Shown here in pieces: positions 1-64,000 of a stretch of 64,000 bases of DNA. A program made the translations under genes and the position numbers. The notes beneath the pieces are model-generated. The model saw only the letters and a program-made list of their open reading frames with translations, searched no databases and had not been told where the DNA came from. The stretch comes from Candidatus Phycosocius bacilliformis (GTDB lineage: Bacteria > Pseudomonadota > Alphaproteobacteria > Caulobacterales > Aquidulcibacteraceae), in contig NZ_BFBR01000002.1 of the NCBI RefSeq assembly GCF_003112735.1, forward strand, positions 124,001 through 188,000, written 5' to 3'. Within the stretch, counting starts at the first letter, position 1; each line of letters opens with the position of its first letter.

Positions 1-822
1 CGTGAGACCTCCACCGGTAATGTGGGCAAAGCCCTTCACGAGCCCGGCCTTGATTGCAGGCAACGCAAGCCGTGGATAAAGTCTGGTTGGTGTCAATAGG
101 GCCGCACCCAAGCTTTGCCCCGGGCTGAATGGGCAAGGCGCATCCCAGGCCAGGCCCGTTAGAGCCACCACTTTCCGGATCAATGAATAGCCATTGGAGT
201 GCGGACCCGAGGAGGGTAGGGCCACCAAAACATCGCCGGGGCGGATCGCCGATAATTTCGGCAGGACGTCTGCCCGCTCAACCGCACCCACAGTAAAGCC
301 TGCCAAATCATATTTGCCATCGGGATACATGCCGGGCATTTCGGCAGTTTCTCCGCCAATCAAAGCACAGCCAGCTTCCTTGCACGCACTTGCAATCCCG
401 CTGATGACGGCGGTGGCCACATCCAGGTCGAGCTTGCCGCATGCAAAATAGTCAAGAAAGAACAGAGGTTCCGCACCTTGGGCCAGTACGTCATTGACGC
501 ACATCGCCACGAGGTCTTGGCCAATAAAGTCGTGCAATCCCGCGGCCAAGGCAATTTCAAGCTTGGTTCCGACCCCATCCGTGCCAGAGACCAGAATGGG
601 ATCAGTCATTCCCAAGGCTTTGATGTCGAATAGCCCGCCAAAACCACCAAGAGCCGCATCTGCACCCCGTCGTGCCGTCGCCTTTGCTAAGGGCGCGATG
701 GCCTTAACAAGTGCCTCGCCCGCATCAATATCCACTCCCGCATCCTTGTAGGTTAGGCCATTGGCCGCGGAGGTGCCCTTTGGGGCAGACGAATGGGACG
801 GGGTGGGGGGCTGTTCGCGCAT
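1..822 (-). CDS. purM: Phosphoribosylformylglycinamidine cyclo-ligase (AIR synthetase), 3' end beyond the window
   Basis: Cytosolic enzyme of de novo purine synthesis. It closes FGAM to AIR using ATP. The reading frame is open from an ATG at 822 to the first base of the window (274 codons seen), so roughly the last fifth of a normal ~340-residue PurM is missing. Visible family signatures are the N-terminal [14 protein letters not shown], the glycine-rich SGTDGVGTK, the [13 protein letters not shown] segment and [11 protein letters not shown]. The first ~20 residues are a Ser/Pro-rich extension before the conserved YKDAGV, as is common. It is divergent from the small exported protein gene at 901, with about 78 bp between them for both promoters. 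No strong ribosome site was seen before the ATG. Confidence 0.95.
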
Positions 823-900
823 GCAAGCGGTATGATCGGCTACAGGCTTTACCGCAAGAGTGTGTTTCACGTTGCCCTGCATTCGCGCTATAGGAGAAGC

Positions 901-1263
901 ATGACACGAAGAGACAGAATGGGCCGGATCGGCCAAATTGTGAGGGTTGGCCTTGTGGGTGCCTTGGTGGCGGTCAGCGCGCCCGCGTGGGCCCAAACCG
1001 GCATGACTGACAGCAGCCTAAGCCAAGTCAGCCTGGGTGCATCAGCGGTCTATCGTGGTATGGACGAGTGGGCACGCATGCGGACTGCCTTGAGCCGCTT
1101 ACAAGGTGTTTCGGTTTCCATCACGGCGATTTCAGTCGATGGTGCTTTGATCCAATTTCGCTTCTCAGGCACGTTTGAAAACTTGCAAGCCGTGCTCAAG
1201 ACGGGTGGCCTTGATCTTAAGATGGAAGCCAATGGGGCAGTTGTGCGCCTGGCGTCGTCTTAG
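901..1263 (+). CDS. Short exported protein resembling the C-terminal part of DUF2066 proteins
   Basis: 120-residue protein with a Sec signal peptide: basic n-region MTRRDRMGR, hydrophobic core around residues 11-28 and an AWA-Q cleavage-like site. The mature part ([14 protein letters not shown]...[23 protein letters not shown]) looks like the C-terminal repeat of DUF2066 proteins, which usually sit between purM and hda but are much longer. That assignment is inference from pattern only. The ATG at 901 is preceded by AGGAG; a longer frame from 793 would run into purM and start before the signal peptide, so it was rejected. It lies directly upstream of hdaA with 35 bp between, probably co-transcribed. 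Cellular role unknown. Confidence 0.75.
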
Positions 1264-1298
1264 ACTTCCCGCGTGTAACCCTGTCAGATCATCCGTTC

Positions 1299-2015
1299 AT
1301 GACCCCGACCCAAGCCCAGCTTGATTTTGGCATCCCTGTTTACACAGCTGAATCTTTTTTGAATTCAGATGAAACCGCCCATGCGCGCGCCGCGTTGCAG
1401 CACTGGCGCACCTGGCCTGGTGGGGTATTGTGCCTGCATGGAGAGGCAGGCTCTGGTAAATCTCATCTGGGGGCGATTTGGGCGGGCGAGGCAGGCGCGG
1501 TCAGCCTGCGCGGACCTGACTTGTCATTGGCCTTCGTGGAATCACCCAAACCAGATGATCGGCTGACAGCTTTGATTGATGATGCTGACCAAGCCGACGA
1601 GACGGCCTTGTTTGCCCTTCTGACGCGGTTGGAGCGAGACGGCGGCGCAGTTTTATTACTGGCCCGGCAGGCACCCAGCCTTTGGCCTTATCATCTGGCA
1701 GATTTGCGCTCACGCTTGCGCGCGGTGCCGCACGAATGTTTGCGTCCTCCAGAAGTCCCGCTGCTGGCGCAATTGATTGTCCGCCATGCGGCCGCGCAGG
1801 GCTATCGGCTTGATGCGGCCTCGAGCACCTATCTGGCCGAACGTATCCCTCGCACTTTTGAAGCCGCCAAGGCTGTGACAGATCGGCTGCAGACAGTCGC
1901 AACTTATTCACTAAAATCGCCTATGGCTTTAGCTCAACGGGCCCTTCGCGCATATTATCCCGATGCGTGGCACGAGGCCGATGAACCTGATACCGGGGAT
2001 TTGTTTGAGGCCTAG
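1299..2015 (+). CDS. hdaA: DnaA-related regulator HdaA (regulatory inactivation of DnaA)
   Basis: 238-residue protein made of a DnaA-like AAA+ domain without the DnaA DNA-binding domain. The Walker A motif is GEAGSGKSH (residues 48-56) and the Walker B-like segment ALIDDADQ is at about 91-98. The N-terminal QAQLDFGIP matches the short sliding-clamp-binding peptide that Hda proteins carry. Known role in this family: with the DNA-loaded beta clamp it stimulates ATP hydrolysis by DnaA and so prevents re-initiation. It sits just 11 bp before ppk. The short N-terminus before the clamp motif supports the chosen ATG. Confidence 0.9.
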
Positions 2016-2026
2016 GCACCCACGTC

Positions 2027-4297
2027 ATGACCAAGATTTCTGATCCTGTCGATTCGACCACGCCCTCAGTACAGGGTTTGCCGATTACCCATGATCGGCT
2101 GGTAACGCGCAAAGCCCCTGTGCGGCGCCCTAAGGCGCGGGTGGCCGGCAATTTGGTTCCAGATCCGCAACGTTACCTCAATCGAGAATTGTCGTGGCTG
2201 GCCTTCAATGCCCGTGTGCTCGATGAATCTGAAAATCTCAACCATCCGATCATGGAGCGCCTGCGCTTCTTGTCGATTTGCGGCAGCAATCTCGACGAGT
2301 TTTACATGGTACGCGTCTCGGGTCTGCGTGAGCAGGTGCGCGATGGCATTAAGACGCCCTCACAGGATGGTCTGACCCCGACCCAACAATTGGAACGTAT
2401 CAACAAAGTGGCCTCGGTTCTGATGGATCGCCAGCAAGCCTGTTGGCAGGCGATACATGCGGAATTGCGTGAAGTTGGCTTCGCCGTAGTATCTGCCGAG
2501 GAAGCTGGCGAGATTGATCGTGATACGCTGCGCGATGATTTTCTCACCCAATTATTTCCGGTCTTGACGCCACTGGCGATTGACCCGGCTCACCCGTTTC
2601 CCTTCATTCCCAATCTCGGCTTCACCGTTGCCTTTCGTTTGCGGCGGGAGACAGACGGGCGGTTGATGACCGCTTTGGTTCCAGTACCGATGCATGCCGC
2701 CCGCTTCATGCCCTTACCGGTCCTCGATGGGGTGAGGCGATTTGTGCCCGTTGAGACTGCGATCCGGATGTTCGCCGATACGCTGTTTCCCGGCTATGAG
2801 GTGATCGGGTCGGGGGCGTTTCGCATCATCCGCGACAGCGATGTCGAATTACAAGAAGAGGCTGAAGACCTTGTCCGCCAAGCAGAGGCCGCCCTGCGGG
2901 AGCGGCGTAAGGGGGATGTGGTCCGCCTGAAGATTGAGGCCAGTACGCCGCCCGATTTGCAAGCCTTCATCATTGAACAATTGCGCGCCGCACCGAATGA
3001 AGTAGTGCGGGTGAATGGGATATTGGGCATTGCTCAATTGAGCCAGATCATTCCTGACGACCGGGCAGAACTCAAATTCAAGCCCTATGTTGCCCGCTTC
3101 CCCGAACGGATTCGCGATTTTGGCGGAGATTGCTTTGCCGCCATTCGTGCCAAAGATATCTTGGTTCACCACCCGTTTGAGAGCTTCGATGTCGTGGTGC
3201 AGTTTCTCCGGCAAGCTGCCAGTGACCCAAATGTACTGGCGATCAAGCAGACCCTGTATCGCACCTCGACAGATTCACCGATCGTGGCTGCCCTGATTGC
3301 GGCTGCTGAACAGGGCAAGTCGGTGACGGCTTTGGTGGAGATTAAGGCCCGTTTTGATGAAGAAGCCAATTTGAAATGGGCGCGCGATCTGGAGCGGGCT
3401 GGGGTCCATGTTGTTTATGGCTTTGTGCATCTGAAGACACATGCCAAAGTCTCTCTTGTCGTGCGCCGTGAAGGCAACAGCTTGCGCACCTACGCCCATT
3501 TTGGCACCGGCAATTATCACCCTGTCACCGCGCGTATTTACACCGACTTGTCTCTTTTTACCGCAGACCCGGCCTTTGGTCGTGATGCCGGCCGTTTGTT
3601 CAATTTTGTAACTGGCTATGCCACGCCGGCCCAAATGGAAAAGCTGTCGGTTTCGCCTGTCAATTTGAAGACGGTGCTCTTGGGTCTGATTGATAAGGAA
3701 ATCAATGCGGCTTTGGCCGGTAAGCCCTGCGGGGTTTGGGCGAAGATGAACTCGCTGGTTGATCCGGTCGTGATTGAAAAGCTCTATGAGGCCAGCCAAG
3801 CAGGGGTCCCCATCGATCTTGTCGTTCGCGGCATCTGCTGTCTGCGCCCTGGCGTTCCGGGAATGTCAGACAATATTCGGGTGAAGTCGATTGTTGGTCG
3901 TTTCCTTGAGCATTCCCGCATCGTCTGTTTTGCGAATGGCGCGGCTTTACCCAGTCCGTCGGCACGGGTTTATTTTTCGTCCGCCGACTGGATGCCGCGC
4001 AACCTTGATCGGCGGGTGGAAACCTTGGTGCCGATTGAAAACCCGACCGTGCATCAGCAAATCCTTGATCAAATCATGGTCGCCAATCTTGCCGATGAAG
4101 CTCAAAGTTGGCAGATGCAGTCCGACGGCACTTATCGGCGGGTACAATCTGCGTCTGGTGCCGCACCATTCAATGTCCATACCTGGTTTATGGAAAACCC
4201 CAGCCTCTCAGGCCGGGGGCGGGCAGCCAGTCTGACACGACCCCAGGCACCCAGGGTCAAGCCCACGCGCAAGTCTGCTCGCGCTGCCAAGGCCTAA
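2027..4297 (+). CDS. ppk: Polyphosphate kinase 1
   Basis: 756-residue PPK1 that reversibly transfers the gamma phosphate of ATP to polyphosphate chains. The N-domain signature [19 protein letters not shown] begins at about residue 49, after a variable N-terminal tail of ~45 residues. The phosphorylated histidine is expected in the [11 protein letters not shown] segment (about residue 472), and the second conserved histidine in GRFLEHSRI (about 629). Other family blocks seen are KQTLYRTS and [10 protein letters not shown]. The C-terminal ~40 residues are Arg/Lys/Ala rich. One base separates its stop from ppx, so kinase and exopolyphosphatase are almost certainly one transcript, as in many proteobacteria. 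Confidence 0.97.
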
Positions 4298-4298
4298 C

Positions 4299-5804
4299 AT
4301 GCCCAATCGTTTTGTCTTCAACCCGCTGCGCGATCAGGCTGTGATCGACATTGGATCGAACTCGGTGCGTCTGGTGATTTACCGCGTCGAAGGGCGGGCA
4401 AACGCGCCGGTGCTCAATGAAAAGGTGCTGGCGGGTTTAGGCCGTGGCATGCCCGAGACAGGTCGTCTTAATGCCGATGGTGTCCGTCGGGCCCTTGAAG
4501 CCTTGCGCCGTTTCCGGCTCCTGGTCGATGCCATTGGCGTTCAAACCATTCATGCCGTGGCCACAGCAGCCGTGCGTGATGCCAGTGATGGGCCTGACTT
4601 CATCAATCAGATCCGCAGCGAAGCAGGCTTTGATGTGCGCATCATTTCTGGGGCAGAGGAGGGACGCCTGTCTGCCCTGGGCGTTTTGGCAGGTGCACCG
4701 GGGGCAGGGGGTGTCGCCGGTGATTTGGGCGGGTCCAGTCTTGAATTGGTCACGCTCAGCCCCGAAGGACCGGGCAAAGCTGAAAGTTGGCAATTGGGCC
4801 CTTTGGCGATGGGGGTTGGCGATGTGTTCGACACCCGCGACGTGCGCCAGCGCATCGATAACATCTTGACCCGGTCGGATGTGTTGGCTGCTGGCAAGGG
4901 AACCGAGTTGCATGCTGTTGGCGGTGCGTGGCGGGCCATTGCCAAAATCGATATGATCACCCGCCATTATCCGCTGCAGGTCTTGCATAATTATGCGATG
5001 AGCCGGGCCGAGGCCCTGACGATTTGTGACTTTGTCGCGGGCCAATCTAAGCGTTCGCTTGAACGAATTGACGGATCAATTGGCAAGCGGGCCGACACTT
5101 TGCCCTATGCAGCAACCTTAATGCGCGCCCTTCTTGACCACGGTCAGTTCGACAGCGTGGTCATTTCGTCCCATGGCCTACGTGAAGGCATTTTGTTCGA
5201 AGCACTCAGCCCAGAAGAACGTGCGCAGGATCCCTTGGTGGCTGGCGCGATTGCCATGCTCGGATCTGATCCACGGATGCGGGAGTTTGGCGAAGCCTTG
5301 TTCTGGTGGGTGATGCCCGTGTTTGAGGATTTGCCACGACTGTTCCCGGCCCGCCGTGGTGAAGTATTGCGTGCTGCAGCCTGTATGCTGGCCGACATCG
5401 GGGCCACATTGCACCCTGACGACCGTGCACGCATTGCTTTCGAGATCGTGCTTCGGGCGCCTTATCCGGCTGCGTCCCATATCGAGCGGGTGTTTCTGGC
5501 CAGAGTGTGCGCGCGCCGATATGGCGCCAAACTCGATGAAATTGAGCCCAATCTGGTCAAGCGTCTGTTGGACGAAGAGCGCCTTGTACGGGCAGACGCA
5601 CTGGGTGCAGCAATTCGACTGGGCGCAGACCTTTCAGGCCGATCGGCCAAAATCCTAACCCAAACCCGGCTCAATCATCGCGACGGCAAACTGACCTTGT
5701 CTACCAACCCTGCCATGAAGGGCCTATTTGCCGAACAGGCCCTCAAACGGCTTGATCAATTGGGTCAGATTTTGAAGACCCCGGTGGCCACACTGGTCGA
5801 ATAA
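4299..5804 (+). CDS. ppx: Exopolyphosphatase / guanosine pentaphosphatase family (Ppx/GppA)
   Basis: 501-residue ASKHA-fold phosphatase that removes terminal phosphates from polyphosphate; family members may also hydrolyse pppGpp. Seen: the phosphate-binding IDIGSNSVRLVIY (residues ~13-25), the SGAEEGRLSA catalytic Glu region, and the second phosphate loop GDLGGSSLEL. A C-terminal helical (HD-like) region of ~190 residues follows, so this is the long form. The start ATG follows the ppk stop by one base, indicating translational coupling. It converges with rnd, only 17 bp separating the two stops. Confidence 0.94.
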   Translation: MPNRFVFNPLRDQAVIDIGSNSVRLVIYRVEGRANAPVLNEKVLAGLGRGMPETGRLNADGVRRALEALRRFRLLVDAIGVQTIHAVATAAVRDASDGPDFINQIRSEAGFDVRIISGAEEGRLSALGVLAGAPGAGGVAGDLGGSSLELVTLSPEGPGKAESWQLGPLAMGVGDVFDTRDVRQRIDNILTRSDVLAAGKGTELHAVGGAWRAIAKIDMITRHYPLQVLHNYAMSRAEALTICDFVAGQSKRSLERIDGSIGKRADTLPYAATLMRALLDHGQFDSVVISSHGLREGILFEALSPEERAQDPLVAGAIAMLGSDPRMREFGEALFWWVMPVFEDLPRLFPARRGEVLRAAACMLADIGATLHPDDRARIAFEIVLRAPYPAASHIERVFLARVCARRYGAKLDEIEPNLVKRLLDEERLVRADALGAAIRLGADLSGRSAKILTQTRLNHRDGKLTLSTNPAMKGLFAEQALKRLDQLGQILKTPVATLVE

Positions 5805-5821
5805 CCCATTGTGCGGTCTGA

Positions 5822-7009
5822 TCAGTCAGGCTCGCCATCTTCGACGATGGTTTCACTGGCCACATCAAAAACGCGCACGCGCTTGCCCTTCATGACCAGA
5901 CCAATCTCGCCGCGCTTAAGCTGCAGAGCCTTCTCGCCAAAGGCTTCGCGCCGCCAGCCCTTCATAGCGGGCACATCGGCATCGTCACTGGCCGCGATTG
6001 CTTCAAGGTCAGAAACAGTGGCGAGCAATTTTGACGCCACACCCAGACGTTCGGCTTCACACCGCAACAGCACTTTCAACAATTCCACCACTGGACCCAA
6101 GCCAGGTGGGCTTGGCGGCGACCGCTCTACCTTTGGCGCAAATTGGTTGGGATCATCCAGAGCCTCATTGAGAGCTTCAAGCAATTGCACCCCGCCTTTG
6201 GAACGACCAAAGCCCTTGGGCAAAGCGCGCATCCGGTCCATGGCGTCGGCATCGCGGGGCCGTTGCTCGGCAATCTCGTAAATGGCGTCATCTTTAAGGA
6301 TGCGCCCGCGGGGTACGTCGCGTTCTTGGGCAAACCACTCTCGCCACGTCGCGGCTGTAAAGAAGGCTGCCAAATAATCAGCCGAGAAACGCTTTGGCTT
6401 TAGACGCTTCCACGCATTCGCTGGCGTGGTGTCATAGGTAGCAGGATCCTCAAACGCCTTCATCTCCTCGCTAACCCACTCCATGCGGCCCTTTTGCTGC
6501 AATTGGGTCAGCATTTTCGGGTACAGGTCGCGCAAATGGGTCACATCGGCGAGTGCATAGGCCAGCTGGTTTTCCGACAAGGGCCTACGGCTCCAGTCAG
6601 TGAAGCGATGGGTTTTGTCGACAGGCCGATTGAGCATAGCCATGACCAAACCGTCATAGGCAATTTGCTCACCCAGTCCCAAGGCCATGGCTGCCGTTTG
6701 GGTATCAAATACCGGTGTCGGTAATCGCCCCTCCATCAGCCTGAAGAATATTTCCAAGTCTTGTCGCGGCGCATGAAACACTTTCATGACGTCTGGATTG
6801 GCCATCAAGGCAAAGAATGGATCAAGCGACAGGCCCTCAACAAAGGGATCGATCAGAATTTCCACATCACCTGCGGCAGCCTGGATCAAGCAAAGAAGTG
6901 GCCAATAAGTGGTTTCGCGCAGAAACTCGGTATCAACCGCGACATAAAGCTGCTGGGCGATCGCCGCGCACGCTTCAGCCAATTGTTGAGTCGTCTGTAT
7001 AAGTCTCAT
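5822..7009 (-). CDS. rnd: Ribonuclease D
   Basis: 395-residue 3'-5' exoribonuclease of the DEDDy group, acting in tRNA 3' maturation. Motif I is VDTEFLRE near residue 25, motif II is in HAPRQDLEIFF, and motif III has the YALADVTHL tyrosine-aspartate arrangement. An HRDC domain (about residues 205-285) and a C-terminal helical segment follow. The frame is open upstream to 7216, but the ATG at 7009 (MRLIQTTQQL) puts motif I at the usual distance. The ribosome site in front of it is weak. Divergent from aspS with ~190 bp between the two starts. Confidence 0.93.
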   Translation of the reverse strand: MRLIQTTQQLAEACAAIAQQLYVAVDTEFLRETTYWPLLCLIQAAAGDVEILIDPFVEGLSLDPFFALMANPDVMKVFHAPRQDLEIFFRLMEGRLPTPVFDTQTAAMALGLGEQIAYDGLVMAMLNRPVDKTHRFTDWSRRPLSENQLAYALADVTHLRDLYPKMLTQLQQKGRMEWVSEEMKAFEDPATYDTTPANAWKRLKPKRFSADYLAAFFTAATWREWFAQERDVPRGRILKDDAIYEIAEQRPRDADAMDRMRALPKGFGRSKGGVQLLEALNEALDDPNQFAPKVERSPPSPPGLGPVVELLKVLLRCEAERLGVASKLLATVSDLEAIAASDDADVPAMKGWRREAFGEKALQLKRGEIGLVMKGKRVRVFDVASETIVEDGEPD

Positions 7010-7197
7010 AAAGAAGCTATGACGCGGAATGCAGGAAAGTGCGAGGGGGTAAACTCGCCGGTAAGTGGCTAAATGCACATTTTTTCGCTTGGCGGTCGAT
7101 TTTGACTTATGGCGGCTTCTGCCCTCTTTTCTTGACCTTTTGGCCGCCAAAGGGTCTATCGCGCACTCAAACTCCCTTATTGAATCGGCCCCACACC

Positions 7198-8997
7198 ATG
7201 TCAGCCTTTCGTACACATACTTGCGGTGCCCTGCGCGCCGAACATGTTGGTCAAACCGTCAAGATCGCCGGCTGGATTCACCGCCGTCGTGACCATGGCG
7301 GGGTCGCCTTCATCGACTTGCGCGACCATTATGGCATTACCCAAATTGTTTGCGGACCAACCAATCCCAGCTTTGACCGCTTAACCCGGTTGCGGGCTGA
7401 AAGCGTCATAGGCGTTGAGGGCGAGGTGATCGCGCGCGATCCTGCAACCATCAATCCAGAGCTTGCCACCGGCGAGATTGAATTGCGCGTCATCAGCATT
7501 GAGGTGCACTCTGAAGTCACCAATGAATTGCCAGTGCCGGTCTTTGGTGAGCCCGATTATCCCGAAGACATTCGCATGCGCTATCGTTTCCTCGATCTGC
7601 GCCGCGAGACGTTGCACAACACCATTATGCTGCGCTCTAAAATGGTGAACAGCTTCCGCCGTCGCATGATGGAGCAGGGCTTTACGGAATTTACAACACC
7701 AATCCTGACAGCATCCAGCCCTGAGGGCGCGCGCGACTTTTTGGTTCCCAGTCGCCTAAACCCCGGCAAATTCTACGCGCTGCCGCAAGCACCCCAACAG
7801 TTCAAGCAATTGATCATGGTAGCGGGCTTTGACCGTTATTTCCAAATTGCGCCTTGCTTCCGCGACGAAGACCCCCGTGCGGATCGCTCTCCCACCGACT
7901 TCTACCAGCTTGATGTTGAAATGAGCTTTGTCACTCAGGACGATGTGTTCAACACGATGGAGCCGGTGATTGCCGGGGTGTTTGAAGAATTTGGCCAAGG
8001 CAAAAAGGTTGATCGCAATTGGACGCGGATTTCGTATAAGGATTCTGCGCTGTGGTATGGCACCGACAAGCCTGATTTGCGCAACCCGATCAAAATGGCA
8101 CTTGTGAGCGAGCATTTCAAAGGCTCTGGCTTTGCGATTTTCGCCAATCTGTTGGAACAGCCCGGGACGGAAGTGCGCGCCATTCCTGCCCCTGGTGGCG
8201 GCAGCCGCAAATTCTGCGACCGTATGAATGCCTTTGCCCAAAAGGAAGGCTTACCCGGCATGGGTTACATCTTCTGGCGGCAAGCCGAAGATGGCTCGGG
8301 CCTGGAGGCTGCAGGGCCTTTGGCCAAGAATATCGGGCCAGAACGCACGGAGGCCATCCGCCAGCAATTGGGCTTGCAATCAGGTGATGCCGCTTTCTTT
8401 TTGGGTGGCAAGCCACAGGCGTTTGAACGTATTGCGGGCAAAGCGCGCATGGTGATTGGCGATGAATTGGGGCTGACCGAAAAGGACCGCTTCGCATTTG
8501 CCTGGATCGTCGACTTCCCGATGTATGAGCGTGACGAAGAAACCGGTAAGATCGACTTCAGCCACAATCCGTTTTCGATGCCGCAGGGCGGGCTTGAGGC
8601 TTTGCAGGGCGATCCGTTGAGCGTCTATGCCTATCAATATGATTTGGCCTGCAATGGCTATGAGCTGGTCTCAGGGGGTATTCGCAATCATAAGCCCGAG
8701 ATCATGTTCAAAGCGTTTGAATTGGCAGGCTATCCGGCCTCAGAAGTCGAGGCCCGCTTTGGTGGCATGGTCAATGCCTTCCGTTATGGCGCGCCACCGC
8801 ACGGGGGCTGTGCGGCGGGGATTGAGCGGATGGTGATGCTGCTGGCTGGCACCGCCAATATCCGCGATGTCATCATGTTCCCGATGAACCAGAATGCGCA
8901 AGACCTGATGATGGGGGCCCCCAGCCTACCCACCCCGCAGCAATTGCGCGAATTGGGCCTGCGCGTGGTCCATGATGACAAAAAGGCCAATAGCTAA
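7198..8997 (+). CDS. aspS: Aspartyl-tRNA synthetase, bacterial type, probably non-discriminating (Asp/Asn)
   Basis: 599-residue class II aminoacyl-tRNA synthetase. The N-terminal OB fold binds the anticodon (residues ~1-105). Motif 2 ([16 protein letters not shown]), a bacterial GAD insertion and motif 3 ([18 protein letters not shown]) follow. In the anticodon fold the sequence is RRRDHGGV with His33, the residue found in non-discriminating enzymes such as that of Pseudomonas aeruginosa, where discriminating enzymes such as E. coli have Leu (RRRDLGS). This suggests it also makes Asp-tRNA(Asn), repaired by GatCAB; that is inference. The ATG at 7198 aligns with family N-termini; the upstream open frame from 7039 is not conserved-looking. 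Confidence 0.97.
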
Positions 8998-9076
8998 ATC
9001 AGCCTAAGGCCTCTCTCCCGGTCTATAGGTCTAGGTTGAGGACGCAGCTTCACAAACCATACATGGGTCAGACGCG

Positions 9077-9105
9077 GGCAGGCCCAACTTTTGTTGGGAC
9101 CTGCC
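9077..9105. terminator. Hairpin between convergent aspS and M3 peptidase genes
   Basis: A 12-bp stem: GGCAGGCCCAAC, loop TTTT, then GTTGGG and CCTGCC with one bulged A. It lies in the 125-bp gap between two converging genes, where a bidirectional transcription end is expected. No T-run follows on either strand, so it is not a textbook intrinsic terminator; it could act with Rho or protect mRNA 3' ends. Confidence 0.4.
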
Positions 9106-9122
9106 ATGTCGGGCATTATGGG

Positions 9123-11258
9123 TTAGACGCGCAAATCCCGGTCTGCCAGAAGCGCGTCAACGCCTGGCGCGCGACCTCTGAAAGCGACATAATTGGCCAA
9201 TGGGTCGGCTTGGCCACCGCTGGCGAAGATATAGCGTTTCAGCTTGGCTGACGTGGCCTTGTCATAGACATTGCCGGCCTCAACAAAGGCTTGGAAGGCA
9301 TCGCACTCCAGCACAGCCGCCCAGATGTAGCTATAATAGCCCGCGGCATAACCACCTTCGAACGTGTGCTTGAAATAGCCGGGGCGATAGCGCACGACGA
9401 TTTCAGGTATGGCCCCAATCCCGCCCAAGATGTCGTTTTCCCAAGCATCGACATCTTTGGGCGCTGGGCCTTCAATCATATGCATCTTCATGTCCATGAT
9501 GGCAGCCATCATAAACTCGCTGGTGGCCCAGCCCTGATTGAAATTGCGCGCGGCGATGATTTTGTCGACCAGAGCCCTTGGAATGATCTCACCAGTCGCG
9601 TGATGCTTGGCAAAGCGGGTCAGGATTTCAGGTGTGGTCACCCAATGCTCCATGAGCTGGCTGGGGAATTCGACAAAGTCACGTTTGACATTTGTGCCCG
9701 ACTGGCTGGGATAAGTGACGTCCGATAACATACCGTGCAACGCATGGCCGAACTCGTGGAACAAGGTGGTGACGTCATCGAGGCTCAAGAGATTGGGCTG
9801 ACCTGCCGGGGCCTTTGTGTAGTTGCACACATTGAACACCACAGGCTTGATGTCGCCGATCAGGCGTTGCTGATCGCGGAAACTACTCATCCAAGCGCCC
9901 GATTGCTTGGTTTGGCGGGCAAAGAAATCGCCATACCATAGCGCCATGGGCTTACCGGACGGATCGCTGACTTCATAGGTCACCACATCCGGGTGCCACG
10001 TCGGAACGCCAGTGATTTTCTTGAACGAAATGCCAAACAATTGGTTGGCATGCCAATGAATGGCCTCGATCATATTGCCCAGTTCGAAATAGGGCTTGGT
10101 CTCGGATTCATCGACATCATATTTGGCTTTGCGGACCTTTTCGGCATAATACCACCAGTCCCACGACTTGATTGGGCCATCCAGGCCATCGGCGGCGGCC
10201 AATTCCTGCAGCATGGCGCGCTCACGCTTGGCGGTAGCCAGAGATGCCGCCCATACGCCCAGCATCATATCCATGGCCGCCTCGGGGCTTTTGGCCATTT
10301 TATTGTCAAGCTGATAATGGGCAAAGCTCTTGAAGCCCAATAGGCGGGCCTTTTCATTGCGCAGATCGACAATTTCGGGGATCAAGGGTCGGTTGTCCGT
10401 TGGGCCGGGGGTACCTGATACCGCCATCCAGCCTTTTTGAACTGCTTCGCGCAAATCCCGGCGGGTCGACATGGTCAGGAACGGCTCGAAACTGGAGCGA
10501 GATAAGGTGACAACCCCTAGCGCATCGATCTTGCGTTCTTTGGCTTCGGCAGCGGCTGCCGCAATGAAACTGTCTGAAAGCCCCGCAAGATCTTCTTTCG
10601 TCTTTAAGGGAAGCGCAAAACTTGATTGTCCAGCCAGCACATTTTGGCCGAACTGCACCTGCAAATGGGTGAGGCGGGCATCAATATCTGCCAATCGCTT
10701 CTTTTGAGTAGGGTTTAGCAATGCCCCATTGCGGACAAAGCCGGCGTAAGTATCTTCCAGAAGCTGGGTCTGGGCTGGATTGAGGGATTGGCTTTCGCGA
10801 CTGTCAAAGGCTGCTTTGACCCGGGCAAAGATTTTGGGATCCTGGCTGATGGTGCTGTCGTGCTGAGACAGGCTGGCCGACACTTTGCCTTCAATTTTCT
10901 GGAGGTCAGGCGTGCTCATCATCCCGGTCAAATTGTAAAAGACCGTGGTGGCCCGGGTCAGGCGCTGCCCCGATTTCTCCAACGGTACAATAACAGTCTC
11001 GAAGGTCGCAGGGGTTTTGGCTGCCGAAATCGCCTGAATATCGGCGAGCTTTTCTGCCATGGCGACACGCAGCGCCGGTTCAAAATCACGGGTCTGGATC
11101 AGATTGAAGGGGGGAACACCCCACGGCGTATTCCATTCCGCCAAGAGGGGATTGGCACGGCCAGCAGCCTTCTTCTTGGCTTTGGCTGCCATGGCCTCCG
11201 GCGCTGCACTTAGAGTCAACATTGCCACACTCCCGGCCAGAAAATCGCAACGTTCCAT
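9123..11258 (-). CDS. dcp: M3 family zinc metallopeptidase (peptidyl-dipeptidase Dcp-like), probably exported
   Basis: 711-residue oligopeptidase of the thimet/Dcp family. The zinc site HEFGHALHG is present within LFHEFGHALHGML, with the downstream SQLMEHW region and the YIWAAVLECDAFQAF block typical of Dcp. Such enzymes release dipeptides from peptide C-termini. The ATG at 11258 is preceded by GAGGTGAGGAAG and starts a peptide (MERCDFLAGSVAMLTLSAAP...AMAA) that resembles a signal sequence with a short Lys-rich stretch after it, so periplasmic location is likely. An upstream frame from 11348 lacks a ribosome site. Symbol given by family resemblance; exact substrate unknown. Confidence 0.88.
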   Translation of the reverse strand: MERCDFLAGSVAMLTLSAAPEAMAAKAKKKAAGRANPLLAEWNTPWGVPPFNLIQTRDFEPALRVAMAEKLADIQAISAAKTPATFETVIVPLEKSGQRLTRATTVFYNLTGMMSTPDLQKIEGKVSASLSQHDSTISQDPKIFARVKAAFDSRESQSLNPAQTQLLEDTYAGFVRNGALLNPTQKKRLADIDARLTHLQVQFGQNVLAGQSSFALPLKTKEDLAGLSDSFIAAAAAEAKERKIDALGVVTLSRSSFEPFLTMSTRRDLREAVQKGWMAVSGTPGPTDNRPLIPEIVDLRNEKARLLGFKSFAHYQLDNKMAKSPEAAMDMMLGVWAASLATAKRERAMLQELAAADGLDGPIKSWDWWYYAEKVRKAKYDVDESETKPYFELGNMIEAIHWHANQLFGISFKKITGVPTWHPDVVTYEVSDPSGKPMALWYGDFFARQTKQSGAWMSSFRDQQRLIGDIKPVVFNVCNYTKAPAGQPNLLSLDDVTTLFHEFGHALHGMLSDVTYPSQSGTNVKRDFVEFPSQLMEHWVTTPEILTRFAKHHATGEIIPRALVDKIIAARNFNQGWATSEFMMAAIMDMKMHMIEGPAPKDVDAWENDILGGIGAIPEIVVRYRPGYFKHTFEGGYAAGYYSYIWAAVLECDAFQAFVEAGNVYDKATSAKLKRYIFASGGQADPLANYVAFRGRAPGVDALLADRDLRV

Positions 11259-11386
11259 ATCTTCCTCACCTCGATATGCTCCGCACCCATGCATGCGGTC
11301 GAGGCAAGATTGGACGAGTTTCGTGGCTGATGCACGAGGAGATCTCAATCATGACTGCAATTTAATCACGAAAACGTGATCATTGC

Positions 11387-12178
11387 TTAGCCGCGCGCAA
11401 ACACACGGAATTGGCCAGAGCGCGGGTCCTGGGCAACACAGCGTTGAGCGGAAGTTGGCAGTTTCAGGCACACAACAGGGCTGTCAGCCTGCCGGATGGC
11501 CTCATAGGTTTCGCGCGTGAATTCAGCTCGGGTCGGGCTTTCGCTGCCTTCAGGCCACGCAGGATAGGTTGACGCTTTGATCGCATTGGCGGGCAATAAG
11601 GTGGTCAAGCGGTCGCGGATTTGGTCTGAGCTGGCCGTTGCAGGAATACCAAAATCCCGCGCTGGGGCCTGCAGGGTATAGAGCGCGCGGCCCTCACCGG
11701 TTTCCAACATGATCCGGATACTGCCTGACGCGCAATCGGTTCCTGTTGCCATAATGGTGACGCGATCAACCTGTTTCCAAGACCGGATCGCGCTTGGCTG
11801 ACTGACCTTGATGTCACAGTGTCCAGCTGGGTTGACCGCAGCCATGGCGGCGTCAGATTCAGTGCGTGGTGTCACGCCATTGACGAGCAGTCCCGGTGTT
11901 GGGATCACCACTTCATTCGGTCCGGTTGCTGGCGGCAGGGGGGCAGGAGGCGGGGCTGTCGCCGTCACACTTGGGTCAGTGGACATAACCGCATCGGGGT
12001 CCGCCAGCGGATTATCCAGCCCGGCCGGGCCCATGATTGCATTGGTGGGTGCCGTCGCAATTGTCTCGTGTGGCGAGAGAACAAATTTACCCACCACAAT
12101 TCCAAGACCAAAGGCCGCCAACAAAGCCAGCGCAGCGCCCGAAGCCAGCATGATCCGCAAAGGTAAATCCCCGTCCAA
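11387..12178 (-). CDS. Hypothetical membrane-anchored protein with Pro/Ala-rich linker
   Basis: 263 residues, not recognised. One N-terminal membrane segment (about residues 10-32, IMLASGAALALLAAFGLGIV) is followed by a Pro/Ala/Thr-rich linker to ~residue 95. A C-terminal folded region of ~160 residues contains three cysteines (HCDIKV, TDCASG, VVCLKL) plus one near the end (QRCVAQ), consistent with a periplasmic disulphide-bonded domain. The start is uncertain: TTG at 12178 is used here; an ATG at 12151 would begin right at the membrane helix, and the frame is open without ATG/GTG up to 12253. It follows the patatin gene on the same strand at a gap of ~113 bp. Confidence 0.7.
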   Translation of the reverse strand: MDGDLPLRIMLASGAALALLAAFGLGIVVGKFVLSPHETIATAPTNAIMGPAGLDNPLADPDAVMSTDPSVTATAPPPAPLPPATGPNEVVIPTPGLLVNGVTPRTESDAAMAAVNPAGHCDIKVSQPSAIRSWKQVDRVTIMATGTDCASGSIRIMLETGEGRALYTLQAPARDFGIPATASSDQIRDRLTTLLPANAIKASTYPAWPEGSESPTRAEFTRETYEAIRQADSPVVCLKLPTSAQRCVAQDPRSGQFRVFARG

Positions 12179-12291
12179 ACGTTTGCATGTCGCAAGCTTG
12201 GTTTTAGAGGGCGGTTGCGGCAGAAAATGGGCATGTTTGACGCGAAAATCGTCTCATCCGCAGGTCGCATGCCGTGATCCTGCCGCAAATC

Positions 12292-14031
12292 CTAACTCAG
12301 GAGTGGGCGCAGACCGTTTGGGATGTTTTGAATGGCACGCGTTGCTGCGCGATAACCCGTCTCCACGGCCGCATCAAAGGCCTTCCAATCACGCAATTGT
12401 ATCCCTGCCATGTCAGGGACAATCAACAGGTCGGTCTTTTCACGTGATTTTGCAGGATCAAGCGATGCTGTTGCCGATCGCATCATCAATTCGGCAATTG
12501 GCGGAGCCGCATGCAGGCCATGGCGCGTGATCCAACTGAAGAAACTTTCAGGCTTGCGAAATTCCTCGGGGTTTAACGCACGCTGACGGGTAACATCCAC
12601 CCCGATATTTGGCCCGCGGTGCAGGTCGATCATGGCGTTGATTGGAAAATTATCGAGCACTGCACCATCCACCAAAATGTCTTCCCCCGAGACCACGGGC
12701 GGCAGAATGCCCGGCAAGGCAATGGAGGCGCGTAATGCGTCGCGCAATCGACCAGATCTGTGCAGCTTTGGGCTGCCCAAAGTGAGATTGGTCGACAGAC
12801 AGAAAAAAGACCGCGGCAAATCTTCAATCAGAACGTCACCAAAATTTGTCGCCAGCCGCTGGTCAACCTTGGCGCCTGACGTCATGGCCACCACCGGCAA
12901 TACATAATCATTGAGCGGATTGTTGCGGACAAAACTGTCCCAGATGCGCCGCTCGATTTCGCCATCGTCCCAATCCAAGGCGACACAGGCGGCAATCACC
13001 CCTCCCATCGAGGTGCCGCCGACAAAATCAAACGAAATCCCCGCCTCGCGCAGCGCCCGGACAACGCCAATATGGGCATAAGCGCGTGCGCCACCGCCAC
13101 CCAATACCAATCCGATTGATGTGCCGGTCAGAATGCGGGCCAACATCAAAACATCTTTTGGTTCGTCTTGGCGCCAATGGAACAGCCGTTGGGATTTGGT
13201 AGCTGCACTCCAGTCAGCAGCCGTGCTGCCTTTGGCGAGGACCGCTGCCCGATCTTGAGGGGCCACAAGAATTGTGTCGACCAATTGAAATTGCCGGGCT
13301 GGAGAAGCGGTGTCAGGCAACAGGCTTTCTGGTGGCGCCGTCTCTGCCCGGCCGAAAATCCATAATCGGTCAGCTTGACGTAGGCATAGTTTCAGCCATG
13401 CGCCATCACTCAGATCGGCTGCCAAAAGTACGATGTCGTTCCAAGCCTCAATCTCGTCAAACCAGCTTGCGGTCTGGCTGGCAGCTTCTGGTCCAACGAC
13501 AATGGCACGCTTACCCAGTTTCGCCAGACCCTGCTTTAAGGTCTCAGCGCGCTTATGGATGTCCAATGTGGGCGAGGCGGCAATTAGGCTGAATACGCGG
13601 GGGTCAGCGCGGGGATTGCGCCGCCGGTTCTGGCGCGACCTGAACAGCATGGTCCGGGCCAGATTCTGCATCAATTGGGGGTGGCGTCGGATCAGCCTGT
13701 TGAAGGCTGTACGGTCAAGAGCCAAGAGTTCAGTATCGCGCAAGGCAAATACCGAGGCAGAGTGTGGTTCGCCGGCCACCAAGGCCATCTCACCCACCGG
13801 CTCTCCTTGGCGAATATGGCCAATGAATTCCTTGCTGCCATCGAGGCCACGACGAAACGCGCCCAGCGACCCAGAGCGAACAAACCATAGCGTGTCAGCC
13901 GGTTCACCTTCCTGAAACAGGGGCCAGCCGCCGGGCAAAGAATACCAGATTGCTGACTTTTCGACGTCCTTGAGCGCGGCCGCACCGGCATCACGCAAGA
14001 AAGGAAGACTGGCAAGGTCGAGCCCGGTCAT
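12292..14031 (-). CDS. Cyclic-nucleotide-binding-domain / patatin-like phospholipase (NTE/RssA family)
   Basis: 579 residues with two recognisable modules. An N-terminal cNMP-binding-like beta-roll (about residues 15-125; FQEGEPADTLWFVRSGSLG and GEPVGEMALVAGEPHSA) is joined through ~170 residues to a patatin lipase domain. The lipase has the oxyanion glycine loop LGGGGARAYAHIGV, the nucleophile motif GTSMGG (Ser in G-x-S-x-G) and the catalytic Asp in VDGAVLDN. The architecture matches bacterial relatives of neuropathy target esterase, predicted to hydrolyse (lyso)phospholipids under nucleotide or conformational control. Whether the N-domain still binds cNMP is not settled by the sequence. ATG at 14031; next gene upstream is an outer-membrane protein on the same strand. 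Confidence 0.92.
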   Translation of the reverse strand: MTGLDLASLPFLRDAGAAALKDVEKSAIWYSLPGGWPLFQEGEPADTLWFVRSGSLGAFRRGLDGSKEFIGHIRQGEPVGEMALVAGEPHSASVFALRDTELLALDRTAFNRLIRRHPQLMQNLARTMLFRSRQNRRRNPRADPRVFSLIAASPTLDIHKRAETLKQGLAKLGKRAIVVGPEAASQTASWFDEIEAWNDIVLLAADLSDGAWLKLCLRQADRLWIFGRAETAPPESLLPDTASPARQFQLVDTILVAPQDRAAVLAKGSTAADWSAATKSQRLFHWRQDEPKDVLMLARILTGTSIGLVLGGGGARAYAHIGVVRALREAGISFDFVGGTSMGGVIAACVALDWDDGEIERRIWDSFVRNNPLNDYVLPVVAMTSGAKVDQRLATNFGDVLIEDLPRSFFCLSTNLTLGSPKLHRSGRLRDALRASIALPGILPPVVSGEDILVDGAVLDNFPINAMIDLHRGPNIGVDVTRQRALNPEEFRKPESFFSWITRHGLHAAPPIAELMMRSATASLDPAKSREKTDLLIVPDMAGIQLRDWKAFDAAVETGYRAATRAIQNIPNGLRPLLS

Positions 14032-14102
14032 CAGAAATTGCCACCCTGAAACATTATCCGTTCATGCTCCAAGGTGGCCTGATTCCCCGATTGGTCTGCG
14101 GT

Positions 14103-14765
14103 TTATTTGAACCGATAGCGCCCCTGCAGCGTGACCATCGGCCAGTAACGTGCTGCGTCAAGTTCGTCGACAACTTTAGCGCTTTCCAGAGCCAAATCTG
14201 CCTGAAACGCTGGGTTTGTCGCCAACAGGCCAGTCGAGGTATATTCCACTTTGGGCTTGCCCTGATAATAGACGCCGGCTTCCAGCGCTGTTTCGATTGG
14301 GCCAGCCATGAAGGCCACCCCAGCACCGAGGAAATAAGCCACATCGTCAAATTTGGCATGCGTATTGAGTGTGCCGACTTGGGCAGGCGTGTAAGAGGTA
14401 TTGCCGATTGTCACATTGGTGGCAGGTGTGGCGGCGAGATCGAATTTGTTCTCATTGGCGAATATACCTGCGGTGACATAGAATGGGCTGCTGTCAAACC
14501 GATAATCGGCCTGCAACCCATATGAGCCCAGTTTTAAAGAACCATCATAGGCAATGCCGTCGATAGTGGTGTCATAGCCATAATCATAGGCTTGACCAAT
14601 CCCACGTAGAACAACGTTTGGCGTGACGTCGACACCCACTTCACCGCCAAGGCCGCCGGTCCCGGCCCGCAGGCCCACCCAAGCCGGTTCAGCCGCTGTT
14701 GCAACAACAGGTGATAACGCAGCCATGAAGGCGGAGAGTGCGAAAAACTTTGTGTTGATTGTCAT
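14103..14765 (-). CDS. Outer-membrane beta-barrel protein
   Basis: 220 residues with a clear Sec signal peptide (MTINTKFFALSAFMAALSPV, cleavage near ATAAEP). The mature chain has alternating hydrophobic/polar strands rich in Gly, Tyr and Asp, e.g. GLQADYRFDSSPFYVTAGIF and ALEAGVYYQGKP, fitting an 8-strand barrel. The terminal strand ends VTLQGRYRFK; an aromatic residue close to the C-terminus is usual for barrel insertion, though here Lys is last. The ATG at 14765 is chosen because it starts the signal peptide; a longer frame to 14870 would add non-signal sequence. Divergent from mccB across ~175 bp. Function beyond membrane location is not evident. Confidence 0.85.
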   Translation of the reverse strand: MTINTKFFALSAFMAALSPVVATAAEPAWVGLRAGTGGLGGEVGVDVTPNVVLRGIGQAYDYGYDTTIDGIAYDGSLKLGSYGLQADYRFDSSPFYVTAGIFANENKFDLAATPATNVTIGNTSYTPAQVGTLNTHAKFDDVAYFLGAGVAFMAGPIETALEAGVYYQGKPKVEYTSTGLLATNPAFQADLALESAKVVDELDAARYWPMVTLQGRYRFK

Positions 14766-14942
14766 TTTTAAGACCCCACAAGAACACTGATCCAAGTGCC
14801 GCAATCTGGCCTGAGACCACCAAGAGAGAGCGGCGGCAAGTCTGAACTGAACCCGCCACTCTTCCATCATGGCAGAACCCTGTTAAACGAGTGTCAACGC
14901 CCGCTTGGCGGGAGACAAAGACGCAATCGCGGGGAGACCAGA

Positions 14943-16547
14943 GTGAGCCGTCTGACAAGTCGTATCGATACCAGCTCGCCAGCCTTTGAACGCAATCGGG
15001 AAAAAATGGCTGGCCTTGTCCAGCGCCTGCGCGGACAAACCAGTCGTGCGGCTTTGGGTGGCAGCGACGAGGCGCGCGCCCGCCATCAAAGCCGCGGGAA
15101 ATTATTGCCACGTCAGCGGATCGATGGCTTGCTAGATCCTGGCAGCCCATTCTTGGAATTATCAGCCCTTGCCGCGCACGGTATGTATGGCGAAGATATT
15201 CCCGGCGCGGGTCTGATCACTGGGATTGGCCATGTGTGTGGTCGGCCGGTCATGGTTGTGTGCAATGACCCAACTGTCAAAGGTGGTACTTATTATCCGA
15301 TGACGGTCAAAAAGCACGTCCGCGCCCAAGAAGTGGCCATGGAGAATAATTTGCCGTGCGTCTATCTGGTTGATTCAGGTGGTGCCAATTTGCCGCATCA
15401 GGCGGAAGTCTTTCCAGACAGGGATAATTTCGGGCGTATTTTCTATAATCAAGCCAATATGAGCGCGCGTGGAATCGCCCAGATCGCGGTTGTGATGGGG
15501 TCGTGTACTGCCGGTGGCGCCTATGTGCCCGCGATGAGCGACGAGACCATCATTGTGCGTAAACAAGGCACAATCTTTCTAGGAGGTCCGCCGCTGGTCA
15601 AGGCTGCCACGGGCGAGACAGTCAGTGCAGAGGATTTGGGCGGGGCAGATGTTCATGCCCGCAAGTCCGGGGTTGCAGACCATTATGCAGTGTCGGATGC
15701 CCATGCGCTGGAATTGGCGCGGCAATGTGTGGCGACCTTGGGTGAACCGGCCTCGACCTTATCCCGCCGGACATCACGGCCGCCGATCGAGGCGCTTGAT
15801 GAGCTTTATGGTATCATCCCCGATGATGTGCGCACCCCCTATGATGTGCGCGAAGTCATTGCCCGTTTGGTTGACGGTTCTGAATTCCACGAATTCAAAA
15901 AGCTTTATGGGGAAACCTTGGTAACAGGCTTTGCCCATATCGATGGCTGGCCTGTAGCCATTATTGCCAATAATGGCGTTCTCTTTTCAGAAAGCGCCCA
16001 AAAAGGTGCCCATTTTATTGAATTGGCCTGCCAGCGCCGCATCCCGCTTTTATTCCTGCAGAATATCTCGGGCTTTATGGTTGGGCGCGACTATGAAGCC
16101 GGGGGGATCGCAAAAGACGGAGCTAAGATGGTCACGGCTGTGGCATGCGCCAATGTTCCGAAGCTAACAATTGTCATTGGCGGCTCGTATGGGGCTGGCA
16201 ATTACGCCATGTGCGGCAGATCCTATTCTCCACGATTCTTGTGGCTGTGGCCCAATGCCCGCACCAGCGTAATGGGCGGGGAACAGGCTGCCAGCGTCCT
16301 TGCGACATTGCGCCGCGATGGCATTGAAGCCAAGGGTGGTACATGGAGTGAAGCCGACGAAGAGGCCTTCAAACAACCGATTCGCCAGAAGTACGAGGAA
16401 GAGGGCGATCCATATTATGCAACGGCGCGTCTTTGGGACGATGGCATTATCGACCCCCTCGAGACACGGCGGGTGGTTTCTCTTTCGTTGGCCAGTGTGG
16501 CGGGCGCACCCATTGAACCTCCCCGGTTTGGTGTGTTCCGCATGTAG
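14943..16547 (+). CDS. mccB: Methylcrotonoyl-CoA carboxylase, carboxyltransferase (beta) subunit
   Basis: 534-residue biotin-dependent carboxyltransferase of leucine degradation, giving 3-methylglutaconyl-CoA. The length and the start (V/M)[14 protein letters not shown]...N match MCC-beta better than propionyl-CoA carboxylase. Typical blocks are [48 protein letters not shown] and [14 protein letters not shown]. The GTG at 14943 is chosen: GGGGAG lies 6 bases upstream and the protein then starts like family members. The open frame further upstream overlaps the divergent barrel gene's leader. It is followed by liuC after 12 bp; the partner alpha subunit lies ~2.5 kb downstream. Confidence 0.95.
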
Positions 16548-16559
16548 GAGGCGGTTGAT

Positions 16560-17384
16560 ATGGCAGACGCGGAAAACGTGATGGGTGTAGAGGGCGATCA
16601 TGTTGTGTTGAACATATCGCCAGATGGCGCAGCCATGGTGACGCTTAATCGGCCCGAGAAGAAAAATGCCTTTGATGAAATCACCATCGCTGCCTTGATG
16701 GATGTTTTTGAGACCATTCGGGTGTCAGACGGGATCCGTGTGGTTTTCATCAGAGGCGCAGGCACAACCTTTTGTGCGGGGGCTGACCTCGACTGGATGC
16801 AGCGTCAGGCCCGTCATGATTTTGATGATAATGAGGCCGATGCCCGTGCTTTGGCGCATATGCTGCAAGCGCTGCATGATTTACCCCAGCTCACGGTGGC
16901 ACTCGTTCACGGCGGTGCGTTTGGCGGTGGCGCTGGTTTGGTTGCGGCGTGCGATTATGCCATTGCGGTGGCGGGAAGCCGGTTCTGCTTTACCGAAGTC
17001 AGGCTTGGTCTGACCCCTGCCACCATTTCCCCCTTCGTGATCGAGGCGATCGGGCCGCGGCAGGCGCGCGCTATGTTTGCCACGGCAATGCCGTTTGACG
17101 CAGCGCGGGCGTATGAAATGGGCCTCATTCAAGAAATCGCTGCAGATCTTGATGATCTTGCCAAGCGCGAGGAGCGGCTGGCGGATTTAGCATTTGCTGC
17201 CGCACCAGGTGCTGTCGCCGATGCCAAATTGCTGGTGAAAGATGTAGCCGGTAAGCCAGTGAATGCTGTGTTGGCAAACGAAACCGCACGACGCATTGCC
17301 ACGCGCCGCGCCAGTCCTGAAGGTCAAGAGGGACTTGCCGCCTTCCTTGAAAAACGCGCACCAAATTGGGCAAAAGGGTCCTGA
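16560..17384 (+). CDS. liuC: Enoyl-CoA hydratase/isomerase family, probably methylglutaconyl-CoA hydratase
   Basis: 274-residue crotonase-fold protein. The oxyanion-hole segments are FIRGAGTTFCAGADLDWM and VHGGAFGGGAGLVAACDYA, and the catalytic Glu is expected in FTEVRLGL. The position immediately after mccB (12 bp, with TAGGAGG in the gap) and near mccA makes 3-methylglutaconyl-CoA hydratase of leucine breakdown the best call; the sequence alone would support only a general crotonase. ATG at 16560 has the ribosome site at good distance; a second ATG at 16581 is possible. Confidence 0.9.
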   Translation: MADAENVMGVEGDHVVLNISPDGAAMVTLNRPEKKNAFDEITIAALMDVFETIRVSDGIRVVFIRGAGTTFCAGADLDWMQRQARHDFDDNEADARALAHMLQALHDLPQLTVALVHGGAFGGGAGLVAACDYAIAVAGSRFCFTEVRLGLTPATISPFVIEAIGPRQARAMFATAMPFDAARAYEMGLIQEIAADLDDLAKREERLADLAFAAAPGAVADAKLLVKDVAGKPVNAVLANETARRIATRRASPEGQEGLAAFLEKRAPNWAKGS

Positions 17385-17427
17385 TATGGCTTGACCGTCC
17401 GCCACCGCGCCGCCAAACATAACGAAT

Positions 17428-18822
17428 ATGTTACTGATGGATGTTGCGATGGATAGTGTGGCAGACCTCAATCTTGAAAATGCAGGCCCGTTGGTAACTG
17501 GGACGCCAAAGCGCGGGAAAAACCATCACAATACCCGTCTGATTGGGACGCCTTGCAAGAATTGCGACACGCCCTTGACCGGGGATTATTGTCACGCTTG
17601 CGGCCAGTCAGCGCATGTGCACCGCTCTTTCTTACATGTTCTCGAAGAGGTGGTGCATGGCATAACCCATTTCGATTCCAAGACTTGGCGGTCACTCCCC
17701 ATGCTGGTGTTTCGGCCAGGCACAATGACGCGCAATTATGTTATGGGTCATCGCAGCCGCTATGTGCCGCCGTTCTCAATGTTCTTGGCGTCGGTGTTCT
17801 CGATGTTTCTGGTGTTCGCCTTGGTCGGCGGGCCAGGCTTTGTGAAGCAGAATAACAGCACCCCGACAGAACGCGTCGATGCAGCGCGGGAGCATAAAGC
17901 GGATGTGGCGACCGACCTCAAAGAGGGGCAAGCCGATTTAGCAACGTCCCAAGCCGCCCTTGCCGCTATCAAGGCCAAACCAAAAGCAGATCAAGACCCG
18001 GTTGATGTGAAGCTGGCCGAGGCAGAAGTTGCTTCACAGACAAAGGCCGTCCAAACGCTTCAAGCGCGTCTCAATCAGGCCGACGCCGACCTCACGCAAG
18101 CGGTCACCTCTGCCAAGGCACAAACACAGCCGATGGCCACAGATGCTGATGAAAAGGCGCAAGCAGCCAAGCGCGCCCAACAGCTCGCCGACCTGCGCAA
18201 GGAACGCGACAAAGCGGTTGCTGGGGGTGATCAAGTGGCAATTGCGGCCATTGATGCAGCCATCAAACTGGTGGAGTCGAATGCACCGGCAACCGCCCAG
18301 ATCCAATCGGGCAATGTGACGGCGGCTGGAAATGATTTTCAGACTAATTTTGCCAATTTTCTCAAATCAGATGTTCAGATCGAGTCGCCTTGGCCGGAAC
18401 TCAACGAAAAGCTGCGCCATAAACTTCAGAACCCTGAATTGTTTCTCTACAAGCTTCAAAACACTGTCTACAAGTTCTCCTTCCTGCTTATTCCCATTAG
18501 TCTGCCTTTCATATGGCTATTGTTGTTCTGGAAAAGAGACGTGACGCTTTATGATCACGCCGTTTTTGCGTTGTATTCTTTGTCCTTTATGTCCTTCCTG
18601 TTTCTGGCCTTGGCACTATCGTCGCATTGGATCAGTTGGTCCGATCATGGCGGATGGATTTTCGGCGCGGTGATCACCCATCTCTATTTCCACTTCAAAG
18701 GCGCCTATAATCTTGGCTGGATCGGGGCAGGGTGGCGAACAGCTGTTTTCGGCGCCATGTTTGCGCCGGTTGCTCTCGCTCTGTTTTTCGTGGCCATAAT
18801 CGTCCTGGGGGCAGTGGGCTGA
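17428..18822 (+). CDS. DUF3667 domain membrane protein with zinc-ribbon and coiled coil
   Basis: 464 residues. Residues ~43-60 form a CxxC...CxxC zinc-ribbon (CKNCDTPLTGDYCHACGQ), the hallmark of DUF3667. Next comes the conserved FDSKTWRSLPMLVFRPG segment and a first membrane helix (PPFSMFLASVFSMFLVFALV). A long Ala/Lys/Gln-rich insertion (about 145-290) looks like a coiled coil and is larger than in most relatives. Three or four further membrane helices close the protein. Function of the family is unknown. It sits between liuC and mccA on the same strand but has no obvious leucine-pathway role. Start is uncertain among close ATGs (17428, 17437, 17449). Confidence 0.85.
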   Translation: MLLMDVAMDSVADLNLENAGPLVTGTPKRGKNHHNTRLIGTPCKNCDTPLTGDYCHACGQSAHVHRSFLHVLEEVVHGITHFDSKTWRSLPMLVFRPGTMTRNYVMGHRSRYVPPFSMFLASVFSMFLVFALVGGPGFVKQNNSTPTERVDAAREHKADVATDLKEGQADLATSQAALAAIKAKPKADQDPVDVKLAEAEVASQTKAVQTLQARLNQADADLTQAVTSAKAQTQPMATDADEKAQAAKRAQQLADLRKERDKAVAGGDQVAIAAIDAAIKLVESNAPATAQIQSGNVTAAGNDFQTNFANFLKSDVQIESPWPELNEKLRHKLQNPELFLYKLQNTVYKFSFLLIPISLPFIWLLLFWKRDVTLYDHAVFALYSLSFMSFLFLALALSSHWISWSDHGGWIFGAVITHLYFHFKGAYNLGWIGAGWRTAVFGAMFAPVALALFFVAIIVLGAVG

Positions 18823-18873
18823 CCACAAGGCTTGACCGGTGCACAGGCGTGACTGAAGTTGGCAGGGTGAGTC

Positions 18874-18929
18874 CCCGGCAATGATGCCGGGTGCAGGCCC
18901 TCAGTATGAGGGTCACACTGGAGGGCCTG
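18874..18929 (+). promoter_or_regulatory. Leader with two adjacent hairpins upstream of mccA
   Basis: In the 228-bp gap before mccA, CCCGGCA-ATGA-TGCCGGG forms a perfect 7-bp hairpin (18874-18891). It is followed at once by CAGGCCCTCAGT...ACTGGAGGGCCTG (18894-18929), a 12-bp stem with one bulge. Inside the second, CCCTCA-GTA-TGAGGG can pair instead, so two mutually exclusive folds exist. No T-run follows. This could be an attenuator or mRNA-stability structure; function is inference. Confidence 0.4.
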
Positions 18930-19050
18930 TCAGGGGGCGGTGGCACCAAGCCATCGCGACCAAAGGCACCTCTTCTGACAAGAAAGCTGCGTTGCTTGGT
19001 CCTTGGTGGGACCAGAAGTGCACGAGAAACCAGGGTTAAGGGAACAGGGC

Positions 19051-21096
19051 GTGTTCAAAAGCTTGTTGATTGCCAATCGCGGCGAGATTGCTTGCCGTGT
19101 TATCCGCACTGCTCGCCGTCTGGGGATCAAGACTGTCGCGGTTTATTCCGACGCTGACCGGGCCGCTAAACATGTACGCGAGGCCGATCATGCTGTTCGG
19201 CTTGGCCCAGCACCGGCACGCGACTCTTATTTGCGTGGCGATCTGATCATCCAAGCGGCCCGTGAGACCGGGGCTGAAGCGATCCATCCAGGCTATGGTT
19301 TTCTTTCAGAAAATCCAGAATTTGCAGAAAGCTGTGCGCAAGCAGGAATCGCCTTTGTTGGGCCGCGGCCTGACGCCATTCGTGACATGGGGTTGAAGGA
19401 TCGGGCGAAAGCGATTGCGGTCAGCGTTGGCGCACCTGTTTTGCCCGGCTATTGGGAAAGTGATCAGCAGCCTGAAGTTCTTGCCAAAGCGGCCGCAGCG
19501 ATTGGATTTCCGCTGCTCATCAAGGCGGTCGCAGGCGGGGGCGGACGTGGCATTCGCATTGTCGAAGGCTTGGATCAATTCCACGCTGCCTTGGAATCAG
19601 CCCGGCGCGAGGCAGCAGCTTCTTTCGGCGACGACCGGGTTATGCTCGAAAAACTTGTGCTGCGCCCGCGCCATCTTGAAGTCCAAGTGTTTGGTGACCA
19701 GCATGGCAATCTTGTCCATCTGTTTGAGCGCGACTGTTCGATCCAACGTCGGCGGCAAAAGCTGATTGAAGAGGCCCCAGCGCCCGGCATGACAGAAGCG
19801 GTTCGTGAAAGTCTAACCCAAGCAGCGCTCAAAATCGCTAAAGCGGTCAATTATTCAAATGCAGGAACCGTGGAGTTTGTCGCAGACGGCACCGGACCCT
19901 TGCGACCAGACGGCTTTTGGTTCTTGGAAATGAATACGCGCCTTCAGGTTGAACATCCGGTCACAGAAGCCATTACCGGACTGGACTTGGTTGAATGGCA
20001 ATTGCGGGTGGCAGCCGGTGAAGCCCTGCCATTGAGCCAAACTGAGATCACGCTCACTGGTGCTGCTATTGAGGCACGGATTGTGGCTGAGGACCCAGCC
20101 AAGGGCTTCTTACCATCTGCAGGCCGGATTACGGGGCTTACGCCCGACGTGCCGGCCGGGGCGGACAGCTCTATCCGCATCGACACGGGTTTTGATCTGG
20201 GAGACATTTTTCCAGATGCCTATGATTCCCTTGTGGAAAAAGCCATTGCATGGGGCCCTAATCGGGCGGCCGCTTTAAGTGGTCTACAAGCCCACTTGCA
20301 CGGGCGTGTCGTGACAGGCATTGACACCAATATTGGCTATTTGGCGCGCCTGTGCGGTGTGGCAGGTTTTGTAAACGGGGCAGTCCATACAGGGTTGTTG
20401 GAAGACGAATCCATAAGCCTTCAGAAGCCGGACGGCCTGTCCGCGCGCCGGGTGGGATTGGCGGCCATTGGTGTTCAGGTCAGCCGCGAAATGGCCGCAT
20501 CTGCGGCGCGCTCACCTTTCGGGACGGCTGATGGCTGGCGGCTGAATGCACAGCCCGAATTGTCTGTTCGTCTCCGCCTTGAGGAGCAGGAAGTCGAGGT
20601 GGTCCTTCACAGCGACGATGTTCAACTGGCGGCGGGCTTGAAGGGGGATCATGCGGTGGTTCCACGCCGATTGATCCATGTATTTGGTGGGCCCGATGTG
20701 TGGACCATCCTTATTGCTGAAAGCCCCCGCCCTGGAAGTTCCGGCGAGCATGATGTTGCGGCTACTCTGATGCTTGATGCGGCGGGTGTGTCATTGGTCG
20801 AGCAGGGGGAGGTCTGGCGGTACACTTTCCCCCGGCCAGAAGCCAGCGCCGACAATCTGGAGGCAGCCGATGAGATTAAGGCCCCTTTGCCGGGCAAAAT
20901 CGCTATACTCCGCGCAGAACCGGGCCAGAAAGTCCAAGCAGGTGATGTGCTGGTTATCCTTGAAGCGATGAAAATGGAACATGCCTTGACGGCCAGCCGC
21001 GACGGGGTGATTGCCGAAACATTGGTTCATGAGGGTCGTCAAGTCAAAGCTGCTGACGTGCTGGTTCGGCTTGAACCACAGGACGGCGCTTCATGA
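19051..21096 (+). CDS. mccA: Methylcrotonoyl-CoA carboxylase alpha subunit (biotin carboxylase + biotin carrier)
   Basis: 681 residues: an N-terminal biotin carboxylase (FKSLLIANRGEIACRVIRTA, ATP-grasp loop KAVAGGGGRGIR, catalytic FLEMNTRLQVEHPVTE) and a C-terminal biotinyl domain with the acceptor lysine in EAMKMEHAL. It carboxylates its own biotin and hands CO2 to MccB. Propionyl- or geranyl-CoA carboxylase alpha subunits are similar; assignment follows the mccB and liuC neighbours. The GTG at 19051 starts the protein at the conserved FKSLLIANRGEIA, with AAGGGAACAGG just upstream; an earlier TTG at 19003 is unlikely. Its stop overlaps the next ATG (ATGA). Confidence 0.94.
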   Translation: MFKSLLIANRGEIACRVIRTARRLGIKTVAVYSDADRAAKHVREADHAVRLGPAPARDSYLRGDLIIQAARETGAEAIHPGYGFLSENPEFAESCAQAGIAFVGPRPDAIRDMGLKDRAKAIAVSVGAPVLPGYWESDQQPEVLAKAAAAIGFPLLIKAVAGGGGRGIRIVEGLDQFHAALESARREAAASFGDDRVMLEKLVLRPRHLEVQVFGDQHGNLVHLFERDCSIQRRRQKLIEEAPAPGMTEAVRESLTQAALKIAKAVNYSNAGTVEFVADGTGPLRPDGFWFLEMNTRLQVEHPVTEAITGLDLVEWQLRVAAGEALPLSQTEITLTGAAIEARIVAEDPAKGFLPSAGRITGLTPDVPAGADSSIRIDTGFDLGDIFPDAYDSLVEKAIAWGPNRAAALSGLQAHLHGRVVTGIDTNIGYLARLCGVAGFVNGAVHTGLLEDESISLQKPDGLSARRVGLAAIGVQVSREMAASAARSPFGTADGWRLNAQPELSVRLRLEEQEVEVVLHSDDVQLAAGLKGDHAVVPRRLIHVFGGPDVWTILIAESPRPGSSGEHDVAATLMLDAAGVSLVEQGEVWRYTFPRPEASADNLEAADEIKAPLPGKIAILRAEPGQKVQAGDVLVILEAMKMEHALTASRDGVIAETLVHEGRQVKAADVLVRLEPQDGAS

Positions 21097-21500
21097 ATGC
21101 TGCTCTGATTACTGTGCTGATGGCCGCGATTGGAACGGCACTTTTAGCCTTTGTTGGCTTCAAGCTCGGCCTCAATGTAGAGCGGCGGCTCAAAGATTCC
21201 GATGAAGTGATCGCAGCGGTGTGTGCTTATGTCGGGACTGAGGCCAATTATCACATTGTGATGTCGAATAATCATCGTGCCGCTTTGGCCTATGGTGATG
21301 ACCAGTCTGGTTATGTGGTGACGGTCCTGGGTGACAAGCGGCTGGTGCGCAGTTTGCACGACGCAAAAATCATGGTTGTGGCCCCAGATCGTCTCTATGT
21401 ATCTTTTGCAGACTTGGGATTTGAGCCTGTACATATTCATGCTGAGAAGGCTGCCATCACGGCGGCACTTGCAGGTTTAGGGAGGCGTGAGGCGACATGA
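21093..21500 (+). CDS. Hypothetical single-pass membrane protein
   Basis: 135 residues, not recognised. One N-terminal membrane helix (about residues 4-25, LITVLMAAIGTALLAFVGFKLG) is followed by a soluble, mostly beta-predicted region of ~105 residues with no cysteine pattern or known motif. It overlaps the mccA stop (ATGA) and the next gene's start (ATGA), so it is firmly embedded in a translationally coupled unit. That supports its being a real gene despite the lack of a known family. Confidence 0.75.
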   Translation: MNAALITVLMAAIGTALLAFVGFKLGLNVERRLKDSDEVIAAVCAYVGTEANYHIVMSNNHRAALAYGDDQSGYVVTVLGDKRLVRSLHDAKIMVVAPDRLYVSFADLGFEPVHIHAEKAAITAALAGLGRREAT

Positions 21501-22432
21501 ATCTGCCTGATCCTGTGACCTGGGCCATTCCGTTGTTTGGCGTGCTTGTCATCGCTGAAATGATCCGTGCGCGGCAAAGCAAGGATGTCACCTATGAAGC
21601 CAAGGATGCCGCGGCCAGCCTCACGATGGGATTTGGCAATACAGTCGCCAAACTGTTGACCGGCGGCATGGCTGTAGCCGCAACCACTTTTGTTTATCAG
21701 TATCGCCTGTTTGATATCGGTTATGCGGCCTGGGCATTAGTGGCCTGCTTTTTCCTTGAAGACCTATGTTATTATTGGTTTCATCGGATCAGCCACGAGC
21801 GACGCTGGTTTTGGGCCAGCCATGTGGTCCACCACACGTCACAGCACTATAATTTGTCGACTGCGCTGCGCCAGACATGGACAGGGACCATCGGCTTTAC
21901 CTTTGTCTTCTGGCTCCCGATGGCATGGATCGGCTTTCCTCCGCCAATGATCGCATTCTTCTCGGGCCTCAGTTTGGTCTATCAGTTCTGGATCCATACC
22001 GAGGCAATTGACCGATTAGGGCCTTTAGAATGGGTGTTGAACACACCCAGCCACCACCGCGTGCACCATGCCACCAATCCGCGCTATCTTGATGCCAATT
22101 ATGCCGGTGTCCTGATCATCTGGGACCGCCTGTTCGGGACGTTTGTGGGCGAAGACAAGGCCGATAAGCCAGTCTATGGTGTGGTGTCGAACCTGCACAC
22201 GTTCAATCCCCTACGCATTGCCTTCCACGAATGGGTTGGGATGGCACGGGATGTGTGGACCGCTCGAGGCTGGCGCAACCGGCTCGGCTTTGTCTTCGGG
22301 CCGCCGGGTTGGACCCCTGATGGCTCACGCCCCACCAGTGCCAGCATCAAGGCTAAGTGGCAGGCCAAACAGGCCGCTGGCAGTGCGGCTGACTCCAAGC
22401 CCTGTACGTCGACACCCGACCACCTAGTTTAG
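21497..22432 (+). CDS. Sterol desaturase / fatty acid hydroxylase superfamily membrane enzyme
   Basis: 311 residues with several membrane helices and the di-iron histidine clusters of this superfamily: HRISH (HxxxH), HVVHHTSQHYN, and HHRVHHATN, plus a further His (WIHTEAI) between. Such enzymes hydroxylate or desaturate lipid substrates with O2. The particular substrate is not deducible. The C-terminal ~60 residues beyond the last helix are soluble. Its start overlaps the preceding stop by ATGA, coupling it to mccA and the small anchored protein. Confidence 0.88.
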   Translation: MNLPDPVTWAIPLFGVLVIAEMIRARQSKDVTYEAKDAAASLTMGFGNTVAKLLTGGMAVAATTFVYQYRLFDIGYAAWALVACFFLEDLCYYWFHRISHERRWFWASHVVHHTSQHYNLSTALRQTWTGTIGFTFVFWLPMAWIGFPPPMIAFFSGLSLVYQFWIHTEAIDRLGPLEWVLNTPSHHRVHHATNPRYLDANYAGVLIIWDRLFGTFVGEDKADKPVYGVVSNLHTFNPLRIAFHEWVGMARDVWTARGWRNRLGFVFGPPGWTPDGSRPTSASIKAKWQAKQAAGSAADSKPCTSTPDHLV

Positions 22433-22437
22433 CCATC

Positions 22438-22872
22438 ATGGCGTTGCATGTAATCAAATTGTGCGTGGGGGCGGTCTCAATCCAGGATTTGGTGGATTGG
22501 CACGACCATCAGGCTTTCTCGCGTCTGGCACTTGGCTTAGACCCTCGTCCAGTTTGCGACACCCGCATGACGCCCAAACGGCGCAGCGAAATCCTCGATG
22601 GCGGCTCGCTCTATTGGGTCATCAAAGGACAGATTTTGGTCCGTCAGGAGATTGAAGATATTGTAACATTGGAGGAGGCGGATGGTCGCACGCGCTGCGA
22701 GATCGTGCTGAAACATCATCATATTCTGACTGCCCCACGCCGACGGGCCGCATTTCAAGGCTGGCGCTATTTGCAGGTTAAGGATGCCCCTCCTGACCTT
22801 AAGAACCTCGATGGTGGTGATGAATTGCCCGAGCCATTGCGCAAAGAATTGCTGGACCTTGGGGCTTGGTAG
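22438..22872 (+). CDS. DUF1489 family protein
   Basis: 144-residue cytosolic protein matching DUF1489, a small family common in Alphaproteobacteria. Seen: the opening HVIKLCVGAVSIQDLVDW, TRMTPKRRSEILDGGSLYWVIKG and the C-terminal RRAAFQGWRYL. Nothing is known of its reaction. It begins 5 bp after the sterol-desaturase-family gene and is probably the last gene of the mccA unit. Its stop nearly abuts the stop of panC, which comes from the other strand. Confidence 0.85.
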   Translation: MALHVIKLCVGAVSIQDLVDWHDHQAFSRLALGLDPRPVCDTRMTPKRRSEILDGGSLYWVIKGQILVRQEIEDIVTLEEADGRTRCEIVLKHHHILTAPRRRAAFQGWRYLQVKDAPPDLKNLDGGDELPEPLRKELLDLGAW

Positions 22873-22873
22873 G

Positions 22874-23722
22874 TCAGTCGAGCCCACAATTATCGATCAG
22901 GCGGGTTTGACCCAGCCATGCGGCCACCAAAATGCGGGCAGGGTCACCAGCTTGCCACGGACTGAGGGTTTCTGCATGGCAGACCTCAAGATAATCAACC
23001 GCGCGAAAGCCAGCTGACAAGATACGCTTGATACCGGCCTCCATATGCATGGCGAGCTGTGCGGGCTCATCGCGCACCTTCAAAGCCAAATCATCCAATA
23101 CCTGCTTTAACACAGGCGCGGCCGCCCGCTCAGCATCGGACAGATAGGCATTGCGCGAAGACAGGGCTAGGCCATCGACCTCACGTCTTGTGGGTGCGGC
23201 CACAATGTCGACCCCCAGATCAAGATCAATGACCATGCGCTTGATGACCTGCAATTGCTGCCAGTCTTTTTCGCCAAAAACGGCGACATCGGGCAGGGCC
23301 TGCAGGAAAAGTTTAGTGACGACAGTTGCAACCCCACCAAAAAAATGCGGGCGAAACGCACCTTCAAGTCGTTCGGCTACCCGTCCTGGTGTGATGCTTG
23401 TATCAAATCCGGCCGGATACATGACATGGGTGGTTGGTGCATAAAGGCCATCGCAGCCCGCCGTTGAGAGCGCGTCCCTATCGGCTGCCTCTTGGCGGGG
23501 GTAGCGGTCAAGATCTTCGTGCGGCGCAAATTGGGTCGGATTGACGAAAATCGACGCGATGACCCGGTCAGCTTTGCTCTGCGCAATCCTAATCAGATCA
23601 AGATGGCCAGCATGCAGCGCGCCCATGGTTGGAACAAGGGCAATCTTTTGCCCATCTTGACGCCAAGCAGTGACCTGTTGGCGCAGATCGGCTTTGGTGC
23701 GGAAGACGGGTAAAGGCGGCAT
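22874..23722 (-). CDS. panC: Pantothenate synthetase
   Basis: 282 residues, the normal PanC length. Joins pantoate and beta-alanine with ATP in CoA biosynthesis. The nucleotide-binding PTMGALHAGHL (HIGH-like HAGH), FVNPTQF, FGEKDWQQL and the KMSKS-equivalent LALSSRNAYLS are all present. The ATG at 23722 follows TTTTGGAG by 7 bases; the upstream TTG/GTG frame to 23761 overlaps the next promoter region and is not needed. No panB neighbour is visible here. Confidence 0.96.
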   Translation of the reverse strand: MPPLPVFRTKADLRQQVTAWRQDGQKIALVPTMGALHAGHLDLIRIAQSKADRVIASIFVNPTQFAPHEDLDRYPRQEAADRDALSTAGCDGLYAPTTHVMYPAGFDTSITPGRVAERLEGAFRPHFFGGVATVVTKLFLQALPDVAVFGEKDWQQLQVIKRMVIDLDLGVDIVAAPTRREVDGLALSSRNAYLSDAERAAAPVLKQVLDDLALKVRDEPAQLAMHMEAGIKRILSAGFRAVDYLEVCHAETLSPWQAGDPARILVAAWLGQTRLIDNCGLD

Positions 23723-23830
23723 TGTCCACTCCAAAACAAAGACTTGGGGCGTGTTGGTCACTCAAAATGGCGGAAAGACCCCCTCAGCGCCTTAAACCCC
23801 TCTTTACTACGTCACGCTAGGATTTTTGGC

Positions 23831-24796
23831 ATGATGAAGAAGTTGCACTCTGGATTCGTGATATCGTCGGCCCTTTGTCTGGGCGCGATGGGATTATCCT
23901 TGCCCGCAACCCATGCCTTTGCACAATCTCCCGGCGCACTGGCAACCTCGCCCTATTTGCCACAGATCGGACCTGACAAAGCCGTGTCAGGGGCCCCAGT
24001 TACGGCGTCGATTGGTCCTAATCAACCATTACCCAAGGCGGTCGCGTTGCAAACTGATGCCGGGTCGCACCGTCTGCCCGTTCCGATTGTGGTGTTTCAG
24101 GGTCGGCCCGCATCGCCCATTACTCTGCCAGCAGCGGCTGACATAATCCCTCTTCACGCCATTCCATCACCGGCAGAGATAAGCCAGTTGCAGAACGCCT
24201 CGTCGGCACCTGTTCCTTTGCCATTGGCTCAAACTGTCACCGCGCCTCAAAAGGAAGCCTCACCAAAGCCCCCCTCGGCTTTTCGACGTATTTGGCGTGA
24301 TACGCGCAAGAGTGTGGTCCATGATGTTCCAGAGGCGCTGGCCGATGCTTTGCCTTGGGTTGACCGTCCCCGAAAAGACGAACCACTCGACGATGTTTTG
24401 GCGCGCGTTTCATCTGATTTGGCGCGGGCATCTGCTCACGATCCAGAATGGGTAGGCCCTGCAGAAACTGAGTTGCGGCAATTGTCTAAGCGCCTGTCGA
24501 CCCTGGCCGAGCCGACCCCTATCTCCATGACCCCTGAAACCGCGCGCCAGCCCGTCAGCGCGCCCGTTGAGGTAAGGCCTTTCCGGCCCCGACCAATCTG
24601 GCCGGGTGCTTCTGGTCGGCCAGAGCCGCAATCGCGCCCAGTAGCTGTTGCCACAGGCACAGAGGTTCAGCCGGGGCCGCAGGCGCAAGGTCGCCGGTTG
24701 CCGCCCCCAACGGACTGGGTTGAGGACGAGCCTGCCGCTGAGAAATCCCCTTCGCCACGCGTCGTGCCCAAGAGGCCGCGCCGTCCATCCCGCTAG
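23831..24796 (+). CDS. Secreted proline-rich protein of unknown function
   Basis: 321 residues with a clear signal peptide (MMKKLHSGFVISSALCLGAM..., cleavage near AFAQS). The rest is rich in Pro, Ala and Ser and has little predicted fold except a short Arg-rich helix region around residues 160-215 (SAFRRIWRDTRKSVVHDVPEA). The C-terminus is strongly basic (VVPKRPRRPSR). It looks like an extended periplasmic or envelope-spanning linker protein. Divergent from panC and just upstream of mipZ. Start chosen at the signal peptide; the earlier start at 23744 is not supported. Confidence 0.7.
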   Translation: MMKKLHSGFVISSALCLGAMGLSLPATHAFAQSPGALATSPYLPQIGPDKAVSGAPVTASIGPNQPLPKAVALQTDAGSHRLPVPIVVFQGRPASPITLPAAADIIPLHAIPSPAEISQLQNASSAPVPLPLAQTVTAPQKEASPKPPSAFRRIWRDTRKSVVHDVPEALADALPWVDRPRKDEPLDDVLARVSSDLARASAHDPEWVGPAETELRQLSKRLSTLAEPTPISMTPETARQPVSAPVEVRPFRPRPIWPGASGRPEPQSRPVAVATGTEVQPGPQAQGRRLPPPTDWVEDEPAAEKSPSPRVVPKRPRRPSR

Positions 24797-24919
24797 CGGC
24801 ACTTGTCCCCAAATGCGGGCTTAAAAGCTGCGTTCGCCAATTGGCAAGCTCTGCCAATCGGTTGAATAACTCGTCTTTGGGCAGTCCTTTCATTAGAAGG
24901 TGGGCGCCCAAAGCGATAG

Positions 24920-25756
24920 GTGGGGGACAATTTGGGGCACGTCATTGTTGTTGGAAATGAAAAAGGCGGTGCCGGTAAGTCGACCCTTTCGGTCCATATT
25001 GCGGTGGCCTGCGCCATTTCAGGCCTAAAGGTGGCGGCCCTCGATCTTGACAGACGTCAGCGTACTTTTGAACGCTATTTCGAGAACCGAGCGCGATGGT
25101 CGGCGACACATGAAACAGAACTTCCAACGCCAGACTTTTTTTATTTGAGCAAGGCCACGGCGGAGCGCCGGGTTGATGCCGAGGCGGAAGAAACCGAAGC
25201 GACGCGGACACTGATTGCGGCAATGCGCGACAGCCATGATATCGTGCTTGTCGATGCCCCGGGCGCGGATACACCTGCCTCGCGCGCAGCCCACGCCTGT
25301 GCCGACACATTGGTGAGCCCACTCAATGACAGTTTCATCGACTTTGATCTGCTTGCCGAAATTGATCCAGTCACTGGCGAGGTCGGCAAACCCAGCGTTT
25401 ATGCCGAAATGGTGTGGGAGGCGCGCAAGCAGAAGGCTGCAAGCCGGGGAAAGCCGATTGATTGGGTGCTGATGCGCAACCGCCTGTCTCCGCTTGATGC
25501 CAAGAATAAGCGCCGTGTAGGTGATGCCTTGAGCGCCTTGGCTCAACGGATCGGTTTTCGGGTTGCACCGGGCCTGTCAGAACGCGTCATTTATCGTGAA
25601 ATGTTCACCGCCGGCCTGACATTGTTGGACCTCACGGACGAAGGTGCAGCCGCCACTTTTACCTTGAGCCATGTCGCCGCTCGGCAAGAATTGCGCGATT
25701 TGATTCTGGCCCTCAAGCTGCCCCCATTGGGGGAAGCTGGGCAATTGGGATTTTAG
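24920..25756 (+). CDS. mipZ: Division-plane positioning ATPase MipZ
   Basis: 278-residue ParA/MinD-like ATPase. In Caulobacter, MipZ forms a polar gradient through ParB and blocks FtsZ assembly near the poles. Family-diagnostic stretches: HVIVVGNEKGGAGKSTLSVH (deviant Walker A), ALDLDRRQRTFERYFENR, SPLNDSFIDFDLLAEIDPVTGE and PGLSERVIYREMF. The start is GTG at 24920 or TTG at 24935; GGTGGGGG lies about 8 bases before the TTG, so the shorter form is quite possible. MipZ occurrence points to Alphaproteobacteria without MinCD. Confidence 0.93.
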   Translation: MGDNLGHVIVVGNEKGGAGKSTLSVHIAVACAISGLKVAALDLDRRQRTFERYFENRARWSATHETELPTPDFFYLSKATAERRVDAEAEETEATRTLIAAMRDSHDIVLVDAPGADTPASRAAHACADTLVSPLNDSFIDFDLLAEIDPVTGEVGKPSVYAEMVWEARKQKAASRGKPIDWVLMRNRLSPLDAKNKRRVGDALSALAQRIGFRVAPGLSERVIYREMFTAGLTLLDLTDEGAAATFTLSHVAARQELRDLILALKLPPLGEAGQLGF

Positions 25757-25783
25757 GATCGGTTTAGGCGGTCACTCCAAGCC

Positions 25784-26692
25784 TTAAGGCATGGGCGCGC
25801 CGCGCGAGGCGACCAAGATCTGATACCATTCATCAGCGCTCAGTGAGACCTTGGCGACCTCGCGGGTCTCCAGAATGCGCGCAGGGTTTTGCGTCCCGAC
25901 CAGCGCGATCGGTTGGCTGGGGTGACGGCCAACCCAGGCATAAGCAATTGAGGTACGCGACACGCCATGGCGTGCGGCCACCGCATCAAGGGCGGCGATC
26001 ACTGCTTTGGTCCGACTATCCTCACCATTTTTTGCAAGTCTGCCACCCCCCAGTGGCGACCAGGCCAAAACCGACGCGCCAATCTCCATGGCCAGGTCGA
26101 GTGTACCATCGATCATGGCGTCAAGTGCGATTGGAGAAAACTCAGGTTGGAATGACACGATTGGATGGTCGAGATGGGCAGCCAGAGCGCGGGTCTGGGC
26201 GATTGTGTAATTTGAGACGCCGAAGGTGCGAATCTTGCCGCTTTCGATCAAATGATTGACTGCGCGCGCAATTTCTTCTGGATGCGTCAATAAATCAGGC
26301 CGGTGAATCTGCCACAGATCAAGGCTCTCAATCCGCATCCGCTTGAGGGAGGCCTCACACGCACCGACCAGATAATCATAGCTGGAATCATACGGGCGTG
26401 GCGGGATGATACCGCCCTTGCTGGCCAACACCATCTTGGCACGCAATTCTGGCGCTTGGGCAAACACCTCACCCAAGAGCGCTTCAGCATCACCAAAGCC
26501 TCCAGAGCCGTTAAAGCCATAAATGTCTGCAGTATCAAAAAAATTGATACCTGCCTCAAAGACCGAGTCGATCAATCGGCGCGCGCTGGCAACATCTTGG
26601 CCAGCAAACCGCCACATGCCCCACCCAAGACCGGTCACCATCAAGCCAGATTGGCCGAGCGGGCGGAGGGTTGTGGGTGATAAAATGGTCAT
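25784..26692 (-). CDS. Aldo/keto reductase
   Basis: 302-residue (beta/alpha)8 NAD(P)H-dependent oxidoreductase of the YdhF-like group. The catalytic tetrad is visible as Asp and Tyr in FFDTADIYGF, Lys in VLASKGG and His in QIHRPD. The cofactor region LVGTQNPARILE lies near the C-terminus. Substrate unknown. The ATG at 26692 follows AAAGGGG by 8 bases; the extra frame up to 26869 overlaps the divergent GDPD leader and was not used. Confidence 0.92.
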   Translation of the reverse strand: MTILSPTTLRPLGQSGLMVTGLGWGMWRFAGQDVASARRLIDSVFEAGINFFDTADIYGFNGSGGFGDAEALLGEVFAQAPELRAKMVLASKGGIIPPRPYDSSYDYLVGACEASLKRMRIESLDLWQIHRPDLLTHPEEIARAVNHLIESGKIRTFGVSNYTIAQTRALAAHLDHPIVSFQPEFSPIALDAMIDGTLDLAMEIGASVLAWSPLGGGRLAKNGEDSRTKAVIAALDAVAARHGVSRTSIAYAWVGRHPSQPIALVGTQNPARILETREVAKVSLSADEWYQILVASRGAPMP

Positions 26693-26833
26693 GGTGGGCC
26701 CCTTTGGCAAACAAAAACAATGCAGAGATTGGGGGGCTTGTAGACCAACTTGCACGCGGCTCGCTAGCCGTGGCATGTCAGGTGCTGCAGATGGGGCAAA
26801 TGGGGCTTGTGCCTCTTTCGGAAAGGCAGGTTC

Positions 26834-27742
26834 ATGGCAGAAATTGGTGGTGGTCGGCCGCGGCAACATCGGTCCGTCAGGATAATTGCTGCAGGTGCTA
26901 GCCTTGTTCTCTTAGCGCTTGTCGCCTTTTGGCCCGCGCCAAAGCCCGTAAAGCATAACTATTTCGCCAGCCTTGCCCCGCAGAAAGCGGAAGTGATCGC
27001 CCACGGAGGCGGGCAAGGTAATGCGCCGCCTGACACTCTGGAAGCCTTGCAGCTAGCAGATGACATGGGTGCTGATGTCTTGGAGATTGACCTCCAACTC
27101 ACACAGGATGGGGTCCTGGTTCTCCATCATGATGACACGCTTGATCGGATTACCGACATGAAAGGGCCGATTGCGTCCTATCGCTGGGCTGATTTGCAAA
27201 AAGCTGATTCAGGCTTTCACACCTCAATCAATGGCCAATCTTTCCGGGGCAAAGGGATCAAAATTGCCCGCCTCGAACAGGCGTTTGACCGCTTCCCCGG
27301 TCGGCGCTGGGTTATCGAAATCAAAAATGACAGCATTGTCGCAAGCCAAACGCTGTGTGAGCTGATTGAGCGTTATGATGCCCGGGCACGCGTCATTGTC
27401 GCCTCATTCCATGATTCAGCTATGACGGCGTTCCGCACGGCTTGCCCGCACGTTGCCACAGCCCTGTCCACTGGAGAGGTGCGTCTGTTCCTCATCGCAT
27501 CGCATTTACGTCTATCGCGCTTTGTGACCTCACCGGGGGTCGCCTTACAGATACCCACGGCGGCGGCTGGCTTTGATCTAACCGATCGTCATTTTCTGGC
27601 TACCGCACGTGCGCGCGGCCTCAAAATCCAGTATTGGACCATCAATGATCCCAAGGAGATGCGCCGACTGGTTGATTTAGGTGCAGACGGGATCATGACC
27701 GACTATGTCCAGCGGTTTGACAAGGCTTGGGTGCGACCGTGA
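26834..27742 (+). CDS. Glycerophosphodiester phosphodiesterase, membrane-anchored
   Basis: 302-residue GDPD-family TIM barrel. The catalytic His pair is in VIAHGGGQGNAPPDTLEA (first His) and VLVLHHDDTLDRITD (second), and the metal-binding acid in DVLEIDLQLTQDG. A single N-terminal membrane helix (residues ~17-36, IIAAGASLVLLALVAFW) suggests the barrel is periplasmic. Hydrolyses glycerophosphodiesters to glycerol-3-phosphate and an alcohol. ATG at 26834 has GGAAAGGCAGG in front. Divergent from the aldo/keto reductase, and 27 bp before the deacetylase-like gene. Confidence 0.92.
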   Translation: MAEIGGGRPRQHRSVRIIAAGASLVLLALVAFWPAPKPVKHNYFASLAPQKAEVIAHGGGQGNAPPDTLEALQLADDMGADVLEIDLQLTQDGVLVLHHDDTLDRITDMKGPIASYRWADLQKADSGFHTSINGQSFRGKGIKIARLEQAFDRFPGRRWVIEIKNDSIVASQTLCELIERYDARARVIVASFHDSAMTAFRTACPHVATALSTGEVRLFLIASHLRLSRFVTSPGVALQIPTAAAGFDLTDRHFLATARARGLKIQYWTINDPKEMRRLVDLGADGIMTDYVQRFDKAWVRP

Positions 27743-27769
27743 GGGTTAGGTAACAAGGATTTGATCACG

Positions 27770-28720
27770 ATGGCCAAGATTGCGCTGATTACCCATCCAG
27801 CCTGTTTCGAGCATCGCCCGCCAGCAGGTCATCCAGAATCGCCTGAGCGCCTGGCCGCCGTCCTAACAGCGTTATCCGGGCTCGACGATCTCATCCGTCT
27901 CGATGCTCCATGCGCAGAAAAGGCTGACTTAGTCCGACTGCATCCAATAGATCATGTTGAGCGCTTGATGGCCCTTGAGCCAAAACAAACGGGTCAGAAG
28001 CAACAATTGGATCCTGACACCTATATGTCTGCGGGCTCGATTGAAGCAGCCCTACGCGCAGTTGGGGCGGTCAAAGCAGGGATAGATGGGCTCATGGCGG
28101 GGCAGTTTGAGCGCGCGTTTTGTGCCACACGCCCGCCTGGCCATCATGCTGAAGCGCGCAAGGCGATGGGCTTTTGTCTATGGAATTCAGCTGCGATTGG
28201 TGCGCTTTATGCCCGAGCACACTATGGCCTTGAGCGGGTTGCTGTTGTGGATTTTGACGTGCATCACGGCAATGGCAGCCAAGAGCTGGCTGAGCTGGAT
28301 GCTGAGTTCTTTTGTGCCTCTATCCATCAAGGTGGCATCTATCCTGGCACAGGTCATGCAGCCGAAACCGGCCAAGGCAATCTGGTCAATGTGCCTATGC
28401 CGTCTGGTGCAGATGGATCTGCGTGGCGAGCGGCCTTTGCAGAAACAATTCTGCCGGCCTTGGCCGCCTATCGTCCCCAGATCATCATTGTATCAGCTGG
28501 GTTTGATGGCCATCGCCTGGACCCGCTTGCAGGCCTGAATCTTGAGGTAGATGATTATGTCTGGGCCACAGAGCGCCTCTTAGATGTCGCAGAAGGTAAG
28601 CTTGTTTCCACATTGGAGGGGGGGTACCACTTGCAGGCGTTGGCGGCCTGTGCTTTTGCCCATGTCAGGACATTGCAGACCTATAAAGCGCGCTCTGGGG
28701 GCGGATTAGCGGGTGTTTGA
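27770..28720 (+). CDS. Histone-deacetylase-fold enzyme (acetylpolyamine amidohydrolase-like)
   Basis: 316-residue class II HDAC-like hydrolase. Signature HPESPERL near the N-terminus, the active-site pair in RPPGHHAEARKAMGFC, the metal-binding DFDVHHGNGSQE, the second metal Asp in SAGFDGHRLDPLA and the terminal EGGYHL. Bacterial relatives deacetylate polyamines or small amides; the substrate here is unknown. The ATG at 27770 is used because the family starts close to the ITHP segment; a TTG at 27761 is closer to AAGGA. It overlaps a possible GTG start of the next gene, consistent with an operon through xseB-ispA-dxs. Confidence 0.93.
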   Translation: MAKIALITHPACFEHRPPAGHPESPERLAAVLTALSGLDDLIRLDAPCAEKADLVRLHPIDHVERLMALEPKQTGQKQQLDPDTYMSAGSIEAALRAVGAVKAGIDGLMAGQFERAFCATRPPGHHAEARKAMGFCLWNSAAIGALYARAHYGLERVAVVDFDVHHGNGSQELAELDAEFFCASIHQGGIYPGTGHAAETGQGNLVNVPMPSGADGSAWRAAFAETILPALAAYRPQIIIVSAGFDGHRLDPLAGLNLEVDDYVWATERLLDVAEGKLVSTLEGGYHLQALAACAFAHVRTLQTYKARSGGGLAGV

Positions 28721-28808
28721 GACCAAATTGGAAGATCTTGGGTCGCAGGCTGATTCGCGCGTGGCAAACCACCGGGTCCCGCCACCTCTTGGCTCGAGCG
28801 ATACACCC

Positions 28809-29375
28809 ATGATCGTGATCGCGCGTCACGGTCGCCCGGCATTGGATCGGCATATCTGGATCAATGCCAATCAATATATTGATTGGTGGGCCCAATATGA
28901 TGCCGGCGGGCTCGCCGAGGGCCAAATCGTGCCGAACGGGCTGATACAGGCACTGCAGGCGTGCAAAGTTATCGTCTCCTCAACGCTGCGTCGGGCGCTT
29001 GAAACAGCCGCCATGGCAGCCCCAGGGCGGGATGTGATTGTGGATCCGCTTTTTGTCGAGGCCCCATTGCCGCCACCAGATTTGCCCGACTTTATTCTGT
29101 TCAGACCCCGTTTCTGGGGAGTGGTGGCCCGGATCAGCTGGCATTTCGGCAATCACCGCGGCCAGGAAAGCCGCAAGGAAGCCGAAGTGCGTGCAGCCAA
29201 GGCCGCAGACTGGCTGATTGCGGAGGCCATGAAATCCGGCAGCGTGGGTTTGTGCGCCCACGGCTGGTTTAACCGGATGATGCGGCCTCATTTATTGGCC
29301 CGAGGCTGGGTTTGCGTCTATGACGGACGGGATTCGCACTGGTCGCATCGGGTCTATCGACCGCGCCCGAAATAG
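28809..29375 (+). CDS. Histidine phosphatase superfamily protein
   Basis: 188 residues with the phosphoglycerate-mutase-like RHG motif at the very start (IVIARHG), the second active-site region SSTLRRALETA, and a late His in LCAHGWFNRMM. Acts presumably as a phosphatase; substrate unknown. Two starts are possible: GTG at 28713, overlapping the deacetylase stop, or ATG at 28809. The ATG is preferred because RHG is normally within ~10 residues of the N-terminus, although its ribosome site is poor. Confidence 0.82.
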   Translation: MIVIARHGRPALDRHIWINANQYIDWWAQYDAGGLAEGQIVPNGLIQALQACKVIVSSTLRRALETAAMAAPGRDVIVDPLFVEAPLPPPDLPDFILFRPRFWGVVARISWHFGNHRGQESRKEAEVRAAKAADWLIAEAMKSGSVGLCAHGWFNRMMRPHLLARGWVCVYDGRDSHWSHRVYRPRPK

Positions 29376-29469
29376 GGCAGGGGCTAGAGGAAATCCACTT
29401 GCATTGATGGGCTCGGACGTTGCACAGTCTGTCTGCCCACCAATGGCGGGACAATTGAGGGATGTGAAT

Positions 29470-29724
29470 ATGTCGGGTGCCGCAGATGCCAGTCAGACCA
29501 ATCTTGCCGAGCTGAGCTTTGAGGCCGCCCTCGACGAACTCGAAAATCTCGTTGCCAAGCTTGAGTCGGGTCAGGCCAGTCTTGAGGAATCCATCAGCCT
29601 TTATGAGCGCGGTGCCCTCCTGAAGGCCCATTGCGAAGATCGGCTGAAGCGCGCTCAAATGCGGGTCGATCAGATTGTTGAAAGCCCTCAAGGCGTTGGC
29701 CTTGAGCCGGCCCGCCTCGGTTGA
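29470..29724 (+). CDS. xseB: Exodeoxyribonuclease VII small subunit
   Basis: 84-residue helical protein, the normal XseB size. Core LSFEAALDELENLVAKLESGQASLEES...YERGALLKAHCEDRLKRA is the family signature. Together with the large subunit XseA (not in this window) it degrades single-stranded DNA. ATG at 29470 follows GAGGG; the longer frame from 29320 lies inside the phosphatase gene. Only 11 bp separate it from ispA, the usual alphaproteobacterial arrangement. Confidence 0.94.
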   Translation: MSGAADASQTNLAELSFEAALDELENLVAKLESGQASLEESISLYERGALLKAHCEDRLKRAQMRVDQIVESPQGVGLEPARLG

Positions 29725-29735
29725 GGCATTCCAGC

Positions 29736-30632
29736 ATGGACCTGCCGGTCGACCTCGACAAACGTCTGGAAGAAACCGCTGACCGGATCACTGTCGCGCT
29801 TGATACTTTGATCCCACGGGTTCAAGGTCCCGAAGCCCGCTTGATGAGCGCAATGCGCTATGCTGCGCTGGGTGGTGGCAAAAGGTTGCGCCCCTTCCTT
29901 GTATTGGAAACCGGACGCTTGTTTGGTGTGGATGAGCGTTGTTTGCTGCGCGTGGCAGCTGCCTTGGAATGTATCCATACCTATTCGTTGATCCATGATG
30001 ATCTGCCGTGCATGGATGATGATGATATGCGCCGGGGTCGGCCAACCGTACACATCGCCTATGATGAGGCCACCGCCATTTTGGCTGGCGATGCCCTGCT
30101 GACAATCGCCTTTGAAATCCTTGCCGATCCCCAAACCCACGCAGACCCCAATATTCGTATCGCCTTGGTGGCTCGCTTGGCCGAAGCCTCGGGTGCGCGC
30201 GGCATGGTGGGTGGTCAAATGATGGACATGATTGCAGAAGAATTGGGCGATGACATTGCTGCGGTCACGCGGATGCAGCGGCTCAAGACCGGCATGTTAA
30301 TCACCTATGCCGTCGAAGTGGGTGCCTTAATGGGGCGCGCCAGCGACGAAGCCCGCCACGCCCTGTCGGCCTATGCTCATGATTTGGGCTTGGCCTTTCA
30401 AATCACCGACGACATTCTTGATGCTGAAGGCAGCGAAGATGAGGTTGGTAAGGCTGTTGGCAAGGATGAGGGACGTGGCAAAGCCACATTTGTGAGCCTT
30501 TTAGGCCTTGAAGGCGCCAAACAGCGGGTTAGTTTATTGGCTGATCAAGCCCGCGCCCATTTGTCGATGTTTGGGGCACGCGCGCATTATCTGAACCTCA
30601 TCATCGACACGATCATACAACGTCGTGCATAA
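29736..30632 (+). CDS. ispA: Farnesyl / geranylgeranyl diphosphate synthase
   Basis: 298-residue all-helical prenyltransferase condensing DMAPP/IPP into C15 (or C20) diphosphates. The first Asp-rich motif is in HDDLPCMDDDDMRRGRPT and the second in FQITDDILDAEG; GGKRLRPFL binds IPP. Product chain length cannot be told reliably from sequence by eye. The ATG at 29736 is preferred over a TTG at 29721. Followed by dxs after 57 bp, so the two enzymes for isoprenoid supply are adjacent. Confidence 0.94.
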   Translation: MDLPVDLDKRLEETADRITVALDTLIPRVQGPEARLMSAMRYAALGGGKRLRPFLVLETGRLFGVDERCLLRVAAALECIHTYSLIHDDLPCMDDDDMRRGRPTVHIAYDEATAILAGDALLTIAFEILADPQTHADPNIRIALVARLAEASGARGMVGGQMMDMIAEELGDDIAAVTRMQRLKTGMLITYAVEVGALMGRASDEARHALSAYAHDLGLAFQITDDILDAEGSEDEVGKAVGKDEGRGKATFVSLLGLEGAKQRVSLLADQARAHLSMFGARAHYLNLIIDTIIQRRA

Positions 30633-30689
30633 GCCCCCGGCGTTGACTTCAGCTTGTTTGCTGGGGTCGCAGAATAAAGAATTATAACC

Positions 30690-32609
30690 ATGCCACCGAT
30701 CACCCCTGCGCTTGATAAGATCAGCTCTCCCAAAGACCTTAAAGGCCTAACACTTGGCGAATTGCGCCAAGTTGCCGACGAGTTGCGCAATGAGACGATT
30801 GATGCGGTCTCGGTCACTGGCGGGCATCTTGGGGCTGGCCTGGGTGTGGTCGAACTAACGGTGGCACTTCATCATGTGCTTGATACACCCAAAGATGTTT
30901 TGATCTGGGATGTTGGGCATCAGGCCTATCCACATAAGATTTTGACCGGACGGCGTGACCGCATTCGCACATTGCGTCAGGGGGGAGGCTTGTCTGGCTT
31001 CACCAAGCGCAGCGAAAGCATCTATGACCCGTTTGGCACTGCCCATGCCGCCACCTCGATTTCAGCCGCTTTGGGCTTTTGTGCGAGCCGCGATTTGCAA
31101 GGCGGTGACCACACGGTCGTTGCGGTGATTGGAGATGGCTCGATCACCGCCGGCATGGCCTATGAAGCGATGAATAAGGCAGCTGAAACCAGCAAGCGCC
31201 TCATCGTGGTGTTAAACGACAACGACATGTCGATTGCCCCGCCTGTGGGGGGCATGAGCCATTATCTTGCGCGCTTGGTGTCGGGGACGGGCTATCGCAC
31301 CCTGCGCAAAGTTGGCAAACAGGCCGCGTCGGTCTTTCCAAAGCCGCTGCAAGAAGCCGCCCGTAAGGCCGAAGAATATGCCCGTGGCATGGCAACTGGC
31401 GGCACCTTTTTTGAGGAATTGGGCTTTTATTATGTCGGCCCCATTGATGGCCATGACTTGGAAGCTTTGGTTGGCGTTTTGGAAAATGCCAAGAAAATTG
31501 AAGATCGCCCGGTGCTGGTCCATGTCGTAACCCAAAAGGGAAAGGGCTATCTGCCCGCCGAAGCCGCCGACGACAAATATCATGGCGTGGTGAAGTTCAA
31601 TGTGATTACCGGCGAACAGGCGAAGTCCAAGCCTAATGCGCCGAGCTATACCCGCGTCTTTGCCGATTCCCTTGTCAAACTGGCTGAGGCGGATGACAAG
31701 ATTGTGGCGATCACCGCGGCCATGCCATCGGGCACAGGTCTTGATGTGTTTGGCAAAGCCTTTCCAGGCCGCACCTATGATGTGGGGATTGCTGAGCAGC
31801 ATGCGGTGACCTTTGCGGCAGGTCTGGCAGCAGATGGCATGAAGCCCTTTGCTGCCATTTATTCCACCTTCCTGCAGCGCGGCTATGACCAAGTTGTCCA
31901 TGATGTGGCGATACAATCCTTGCCCGTGCGCTTTGCAATGGACCGGGCAGGGCTTGTGGGCGCGGATGGTCAAACCCATGCTGGCAGTTTTGACATTGGC
32001 TTTATGGGGGCTTTACCCGGCATGGTGCTGATGGCGGCTGCCGATGAAGCTGAACTGGCTTTGATGACCGCCACGGCCGCAGCCATTGATGATCGACCCA
32101 GCGCCTTCCGCTATCCCCGCGGTGAAGGTGTTGGCGTTGAGATTCCCGTCATCCTCAACCCATTGGAGATTGGCAAGGGCCGCATCGTGCGGGAGGGTGG
32201 CAGCGTCGCCATTCTATCGTTCGGGACACGCTTGAGTGAGAGCCTGCTCGCTGCGGAGCAATTGGCCGCCATGGGCCTGCCCACCACGGTGGCTGACGCC
32301 CGATTTGCCAAGCCGCTTGACCATGATCTGATCCGCCAGCTTGCCCGTCATCATGAAGTCCTGATCACGATCGAAGAAGGCGCTGTTGGCGGCTTTGGGG
32401 CCTTTGTGCTGCACTTCCTCGCGTCTGACGGCCTGTTGGACCGGGGATTGAAGGTCCGGACCCTGACTCTGCCCGACATTTTCCAAGATCATGACAAGCC
32501 AGACTTACAATATCGTCTGGCAGGTCTGGATGCCGAGGGTATCGTCAATACAGTACTTCAGGCTTTGGGTCGGGATGCGCGACTGGATGGGACTGGGTTG
32601 CGGGCTTAG
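30690..32609 (+). CDS. dxs: 1-deoxy-D-xylulose-5-phosphate synthase
   Basis: 639-residue thiamine-diphosphate transketolase-family enzyme, first step of the MEP isoprenoid pathway. ThDP site [25 protein letters not shown], the DXS-specific [14 protein letters not shown], the catalytic [14 protein letters not shown] and the [12 protein letters not shown] block are present. The 3' end overlaps the last four bases of the convergent acetyltransferase gene. No thiamine riboswitch was seen in the 57-bp gap upstream. Confidence 0.97.
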
Positions 32610-33736
32610 ACCTTGATGAAGATATTCTTCCGGTAAAGCAGCCACATCAGGAACAACCACAGGGCAATGAAGCAGATCGCAAACATGAGCGACGCATTCA
32701 TCGGGCTTGCCAAGGGGGCAAAGACGCCGTCGTAAATCGTGGTTTTGAGTGAGATGAGACTCCCATCTGCGGCTGTGCTGCCTGGGACCATGTTCAAAAC
32801 GCGACCCAGCATGCCTGAGCCAACAAACAAGGCCAGCGCATTGACCCCGAATATCACAAACGGCTTGGTCCACCACAAATTGCCCTTGATATCGATCAAC
32901 CAATAGCAGACGCCCAAAACGCACATCGCCATGCCAGCCATGAACACCGCATAGGAAGAGGTCCACAAGCCCTTGTTGATTGGGAAAATGCCGCCCCACA
33001 TCCAGCCGAGTGTGAGCAGCACAAAACCCCACACCATCATCTCAGCCACTTTTGTCTCATTCGATTTGGGCGACTGGATCAATTGGCCCGTCAATACCCC
33101 AAATAGGCACGTTGCAATCGCGGGCAGGGTTGAAAGCAGGCCTTCGGGATCATAATGCGGTGAGCCTTTCCACATATGCGCGCCCAGAACCAGCCGATCG
33201 ATCTGACCGGACAGGTTTCCTTCAGGGGTGAGATTACCAGCCCCACCCCACATCATCAGCGCCCAATAGCCAAAGAGCAAGCCCGTCGCTGCCAAGATCA
33301 AACCGCGTGGGCGAAGCCACAAGAACAAGACAGAGGCAAAAAAGAAGCAAAGTGCCAAGCGCTGGAGTACGCCCATGATGCGCATATCAGACAGATGGAT
33401 CCAATCACCCTTCATCCAATTGTAAAACGGGAAGAGGGCCAGAAACAGGCCAAGGCCGAACAAGGCTGCCGTTCGTCGGGCCAATTGCACATAGACCGCC
33501 CATCCTGCTTGGCCTGCAGCGCGCCGTCGTTCCAGCGCAATCGGAATGGCAATGCCCATGATGAAGATGAAGAAGGGGAAGATGGTGTCGGTAAAGGTCC
33601 AACCGTGCCAAGCCGCGTGCTCCAAAGGCGGATAAATGGCACTCCACGTTCCCGGATTATTGACCAGCACCATGGCACCGATCGTGGCACCGCGGAAAAC
33701 ATCCAGCGAAACAAGGCGGTTGGCAGGCTGACTCAT
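32606..33736 (-). CDS. HGSNAT-like membrane acetyltransferase (DUF5009/NagX family)
   Basis: 376-residue polytopic membrane protein resembling heparan-alpha-glucosaminide N-acetyltransferase and bacterial NagX. The conserved opening [23 protein letters not shown], then [22 protein letters not shown] with the likely catalytic His, and ~10 helices ending in [18 protein letters not shown]. In other Alpha- and Gammaproteobacteria relatives sit with chitin or N-acetylglucosamine genes; none are visible here, so the substrate remains open. ATG at 33736; stop overlaps the dxs stop by 4 bases from the other strand. Confidence 0.87.
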
Positions 33737-33898
33737 CGAGATTGGCTTTCTTCAATTGCGGGCTACTGGCGCTGTTGTTACCGATGTTCACGCCAGCTTG
33801 CACGGATTTTCTGCGCTGAAATCGTGAGTTTGTTGGCCCAAACCGCTCGATAAGATCACATTTCTGCGAGAGGCCGGTTCCCACCAATCAGATTAAGC

Positions 33899-33913
33899 TG
33901 ACGTTTGCGTCAA
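33899..33913. promoter_or_regulatory. ACGT-type palindrome upstream of the acyl-CoA dehydrogenase
   Basis: TGACGTTTGCGTCAA contains the perfect inverted repeat TGACG/CGTCA and lies ~113 bp before the dehydrogenase start, in the 289-bp divergent gap. It resembles ACGT-centred operators described for LiuR-type regulators of branched-chain and acyl-CoA catabolism in Proteobacteria. Assignment is by resemblance only; no regulator gene is nearby. The remainder of this gap shows no gene. Confidence 0.35.
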
Positions 33914-34025
33914 CGTTAGCCGCTAATGCGCGGAATCCGCTTGATCCCGGCGCGCTTCACACTATGATCTTTACGAACACAGGCAGCACCCGCCCAAAAA
34001 AGTGTGCGCCTAAAGGGAGCGTCCG

Positions 34026-35216
34026 ATGAACCTTGCTTTTACCGACGAAGACATTGCTTTCCGCAACGAGATCCGCGCCTTCATCGAGGAAAATTATCCC
34101 GCACGTTTGCGCGGCTTTGCCGATCGTGATGACATGGGTAAAGAGGACTTCCTCGAATGGCACCGCATTTTGGGGGCTCGGGGTTGGTCGGCTCCGGCGT
34201 GGCCAACCCAATATGGCGGTCCCGGTTGGGGCCCCACGCAGCGCTATATCTTCGGTGAAGAACTTGCCCGCGCCCAGACTGTGCCCATCCTGCCGTTCGG
34301 CATCAATATGGTCGGCCCGGTGATTTATACATTCGGGACACAAGAGCAGAAGGACCGCTTCTTGCCACCCATCCTGAAGGGTGAGGAATGGTGGTGCCAA
34401 GGCTATTCAGAGCCCGGCTCTGGTTCGGACTTGGCAAGCCTCAAAACCAAGGCAGAGCGCGATGGCGACTATTACATCGTCAATGGTCAAAAGACCTGGA
34501 CGACATTGGCCCAGCATGCCGATTGGGGCTTCTTCCTCGTGCGCACCAAGTTTGACGGCAAGCCACAAGAGGGCATTTCCTTCCTGCTGATCGACATGAA
34601 GACCCCCGGCATCACGGTCCGCCCCATCATCACCATTGATGGCGGCCATGAAGTCAATGAAGTGTGGCTTGAAAATGTCCGCGTGCCTGTCGCCAATCTG
34701 GTTGGCCAAGAGAACATGGGCTGGACGTGCGCGAAGTTCCTGTTGGCGCACGAGCGGTCGGGCATTGCTGGGGTTGCCCGCTCTAAAGTTGGGATCAAGC
34801 GCTTGAAGGAATTGGCACGCGCTGAGACCATGGAAGGGGCGAGCCTGATCGAGGATGCCGATTTCTCACGCAAGATTGCTGAGCTGGAAATCGATCTGAC
34901 CACGTTGGAAATCACCGAATTGCGCACATTGGCGCGCGAGCAAGCAGGCAAGGGCCCTGGCCCTGAATCCTCTATCCTGAAGATCAAGGGGACCGAGATT
35001 CAGCAACGCTTGACGGAGCTGGCCATGGAAGCGGTTGGCAATTATGCCGCCCCCTATGTGCGCGGCTTCCGCGGCGATGGCGACAATATGGCCGTTGGCC
35101 CCGATTATGCGCACTGGACCTCGCCCAATTACTTCAACATGCGCAAGACCTCGATTTATGGCGGGTCAAACGAAATCCAGCGCAACATCATCGCCAAGAT
35201 GGTATTGGGGCTTTAG
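34026..35216 (+). CDS. Acyl-CoA dehydrogenase family protein
   Basis: 396-residue flavoenzyme of acyl-CoA alpha,beta-oxidation. Family blocks: CQGYSEPGSGSDLASLKTKA (FAD/substrate binding), VNGQKTWTTLAQHADWGF, and the C-terminal SIYGGSNEIQRNIIAKMVLG. The opening LAFTDEDIAFRNEIRAFIEENYP and the WHRILGARGWSAPAWPTQYGGPGW segment resemble the subgroup that includes large-subunit pimeloyl-CoA dehydrogenase and FadE17-type enzymes rather than isovaleryl-CoA dehydrogenase. Substrate therefore uncertain. Start ATG has AAAGGGAG upstream; a strong terminator follows the stop. Confidence 0.92.
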   Translation: MNLAFTDEDIAFRNEIRAFIEENYPARLRGFADRDDMGKEDFLEWHRILGARGWSAPAWPTQYGGPGWGPTQRYIFGEELARAQTVPILPFGINMVGPVIYTFGTQEQKDRFLPPILKGEEWWCQGYSEPGSGSDLASLKTKAERDGDYYIVNGQKTWTTLAQHADWGFFLVRTKFDGKPQEGISFLLIDMKTPGITVRPIITIDGGHEVNEVWLENVRVPVANLVGQENMGWTCAKFLLAHERSGIAGVARSKVGIKRLKELARAETMEGASLIEDADFSRKIAELEIDLTTLEITELRTLAREQAGKGPGPESSILKIKGTEIQQRLTELAMEAVGNYAAPYVRGFRGDGDNMAVGPDYAHWTSPNYFNMRKTSIYGGSNEIQRNIIAKMVLGL

Positions 35217-35238
35217 GCATTTCCGCATGTTATCGACC

Positions 35239-35268
35239 AAAGGCCAGAGCAGACGCTCTGGCCTTTTT
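35239..35268 (+). terminator. Intrinsic terminator of the acyl-CoA dehydrogenase gene
   Basis: A perfect 12-bp stem (AAAGGCCAGAGC / GCTCTGGCCTTT) with loop AGAC, running into TTTTT. It begins 22 bases after the stop codon. The A-tract on the left arm would also allow termination from the other side. Confidence 0.9.
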
Positions 35269-35300
35269 GTGTGGTGAGTTGCCTGCTCGCCGGGTGGGGT

Positions 35301-35320
35301 GTGTTCCATCAGGAATGCAC
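35301..35320. repeat. Partial copy of the GTGCATTCC palindrome
   Basis: GTG-TTCC-ATCA-GGAATGCAC resembles the 24-bp palindrome that ends both 87-bp repeats in this region (GTGCATTCC...GGAATGCAC), with a shorter loop and one missing pair. It lies ~85 bp before the first repeat copy. Confidence 0.45.
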
Positions 35321-35405
35321 CAATTCAGTCGCGGCGGCCTTGGGTTTGGCTTTTTTCCACTTGGAAAGCCTCCATAGAAGGCTTTGCCTACGCGAGGCTT
35401 CGAAG

Positions 35406-35492
35406 CAAGCGGCGAGCGGATTTAAGGCCTCCCAAGTCAAGAAATCATTCAAAATCGGCTTGACCATAGTGCATTCCAAGGTTGGAATGCAC
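35406..35492 (+). repeat. 87-bp direct repeat, copy A
   Basis: Matches the stretch at 36718-36804 with only two differences over 87 bases and in the same orientation. Weaker similarity with indels continues to the left (GCGGCGG onward). Its right end is the palindrome GTGCATTCC-AAGGTT-GGAATGCAC. It lies between the terminator of the acyl-CoA dehydrogenase and the stop of the lipoprotein gene, which ends only ~19 bp away. The segment between the two copies (~1.2 kb) is visibly richer in A+T than the rest of the window. Confidence 0.9.
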
Positions 35493-35510
35493 ACTTTGGC
35501 GCGGAGCGCA

Positions 35511-36200
35511 TTACTTTGAGTTTCTGACAGATGCCGGCACCATTCCCGCGTCGATTGCATTTTGTATTTGGCCCCTAATCGCCGGCCAAGAGCAGACATT
35601 GATTTTGGGTACAACCAAATTAGCCCAGACATAGTCAAATTCAGAATATACCGAACAACCGAAAGTCGGATCGGTTGAAAAACACCCAATTAAAGTGTGC
35701 GGATCGGGAATAACGAAAACCCACAGGCTCGTGTCTCCTTTTGGTGGCATGGCTAGAGTGCTTATCTCTCTTCCGAAACGGTCATGATCAACCACTTTAA
35801 ACAAACGTTGCCCGCAGGAGTTTTTTCCGATTTCTTGCCCGTATGCCGAAAAGTCTAAATCATGCAGATTCTCAATCGGAACTATAGAGGAAGAAGTCCG
35901 CGGAACTTTTCTCCTTATCCAAAGACCCGAATTGAATAGCGCCGGTTGTGATTGGAGGCGAAAATCTCGAATGAAGAAAACGTTAGGTCCATTGTCTTTT
36001 GATAGCATAATAGTTTCTGGTTGATTGAAGACCTTAGGTGAATCTGGATTTCCAAAGTTGCTGTTGAGCCAATCTTGTTCGGTTTCTTTGGCTGCAATAT
36101 TCGGCCGTTCAACATCTCCGCGACACGCATTCACAAAAATTAAAACAGCAATGGCTGCTAGCGCTCGGATTGCGTATCTATAGTCGAGAGGTCTGTTCAC
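35511..36200 (-). CDS. Putative lipoprotein of unknown function
   Basis: 229 residues, not recognised. The N-terminus has a hydrophobic stretch ending in VNAC (AIAVLIFVNAC, Cys near residue 27), a lipobox-like site. The mature part has four further cysteines (NSCGQR, IGCFS, FGCSVY, NVCSWP), suggesting disulphides in the periplasm. Codon use and base composition are AT-richer than neighbours. GTG start at 36200 preceded by GGGAGGGAG; this start overlaps the stop of the small upstream ORF (GTGA). The gene lies wholly between two direct repeats and may be acquired DNA. Confidence 0.7.
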   Translation of the reverse strand: MNRPLDYRYAIRALAAIAVLIFVNACRGDVERPNIAAKETEQDWLNSNFGNPDSPKVFNQPETIMLSKDNGPNVFFIRDFRLQSQPALFNSGLWIRRKVPRTSSSIVPIENLHDLDFSAYGQEIGKNSCGQRLFKVVDHDRFGREISTLAMPPKGDTSLWVFVIPDPHTLIGCFSTDPTFGCSVYSEFDYVWANLVVPKINVCSWPAIRGQIQNAIDAGMVPASVRNSK

Positions 36201-36433
36201 CGCTCCCTCCCAACTTCCGAAGTCGCTTTAGCAATAAGTGGCAACACAAAGTCAATAATCCGCCGATACATAGTGGTGATCTTAACATTTGCGGCCATGA
36301 CCGGCGACAAAGCATAGCTTTTTCCAAATGCGACAGCCAAAGGCGGCAATTTCGCATTCCTAGTTTTATCAAGCAGCCACAAACTCTCCCCCCTTTCCAT
36401 AAATATGTAAGCGACTTGAGAACTAAAATCCAA
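36197..36433 (-). CDS. Small hypothetical protein overlapping the lipoprotein gene
   Basis: 78 residues if TTG at 36433 is used, 67 from the ATG at 36400. The frame is open further upstream to about 36530 without ATG or GTG, so this may also be the remnant of a longer gene. No family recognised. Argument for a real gene: its stop overlaps the GTG of the downstream lipoprotein gene by 4 bases, with a good ribosome site inside its own end. The opposite-strand frame at 36170-36493 is considered a shadow. Confidence 0.4.
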   Translation of the reverse strand: MDFSSQVAYIFMERGESLWLLDKTRNAKLPPLAVAFGKSYALSPVMAANVKITTMYRRIIDFVLPLIAKATSEVGRER

Positions 36434-36717
36434 ACGCTTGAAGGTGGCTCAATTCGTAATCAACTAAACGACCTAAAGCCCAGGCACGCTTAAAAGTGTT
36501 CTGTTCGAGGCTTTCACTCTAAGGTCGAGCTTCAGCGTGTCAAGCGGAAGTAATAAACAAGCTTGAGGAGCTCCAATGTTTTCACTCCATGTAGTCTGCC
36601 CGCTTCTTGGTACGCTTCGAAAACCTCGATTTGCCGGTTCATTCGCGGCGGCTTTGCTTTTTGTATCTGCCACTTACAAGGCCTTTGCCGCAGGCTGTGC
36701 CTGCGCAAGCTTTAAGG

Positions 36718-36804
36718 CAAGCGGCGAGCGGATTGAAGGCATCCCAAGTCAAGAAATCATTCAAAATCGGCTTGACCATAGTGCATTCCAAGGTTGGAAT
36801 GCAC
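36718..36804 (+). repeat. 87-bp direct repeat, copy B
   Basis: Second copy of the repeat at 35406-35492 (two differences: a T/G and a C/A change), same orientation, ending in the same 24-bp palindrome at 36781-36804. To its left, a small hairpin CGCAGGC-TGT-GCCTGCG and a GCGGCGGC stretch are shared loosely with copy A. Open frames across both copies translate similarly, but nothing suggests they are genes. Confidence 0.9.
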
Positions 36805-36826
36805 CCTTCGGCGCGCAGCGTATCGC

Positions 36827-36943
36827 CAACCAAAACCGTGTCATCCCGGACGGCGAAGCCGATCCGGGATCTTTTGCTGCACGTGCGCAAGGGGGTCCCC
36901 GCTCTGCGCTGCGCTCCGGCGGGGATGACAGCGATTTTGGTTG
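36827..36943. repeat. 117-bp element with terminal inverted repeats, copy 1 (MITE/REP-like)
   Basis: Ends are inverted repeats: left CAACCAAAACCGTGTCATCC, right (reverse complement) CAACCAAAATCGCTGTCATC, differing by one substitution and one indel over ~21 bases. Inside are GGACGGCGAAGCCGATCCGG (itself palindromic) and GGGGTCCCCGCTC...GCGCTCCGGCGGGGA. A second copy lies 118 bp to the right. No coding capacity. Confidence 0.8.
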
Positions 36944-37060
36944 AGGGTTTTTACCTGGACTTACTTTGGTGATCCAATTGTTCCACCAGACCGCCCACCA
37001 ACAATCGACTTTGGCCTATGGGGCAGGCACAACCTGCGCCAAAACGGTTCTAGATAAAAG

Positions 37061-37186
37061 CCAACCAAAACCGTGTCATCCCGGACGGCGAAGCCGATCC
37101 GGGACCTCGTGACGCAAAGGCGCATGTGCGCAATGGGGTCCCCGCTCTTCGCTGCGCTCCGGCGGGGGATGACACGATTTGTTTGG
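37061..37186. repeat. 126-bp element with terminal inverted repeats, copy 2 (MITE/REP-like)
   Basis: Shares with copy 1 the left end, CCGGACGGCGAAGCCGATCC, GGGGTCCCCGCTC and GCTGCGCTCCGGCGGGGATGA (first 20 bases identical) but has a longer middle. Right end reads CCAAACAAATCGTGTCATCC on the other strand. The stretch between the copies (36944-37060) has no gene; its two ends are loosely inverted relative to each other (GGTTGAGGGTTTTTACCTGG versus GGTTGGCTTTTATCTAGAAC). Confidence 0.78.
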
Positions 37187-37253
37187 AAAAAAGTTTCACC
37201 GAGGCAGTCCATAACCCGAAGCGCATTCGCCATTCCCCACGCAAAGGCGGATC

Positions 37254-37669
37254 GTCAGACGGTCTATAAGCCGGGTTTTGTCCAAGGGGGTGAACCCTCT
37301 GGGCGACCATTCATCTGGGACCCTGTTCGCACAGGGCCTCGTGCGACCTACCCGGACACGCCAACCCGCAAACCGGCCGTAACCGGGCAAGCCCGGCTAC
37401 ATGGTGTCCCTATTCGGTCTTGCTCCTGGTGGGGCTTGCCGTGCCTCCTTCCTTACGGTCCGAGCGGTGGGCTCTTACCCCACCGTTTCACCCTTACCCG
37501 TCTGATCGAAACCATTGGGGCGGTCTATTCTCTGTGGCGCTATCCCTAAGACCCGGCCTGACGACCCGATCCCGGCGGGCCTTACCCGCCACCATGCTTG
37601 CGTGGAGCCCGGACTTTCCTCCCTTGCGCCCTTTCAGGCCGTGCAAGAGCGGCCGCCTGACCGTCTGAC
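37254..37669 (-). ncRNA. rnpB: RNase P RNA (bacterial class A)
   Basis: The catalytic RNA that trims tRNA 5' leaders. Read on the minus strand, the 5' end GTCAGACGGTC pairs perfectly with the 3' GACCGTCTGAC (helix P1). Conserved region GAGGAAAGTCCGGGCTCC lies ~50 nt from the 5' end, and the 3' part has the ...GGCTTATAGACC block typical of alphaproteobacterial rnpB. The GGGTAAGGCCCGCC and GGGTAAGAGCCCACCG segments and the reverse of the CCTCCTTCCTTACGG region fit the specificity domain. About 416 nt, normal size. Exact ends are inferred from P1 pairing. Confidence 0.95.
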
Positions 37670-37689
37670 CTGCTCACAATGGGCTAAGA

Positions 37690-38526
37690 TCAGGCCGGGC
37701 GCAAGATCGCGGCCACGCGGCCCACCAGAGAGACAGTCTCAACATCGACGAAGCCATCGACTTTGCTGGGGCGGAACCGGCGCTGAAACGCCCGCAATAC
37801 AGCCCGTGTCTCGGTATCCAAAATGCCGTTGACCGTCAGCCCATAGCCAATGGTGGCAAGCCCGGTTTGTACAGCCGCAATGCCCCGGTCCATCATGCCA
37901 TCTTGGTCAAACAGATTGCGCTGGTCGCCATCTTCAAGCGCGGGTTCGGGCCAGATCGACAAGCCAGCATCGGCAAATCGTTTCCACGGAAACTTTTCAC
38001 CCGGATCGGACTTGCGCATCGGGGCAAGGTCGGAATGACCGATAATGTGGTGGCGGTCGAGGCCATGGCGCGCCATGATCTGGGCCACCAAGCTCATCAC
38101 AGCCTCGATCTGCACATCGGGATAATCGGGCAAACCAAAGTCATCTCCGCCATTGGCAATCTCAATCCCAACGGAGGCTGAATTGACATCTGTCTCCCCA
38201 TCCCAAAAGCCGCGCCCGGCATGCCATGCCCGTTTGGATTCATCGACCAATTGGAACACGCGGCCGTCTTCATAGACGAGATAATGACTTGAAACCCGAC
38301 TCATCGGCGCGGGAACCAATGTGGTGGGTGCTGGTGTTCCATCCGGCAGAAGCGGGTTGGTGGGAATGTCATTGACATAGGCGGTGCGCATGGGCGCGGG
38401 ATCTGACAAGACGCGCAGAGCCGCATCAGCACTCTGCATCCCGGTATAATGAAGCACCACGAAGCGGATCGGCCGCTTGCGCTCATCAAAATTGGGGGAG
38501 GGGGATTGGATGATCTCAAGCGGCAT
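37690..38526 (-). CDS. N-acetylmuramoyl-L-alanine amidase with peptidoglycan-binding domain (AmiD/AmpD type)
   Basis: 278 residues. An Amidase_2 zinc domain occupies residues ~20-180: the first zinc His in FVVLHYTGM, others in the RAWHAGRGFW region and HIIGHSDLAPMRKSDPG, with the acid after. A PG_binding_1 domain (GLATIGYGLTVNGILDTETRAVLRAFQRRF) follows. Cleaves the amide between MurNAc and L-Ala in wall peptides. No signal peptide is apparent from the ATG at 38526 or the earlier ATG at 38583, so it may be cytosolic like AmpD or use a cryptic export signal. It begins just after the next gene's stop region. Confidence 0.9.
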   Translation of the reverse strand: MPLEIIQSPSPNFDERKRPIRFVVLHYTGMQSADAALRVLSDPAPMRTAYVNDIPTNPLLPDGTPAPTTLVPAPMSRVSSHYLVYEDGRVFQLVDESKRAWHAGRGFWDGETDVNSASVGIEIANGGDDFGLPDYPDVQIEAVMSLVAQIMARHGLDRHHIIGHSDLAPMRKSDPGEKFPWKRFADAGLSIWPEPALEDGDQRNLFDQDGMMDRGIAAVQTGLATIGYGLTVNGILDTETRAVLRAFQRRFRPSKVDGFVDVETVSLVGRVAAILRPA

Positions 38527-38591
38527 GACAACACGTTTCCGGCTTTGATGACGGTGGCGGGCGGGATTGGGATTGCCAAGCATACGGCGCT

Positions 38592-39479
38592 TTACCCTGT
38601 TTTGGCCTGCGCAACCGCATCGTTGGGCAGGCTCTTGTTTTCACGCGCTGCGACCAGAAACACGCCTGCCAATGTCAGGCCGCCGCCGATCAGAAGTTTC
38701 AACGTAACAGGTTCATGCAGGAAAACCACCCCAGTTGCCACTGCAATCACCGGGGTCATGAGGGTCAACGGGGCAAGCAGAGTGATGTCGTATTTCTTGA
38801 CCAATTGATAATAGGCTGAGTGGCCGAAAATCGACACCACCACGACCGAGAACACAATCCCCACCCAGACGTGCATGGGGGCATGAATCAAGGCGTGGAT
38901 TTGCCCCTGTTCAAGGAAAGCAGACAGAGCAAACAAGGGAGCAAAAGACAAAAGACCCACCCAAGCCTGCAGGTTCAAAGCTGGAATGGGCTCAAGCCGT
39001 TTCATCAGGATCGAACCTGCCGCTCCGATGAAGGCGGAAGCCACCACATAGAGCAAGCCAAGCTCAAAACTGAACTTGCCTGGTTGATAAAGAATGGCGA
39101 TCACGCCGGCAAAAGCGAGGCTCATCCCCAAGGTTCGCCGCCAGCGCACTTTCTCTTGCAAAAAAATGATCGACAAAATGGTAACGATCGGCAGACCGAT
39201 CTGTCCAACAATTGCCACCGCGCTCGCTGGGGCAGCTTGCAGGCCTAGGAACAAAAGTGCGAAATGCACGCCGCCGATACACATAGCAATCGCAAACACC
39301 AATCCAAATTGGCGTGGGAATGGTCGCAGGAAGGGCGACAGCAATAGGGCCAAGCCCAAAAATCGTAATCCAGCCAGAAAAATCGGTGGCACATCGGCAA
39401 CCAACCAGCGGGTCAACGGTAGGTTTAACCCCCAAGCAATGCAACAGGCCAAGAGGAGGAGGAAATCAGCAGGACGCAT
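38592..39479 (-). CDS. DMT superfamily permease (EamA domains)
   Basis: 295-residue integral membrane protein with ten predicted helices in two EamA repeats. First repeat MRPADFLLLLACCIAWGLNL, LPLTRWLVADVPPIFLAGLR; second repeat around SAFIGAAGSILMKRL to the end, with the TPVIAVATGVVFLHEPVTLK motif typical of the family. Probably an exporter of metabolites or amino acids; substrate unknown. Lies upstream of, and likely with, the amidase gene. Confidence 0.9.
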   Translation of the reverse strand: MRPADFLLLLACCIAWGLNLPLTRWLVADVPPIFLAGLRFLGLALLLSPFLRPFPRQFGLVFAIAMCIGGVHFALLFLGLQAAPASAVAIVGQIGLPIVTILSIIFLQEKVRWRRTLGMSLAFAGVIAILYQPGKFSFELGLLYVVASAFIGAAGSILMKRLEPIPALNLQAWVGLLSFAPLFALSAFLEQGQIHALIHAPMHVWVGIVFSVVVVSIFGHSAYYQLVKKYDITLLAPLTLMTPVIAVATGVVFLHEPVTLKLLIGGGLTLAGVFLVAARENKSLPNDAVAQAKTG

Positions 39480-39685
39480 ACCGGTCTCGTTTCATAATGG
39501 AGCCGTGCAGGTCAATCAGACAGAACACGCTTTGGCATAACCTTTGGCATCAACTTGGCATTGGAATCAGGTTCAGGCGTGAGAAGGTTCGTTGTTGACC
39601 GCCAAATGGCCTCAATCGGGTCAACAAGTCTCGCCACGCCTAACTTAAGGCACACTCATTTTGAGGCTGAGGTGAGTGCGCTGGC

Positions 39686-39925
39686 TTAGCGCCCAGTTGT
39701 ATCCACGCTCCAGCCCCGACCGGTGCGACGGGCTTCAAGCGTGACAACGGCTCGCCGTGGCGGGGTACGAAAATTGGCCAAAACAGCCCCCGCAAAGCCA
39801 ATGATCAAGCCTGCAAAGGCCAATGCCATCATCCCAAACCCAACCGCAGACACGATCAGCAATCCAGAAATAAGGGCGACTGTGCTGTGCAACATGGACC
39901 GGGCAGTGTCAGAAAGTGAGCGCAT
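39686..39925 (-). CDS. Small two-helix membrane protein, hypothetical
   Basis: 79 residues from the ATG at 39925. Two hydrophobic segments (STVALISGLLIVSAVGFGMM and AFAGLIIGFAGAVLANF) precede a short basic C-terminal tail (TLEARRTGRGWSVDTTGR). No family recognised and the ribosome site is weak, but hydrophobic patterning and isolated position on its own strand favour a real gene. The ~206 bp to the EamA gene contain no other frame of interest. Confidence 0.55.
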   Translation of the reverse strand: MRSLSDTARSMLHSTVALISGLLIVSAVGFGMMALAFAGLIIGFAGAVLANFRTPPRRAVVTLEARRTGRGWSVDTTGR

Positions 39926-40050
39926 GGGCAAGAGATTGGCGCGTAATTGATTAACGTCAAGTGTTCGGGGGCAGAAAACCCGCTTGCGCCCTGTTTTTCC
40001 CCAAGCTGTGCCTCAGGTAACCCGCAACGTCGGCGCAGTGCGCACGATGA

Positions 40051-40797
40051 TTAATGTGCTGCTGCAGGCGTGGCTTCGCCTTGCTGCCGGTTGTGACGGG
40101 CTTTATCGGCGCGGCTCGCCTTGATCTCTTCATAAGCTGCATTGATGGCCGCAGTCTTTTCATGGGCGGCCTTGATAAACTCAACCGGCGCACCGCGCGC
40201 AATAAAGCGGTCTGGGTGATTCTCAGACACACAGCGCATCCAGGCTTTACGAATATCCTCATCACTGGCCTGGATGGAGACTGAGAGAATTGTGTAGGGG
40301 TCAGGTGCCCGATCCGGAAAATAGGGCGCTGAAATGCGGGCAAACTCAGTTTCGGTAAAGCCGAAAAAGTCAGCCACTTTTTCCAGATAGCTCAACTCGC
40401 CAGAAGTAATCGCCCCATCAGCGGCGGCCACCGCAAACAGAACATCCAGCACATCTTCGAGCAAACATGGTTTTGTCCGGTAACGCTTACCAATCCGCCG
40501 CGCATAGCCTTCATAGCCATGCACTGTTTCCTGCGCCAATTTGAAAAGACGGTCGAACATAGGCCGTTCGTCTGGCGCAATTGGGAAAGCAGCGCGAAAG
40601 GCCGCGGCTTCATCCAGGGTGGATTTGCCGTCCGCGCGCGCCATTTTGGCCGCCAACGCCACAACAGCGGCGGCAAACTCTGTATCATGGGGATCCGGCG
40701 CACAGGGATCGACCGGATGATGCTCCGCGCCATAGTCCGCATTGGCATGATGAAATGCATGACCAGCCAGATCAAGGAGGCGTTTCCAAAGTGACAT
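40051..40797 (-). CDS. djlA: TerB-like / J-domain protein (DjlA-like co-chaperone)
   Basis: 248 residues. Residues ~40-165 form an all-helical TerB-type domain (AAAVVALAAKMARADGKSTLDE and VLFAVAAADGAITSGELSYL repeats). A C-terminal J-domain follows, DPYTILSVSIQASDEDIRKAW, with the Hsp70-activating HPD in ENHPDRF. This is the soluble arrangement seen in alphaproteobacterial DjlA homologues lacking the N-terminal membrane helix of E. coli DjlA. Partner presumably DnaK. The symbol is by architecture. Confidence 0.88.
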   Translation of the reverse strand: MSLWKRLLDLAGHAFHHANADYGAEHHPVDPCAPDPHDTEFAAAVVALAAKMARADGKSTLDEAAAFRAAFPIAPDERPMFDRLFKLAQETVHGYEGYARRIGKRYRTKPCLLEDVLDVLFAVAAADGAITSGELSYLEKVADFFGFTETEFARISAPYFPDRAPDPYTILSVSIQASDEDIRKAWMRCVSENHPDRFIARGAPVEFIKAAHEKTAAINAAYEEIKASRADKARHNRQQGEATPAAAH

Positions 40798-40930
40798 TGC
40801 TCATGCTTAGCACGGCGTCGAAGCAGCTGACGAGCCCTTGTGTCAAATTTTCCAGTGACGTTAACCATATGGTACTGGTCATACGTTTTTCTTTCGCTTA
40901 CGACATGTAATCGTTTTTTGGGACGTCGCC

Positions 40931-41176
40931 ATGGACAAGATCATAGACCTTGATTGGCTTTCGCAACAGGTAGGCTTACCGGTTAGTTTCTTAATTGGAA
41001 TTCCCGTCTTTATGGCCGTTATTTTGACCTTAATGTCCATGACCTCAAGTCGGCAGGGGCAAAACTATAAATCTCTTGGGAATGACGGTGGCGTCAATAT
41101 TGGTAATTGGCTGATCGGAATTTTGTTTTTGTTTTTACTTGGGTTTTTGGTCATTACCTATCTGCCGAAGAGTTAA
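40931..41176 (+). CDS. Small two-helix membrane protein, hypothetical
   Basis: 81 residues with two hydrophobic segments (VSFLIGIPVFMAVILTLMSM and LIGILFLFLLGFLVITYL) joined by a polar loop containing Ser, Gln and Gly. No family recognised. AT-richer than the neighbours. The upstream 130 bp contain a T-rich tract but no clear promoter I can assign. Followed 110 bp later by another small membrane protein on the same strand. Confidence 0.6.
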   Translation: MDKIIDLDWLSQQVGLPVSFLIGIPVFMAVILTLMSMTSSRQGQNYKSLGNDGGVNIGNWLIGILFLFLLGFLVITYLPKS

Positions 41177-41285
41177 ACAAGTTAGGGTGGAAGTTTTATT
41201 GACGCCTTTGCCGTCAGTTTAACTGTCGAGGTAAGAGAGTCTTTTTTCTTCTGTGCGAAACAGGGTTTGCTTCCAAGGAGCGCCC

Positions 41286-41615
41286 ATGTTTGCCGATTTG
41301 ATTTTTCTGCTTCACCAGATTCCTTCAACCATACAGACATCGACGCTGGCGTTTCCGGCCAGCCTGATTGTTGGTCTGCATTATCTGGGCAAGCGACATC
41401 AGCCCAAGCCTGCAGTCTATTATGATGTGAGACGACAGGACCGCTTAGCGGCTCAAGAGACCGTCTCCCCCAACTTCTCGCGCTTCATGGCTTTTCTGGG
41501 CTTTTTGGTGGCTGGTATAAGCTTTGCCTATCTGGCCTGGCCTGACCAAGCACGCTTTTATGCCGAAACAGGCTTGCAAATGTTCCAGCAGGCGGCAGGC
41601 AACTTTGGGGCCTGA
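41286..41615 (+). CDS. Small membrane protein, hypothetical
   Basis: 109 residues. An N-terminal helix (TLAFPASLIVGLHYLG) and a second helix (FMAFLGFLVAGISFAYLAW) flank a basic, soluble loop (KRHQPKPAVYYDVRRQDRL). Ribosome site AAGGAG sits 7-8 bases before the ATG, which decides the start against the open frame from 41253. Not recognised. It ends 28 bp before the first palindrome of the riboflavin-gene promoter. Confidence 0.65.
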   Translation: MFADLIFLLHQIPSTIQTSTLAFPASLIVGLHYLGKRHQPKPAVYYDVRRQDRLAAQETVSPNFSRFMAFLGFLVAGISFAYLAWPDQARFYAETGLQMFQQAAGNFGA

Positions 41616-41642
41616 CAAAAGCCTACTGCAGACGTGACTGGA

Positions 41643-41659
41643 CGTGTGATTTTCGCACG
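41643..41659. promoter_or_regulatory. Operator-like palindrome 1 upstream of the Xre-RibB gene
   Basis: CGTGTGATTTTCGCACG: arms CGTGTGA and TCGCACG match at 6 of 7 positions around TTT. It shares 13 of 17 bases with the palindrome centred exactly 40 bp downstream. Between the two lies an AT-rich stretch (TATAGCCATATCTAAAGAAT) suitable for a -10 element. A plausible binding site for the DNA-binding domain encoded by the gene itself; this is inference. Confidence 0.5.
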
Positions 41660-41682
41660 ATATAGCCATATCTAAAGAATAA

Positions 41683-41699
41683 CGTGCGAATTTTGCGCG
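41683..41699. promoter_or_regulatory. Operator-like palindrome 2 upstream of the Xre-RibB gene
   Basis: CGTGCGAATTTTGCGCG, extended outward by AA/TT to AACGTGC...GCGCGTT (6 of 7 pairs). It lies 17 bases before the ATG and just ahead of the GGAG ribosome site, so a bound protein could block both transcription and the leader. Confidence 0.5.
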
Positions 41700-41716
41700 T
41701 TACTGGAGATGGGCTG

Positions 41717-43018
41717 ATGGATGTCGTCTGGTTTCGCAATCGCATGAAGGAAGTGGGGGCAACCCAAGAAGACATTGGTGCGGCGATTGGCCGAGACCGC
41801 TCTGCTGCAAGTCGGCTCTTGTCAGGGGCGCTTGAATTCAAGGCGGCCCATGCCGCGCCTCTAGCCCAGGTTTTGCAAACAACAACAACTGAAATTCTGA
41901 TGCGTGCAGGTGTGGCCCTTGATGTGGCAAGCCCTGCGCGAGCTGGTTTGCCCCATGCCCGGGTAGAGGCTGCCATTGAGGCGTTTGCCGCTGGTGAAAT
42001 CATCGTTGTGACTGACGATGATGATCGGGAGAATGAAGGTGATCTGATCATGGCTGCCAGTTTGTGTACGCCGGAAAAGATGGCCTTTATTGTCCGCCAC
42101 ACCTCGGGCATTGTCTGTGCGCCGCTGACCCGCGAGATAGCCCGCAAACTGCGCCTCGATCCGATGGTCGCTAATAATGATGCACCGTTATCGACCGCCT
42201 TCACCGTCTCAGTTGACGTGCGCCACGGCACCACAACCGGCATTTCGGCCGAGGATCGCACCAATACGTGCCGTGCTTTGGCCAATCCAAACATTGGTGC
42301 GGCAGATTTTGTTCGTCCCGGCCATATATTTCCGCTGATTGCGCGCGATGGCGGGGTCTTGGTCCGCACCGGCCACACCGAAGCCACTGTCGATCTGTGC
42401 CGAATGGCAGGCCTGCCCGAAGTGGGTGTCATTTGTGAGATGATGAATGATGATGGCACCGTGATGCGTGGACCCCAAGTCGCGGCTTTTGCAGCGACCC
42501 ATAACCTCAAACATGTCTCAATTGCCGAGATGATTGCCTATCGCCAATCGCGCGAGAAACTGGTGGAGCGCGTGTCGAGCTTTGTGGTGGAGACAGACGA
42601 TGGGCCTGTTCAAGGTTATGCCTATGCAACACCATTTGATCCGGTCCATCATTTGGCCTTTGTGGTTGGCAAGATTGGGGCAGGCGACCATGTGCCCACG
42701 CGTTTGCACCGAGCCGATGTGGTCAAAGATGTTTTTGGCGGCGCCCCTGCAATCAAGGCTGCCATGGCAGCGTTTCGTGAAGAAGGCCGGGGGGTCTTGG
42801 TCTATCTGCGCGATGGCACGGTCGGGGTACCCTTCCAAAGCCATGGCGAAACCGAATCCGAAACCCGTCGCCTACAAACATGGCGTGAAGTCGGCGTCGG
42901 CGCTCAAATTCTGCGCGATCTCGGCGTGCATTCCATCAAGCTCTTGACCCGGACAACGCACAAATTTGCGGGCTTACGTGGCTTTGGGATCGAGATTGCC
43001 GAAGTCGACAGCCGCTAG
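41717..43018 (+). CDS. ribB: Xre/Cro-type DNA-binding domain fused to 3,4-dihydroxy-2-butanone-4-phosphate synthase and a degenerate GTP cyclohydrolase II-like domain
   Basis: 433 residues in three parts. Residues ~5-68 form a Cro/C1-like helix-turn-helix: WFRNRMKEVGATQEDIGAAI then GRDRSAASRLLSG. Residues ~82-285 are RibB, making the four-carbon precursor of riboflavin from ribulose-5-phosphate: TDDDDRENEGDL, RHTSGIVCAPLT, HGTTTGISAEDRTNT, RTGHTEATVDL. From ~295 the chain follows the GTP cyclohydrolase II fold but lacks the zinc cysteines (the expected C-x10-C-x-C region reads TRLHRADVVKDVFGG), so GCHII activity is unlikely, as in RibBX proteins of other Alphaproteobacteria. ATG at 41717 has GGAG 9 bases ahead and keeps the DNA-binding domain. 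The fusion suggests an enzyme that also regulates, possibly its own promoter. Confidence 0.93.
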   Translation: MDVVWFRNRMKEVGATQEDIGAAIGRDRSAASRLLSGALEFKAAHAAPLAQVLQTTTTEILMRAGVALDVASPARAGLPHARVEAAIEAFAAGEIIVVTDDDDRENEGDLIMAASLCTPEKMAFIVRHTSGIVCAPLTREIARKLRLDPMVANNDAPLSTAFTVSVDVRHGTTTGISAEDRTNTCRALANPNIGAADFVRPGHIFPLIARDGGVLVRTGHTEATVDLCRMAGLPEVGVICEMMNDDGTVMRGPQVAAFAATHNLKHVSIAEMIAYRQSREKLVERVSSFVVETDDGPVQGYAYATPFDPVHHLAFVVGKIGAGDHVPTRLHRADVVKDVFGGAPAIKAAMAAFREEGRGVLVYLRDGTVGVPFQSHGETESETRRLQTWREVGVGAQILRDLGVHSIKLLTRTTHKFAGLRGFGIEIAEVDSR

Positions 43019-43193
43019 CTTTGCTTGGCCCGCTCAAGATTAGCGTGGTGGTTTCTAGGCTTTCGATTGAGTCCGGCTTATCGCAGCCTTTGGTCCCGCA
43101 TTGACGTGCTCAACCGATCTTGAGGCATGGATTCCGGCCGTCCTAGACGTCAGAAAACCGGTTGAGGCCCCACGGGCTCCAAGGTCACATTAT

Positions 43194-43224
43194 TTCCCTG
43201 CAACCTGCTATCCTTCGCAGGGAA
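43194..43224. other. Hairpin between convergent genes
   Basis: TTCCCTGC and GCAGGGAA form a perfect 8-bp stem with a 15-nt loop in the 225-bp gap between ribB and the acyl-CoA synthetase gene. No T-run follows. May mark a transcription end; weak evidence. No gene is seen in this gap. Confidence 0.3.
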
Positions 43225-43243
43225 GGACAGCAGATCTTGCCTC

Positions 43244-44812
43244 TCAGGCCGCTGCAGTTTCAGGCTTTTCAACCGCGATACGTTGGGCATTGACATAATC
43301 AATCTTGCCAGTGCCCAAGAGTGGAATGTCCTCAACCTTCAAAATACGTTTGGGAAGTGCCAGTTCGGCTGCCCCATTGGCTTTATACCAAGCCAAGAGA
43401 TCCGCCCGCTCTGCCTGGGCAAAATCGGTCAACAAGACGATCTGCTCGCCCTTTTTGGGGTCCTGCACAGCAACAGCGACATGGAGATTGTCTGGCCAGC
43501 AGCTGGTGGCGTAATTTTCAACGGCCGTTAGCGAGACCATTTCGCCGCCAATCTTGGCAAAGCGCTTCACCCGACCCTTGATGGTCAGGAACCCATCCTT
43601 GTCGATGGCCACCACATCGCCGGTATCATGCCAGCCACCGGGGAGGGGCTGGATTTCGCCTGGCGCATCCACACGCACATAGCCGCGCATGAGGTTCGGC
43701 CCCCGCACAAACAGACGGCCACCGCCATCAATGCCCGGTATGCTTTCAAGCCGCCATTCGATCCCGGGTACCAAACGTCCGCAAGTGCCGGGTCGGTTGT
43801 TATGATCGGGTGTATTCACCGCAATGATGGGGGACGCCTCGGTTGCCCCATAACCTTCCACGATGGGAACATTAAAGCGGTTCAGCATGGTTTGGCGGGT
43901 TTCTTCCTTCACCCGCTCAGCCCCGCAAACAATGAAGCGCAGGCTGTTGAGGTCACCTTCATCGGCTTGGCGCGCATATTGATTCACGAACGTATCGGTG
44001 CCGAACAAAATCGTTGCCTGTGTCTCGCGCACCATTTTCACGATGTTCTTGGCTTGCAGCGGTGACGGGAAAAGCACGCACTTCATGCCTTGCAGCAAGG
44101 GCAGGAAGGTCCCGCCCGTCAGGCCAAAGCAATGGAAGATTGGCAGAGGATTGAACACAATGTCCTCTGGATTGAGGTCAACATGGCCTGCGACCTGCTC
44201 GACATTGGCCACCAAATTGGCATGGCTCAGAGCCACACCCTTTGGAATACCCTCCGTGCCTGACGTAAACAGCATGACCGCAGTCGAATCCGGGTCAGTC
44301 TTCACGCGCGCTATGAATGGGGCTGTCGCATCCAAAAGGCCGCGAGCCTTATCCAGCCCCGTCAAGCTCTCACGAACATCTTCAAGATAGACGATTTTGT
44401 AATCCTTGGCCAAATCAGCGACGAGGCCAGTCAGATTGGCTTGATCGACAAAGCGCTTGGCGGTCAGGATGGTGCGGACTTGGGCAGCGTTGCACGCCGC
44501 ACGAATGTTTTTAGTGCCCGCGGTGAAATTCAACATGGCTGGGGTGCGTCCAAAGGCCATGAGGCCGAACAGTGCTACCATCCCACCAGCAGAATTGGCG
44601 ATCAAAACACCAACATTTTCCCCGGGCTCTGTTAAGCCTGCCAGCTTACGACCTAGGACAAATGAACCTAAAATCAATTTGTTATAGGTTAGAGGCGTGC
44701 GATCAGCATCCTCAAGTATTTCCTTGTTTCCGCCAAAGCGGCCACGCGCTTCAAGCAGGGCATCAAACACAGTGCGCCGAGTACGGGCAACATCATAGGG
44801 GCGAACAGGCAT
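43244..44812 (-). CDS. AMP-binding acyl-CoA / acyl-ACP synthetase family protein
   Basis: 522-residue ANL-superfamily adenylating enzyme. Core motif MLFTSGTEGIPKGVALSHAN, FGTDTFVNQYAR, the GYGATEASPIIAVNTP motif, WHDTGDVVAIDKDGFLTIKG and the catalytic-lysine region near the end (IPLLGTGKIDY). It most resembles the synthetase half of Aas (2-acyl-glycerophosphoethanolamine acyltransferase/acyl-ACP synthetase), but no acyltransferase domain is attached. Probably activates fatty acids for lipid recycling. ATG at 44812. Confidence 0.9.
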   Translation of the reverse strand: MPVRPYDVARTRRTVFDALLEARGRFGGNKEILEDADRTPLTYNKLILGSFVLGRKLAGLTEPGENVGVLIANSAGGMVALFGLMAFGRTPAMLNFTAGTKNIRAACNAAQVRTILTAKRFVDQANLTGLVADLAKDYKIVYLEDVRESLTGLDKARGLLDATAPFIARVKTDPDSTAVMLFTSGTEGIPKGVALSHANLVANVEQVAGHVDLNPEDIVFNPLPIFHCFGLTGGTFLPLLQGMKCVLFPSPLQAKNIVKMVRETQATILFGTDTFVNQYARQADEGDLNSLRFIVCGAERVKEETRQTMLNRFNVPIVEGYGATEASPIIAVNTPDHNNRPGTCGRLVPGIEWRLESIPGIDGGGRLFVRGPNLMRGYVRVDAPGEIQPLPGGWHDTGDVVAIDKDGFLTIKGRVKRFAKIGGEMVSLTAVENYATSCWPDNLHVAVAVQDPKKGEQIVLLTDFAQAERADLLAWYKANGAAELALPKRILKVEDIPLLGTGKIDYVNAQRIAVEKPETAAA

Positions 44813-45021
44813 GTTGGGGTCCTAGGGTGCGTTTCCTCTTGAGCGGCCTTGCGGCATGTCTCCGCCCGCTTTAGGCCGTCCGATTTGGCGCGAAGCTAGC
44901 GTGCTCACACAAGATTGCAATTTGTTTCAGCAATGAGGTGCTGAACAAGACGTGTTCGGTCTGTGTCTGGATTGTGAAGTTGTCGTTTGCAGACAAAGGC
45001 TCAGCATGCCACAAAGCCGTT

Positions 45022-47466
45022 ATGAAAAATGTGCGTTTGTTAGTCCGCGTCGCTGTCGCTTTCGCTTTTGCCTGCCTGTTCAGTCAGAGTGTGGCGGCCC
45101 AGCCTATTCAACAGACAAAGGGTGATTTCCAAGACAAGTTCCGCCAGCTTGATCCTGAAGATGCACCCACGCCGAATGATTATCGCACCGCATCGGGTGC
45201 GCCTGGTCATAAATACTGGCAGCAGAAGGTCGACTACAAGATTGCGGTTACGCTTAACGAACCCACACGCACGCTCAGCGGTGGAGCAGATGTCACCTAC
45301 ACCAACAATTCGCCAGATACGCTGACCTATCTGTGGTTCATGCTGGACCAGAATGACGTAAAAAAGAACTCGATCGCCGAGCTGACGCGCACGATTGAGG
45401 ATAATGGGCGGGTGAGTTTCGATTCGGTCCGTCGGATGCAGGCGATCCGCGACACAGCCGTTTCAGGCTTCAGCGTGACAGCGGTTAAGGCGGTCAATGG
45501 CTCTGCTTTGGTGCATGATGTGGTCGATAGCCTCCTGCGTATCGACTTGGCCGAGCCTCTCAAGCCCGGGCAAAGCGTCAATTTCCGGATCGAGTGGTCT
45601 TTGCCCCTGCGTGATGCCCGCCTGATCGGAGGGCGGTCGGGCTATGAATGTTTCGACAAGCCCGATGCTGATGGCAATTGTATCTTCTTGGCTGCCCAAT
45701 GGTTCCCGCGTGCAGCTGTCTATTCCGATTACGAAGGCTGGCACAATAAGAGCTTCCTTGGACGTGGGGAATTCACGCTTGAGTTTGGCGACTATGAGGT
45801 GGCTATCACGGTACCGGCAGACTTCGCTGTTTCGGCGACGGGAGATTTGGTGAATGCAGGCGATGTTTTAAGCCCAAGCCAGCAAGCCCGACTTGCTCAA
45901 GCGCGAACAAGCTACAAAGACCCAGTCTATATCATAACGCCACAAGAGGCGGCAGCGGCTGAAAAATCAGTGGCTGCTGGTGTCAAGACTTGGCGGTTCA
46001 GGGCTGCCAATGTCCGCGATTTTGCGTGGGCGGGCTCACGGAAGTTTATCTGGGACGCCATGGCCGTCAAACAGCCCGGAGCCAATGACGTTCTGGCCAT
46101 GAGTTTCTTTCCAAAAGAAGGCGACCCATTGTGGTCTGCCTATTCCACCAAAAGCATTGCCCATACCATCCGCGTGTATGGCCGTATGACTTTTGCCTAT
46201 CCCTATCCGGTGGCCCAGTCGGTGAATGGCCCAGTCGGCGGGATGGAATATCCGATGATCACCTTCAACGGGCCACGGCCTGAGAAGGATAAGGCGGGCA
46301 ATCTGTCATACTCAGATCGCACCAAATATGGCCTGATCAGCGTCATTATCCACGAAGTGGGCCACATCTGGTTCCCGATGATGGTCAATTCTGACGAGCG
46401 CCAATGGACCTGGATGGACGAAGGCCTCAATACCTTCCTGCAATATGTCGCTGAACAGGAGTGGTCGGAAGCCTATCCATCGCGTCGGGGCGATCCGCGC
46501 GACATGACCGAATATATGCGCTCCAGCGACCAAGTGCCGATCATGACCCAGTCGGATTCCATCGTGCGTTTGGGCGAGAACGCCTATGGTAAGCCGGCAA
46601 CCGCGCTGGTTATTCTGCGCGAGACCGTGATCGGTCGGGCGCGATTTGATCGGGCCTTCAAGGAATATGCGCTGCGCTGGCGGTTTAAGCGGCCCACACC
46701 TTATGATTTCTTCCGGACCATGGAAGAAAGCTCTGGCACGGATCTGGATTGGTTCTGGCGGGGTTGGTTTTTTTCAACCGATCATGTCGACATCAGCCTT
46801 ACCAATGTGCGGGAGGGGACGATCGACACACAGGACCCAGACGTTGAAGCTGCCCGCCGCATTGCCGAGCGTGATGCCAAGCCAATTGAACTGGGCCAGC
46901 TCAATAATGCCGGCATGACCACCTTTGTGGCCCAGGACCCTTCGTTGCGGGATTATTATGACCGCACCGACCCCTTGGCAGCCACCAAAGGGCAGAAGTC
47001 GCGCGCAGCAACCGCCCGTGCGGCCTTAAGCCCGCAAGAACGTGCCGTCCTCGACCTCAAGGACCGCATCTATATTCTCAATCTGGAGAATAAGGGCGGG
47101 CTTGTTATGCCTGTCATCGTCAAATTCACCTTCAAGGACGGGACAACCGACATCGTCGCCATTCCCGCGGAAATTTGGCGCTTTGATGCCCGCAAGGTCA
47201 ATTGGAGCTATTTGAGCGCCAAGGAAGTTGTTCAAGTTGAGCTTGATCCACGTCAGGAAACCGCTGACGTGAACCGCTCAAATAATTATTTCCCAACCCG
47301 CATCGAGCCAACCCGCCTTGAGGTCTTCAAATCTACCCAAGGTCCACGCAATCAGATGCAAGACAATGATTTGGCGGTTAGCCAAGGCTCGCTTGAGACG
47401 ACACCGGCAGTGACACCCAAGCCCGCAGTTGGGGGTGCAGGAGGCAAATCTGAGCGCCCAAACTAG
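45022..47466 (+). CDS. M1 family zinc metallopeptidase, exported
   Basis: 814 residues with a signal peptide (MKNVRLLVRVAVAFAFACLF, cleavage near VAAQP). The zinc site is HEVGHIWFPMMVNSDE plus the downstream Glu in WMDEGLNTFLQY. The exopeptidase-type motif appears as GGMEYP where aminopeptidase N has GAMEN, so aminopeptidase activity is not assured. N-terminal beta-saddle (~40-300) and a C-terminal region after the catalytic domain that is unusually polar. ATG at 45022 starts the signal peptide; the open frame from 44938 is leader. Its last codons overlap possible early starts of the next gene. Confidence 0.9.
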   Translation: MKNVRLLVRVAVAFAFACLFSQSVAAQPIQQTKGDFQDKFRQLDPEDAPTPNDYRTASGAPGHKYWQQKVDYKIAVTLNEPTRTLSGGADVTYTNNSPDTLTYLWFMLDQNDVKKNSIAELTRTIEDNGRVSFDSVRRMQAIRDTAVSGFSVTAVKAVNGSALVHDVVDSLLRIDLAEPLKPGQSVNFRIEWSLPLRDARLIGGRSGYECFDKPDADGNCIFLAAQWFPRAAVYSDYEGWHNKSFLGRGEFTLEFGDYEVAITVPADFAVSATGDLVNAGDVLSPSQQARLAQARTSYKDPVYIITPQEAAAAEKSVAAGVKTWRFRAANVRDFAWAGSRKFIWDAMAVKQPGANDVLAMSFFPKEGDPLWSAYSTKSIAHTIRVYGRMTFAYPYPVAQSVNGPVGGMEYPMITFNGPRPEKDKAGNLSYSDRTKYGLISVIIHEVGHIWFPMMVNSDERQWTWMDEGLNTFLQYVAEQEWSEAYPSRRGDPRDMTEYMRSSDQVPIMTQSDSIVRLGENAYGKPATALVILRETVIGRARFDRAFKEYALRWRFKRPTPYDFFRTMEESSGTDLDWFWRGWFFSTDHVDISLTNVREGTIDTQDPDVEAARRIAERDAKPIELGQLNNAGMTTFVAQDPSLRDYYDRTDPLAATKGQKSRAATARAALSPQERAVLDLKDRIYILNLENKGGLVMPVIVKFTFKDGTTDIVAIPAEIWRFDARKVNWSYLSAKEVVQVELDPRQETADVNRSNNYFPTRIEPTRLEVFKSTQGPRNQMQDNDLAVSQGSLETTPAVTPKPAVGGAGGKSERPN

Positions 47467-47965
47467 GCTCAACAGCTGGATTTTTGCGGGGGTCGGGCTT
47501 TGCCTGGCCCTTGGCTTGCCGCCTTCGGCCCAAGCCCACCGCCTTGAGGCGGCCCTGAGCGTGGTTGAAGTCAATCCGTCCAGCGGGATTTTGGAGATCA
47601 CCCACAGACTCTATGCGCATGATCTTGAGCATGCACTCGATCTGGGGCCGATCGGGGCTGGCTATTTTGAAACGCCTGAAGGACGAGAGGCTATCCGCCT
47701 CTACAGCCTTCGCCAATTCCAGATCGGGGATGAGAAGGGCAGGCCGCTGCCCCTGACTTTCATCGGTGCCGAGCTATCCGGCGATCTTCTGTATGTCTAT
47801 TTTGAAGCCGGTCGATATCGCGGGAAGCGTTTGACACTTGATTCCAATCTGTTGCAGGATTTTACCGCAGCACAAGTCAATCAGATCAATGTGCGCCGCA
47901 ATGGCAAGACGGTTTCAGCGCGGTTTGCCGTCGGCACCCCAGCCCAAATCCTCGCGCTGCCGTGA
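47450..47965 (+). CDS. DUF6702 family exported protein, probable CTG start
   Basis: 171 residues if initiated at CTG 47450. DUF6702 proteins are small exported proteins of unknown role; seen here are the signal peptide (SWIFAGVGLCLALGLPPSAQ, cleavage near AQAHR), HRLEAALSVVEVNPSSGILE and ITHRLYAHDLEHAL. The frame has no ATG. TTG 47429 and GTG 47435 lie further upstream but without ribosome sites. A perfect AGGAGG sits 5 bases before the CTG, and this start gives a standard-length n-region. All candidate starts lie inside the M1 peptidase gene end, so translation is probably coupled. Confidence 0.8.
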   Translation: MSAQTRLNSWIFAGVGLCLALGLPPSAQAHRLEAALSVVEVNPSSGILEITHRLYAHDLEHALDLGPIGAGYFETPEGREAIRLYSLRQFQIGDEKGRPLPLTFIGAELSGDLLYVYFEAGRYRGKRLTLDSNLLQDFTAAQVNQINVRRNGKTVSARFAVGTPAQILALP

Positions 47966-48040
47966 GAGCCCATACCTGCTCTGCAAGAGCAGATGGCCCC
48001 AGACCTTTCCTTTTGGCCCGAAAGATCGCATTTATCCATT

Positions 48041-49006
48041 ATGGTCACGCTCATCGACACTCAGGCTAAACGCGCCGCCCGCCATCCTGAAAAGCAAAAA
48101 CGGCCCGACAGCGTCATTCTGCGAAAGCCCGAATGGATTCGCGTACGTGCGCCTGGCGGGTCGGTGTTTGAACAGACCAAATCCATCGTGAAAGAAAACC
48201 GGCTCGTTACTGTATGTGAAGAGGCGGGTTGCCCAAACATAGGTGAGTGTTGGAGCAAAAAGCACGCGACCATGATGATCATGGGCGACACGTGCACGCG
48301 GGCCTGTTCATTCTGCAATGTCAAAACTGGCAAGCCAGACGCGCTCGATCCTGAGGAACCCGCCAATGTGGCCCGTGCCGTCGCAACGATGGGCCTTGAA
48401 CATGTGGTGATCACGTCGGTTGATCGCGATGACCTTGATGATGGCGGGGCAGCCCATTTTGTTGCGACAATTGCAGCAATCCGGGCTGCGGCACCGCGCA
48501 CGACAATTGAAATCCTCACCCCAGACTTCTTGCGCAAAGCAGGGGCAGCAGAGGCGGTGATTGACGCCAAGCCGGATGTGTTCAACCACAATCTGGAAAC
48601 CGTACCCCGGCTCTATCTCTCCATCCGTCCTGGGGCACGCTATTATGCCTCGCTGCGCCTTCTGGAACGTGTGAAGGAACGCGATCCTCAGCAATTCACC
48701 AAGTCGGGCCTGATGGTAGGCCTTGGTGAAACCAAAGAAGAAGTCATGCAGGTGATGGACGACATGCGCTCGGCTGGCGTCGATTTCCTGACGATTGGCC
48801 AGTATCTGCAACCCACACGCAAGCATGCCCCAATCGACCGCTTTGTGACCCCGCAAGAGTTTGAGGCCTATGAGACCATTGCCCGCACCAAGGGCTTCTT
48901 GATGGTGTCCGCCTCGCCATTGACCCGATCCAGCCATCATGCGGGGGAGGATTTCGCCCGGCTGAAGGCCGCTCGCGCCGCCCTGGAGGAACAGCACCGC
49001 TCGTGA
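48041..49006 (+). CDS. lipA: Lipoyl synthase
   Basis: 321-residue radical-SAM enzyme inserting two sulphurs into octanoyl-lipoyl carrier domains. Auxiliary [4Fe-4S] cysteines in [20 protein letters not shown] and the radical-SAM [13 protein letters not shown] (CxxxCxxC) are intact, as is the final SSHHAGEDF. The ATG at 48041 matches family length; an ATG at 47993 lacks support. Its stop overlaps the GTG of the next gene (GTGA), implying coupling of lipoate and ubiquinone-related functions. Confidence 0.96.
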
Positions 49007-49455
49007 GCCGGTTTGAAACCCGTGAGCTTTTGCCCTTTCGTCCAGATGATTTGCTGGACTTGGTCAGTGATGTGCCCGCCTATGCCCGCTTTCTGCCCTG
49101 GGTGAAGGCCGCGCGGGTCAGTCAAGTCCGCCCGCTTGATCGGGGCCGCACTTTCATTGGGGAAGCTGTGGTTGGCTACAAGGCGTTCCGGACCCAGTTT
49201 TCCACCCATGTTGATGTGGATCATGTGGCGCGGACTATCTCGACCCGCCTGATCAACGGGCCCTTCAGCTCACTGAATTGTGTTTGGGCTTTCAATCCCA
49301 CTGACTCAGGCACCTTGGTCGATTTGACCTTGGATTTTGAGTTTTCAGAGCCTTTTTTAGCAGATTTGTTGCGCGCCAATATGAATAAGGCGGTTTCGCG
49401 CTTGATGGACGCATTTACCGCAGAAGCCAAACGCCGATATGCCCTCATTGAATAG
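49003..49455 (+). CDS. Coq10/RatA-type ubiquinone-binding START-domain protein
   Basis: 150 residues of the SRPBCC/polyketide-cyclase fold. Typical opening [31 protein letters not shown] and the closing [23 protein letters not shown]. Relatives are Coq10 in mitochondria (ubiquinone chaperone) and RatA in E. coli. In Alphaproteobacteria this gene usually follows lipA, as here, with a 4-base overlap (GTGA). The respiratory-chain role is therefore preferred; the toxin label sometimes used for RatA is not supported by the context. Confidence 0.9.
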
Positions 49456-49520
49456 AAAGGAATCAGCTTTAGTGCCTACAAATTAAAGCAAATGATTCAT
49501 CAAACAGAAGGGTGCCGCAC

Positions 49521-51809
49521 GTGACCGATGCGACAGTGAATAATGAGCTACCGCCCACAGCCGTGCCGCCTTCTGCCTTAATCCGCTCTGCTGGTTGGCT
49601 CTATCCGGCAACCACATTCTTGTCAGCGGGGCTCCTATTCACCCTCCAGCCCTTGTTTGCCAAGATGCTGACGCCACTCATGGGGGGAACGCCTGCGGTT
49701 TGGAACACCGCTTTGGTATTTTACCAGGGAGCTCTCCTGCTGGGCTATCTTTACGCCCATGTGATTGCTACGCGTCTGGCCCCCCGCCAACAATTGATCG
49801 TGCATGCTATTGTGTTGGTGATTGGTTTGGCCTTTCTGCCAATCCGCGTGACCGATTTGATGGGCCCGCCCAATGTGGCAAGCCCAGTTGGCTGGACTTT
49901 AGGCGCGCTTCTTTTGTCGCTGGGCGGGCCGATCTTGGCGATTTCTGCCACGGCACCCTTGATTCAAGCTTGGCGGGCTCGGCTTGGCGATGCGGTGGAC
50001 CCTTACCGCCTTTACGCGGCCTCTAACTTGGGCAGTTTTGCCGCTTTGGCAGCGTTTCCGTTCCTGATCGAGCCTTTGATTGGGGTCAAGGTACAGTCTT
50101 ACATCTGGGCGGCTGGCTATGTGGTTTTGATGATCGCGCTCATGGTGTCAATCTGGGCGGTTCCAGCGTCCAGTCAGGCTCCCCGTGAGGTGGCAACCAC
50201 AGCCACGAGCTGGAAGGATCGCTTGATCTGGGTTGGCTTTGCAGCACCGCCTTCGGCCTTGTTGGTGGCAGTCACCACTCATTTGACCACAGATGTCGCC
50301 TCGGTGCCCTTGATCTGGATTCCCCCGTTGGCCTTGTTCCTGCTGACCTTTGTGGTGGCGTTTTCGGCCCTAGGCGACAGGCTTACAGATATCGCAACAC
50401 CAATGAAATTCATGGTGGTGTTTCTGTTGGCCGCGGTGATGGCAGCAAGCATTGATGCAGGCCTGATCGGACTGGTCATCCATTTGGTCGCATTCTTCCT
50501 AATCGTGCTCTGTTGCCATCTTGAATTGGCATCACGCCGACCTGAACCGGCGCGCTTGACCGAATTTTATCTGTGGATGTCCTTGGGCGGCGTTCTTGGC
50601 GGAGCCGCAGCAGCCTTGCTGGCCCCCGTGGCACTGAATACGACAATCGAATATCAATTGGCCTTGGTCGCAGCCTTAGCGGTCGCAGGCTGGCAACGTT
50701 CAGATGTTCGGAAGTCCATTCCAGCTGTATTGCTGGCTGTCGGTGCCGCTTATTTCTACCAGCACCTTTATGATGTTGTGTACTGGCTTCAAGAAACTGT
50801 GCCGGTGCGCTCTGCAGCGACCGAAGAGGGCAATTTCTTCTGGTGGGATTTCTTTGTCCTTGATAAGCCACAAGTGGCAGCAGCGACTTTATGCGCGGTC
50901 CTGGCGGTTGCCGCCCTGATGTCCAGTCGCTCAACTGCTATTGTCACCGCGATCGGTGCCTTAGCCTTGCTCTTGCCAGTCTATAATGAGGATGGTGAGG
51001 GTGTACGTTATCGCGAGCGAAGCTTTTTTGGTGTTCTGGAGATTGAAGATCATGGCGAAGCCCCAACAGGCTGGCGCTTCCTTTCTCATGGCACAACATT
51101 GCATGGAGTCATGAGCCTTGACCCCAATCGCAATCGCGAACCCATGTCCTATTATTATCGGGAAACCCCGATTGGTTTGTTGTTTGCCGAGGCCACTGAA
51201 GCCAAACCAACCACGCTAAAGGCGGGTGTGATCGGCCTCGGGATGGGTTCGACAACATGTTATGCCAAGCCCGGGCAGGACTGGAAGATTTTCGAGATCG
51301 ATTCTGATGTGGTCGAAGTTGCCACAAATCCAGAATTGGTTGGGTTTGTGAACCGTTGCGCACCTGATGCTAAGATTATCTTGGGTGACGCGCGGTTAGA
51401 AATGCAGAAGCAGCCTGATAATTGGTTCGATATCCTGCTGGTCGATGCCTTCTCATCTGATGCCATTCCAACCCATATGATCACGCAAGAAGCGATTGGT
51501 AGCTTCATGAAGAAGATGGCCCCAGATGGGGTGATGATTGTGCATATCTCCAATCGCTATCTCGATTTAGGACCGATTGTGGCCGATGCCGCTCACAAAT
51601 TGGGTTATGTTGCGATGGATGGATCACGTGATGGCGACATTGATAATCCCAATGCAGACACCGGCGTGCGCGCTATTGTCATCGCCCGGACACCGGAACG
51701 ATTGGCTCGTTACCAACAACCGGTGTGGACGCTGATGATGCCCAGCAAAAATCCCAAGCCTTGGACAGACGATCACACCGATATTTTGCGTGCCCTTATG
51801 CATGATTGA
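49521..51809 (+). CDS. Membrane-fused spermidine-synthase-like protein
   Basis: 762 residues. About a dozen membrane helices (residues ~20-480) resemble an MFS-type half, opening with PATTFLSAGLLFTLQPLFAKML. The C-terminal ~250 residues look like the spermidine synthase/SAM methyltransferase fold: VIGLGMGSTTCYAKPGQ, the acidic IFEIDSDVVEVA and ILLVDAFSSDAIPTHM. Family members of this type are widespread but their reaction is not established; aminopropyl transfer is not proved by the motifs. GTG 49521 is chosen since AGAAGGG lies 9 bases upstream; GTG 49512 would be directly adjacent to it. Confidence 0.87.
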   Translation: MTDATVNNELPPTAVPPSALIRSAGWLYPATTFLSAGLLFTLQPLFAKMLTPLMGGTPAVWNTALVFYQGALLLGYLYAHVIATRLAPRQQLIVHAIVLVIGLAFLPIRVTDLMGPPNVASPVGWTLGALLLSLGGPILAISATAPLIQAWRARLGDAVDPYRLYAASNLGSFAALAAFPFLIEPLIGVKVQSYIWAAGYVVLMIALMVSIWAVPASSQAPREVATTATSWKDRLIWVGFAAPPSALLVAVTTHLTTDVASVPLIWIPPLALFLLTFVVAFSALGDRLTDIATPMKFMVVFLLAAVMAASIDAGLIGLVIHLVAFFLIVLCCHLELASRRPEPARLTEFYLWMSLGGVLGGAAAALLAPVALNTTIEYQLALVAALAVAGWQRSDVRKSIPAVLLAVGAAYFYQHLYDVVYWLQETVPVRSAATEEGNFFWWDFFVLDKPQVAAATLCAVLAVAALMSSRSTAIVTAIGALALLLPVYNEDGEGVRYRERSFFGVLEIEDHGEAPTGWRFLSHGTTLHGVMSLDPNRNREPMSYYYRETPIGLLFAEATEAKPTTLKAGVIGLGMGSTTCYAKPGQDWKIFEIDSDVVEVATNPELVGFVNRCAPDAKIILGDARLEMQKQPDNWFDILLVDAFSSDAIPTHMITQEAIGSFMKKMAPDGVMIVHISNRYLDLGPIVADAAHKLGYVAMDGSRDGDIDNPNADTGVRAIVIARTPERLARYQQPVWTLMMPSKNPKPWTDDHTDILRALMHD

Positions 51810-51893
51810 TGAAAGTGCAGACAGCAAGTTTGAGACTTACCAGACATCGGAAGTCCTTTGGGATGACATGATGGGGGTGACTCTTGACGTGTC

Positions 51894-52394
51894 TTAAGCC
51901 ACCAACCCCTCATGCAGCATGCGCAGGGCAACCCGGATTGCTTCCATCCGCACATTGTCGCGCCCAATGTCGCCAAAATGATGCTCCTCATGCCGGATAG
52001 CGCGGTTTTCTCGGGCACTGGCAAAATGGACAAGCCCAACGGGCTTCATGCCGGTCCCACCGCCGGGGCCTGCAATGCCGGTAATGGCGACTGTCAGGTT
52101 GGCCCGGCTTTCCTGCAAAGCCCCTTCGGCAAGAGCGCGCGCAACAGGTTCTGAAACAGCACCAAAATCGGCGAGTAGATCGCCTGGAACATGGAGCATC
52201 TCTTCCTTGGCACGGTTTGAATAGACCACAAAGCCGCGCTCAACGACCGCAGAAGAGCCGGCAATCTCTGTCAGAAGGCCCGCAACCAGACCACCTGTGC
52301 AGCTTTCTGCTGTCGCGATCTTTATCCCTCGGGCTTCGGCGTCGCCAATGAGCAGGCGGGCTGCCATCTCGAGGTCTGGTGGGAATATCGACAT
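51894..52394 (-). CDS. pncC: CinA-family nicotinamide-nucleotide amidohydrolase
   Basis: 166-residue PncC/CinA C-terminal domain only. Motifs TAESCTGGLVAGLLTEIAGS, VVYSNRAKEEMLHVP, AITGIAGPGGGTGMKPVG. Converts NMN to nicotinate mononucleotide in the NAD recycling pathway. Start ATG 52394 is preferred (CAGGAAA upstream); the longer frame to 52490 overlaps no conserved part. Adjacent to ispDF on the same strand, the usual alphaproteobacterial order. Confidence 0.93.
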   Translation of the reverse strand: MSIFPPDLEMAARLLIGDAEARGIKIATAESCTGGLVAGLLTEIAGSSAVVERGFVVYSNRAKEEMLHVPGDLLADFGAVSEPVARALAEGALQESRANLTVAITGIAGPGGGTGMKPVGLVHFASARENRAIRHEEHHFGDIGRDNVRMEAIRVALRMLHEGLVA

Positions 52395-52493
52395 GACACA
52401 TTTCCTGGCAAAATCCGCCCATACCCCGGGCAGGGGGCAAAGGTCGGCATTCAAGGTAGATCTGGCGCAAGTCCTGCTTGGGCGGATCAAGCT

Positions 52494-53714
52494 CTAAACA
52501 GAGCCTGCACCAGGTGCGAGAGCATAGTCGGCGGGCAGCAGGATCGTTGCGGTTGCTTGGGCGGCAATCCCTTCGGATCGACCGGTGAACCCCATGCCTT
52601 CAGTGGTCGTCGCCTTGACCGAAACCTGACTCTCCTGCAGCCCAAGAAGGGTAGCAGTTTGATGTATCATGGATTGCCGGTGCGGGCCTATCTTTGGACG
52701 CTCGCAAATCAAGGTCAGGTCCACGTGATGGATGCGGCCACCGGCCTGTTGTACCATTTGACCGGCATGAGCGAGAAAAATACTGGAGGCTGCCCCCCGC
52801 CATTGCGGGTCACTGGGCGGAAAATGATGACCAATGTCACCCGCTGACAGCGCGCCATAAATTGCATCGGCCAAACTGTGCCAGGCAACATCGGCATCCG
52901 AGTGGCCTGCAAGTCCCCGTGTGTGGGGGACTTCCACACCACACAGGGTCACAAAATCACCATCAGCAAAGCGATGTGCATCAAAGCCGGTACCAATGCG
53001 TGGCAAGAGGGGAACTGCAAGCAGGCGGGCCATGCGGTCTATATCCTCGGGCCAAGTGATTTTATCAAGAAGCGGACTGCCAGCTACCAGAGTGACCTCG
53101 GCACCTGCAGCCCGCGCCACAGCCACATCATCGGCAAGGCCTTGATCAGGCAACAGGTCACGATAAGCCTTTTGGATACAGTCAAAGTCAAATGCCTGCG
53201 GAGTTTGGATACGCACAAGCCCGTCGCGCGGTTGGCTCTGGCCAATGGCTTGTTTTTCAACACGCCAAAGCGCATCGGCGACAGCAAGACCGGGCGCTGC
53301 GCCTTGTGCACCTGCCTGTAAGGCCGCCAGCAAAGCGTCCAGCACGTTTTGGGAAAGCCCAGGACGGGCGGCATCATGGATAAAGCAATAATCTGGTGAG
53401 AAGGGGGCTGCCGCCGCAAGACCTTGGGCGACCGATTGGGTTCGGGTGGCACCAGCTTCAGCCAAATGAATCGGGATGCCCGTCGCTATTTCGCCGACAA
53501 TTTCGGCCTTGTCGGGTGCACAGACCACGATAATGGCGCAAAAGCGTGGGTCGCTGTGAAATGCCTCTAAGCTCCAGCGCAAGACTGGTTTGCCGGCCAA
53601 GCTCTGATATTGCTTCGGTAGGCCTTGGTTTGCGATGGACCGCGCACGCGATCCAGTTCCGCCAGCAACCACGATGGCAACAGCCCGCGGGCCAAGTGAA
53701 ATGTGTGCAGCCAT
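52494..53714 (-). CDS. ispDF: Bifunctional IspD/IspF (MEP cytidylyltransferase / MEcPP synthase)
   Basis: 406 residues. Residues ~10-235 are IspD (AIVVAGGTGSRARSIANQGL then PKQYQSLAGKPVLRWSLEAF, DAARP). Residues ~245-406 are IspF (RIGTGFDAHRFADGDFVTLC, GHSDADVAWHSLADAIYGAL, KATTTEGMGFTGR). The fusion carries the third and fifth steps of the MEP pathway; IspE is not nearby. In IspD the nucleotide loop has an odd GSRARSIANQGLPKQ spacing compared with the usual G-x-G-x-R. Start ATG 53714 has a weak ribosome site; an alternative frame to 53756 exists. Confidence 0.95.
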   Translation of the reverse strand: MAAHISLGPRAVAIVVAGGTGSRARSIANQGLPKQYQSLAGKPVLRWSLEAFHSDPRFCAIIVVCAPDKAEIVGEIATGIPIHLAEAGATRTQSVAQGLAAAAPFSPDYCFIHDAARPGLSQNVLDALLAALQAGAQGAAPGLAVADALWRVEKQAIGQSQPRDGLVRIQTPQAFDFDCIQKAYRDLLPDQGLADDVAVARAAGAEVTLVAGSPLLDKITWPEDIDRMARLLAVPLLPRIGTGFDAHRFADGDFVTLCGVEVPHTRGLAGHSDADVAWHSLADAIYGALSAGDIGHHFPPSDPQWRGAASSIFLAHAGQMVQQAGGRIHHVDLTLICERPKIGPHRQSMIHQTATLLGLQESQVSVKATTTEGMGFTGRSEGIAAQATATILLPADYALAPGAGSV

Positions 53715-53946
53715 GGTGCATGGTTTAGCGGCAACCAAGCTTACTTGCCAGCCCATGCCACCCCCGCCATGCAGAACAGGGGGACACCAAGTATGAACCC
53801 CGCTCTTGGATTTTGATCGCTCATCACGGGTTCTTGATCAAAATACAGGCGTAATTTGCGTAAGATTTAAGCAAAAGCGGATGGCTAAGCTCGGCTTTTG
53901 ACGATAACTGCCAAATATGTAAGCATCATAGTCTAAGCGATTAGGA

Positions 53947-55119
53947 ATGCCTGTGTTGGAACATGTTCGAGAAACAATGTCGTTGGCCGATAATATGTCG
54001 GATGCGCCTGCGGCCCATGACGGGCAGATCGCGGCTGCATTTCTCGATGCCCTGCCATTGCCGGCCATCGCTGTGGCAAACCAAGGTCAAATCCTTCTGG
54101 CAAATGGTGCGGCACAAGATATTTTCTTGCGGTCTGTTCGCAGCATTAAAGCCAACGGCATGTCAGGTCTCTTCAGCGAGGACAGCCCGGTTCATGATTT
54201 GATTGAACGGGCCCGAACCTCCGGCTCCCCCGTCAGTGGTCGTGATATGACCTTGCGCGGGCCGAGTTTTGGCGACTTTACGTGCGATATCACCGCCTCA
54301 CCCAGCGAAGACCAGCGCTTTATCGCTGTCATGATCCGGCCAAAGGGGCGCGGGCGGGACTTGTCCGAGCGCATGCAGGATATGGCTGGCGCACGCTCAA
54401 TGGCAGCCTTGGGCCGGACATTGGCCCACGAAGTCAAAAACCCGCTTGCTGGCATTCGCGGCGCCGCGCAATTGTTATTGCGTGATGCGGATGCCGGTGA
54501 ACGCGAATTGGTCAATCTGATTGTGGAAGAAACCGACAGGGTCCGTCGCCTGATCGACCGGATGGAGAGTTTTGGGGCCGATCCGCCAATTGAGTTTGCC
54601 CCGGTTAATGTGCATGCCTCGCTGGAACGTGTTGCCACATTGGCCGAAAATGGCTTTGCCCGCGACATCAGTGTCAAGCGGCGATTTGACCCATCCTTGC
54701 CCGATGCCCTCGGTGATGCCGACCAATTGATTCAGGTGTTTTTGAATCTGGCCAAAAATGCAGCAGAAGCCGCTCAAAGCCGTCCTGAAGGGGCTGAGAT
54801 CATCCTGGCCACCGCCTATCGCCATGGCGTGCGCATGCGCTCACCAAGCGGGGATGCCCGCGATCTACCGCTGGAGATTGCCTTTTATGACAATGGGCGA
54901 GGTGTGGCGGATGATGTCAAAGACTGTTTGTTCGAGCCATTTGTCTCAACCAAGCCCGCCAGCGGCGGCTTGGGCCTGCCTTTGGTGCAGAAGATCGTGA
55001 ACGCCCATGGCGGTGTGGTCGATTTTGAATCTGAGCCCGGTCGGACGGTTTTCCGCGTTCGGCTACCTTTGTCACAGCCCCGGACTGGTACCCAGCCCGG
55101 TCGTACCCATAGGACGTAA
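53947..55119 (+). CDS. ntrB: Nitrogen regulation sensor kinase NtrB
   Basis: 390 residues without membrane helices: an N-terminal PAS domain (about 35-150), the histidine H-box LAHEVKNPLAGIRGAAQLLL and the ATP lid FYDNGRGVADDVKD... SGGLGLPLVQKIVNAHGG. Cytosolic kinase that, controlled by PII, (de)phosphorylates NtrC. It starts at 53947 with AGGA unusually close in front; ATG 53977 is another candidate. NtrC follows after 2 bases. First gene of the ntrBCYX operon; about 230 bp separate it from ispDF on the other strand. Confidence 0.95.
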   Translation: MPVLEHVRETMSLADNMSDAPAAHDGQIAAAFLDALPLPAIAVANQGQILLANGAAQDIFLRSVRSIKANGMSGLFSEDSPVHDLIERARTSGSPVSGRDMTLRGPSFGDFTCDITASPSEDQRFIAVMIRPKGRGRDLSERMQDMAGARSMAALGRTLAHEVKNPLAGIRGAAQLLLRDADAGERELVNLIVEETDRVRRLIDRMESFGADPPIEFAPVNVHASLERVATLAENGFARDISVKRRFDPSLPDALGDADQLIQVFLNLAKNAAEAAQSRPEGAEIILATAYRHGVRMRSPSGDARDLPLEIAFYDNGRGVADDVKDCLFEPFVSTKPASGGLGLPLVQKIVNAHGGVVDFESEPGRTVFRVRLPLSQPRTGTQPGRTHRT

Positions 55120-55121
55120 GC

Positions 55122-56537
55122 ATGAGTGTTGCGGGTCGCAATGTATTGATCGCCGATGACGATGCCTCCATCCGATTGGTGCTGTCCCAAGCTCTTGCGC
55201 GCGAGGGCTTTCAAGTGCGCGCCACCGGCAATGCGGCAACCTTATGGAAATGGATCAAGGACGGCGAAGGCGATCTGGTATTGACCGATGTCATGATGCC
55301 CGATGGAAGTCTGTTTGACTATTTGCCACGCATGCGTATGGAGCGCCCGAAACTGCCCATCATTGTCATGAGCGCGCAAAATACCCTGCTCACGGCTGTG
55401 TCTGCGGCCGAGCACGGCGCCTATGAATATCTGCCCAAGCCATTTGATCTCGATGTCATGGTCGGGCTGGTGCGCCGGGCTCTCGATGGCAAAAAGGATT
55501 TCAATGCGTCCAACCAGCAACGTAAGGCCGAAAAAGAGGAACGGCTACCACTGATAGGCCGTTCTCTGGCGATGCAGGAAGTCTATCGCACCCTGTCGCG
55601 CGCCGCGGGCTTTGATTTGACCGTCCTGATTGAAGGCGAATCGGGGGTTGGCAAGAAACTGGTGGCCCGGGTGCTGCATGATTATGGCCGCAGAAAGAAT
55701 GGTCCGTTTGTGACGTTAAGCTTGGCGGCACTGGATCCAAGGGGTCTCGACCAAGCCCTAGAGGGTCACACGGGAGTCGGACTTTTTGCCCAAGCCGCCG
55801 GGGGGACATTGTTTCTTGATGGGCTATCGGATGCGCCTTTGCCGACACAAGCCCGCCTCGCGCGCATTTTGGCAGACACCGGGCACGGCAAGGCCGCCAT
55901 GTCGGATGTCCGTCTAATTGCTGCCAGCGACCGTGACTTGAAAGGTCTGGTTCTGAACGGGACTTTCCGCGAAGACCTCTATTATCGGCTCAATGTTGTG
56001 ACCATTTCGGTGCCACCGCTGCGCGACCGCATGAGCGATGTGCCCGATCTTGCACGCGCTTTCTTGGCTCGCGCTACCAAGGATGGTCTGGGTGAAAAAG
56101 TCCTCGATAAATCAGGGGCAGATGAATTGGAGACATGGTCGTGGCCAGGTAATGTGCGCGAGCTTGAAAATGTGATGCGCCGGATCGCTGCCCTGAGCCC
56201 TGACCCGGTGATTGGCGCGGAAACCGTGCGCCGTGAATTGCTGCGCGAGCGCAGCCAGCCCATCGTGGTCGGCCAAACCGGCGGGGATGATGATCTCGAA
56301 ACAGTTGCGCGTCACGCGATCGCCAAGTTGATTGCCCAAGCCTCGGCATCGGGTAAATCCATGACGGATTTGCATGAAAGCGTAACCGCGGCTGTGGAGC
56401 GACCATTGTTTGAATTGGTCTTGCGCGAGACCCGCGGCAATCAAATCAAGGCTGCCGATATGCTGGGGCTCAATCGCAACACATTGCGCAAGCGCCTTGC
56501 CCTGTTGGACATAGACGTCGGACGCGGAAAGGCCTGA
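55122..56537 (+). CDS. ntrC: Response regulator NtrC, degenerate AAA+ domain
   Basis: 471 residues. Receiver domain with phospho-acceptor Asp56 (VLTDVMMPDG) and Lys in EYLPKPFD. AAA+ domain with Walker A GESGVGKKL at residues ~172-180. The sigma-54-contacting GAFTGA loop is missing: the region reads LDQALEGHTGVGLFAQA. Walker B is LFLDGLSD, with Gly where the catalytic Glu normally stands. C-terminal Fis-type helix-turn-helix (IKAADMLGLNRNTLRKRLALL). NtrC proteins lacking GAFTGA act with sigma-70 RNA polymerase in Rhodobacter capsulatus; the same is likely here. Two bases after ntrB. Confidence 0.94.
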   Translation: MSVAGRNVLIADDDASIRLVLSQALAREGFQVRATGNAATLWKWIKDGEGDLVLTDVMMPDGSLFDYLPRMRMERPKLPIIVMSAQNTLLTAVSAAEHGAYEYLPKPFDLDVMVGLVRRALDGKKDFNASNQQRKAEKEERLPLIGRSLAMQEVYRTLSRAAGFDLTVLIEGESGVGKKLVARVLHDYGRRKNGPFVTLSLAALDPRGLDQALEGHTGVGLFAQAAGGTLFLDGLSDAPLPTQARLARILADTGHGKAAMSDVRLIAASDRDLKGLVLNGTFREDLYYRLNVVTISVPPLRDRMSDVPDLARAFLARATKDGLGEKVLDKSGADELETWSWPGNVRELENVMRRIAALSPDPVIGAETVRRELLRERSQPIVVGQTGGDDDLETVARHAIAKLIAQASASGKSMTDLHESVTAAVERPLFELVLRETRGNQIKAADMLGLNRNTLRKRLALLDIDVGRGKA

Positions 56538-56586
56538 CACAGGTCACCCTGTTGCGTTTGCGCCACATTTGTGCTTTTCAGGGCAC

Positions 56587-58860
56587 ATGGAATCTGTCGA
56601 TCCCGCCAGTAACAGAGTCAAACCTGCGAATCGCCGCCGTCAGGATTTGTCGGAGGCGGCTCGGATTTCTGTCACCGATATGGGGGCCTATGTCCTTGCC
56701 GTCATCCTGACCTTTATCGGCCTGTTGTTTGCCGTTTCGGGTGGGGACATTGTGGGGCCGGCCAGCAATTGGATTCTTGCCCTCCTGATTATCAGCGGAC
56801 TCGTGATTGGCTATTTGTCAGTTCGGGTGGGGAGCCGCCTTCTCGCGCTTCGCAAAGCCGGCCAGAAGGCACAGTCAGGCGCACGGCTACATTTGCGCTT
56901 CGTCATGCTGTTTGCGGCCAATGGCGTGATCCCCGTCATTCTGATTTCACTCTTCTCCGCACTCACCATCGGGCAGGGGATTCAGGCTTGGTTTTCAAGC
57001 CAGGTGCGCGATGCAGTTCAGGCCACCCGCATTTTGGGCAATCAAGCCGTGGAAAAAACGGCGGAAGCTACCAAGGTCGATATCGCGGCGATGGCGGTAG
57101 ACCTCAATGCATCGGCCATTCAGCTTAAGGTCGATCCAGATGCCTATCGGCAATATCTGGCGGTGCAGGCCGATCGCCGTGGCTTTGTCGCTGCCTATGT
57201 GCTCAATGCGCAGGGAACCAAGCTGGCCCAAGCCCAGCGTCCGCAGGGCGTTCCACAATTCATCCTCCCAGACCCCGATGATTTTGCCACCGCCCAAGCT
57301 GGCGATGTGTCGATCAATATTGATAGGTCGGCGGTGGTCCGGGCGCTTTACCGATTGGATGCATTCTCCAACTCTTATCTGGCTGTGGTCCGCTTGCCAG
57401 AGCCTGGGCAATTGTCCCTGTTTGAAAAGGCGACTGCCGCTGTCTATGCCTATCAGCTTATCGAGGAACGGCAGGGACTGTTACAACTCCTGTTTGCTCT
57501 CGCCTATCTGGAAATCGTGCTCTTGGTTCTCATCGGCTCGGTTTGGCTGGGTCTGGCCTCGGCCGGACGGATCAGCGCGCCCATTGGCTTACTTGCGGAC
57601 GCCGCAGAGCGAGTGCGCACAGGCGACATGAGTGCGCGTGTGGCACAGGTGGGAGGCGGGGACGAGATTTCCGCACTGGCCACCACATTTAACAAAATGA
57701 CTGGCGAGCTGCAGTTTCAGCGCAGGGCACTTGAAGAGGCGGCTGAATATGCCGAAACCCGCTCAGCCTTTATCCGGGCCGTGTTGGAAGGGGTTTCGGC
57801 AGGCGTGGTTAGTTTGGATGGCTCAAACTCAGTCCGCGCTGCCAATGGATCTGCCTCACGGCTGCTGCAATCGGCTGACGGCCGGCTGGAAGGGCGGGAT
57901 TTCTCAACAGTTGCGCCAGAATTTATGGCGATTGTGTCAAGTGCACGACCGAACCATCCCGCCCAGGGCCAAGCCGAACGCTTGGTTGGGGCTGAAACCT
58001 TGCTCTTTGATGTTAGGGCCGCTTTTGCGGGGGATGATCTGGTGGTGACATTTGATGATGTATCGGGGTTATTGGCTGCCCAGCGCCAAGCGGCTTGGAA
58101 AGATGTCGCCCGTCGCATCGCCCATGAGATCAAAAACCCGCTGACCCCGATTCAATTGTCAGCAGAACGGCTGAAGCGCAAATATGCTGACTCTATTGGC
58201 GCGGATCGCGACGTCTTTGTCCGAATGACGGATACAATCGTTCGCCAAGTGACCGATATCGGTCGAATGGTGGATGAGTTTTCCAGCTTTGCCCGCATGC
58301 CGACACCGAAATTTGCGGTTGATGATTTGAGCGAAGCTTTACGACAGGCCGTCTTTGCGCAGCGTATTGCTAGCCCCGATTTGGACGTGGCCAGCACTTT
58401 GCCACCTGAACCTGTTATGGTTTCGATGGATACCCGCCTTCTGATCCAGGCTTTTGCCAATATCCTCAAGAATGCTGGCGAGGGGATAGCCGCCCGCCGT
58501 GCGCGCGATGGTGCCGATATTGTTGGCGAGATCCATGTCTTTTTGGCAGTCGCTGGCAGCACAGCAACGATTGAGGTGATCGACAATGGCGTTGGCTTCC
58601 CCGTTCATGACCGCCGTCGCCTGCTAGAACCCTATATGACCACACGGGCAAAGGGTACGGGGTTGGGCCTCGCCATTGTGGCCCGGGTGATGGAAGAACA
58701 TGGCGGACGGCTTGAATTGGCCGATCGCCAAGATGGGGCGCATGGGGCCCGTGTTGTCATGACTTTGCCGATTTGCCCCAAGAGCCTTCAGGCCAATCCT
58801 GGCCAAGGTGCAACAGAAACAGCCAACCTCCCCGATATGGAGTCGCCGAATGGCCGCTGA
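56587..58860 (+). CDS. ntrY: Membrane sensor kinase NtrY
   Basis: 757 residues. Four membrane helices (GAYVLAVILTFIGLLFAV, WILALLIISGLVIGYL, FVMLFAANGVIPVILISLF, LAYLEIVLLVLIGSVWL) with a ~270-residue periplasmic or extracytoplasmic sensor between the third and fourth. Then a HAMP-like GLLADAAERVRTGDMSARV, a PAS segment, the H-box IAHEIKNPLTPIQLSAERL and the ATPase motif GTGLGLAIVARV. Partner of NtrX, linked in other Alphaproteobacteria to nitrogen and respiration/envelope signals. ATG 56587 preferred over TTG 56569. Its end overlaps the ntrX start. Confidence 0.95.
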   Translation: MESVDPASNRVKPANRRRQDLSEAARISVTDMGAYVLAVILTFIGLLFAVSGGDIVGPASNWILALLIISGLVIGYLSVRVGSRLLALRKAGQKAQSGARLHLRFVMLFAANGVIPVILISLFSALTIGQGIQAWFSSQVRDAVQATRILGNQAVEKTAEATKVDIAAMAVDLNASAIQLKVDPDAYRQYLAVQADRRGFVAAYVLNAQGTKLAQAQRPQGVPQFILPDPDDFATAQAGDVSINIDRSAVVRALYRLDAFSNSYLAVVRLPEPGQLSLFEKATAAVYAYQLIEERQGLLQLLFALAYLEIVLLVLIGSVWLGLASAGRISAPIGLLADAAERVRTGDMSARVAQVGGGDEISALATTFNKMTGELQFQRRALEEAAEYAETRSAFIRAVLEGVSAGVVSLDGSNSVRAANGSASRLLQSADGRLEGRDFSTVAPEFMAIVSSARPNHPAQGQAERLVGAETLLFDVRAAFAGDDLVVTFDDVSGLLAAQRQAAWKDVARRIAHEIKNPLTPIQLSAERLKRKYADSIGADRDVFVRMTDTIVRQVTDIGRMVDEFSSFARMPTPKFAVDDLSEALRQAVFAQRIASPDLDVASTLPPEPVMVSMDTRLLIQAFANILKNAGEGIAARRARDGADIVGEIHVFLAVAGSTATIEVIDNGVGFPVHDRRRLLEPYMTTRAKGTGLGLAIVARVMEEHGGRLELADRQDGAHGARVVMTLPICPKSLQANPGQGATETANLPDMESPNGR

Positions 58861-60241
58861 AATTCTCATAGTCGATGATGAAGCCGATATCCGCGATCTA
58901 GTCGGCGGTATCTTAGAAGATGAAGGTTACGTTGTTCGCTACGCGGCGGATTCTGACGGCGCACTCGACGCCTTTCGGACAAGGCGCCCTGATCTTGTGG
59001 TGCTGGACGTCTGGCTGCAAGGTAGTCGACTCGATGGGCTTGAAATTCTCTCGGTTGTCCAAGGCATTGACCCGACAATCCCGATCGTGTTGATTTCGGG
59101 CCATGGAACAATCGAAACCGCCGTCAGTGCACTCAAGCGCGGTGCGTTCGATTTCATCGAAAAGCCATTCAAATCAGATCGTTTGATCTTGATTATCAGC
59201 CGAGCGCTGGAGAGTGCGCGCCTGAGGCGGGAAAACCGGGCACTGCGGGCACGCGCGGTGGCTGGTGATGAATTGATCGGCGAGAGCGCAGTGATGCTGC
59301 AATTGCGCGCCGCGATTGAAAAAATCGCTCCCATGAACAGCCGGGTGTTGATCACCGGACCGGCCGGATCGGGCAAAGAAGTGATTGCCAGAGCCCTTCA
59401 TGCCGGCTCGCACAGGGCTGATGGGCCTTTCATCGTCATTTCTGCAGCCGCCATTGCGCCCGATCGCATGGAATCTGAATTGTTTGGCGAGGAAACCAGC
59501 GAGGGCCGTCCAACCAAGATCGGCGTGTTTGAACACGCTCATAATGGCACCTTGCTACTGGATGAAGTAGCTGAAATGCCTATGGAAACCCAGTCGAAAA
59601 TATTGCGTGTTTTGGTTGAACAGCGTTTCCGCCGCTTGGGCGGCAGCACGGATGTCTCGGTCAATGTGCGGGTCATTTCCTCAACCGCACGCGATTTGCG
59701 CGAAGCTATTGGGGCAGGGCGATTCCGAGAGGACTTGTTCCATCGTCTCAATGTGGTTCCAATCCGCTCTCCCGCTTTGGCCGAGCGACGCGATGACGTC
59801 CCACGGCTTGTAGAGCATTTTGCAAAACGTGTGGCCGAAGCCAATGGCGTCGCCCACCGCCGCTTTGGCCCCGAAGCCATCGCTGCAATGCAGGCTGCCA
59901 GCTGGCCCGGCAATGTAAGGGAGTTGCGCAATCTGGTAGAGCGGATGCTGATTTTGGCTTCTGGCGACCCTCAGGAACCCATTGATGCTGGGGCTTTAGC
60001 GCTTGATGGCATGGGTGTGGGAGAATTGGCAGACCGGACTGGCTTGCATCAGCTGGTTTCTCTACCACTTCGCGAGGCGCGCGAATTGTTTGAACGTGAA
60101 TATCTGGCCGCGCAGATCACGCGATTTGGTGGCAATATTTCACGCACGGCCTCGTTCATTGGCATGGAGAGGTCCGCTTTACACCGCAAACTCAAGAGCT
60201 TGGGCGTCGAAGGGACGCGCGGCTTTGATCTGGAGGGCTGA
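58850..60241 (+). CDS. ntrX: Response regulator NtrX
   Basis: 463 residues. Receiver with phospho-acceptor Asp53 (VVLDVWLQGS) and Lys in FIEKPFKSDRL. AAA+ domain with Walker A GPAGSGKEV and an intact Walker B LLLDEVAEMP. The expected GAFTGA position reads ELFGEETSEGRPTKIGVFEHA, so it too lacks the sigma-54 loop, as alphaproteobacterial NtrX usually does. C-terminal Fis-like helix-turn-helix GNISRTASFIGMERSALHRK. It starts inside the last codons of ntrY (11-base overlap), strong evidence for coupling. Followed by dat after 2 bases. Confidence 0.94.
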   Translation: MAAEILIVDDEADIRDLVGGILEDEGYVVRYAADSDGALDAFRTRRPDLVVLDVWLQGSRLDGLEILSVVQGIDPTIPIVLISGHGTIETAVSALKRGAFDFIEKPFKSDRLILIISRALESARLRRENRALRARAVAGDELIGESAVMLQLRAAIEKIAPMNSRVLITGPAGSGKEVIARALHAGSHRADGPFIVISAAAIAPDRMESELFGEETSEGRPTKIGVFEHAHNGTLLLDEVAEMPMETQSKILRVLVEQRFRRLGGSTDVSVNVRVISSTARDLREAIGAGRFREDLFHRLNVVPIRSPALAERRDDVPRLVEHFAKRVAEANGVAHRRFGPEAIAAMQAASWPGNVRELRNLVERMLILASGDPQEPIDAGALALDGMGVGELADRTGLHQLVSLPLREARELFEREYLAAQITRFGGNISRTASFIGMERSALHRKLKSLGVEGTRGFDLEG

Positions 60242-60243
60242 TC

Positions 60244-61110
60244 GTGCCGCGCTTTGCCTATGTAGATGGCCAATTTATCCGACATCGCGACGCCACAATC
60301 CATGTGGAGGACCGTGGCCTGCAATTTGGTGATGCGGTTTATGAGGTGTGGGCCGTCCGCAAAGGGGTGCTGTTTGATACATCTGGCCATTTGGCCCGTC
60401 TTGCCCGCTCACTCGCGGCTCTGCGCATCCCCGCGCCGATGAGCGATCAAAGCTTGATGGTGGTCATTCGTGAGTTGATGGCACGCAACCGCCTGAAGGA
60501 CGGACTGGTTTATCTTCAGATCTCACGCGGAACTGCTCGGCGGGACCATCCATTTCCTGCCCGAGTTGTGCCAAGTCTCATTCTGACCGCCCGTTCCATG
60601 CCGACAGGGCCCGCCGACACGCGTGCCGCGCTTGGGATTAGCGTTCAAACTTGCCCCGATAATCGTTGGGGTCGAGTTGATATCAAGACAGTCAATCTTC
60701 TTCCCAATGTTTTGGCCAAACAGGCTGCGCTTGAGGCTGGCTTTGCGGATGCATGGTTTGTCGATGATCAAGACATGGTTACTGAAGGTACCGCTCAAAA
60801 TGCCTGGATTCTTGATTCGAGTGGGGTTTTGCGCACCAGACCAGCCACACAAGCGATCCTGCGCGGCATTACCCGCGATACGATCATCAAAACCGCGCAA
60901 TCTTTAGGCTATCGTTTTGAAGAGAAGGCTTTTTCCCGGGGCGAAGCCTATGAGGCTCAAGAAGCTTTCATCACATCGGCCACCAGCTTTGTTACCCCCG
61001 TTATTACCATTGATAATCATCCCATTGGCACCGGACGCCCTGGTGACATTGCCCGCAAGTTGCGCGAAACTTATCTTGATCAACAAACTTCAGTAAAAAA
61101 CCCATCCTAA
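60244..61110 (+). CDS. dat: D-amino acid aminotransferase (class IV PLP enzyme)
   Basis: 288 residues of the fold-type IV aminotransferases. The PLP lysine lies in DIKTVNLLPNVLAKQ; EDRGLQFGDAVYEVW and EGTAQNAWIL are also diagnostic. D-alanine/D-glutamate interconversion is the usual call for the copy following ntrX in this order; branched-chain aminotransferase or 4-amino-4-deoxychorismate lyase are alternatives of the same fold. GTG start 60244, two bases after ntrX, so probably in the operon. Confidence 0.87.
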   Translation: MPRFAYVDGQFIRHRDATIHVEDRGLQFGDAVYEVWAVRKGVLFDTSGHLARLARSLAALRIPAPMSDQSLMVVIRELMARNRLKDGLVYLQISRGTARRDHPFPARVVPSLILTARSMPTGPADTRAALGISVQTCPDNRWGRVDIKTVNLLPNVLAKQAALEAGFADAWFVDDQDMVTEGTAQNAWILDSSGVLRTRPATQAILRGITRDTIIKTAQSLGYRFEEKAFSRGEAYEAQEAFITSATSFVTPVITIDNHPIGTGRPGDIARKLRETYLDQQTSVKNPS

Positions 61111-61161
61111 ACACACTCGCGGATTGAAATTTAATGCAACCGCTGGCTAATGGGAGTTTCA

Positions 61162-61180
61162 GGTAACGGCGTGCGTTACC
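61162..61180 (+). promoter_or_regulatory. Hairpin followed by an A-run in the hfq leader
   Basis: GGTAACG-GCGTG-CGTTACC, a perfect 7-bp stem, is followed by C-AAAAAA, ending about 14 bases before the hfq start. Hfq prefers A-rich single strands and in E. coli represses its own mRNA, so this could be an autoregulatory site; that is inference. Confidence 0.4.
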
Positions 61181-61200
61181 CAAAAAAGACAGGGCCTAGA

Positions 61201-61449
61201 ATGTCTGCCGATAAGAAACAAAATTTGCAGGACACGTTTCTCAATGCCGTCCGCAAGGCGCGCACACCGCTGACGATCTTTCTGGTGAACGGGGTAAAGC
61301 TGCAAGGCGTGGTGACCTGGTTTGACAATTTTTGTGTTCTGTTGCGCCGCGACGGACAGGTTCAACTCGTCTACAAACACGCGATTTCCACCATTATGCC
61401 AGGAGCACCTGTTCAGATGTTTGAAGGTGATCCTGCTGATCTTGACTAA
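61201..61449 (+). CDS. hfq: RNA chaperone Hfq
   Basis: 82-residue Sm-like protein, hexameric, pairing small RNAs with mRNAs. Sm1 motif [40 protein letters not shown]; Sm2 motif [10 protein letters not shown]. The C-terminal tail is short ([15 protein letters not shown]), as usual for Alphaproteobacteria. ATG 61201 starts at the conserved [11 protein letters not shown]; the open frame from 61150 is leader containing a hairpin. Followed by hflX. Confidence 0.97.
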
Positions 61450-61535
61450 GCGCTGCTTGCAAACCTTCGCACCCGCGCCGATGCTGGCAACCAGACGTTT
61501 TGCGCTTCTATGGCTTCCAGCAAGGGTGAATCCAG

Positions 61536-62906
61536 GTGATTGATCGGCAGGAACCGGTCCAGAGGGCCCTCGTTGTCCACCCATTGCGCGGCGACGAGTC
61601 CATCAGTCGCGACCCGGATCTGCGTCTGATTGAAGCCTGCGGTTTAGCTGAGGCCTTGGACCTTGAGGTCATTGATGGTCGGCTTGAGCCTGTCCGCCAA
61701 GTTCGCCCGGGAACCTATTTCGGCACCGGCAAGATGGAAGAAGTCAAAGCCCTGTGTGGGCAGGGGCAGGCCGATGTCTTGATCCTCGATGATCAATTGT
61801 CGCCTGTCCAGCAGCGCAATTTGGAAAAAGAACTTCAAGTCAAAGTTGTAGATCGTACGGGCCTCATCTTGGAAATCTTCGCCCGACGCGCGCGTACACG
61901 CGAAGGTCGGCTGCAGGTTGAACTGGCTCGCCTCAGTTATGAGCGTTCTCGCTTGGTCAAAACTTGGACCCACCTAGAGCGGCAACGTGGGGGTACTGGC
62001 AAGACTGGCGGGCCGGGGGAACGCCAGATCGAATTGGATCGGCGCATGATTGCCGACAAGATTTTGAAGCTAAAAAAGGAACTCGAGGAAGTGAAGCGTA
62101 CCCGGGCCTTGCAGCGGGCCAGTCGCAAGCGCGTGCCTTATCCAGTTGTTGCGCTTGTTGGCTACACCAACGCCGGCAAGTCCACCCTGTTTAATCGTGC
62201 CGCATCAGCAACCGTTCTTGCCAAGGACATGCCGTTTGCCACCCTTGATACCACGTTGCGAGCGGTCCGCACGCCAAGCGGTCGAGATATCATTTTGTCT
62301 GACACAGTGGGCTTCATCACGGATCTGCCAACCGAATTGGTGGCTGCCTTCCGGGCCACATTGGAAGAGGTGGCCCAAGCTGATTTGCTGGTCCATGTCC
62401 GCGACATCGCCCATGCCGAAAGCGATAATCAGCGCCGCGACGTCAATGACGTGCTTGAGCGCGTCTTGGCTGATCATGAAACCCGTCCGCCCTTGATTGA
62501 GGCGTGGAACAAGATGGATTGCCTGGATGAGGCCGGAGCAGCCTTTGTGCGGGCAAGGGCGCAGGCCTCAGGTCTGGACGGCAGCGTAAGGGGAATTTGC
62601 GTCTCGGCCTTAAATGGGGAGGGGTTGGGGGACCTTTTTGCCCTGATCGATCAAGAACTCTCTTTAGATGCCCGCCCGCTCGATCTTGTAATCGGGCCCG
62701 AACAAGGTGCTGCCCGGGCTTGGCTTTATCGGAAGGGTGCCGTGCGGCACGAGGAAACTGACGAGCGCGGTTACACCCATGTTCATGTTCGATTGACTGC
62801 CGATGATGCGGCTCGCTTTGTCGCCCAATGGCCACAAATCCTGTCAGAGGTTCCGTTCGGCCCGCTTGGCATCATTCCAGAGCCTGTCCATTTCCTCCAG
62901 ACTTGA
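61536..62906 (+). CDS. hflX: Ribosome-associated GTPase HflX
   Basis: 456 residues. The N-terminal HflX domain (RPGTYFGTGKMEEVKAL, VDRTGLILEIFARRARTREG) and the glycine-rich RQRGGTGKTGGPGERQIELD linker precede the G domain: G1 VGYTNAGKSTLF, G3 DTVGFITDLP, G4 NKMD. Splits or rescues stalled ribosomes in other bacteria. The GTG at 61536 is the only convenient start. Its 3' end overlaps the convergent mazG gene by 63 bases. The usual companion of hfq. Confidence 0.95.
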   Translation: MIDRQEPVQRALVVHPLRGDESISRDPDLRLIEACGLAEALDLEVIDGRLEPVRQVRPGTYFGTGKMEEVKALCGQGQADVLILDDQLSPVQQRNLEKELQVKVVDRTGLILEIFARRARTREGRLQVELARLSYERSRLVKTWTHLERQRGGTGKTGGPGERQIELDRRMIADKILKLKKELEEVKRTRALQRASRKRVPYPVVALVGYTNAGKSTLFNRAASATVLAKDMPFATLDTTLRAVRTPSGRDIILSDTVGFITDLPTELVAAFRATLEEVAQADLLVHVRDIAHAESDNQRRDVNDVLERVLADHETRPPLIEAWNKMDCLDEAGAAFVRARAQASGLDGSVRGICVSALNGEGLGDLFALIDQELSLDARPLDLVIGPEQGAARAWLYRKGAVRHEETDERGYTHVHVRLTADDAARFVAQWPQILSEVPFGPLGIIPEPVHFLQT

Positions 62907-63644
62907 GTGCTCAGGGCTTGTACCACTTTGGTTCAAGGCCTGCTCGATCCAACGGAACCGGCGCTCAAACTTTGCGTTCGCAGACCGGAGCGCGACTTCA
63001 GGATCAACCTTGGCCTTGCGGGCAAGGTTCGCCAAAACAAACAAGACATCGCCAATTTCTTCTTCGATATGGGCCTGATCGGCTTCGCTGATCGCCTCAC
63101 GGGTTTCGCCGATCTCTTCAGCCAGTTTTGCAAACACCTCATCCAGAGTTGGCCAGTCAAAACCAACACGAGCGGCCCGCTTGGTCAATTTCTCCGCCCG
63201 CATTAAGGCGGGTAGGGCGAGGGGAATATCGGCCAAAAGGCTCGGGTCATCCTGGCGCTTAGCCGCACGTTCAGCGGCCTTGATGGCCTCCCAGTTTGCT
63301 GTCTGCTGGTCTGCGGTTTCGATGATGCGCGACGAAAACACATGCGGATGGCGGGCTTCCATCTTATCACACAAAGCGGTGACGACATCTTCAAAATCAA
63401 AGATACCTTCTTCTTCAGCCATACGTGCATGGAACACGACCTGAAACATCAGGTCACCCAATTCCTCCTTAAGTCCGACGCGGTCGCCGCGAGCGATGGC
63501 GTCGGCCACCTCATAGGCTTCTTCGATCGTATAGGGCGCGATGGTGGCAAAGCTTTGTTCAAGGTCCCATGGACACCCTGTGCCGGGGGTACGCAGAGCT
63601 GCCATAATGGCCAAAAGACGGGATATAGCACTTTGATCAGTCAT
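62844..63644 (-). CDS. mazG: Nucleoside triphosphate pyrophosphohydrolase MazG
   Basis: 266 residues with two MazG helical domains. First: LRTPGTGCPWDLEQSFATIA, EEAYEVADAI, LKEELGDLMFQVVFHA. Second, degenerate: GEISEADQAHIEEEIGDVLF with ANLARKAKVDPEVALRSANAKFERRF. Removes pyrophosphate from NTPs, lowering (p)ppGpp-related stress in E. coli. ATG 63644. Its last 21 codons lie antisense within the hflX end; this overlap is longer than usual. Confidence 0.94.
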   Translation of the reverse strand: MTDQSAISRLLAIMAALRTPGTGCPWDLEQSFATIAPYTIEEAYEVADAIARGDRVGLKEELGDLMFQVVFHARMAEEEGIFDFEDVVTALCDKMEARHPHVFSSRIIETADQQTANWEAIKAAERAAKRQDDPSLLADIPLALPALMRAEKLTKRAARVGFDWPTLDEVFAKLAEEIGETREAISEADQAHIEEEIGDVLFVLANLARKAKVDPEVALRSANAKFERRFRWIEQALNQSGTSPEHSSLEEMDRLWNDAKRAERNL

Positions 63645-63679
63645 GGCCTGCTATGGCCCGATTCTATCCCGGCCCAGCG

Positions 63680-64000
63680 CTAAACCAGACCGGCCGCACG
63701 TTTGGCAGCAATCTCGGCCTGCAATTGGGCTGTGCGCTGCGCATCGATCGGGTAAGCGCGTAAAATGGCGGCTCCGATGAGATTGATGATCGAGGGCAGG
63801 CCAATGAATAGAAGCGTTAGGCCCAAAAGGGCGGAGGCGGAATTTTCTGCGCCAAGATTTGACTCAAAGCCCACCAGACCAAGGCCGACATAGGTCACGC
63901 CAACGGCAAGCGCATAGCCGGCCTTCCCAGTCAGCGTCACCAAAGCATAGAGCAGGCCAGTGCGATCTTGCCCGGTTCGCAACAAGTCCTCATCCCCAAT
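63680..64000 (-). CDS. C-terminal part of a GPH-type sugar transporter (MFS), start beyond the window
   Basis: 107 residues visible; the frame is open to the window edge. The segment DEDLLRTGQDRTGLLYALVT then GKAGYALAVGVTYVGL matches the last-third signature of glycoside-pentoside-hexuronide:cation symporters (DYDEL.TG.R.EG). Two further membrane helices and a short basic tail (QLQAEIAAKRAAGLV) end the protein. Substrate cannot be judged from the fragment. Confidence 0.8.
   Translation of the reverse strand: MGDEDLLRTGQDRTGLLYALVTLTGKAGYALAVGVTYVGLGLVGFESNLGAENSASALLGLTLLFIGLPSIINLIGAAILRAYPIDAQRTAQLQAEIAAKRAAGLV

Follow-up and report, generated by a model that had tools for sequence, protein, structure and literature searches.

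A RibBX riboflavin enzyme with an N-terminal Cro/C1-like helix-turn-helix and operator-like palindromes in its promoter: a putative self-repressing enzyme of Alphaproteobacteria

Accounts of how bacteria control their riboflavin supply usually centre on the FMN riboswitch. One gene in the window (the whole stretch of 64,000 nucleotides of Candidatus Phycosocius bacilliformis DNA analysed here) raises the question whether a riboflavin enzyme can act as its own regulator. According to the original prediction, the RibB encoded by this gene carries a DNA-binding domain and represses its own gene through two palindromes in the promoter. Based on comparative evidence, we consider it quite likely that the protein, here called HTH-RibBX, represses its own gene, with both DNA binding and repression being inferred.

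As proposed, a single reading frame of 433 codons joins a helix-turn-helix (HTH), RibB and a GTP-cyclohydrolase-II (GCHII)-like tail without cysteines (Table 1). ATG 41717 is the start common to close relatives in sequence comparison. The earlier start of the mechanically called open reading frame, GTG 41684, is disfavoured by this shared start and by the position of the GGAG.

Table 1 Features of the HTH-RibBX locus. Positions refer to the window; a dot marks features without strand.
Feature	Position	Strand	Details and basis
HTH-RibB-RibX gene	41717..43018	+	433 aa; ORF translation and Pfam
GGAG, Shine-Dalgarno-like	41705..41708	+	8 nt upstream of ATG; sequence
Lambda-CI-like HTH domain	41723..41908	+	residues 3-64, predicted recognition helix 28-36; Pfam, PDB profile, AlphaFold, Foldseek
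Flexible linker	41909..41950	+	residues 65-78; AlphaFold, residues 69-77 with pLDDT <50
DHBP synthase (RibB) domain	41966..42541	+	residues 84-275; PF00926 8e-85, motifs, Foldseek
RibX domain (GCHII-like, cysteine-free)	42569..43003	+	residues 285-429; PF00925 1.9e-27, alignments to 6mnz and 2bz0
Operator-like palindrome 1, CGTGTG-ATTTT-CGCACG	41643..41659 (centre 41651)	.	starts at -74 from ATG; sequence and genus conservation, no binding data
Operator-like palindrome 2, CGTGCG-AATTT-TGCGCG	41683..41699 (centre 41691)	.	starts at -34 from ATG; sequence and genus conservation, no binding data
Possible core promoter, TGGACG (41639-41644), 16 bp, TATAGC (41661-41666)	41639..41666	+	by eye, genus conservation

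Residues 1-83 alone matched the Pfam profiles HTH_31 (E = 2.9e-5) and HTH_3 (E = 0.0044), both under the curated score cut-offs. In an alignment of the HTH from eight members, which has 16 invariant residues, all eight sequences matched HTH_31 and HTH_3 at E ≤ 0.1 (best values 1.1e-6 and 3.1e-6), and comparison of the HTH profile with the PDB revealed lambda CI (1lmb; 6e-4) as the nearest structure by sequence. AlphaFold predicted five helices (residues 3-13, 17-23, 28-36, 43-52 and 57-63/64) with a pLDDT of about 85-95, and the same helices were obtained for the HTH modelled alone as in the full-length model. The whole-protein model comprises the HTH, a disordered linker, RibB and RibX, with a mean pLDDT of 83. 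A Foldseek search with the HTH returned HigA, a lambda repressor-operator complex and P22 c2 among the top matches (probability ~1, best E 9e-3). The N-terminal domain, which had been claimed to be of the Cro/C1 type, is an Xre/Cro-C1 HTH by sequence and by its predicted five-helix fold.

The RibB motifs DxDRENEGD, PGH and RxGHTEA are invariant or at least 90% conserved in 48 sequences; based on these motifs and Pfam, the DHBP synthase domain looks intact, although catalysis is inferred only. The top Foldseek matches of the whole model were RibBA of M. tuberculosis (4i14) and RibBX of A. baumannii (6mnz). Residues 285-433 contain no cysteine, and none of the cysteine positions of E. coli RibA (2bz0) is occupied by cysteine in the aligned tail. 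The criterion for a bifunctional RibBA, a zinc-binding GCHII site, is therefore not met by this cysteine-free domain. Tails without zinc cysteines were also found in 14 fused and 30 plain relatives (of the 32 plain sequences considered, L015 and L042 were left out of this inspection). Because such a tail is the already-known RibX domain, the window protein is, as judged from its sequence, an HTH-RibBX. The RibBX proteins of Shewanella oneidensis, Acinetobacter baumannii (6mnz, which the window protein matches in predicted fold), Aeromonas salmonicida and Bradyrhizobium resemble it in pairing RibB with a GCHII-like domain devoid of GCHII activity. The RibX domain of RibBX is described as lacking this activity and, for S. 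oneidensis, as a regulator of RibB (PMC10012899). In the accessible part of that paper no DNA-binding domain is mentioned for RibBX, whereas the window protein adds an HTH and matching sites.

The two palindromes upstream of the gene are, as described originally, identical at 13 of 17 positions with centres 40 bp apart. As bare single-sequence dyads, they are no better than chance. The best dyad within 100 bp upstream of the gene pairs 6/8 positions, which 30% of shuffles equal, and the pattern YGTGYGN5YGCRCR has two matches in the whole window, both within 57 bp, a number reached by 21/100 shuffles. The palindromes stand above chance because they are conserved between genomes. Palindrome 1 would fill the spacer of the possible promoter recognised by eye (TGGACG-N16-TATAGC), and in the related loci L013 and L014 the dyad, again by eye, covers a possible -10 box (TATACG); a consensus scan for a sigma-70 promoter in the window yielded no site.

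The absence of an FMN riboswitch, stated at the outset for this locus, holds for the window and, among the candidates scored (78 of 105), for the whole genome. None was detected in 21 of 21 fused genomes either, for most of them among 78 candidates scored. RF00050 was found in one of 28 genomes searched (many again among 78 candidates scored), namely G754, which has a ribBX without HTH; this riboswitch (G754:C1:2244937-2245095) lies 1.1 Mb from ribBX. A bacterial class A RNase P RNA is located in the window at 37251-37668 on the minus strand (278.6 bits).

The same gene is present in Aquidulcibacter paucihalophilus, Hyphomonadaceae bacterium UKL13-1, Candidatus Phycosocius spiralis and Pseudaquidulcibacter saccharophilus (12 loci in total in the named-organism search, the last one, L100, being only a partial match). 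Aquidulcibacter and Phycosocius are placed in Caulobacterales by NCBI. Among 60 genomes of the window's family, 56 contain a match to the protein: 14 include the HTH and 42 start at residue 61 or later, with the N-terminus unseen at a contig end in two of the latter (G013 and G048). No match to the window protein was found in the family search for G016, G019, G040 and G044. The HTH-bearing genomes comprise 9/9 of the window's genus (g1), 1/1 of a sister genus (g4) and 4/5 of a third genus (g7), and we refer to their HTH, that of the window, as type A.

Type-A promoters share the consensus TGTGYG-N5-CGCACA, which was drawn from the 14 scored upstream regions, the window's own included. Sites start at -74 and -34 in 9/9 genomes of g1, the second of these having four mismatches to the consensus in the window and one to two in the other g1 genomes. 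The g4 genome (L010) carries a pair at -96/-56, so that two sites 40 bp apart are found in 10/10 genomes of g1 and g4. The four g7 genomes, whose proteins are 57-58% identical to that of the window, have a single site (TGTGCGCTATACGCACA, TGTGCATATTGTGCACA or AGTGCATATTATGCACA) starting at -31 or -19. Genes that keep the fusion thus keep the sites, as phylogenetic footprinting was expected to reveal if the palindromes mattered: at most two mismatches to the consensus were found in 13/14 type-A upstreams, compared to 0/66 HTH-less upstreams, 0/45 upstreams with the type-B HTH introduced below and 1.1% of shuffles. With up to three mismatches, the counts were 14/14, 5/66 and 0/45, with 9.9% of shuffles. 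One type-A upstream, L014, also contains a type-B-like site at two mismatches. As both the type-A and the type-B consensus were drawn from the promoters scored, HTH-less genes and shuffles serve as controls, and the HTH-less control is loose because its 100-bp stretches precede estimated starts, many of them within operons.

In the window's genome, a degenerate type-A motif has 17 matches in total, 15 of them elsewhere, compared to 35 for a control pattern. Single-target specificity is not shown for type A because this looser motif occurs at 17 places. One strong type-A-like site, TGTGTGAAAATCGCACA (G000:C3:214577-214593; L068:2078-2094), is flanked by two divergently oriented genes, one encoding an MFS_2 transporter and the other an Epimerase-family protein, and is a possible second target.

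The genomic surroundings differ between fused and plain genes. In plain relatives such as G028, G051, G034 and G045, ribH adjoins ribBX, whereas it is not beside ribBX in 14/14 fused genomes. In the window's genome, a run of genes for SHMT, NrdR, RibD_C, riboflavin synthase and DMRL synthase (L067) lacks ribBX. The only PF00925 match of this genome is the cysteine-free RibX tail. Across the family, the PF00925 matches, among those listed, lie mostly at RibBX genes; the others are proteins of ~430 aa matching over positions 38-165 only, which we take to be URC1-like, and one strong match in G025. DMRL synthase is encoded in 57/60 family genomes. Riboflavin synthesis in this family apparently does without any GTP cyclohydrolase II that can be recognised as such, with the tails inspected in part. 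Furthermore, ribD genes of three genomes (L067:6727-7434, L069:2777-3460 and L070:3754-4416) encode 220-235 aa with the RibD_C reductase only and no deaminase domain, which is a second gap in the riboflavin pathway. In L071 (G019, of g7) there is no RibB or PF00925 match, ribH is kept, and ribD and ribE were not seen between nrdR and ribH. A further genus, g14, encodes a stand-alone conserved protein of 111 aa that resembles the window's HTH (L072:4850-5185 and L073:4944-5279, both on the minus strand) and matches window residues 2-91 in seven genomes.

A class-wide search of 385 genomes with the fused alignment identified RibBX of other orders as nearest to the window's protein, and reading of N-termini revealed HTHs in G661, G439, G584 and G466. 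In the order of G466, HTH-RibBX is present in at least 54 of 297 genomes from 8 families among the matches listed. This count includes listed matches down to about 1.6e-154 whose start lies at or before model position 9; nine of the 54 N-termini are unread. A second RibBX match beside HTH-RibBX is listed for G439 and G661, and several genomes of family f195 have a count of two. By sequence comparison, the fusion is widespread rather than a local oddity, and other lineages carry other putative operators. Most of the HTHs read in these genomes conform to MKLDxWL...TRSAFARRxGLSPAxITALCND (type B), while G1012 has an HTH akin to that of the window (type C) and G806 yet another one. In blastp, type A is similar to the type-C HTH of L149 (26-35% identity over 38-54 residues) and has no type-B hit, and a profile comparison of type A with type B gave a probability of 39% over 29 columns. 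Upstream of L149, the single type-C gene, no clear dyad was found.

For type B, we analysed 45 promoters, from 43 of the 52 remaining genomes of G466's order and two of family f47. The consensus TTTCAGTnnnnCTGAAA was matched with at most two mismatches in 38/45 of them, in 0/66 HTH-less upstreams and in 0.09% of shuffles; allowing three mismatches raised this to 39/45, 0/66 and 1.5%, respectively. The seven upstreams with more than two mismatches are four of family f198 as well as L121 (four mismatches, with ATTTAGTTGTGCTAAAT present), L154 (three mismatches) and L122 (four mismatches and no clear site). A second, non-overlapping site with up to four mismatches, usually weaker than the first, was detected in 26/45 promoters, at a distance of 27-29 bp in 16 of them and of 38-40 bp in 10, while 2/66 HTH-less upstreams contain any type-B site at this threshold. 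The exact TTTCAGTnnnnCTGAAA occurs in 13 of 16 type-B genomes searched, in each case only once in the 4.5-7.5 Mb of the genome and always before ribBX; it is absent from the other 3/16, and the reversed control pattern had no match in the 16 genomes. Since these genomes were chosen with their fused-gene promoters known, the promoter match is in part a result of this choice, but the absence elsewhere is not. With the exact operator-like sequence nowhere else in the genome, the presumed repressor looks dedicated in type-B lineages, although binding data are lacking.

Promoter geometry could be followed in the same set. The pattern TTGN3-N16-18-TAN3T is found in 19/45 type-B upstreams, 18 of them with the TTG at -34 to -36 from the ATG, as against 4.4% of shuffles at any position and 7/66 HTH-less upstreams. 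The proximal type-B site, at about -41 to -24, covers the TTG of this -35 box. We infer that about 7 nt separate the end of the -10 box from the ATG, an arrangement that would suit a leaderless transcript.

Changes in the HTH are accompanied by changes in the site. Family f198 has SQGR or TQGR at the position that in most others reads SPAx or SPGT (the fetched stretch ends at this motif), and all four promoters read carry the operator-like TATTAGCnnTGCTAATA with 0, 0, 0 and 2 mismatches, the best match elsewhere having five mismatches both in the 66 HTH-less and in the other 41 type-B upstreams. The f47 promoters contain the variants TTTAAGTTTGACTTAAA and TTTTAGTTTAACTTAAA. In a single genome, G806, with its unrelated-looking HTH, GTTGCCAAAATGGCAAC lies upstream with 7/8 pairs, which 3.4% of shuffles reach. 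Six HTH-less genes are nested in the fused clade (L085, L134, L139, L141, L146 and L147), and none of them has a type-B site with up to five mismatches within 300 bp (best 6-7). This comparison shows putative sites that are conserved with the HTH, absent without it and different with a different HTH.

These observations can be combined into a mechanism that remains inferred. As RibB functions as a dimer in known RibB structures, each dimer would present two HTHs and could grip one 17-bp operator of two-fold symmetry, the geometry being inferred. Two dimers may bind together at paired sites, because a second site is present in more than half of the type-B promoters and, at 40 bp, in the window. 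Since the operator either overlaps the core promoter or sits within it, the bound protein would block RNA polymerase and keep the amount of RibB fixed. The repressor may be tuned by a ligand of RibB or RibX, and ribulose-5-phosphate, a flavin or a nucleotide of the GTP pathway can be envisaged, each class being no more than a tentative candidate. The two features expected of a self-regulating enzyme, a DNA-binding domain in the enzyme polypeptide and a cognate operator in its own promoter, are met, the latter as far as comparison can tell.

Other readings have to be weighed against autorepression. The HTH might bind the sites and activate transcription, or govern a wider regulon that includes ribBX; two stand-alone Wolbachia regulators raised a ribA promoter reporter, according to the part of the source available (PMC3518464), and the TGTGTGAAAATCGCACA site between the MFS_2 and Epimerase-family genes would suit a regulon. 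However, the overlap with the -35 box in many type-B promoters and, by eye, with the -10 box or spacer in type A is the geometry of a repressor, and the exact site is confined to one place in 13 type-B genomes, which leaves this reading unlikely but still worth keeping in mind.

It is considerably more doubtful that the palindromes belong to a separate regulator, with the fused HTH left over as a relic or serving merely for dimerisation. Such a view could draw on the lack of binding data, the loss of the HTH in several lineages and the stand-alone 111-aa HTH-like protein in another genus of the family, but a relic would hardly retain 16 invariant residues in eight sequences, and a separate regulator would not readily account for sites that come, go and change with the fused HTH. 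A last possibility, that the palindromes are due to chance and the N-terminal extension of an otherwise ordinary RibBA is spurious, would fit the non-significant single-sequence dyad scores. However, the start, the HTH and the sites are conserved across many families, and the genome scan in type B and the consensus comparison also contradict this possibility, which we regard as next to impossible. Repression of ribBX by its own product remains the reading that we prefer.

Trees were inferred from RibB-RibX with the HTH left out and rooted at the midpoint. The fused sequences gather at one fork, with support of 98/97 in tree 1 (43 fused, 1 plain) and 91/87 in tree 2 (35 fused, 6 plain; near-duplicates and two long sequences left out), where at least five label changes are forced. 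L085 and L131 form long branches, and f198, f205 and f216 are outside the trees and represented by promoters only. The window's clade (13-14 sequences, support of 100/99 or better) falls inside the fused clade, in the 28-sequence set at 99/90, and is widely separated from the plain RibBX proteins of the order to which it belongs. Therefore, the window's gene was probably acquired by transfer and took the place of the operon copy, which is an inference. Taken as a whole, we lean moderately towards a scenario in which HTH-RibBX represents a class of vitamin enzymes, widespread in Alphaproteobacteria, that are self-repressing and single-target. In this scenario the class had roughly a single origin and disappeared on several occasions along with its operator, while divergence or swap of the HTH with a matching site reset the DNA specificity three times or more. 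It was also transferred horizontally as a self-regulated module, replacing the operon-borne ribBX in the Aquidulcibacter lineage.

BirA, NadR and PutA are enzymes that bind their own operators. They differ from HTH-RibBX in fold and pathway, and their effectors are known. Repressors of the lambda CI, P22 c2 and HigA type have dyad operators in multiple copies and the HTH fold in common with HTH-RibBX, the rest of which is, in contrast, a vitamin enzyme. The Wolbachia regulators wBmxR1 and wBmxR2 are of the Xre type. As is inferred for HTH-RibBX, they are transcription factors at an alphaproteobacterial riboflavin promoter (ribA), but as far as the accessible text goes they are stand-alone, activate and use an AT-rich site (PMC3518464). 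No description of an HTH-RibB fusion was found in open-access titles and abstracts among the matches listed, and word searches in the available parts of two reviews on riboflavin (PMC13028884, PMC7693651) gave no passage on it. The closest precedent is RbkR, an archaeal protein of another domain of life that controls several genes and, as in HTH-RibBX, fuses a riboflavin-pathway enzyme, although a different one, to an HTH. This riboflavin kinase with an N-terminal HTH (Rodionova et al. 2017) is called 'bifunctional as gene regulator and enzyme' in the part of PMC8305020 at hand, and the idea that a riboflavin enzyme with a DNA-binding domain would be a new member of the self-repressing type is thereby anticipated.

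In HTH-RibBX, enzyme and regulator would be the same protein, and a single gene with about 60 bp of DNA would make up the entire circuit, which makes it testable by simple assays. Members of the family may also provide a natural set of HTHs paired with their sites, along with joint losses, in which the co-change of repressor and site can be studied.
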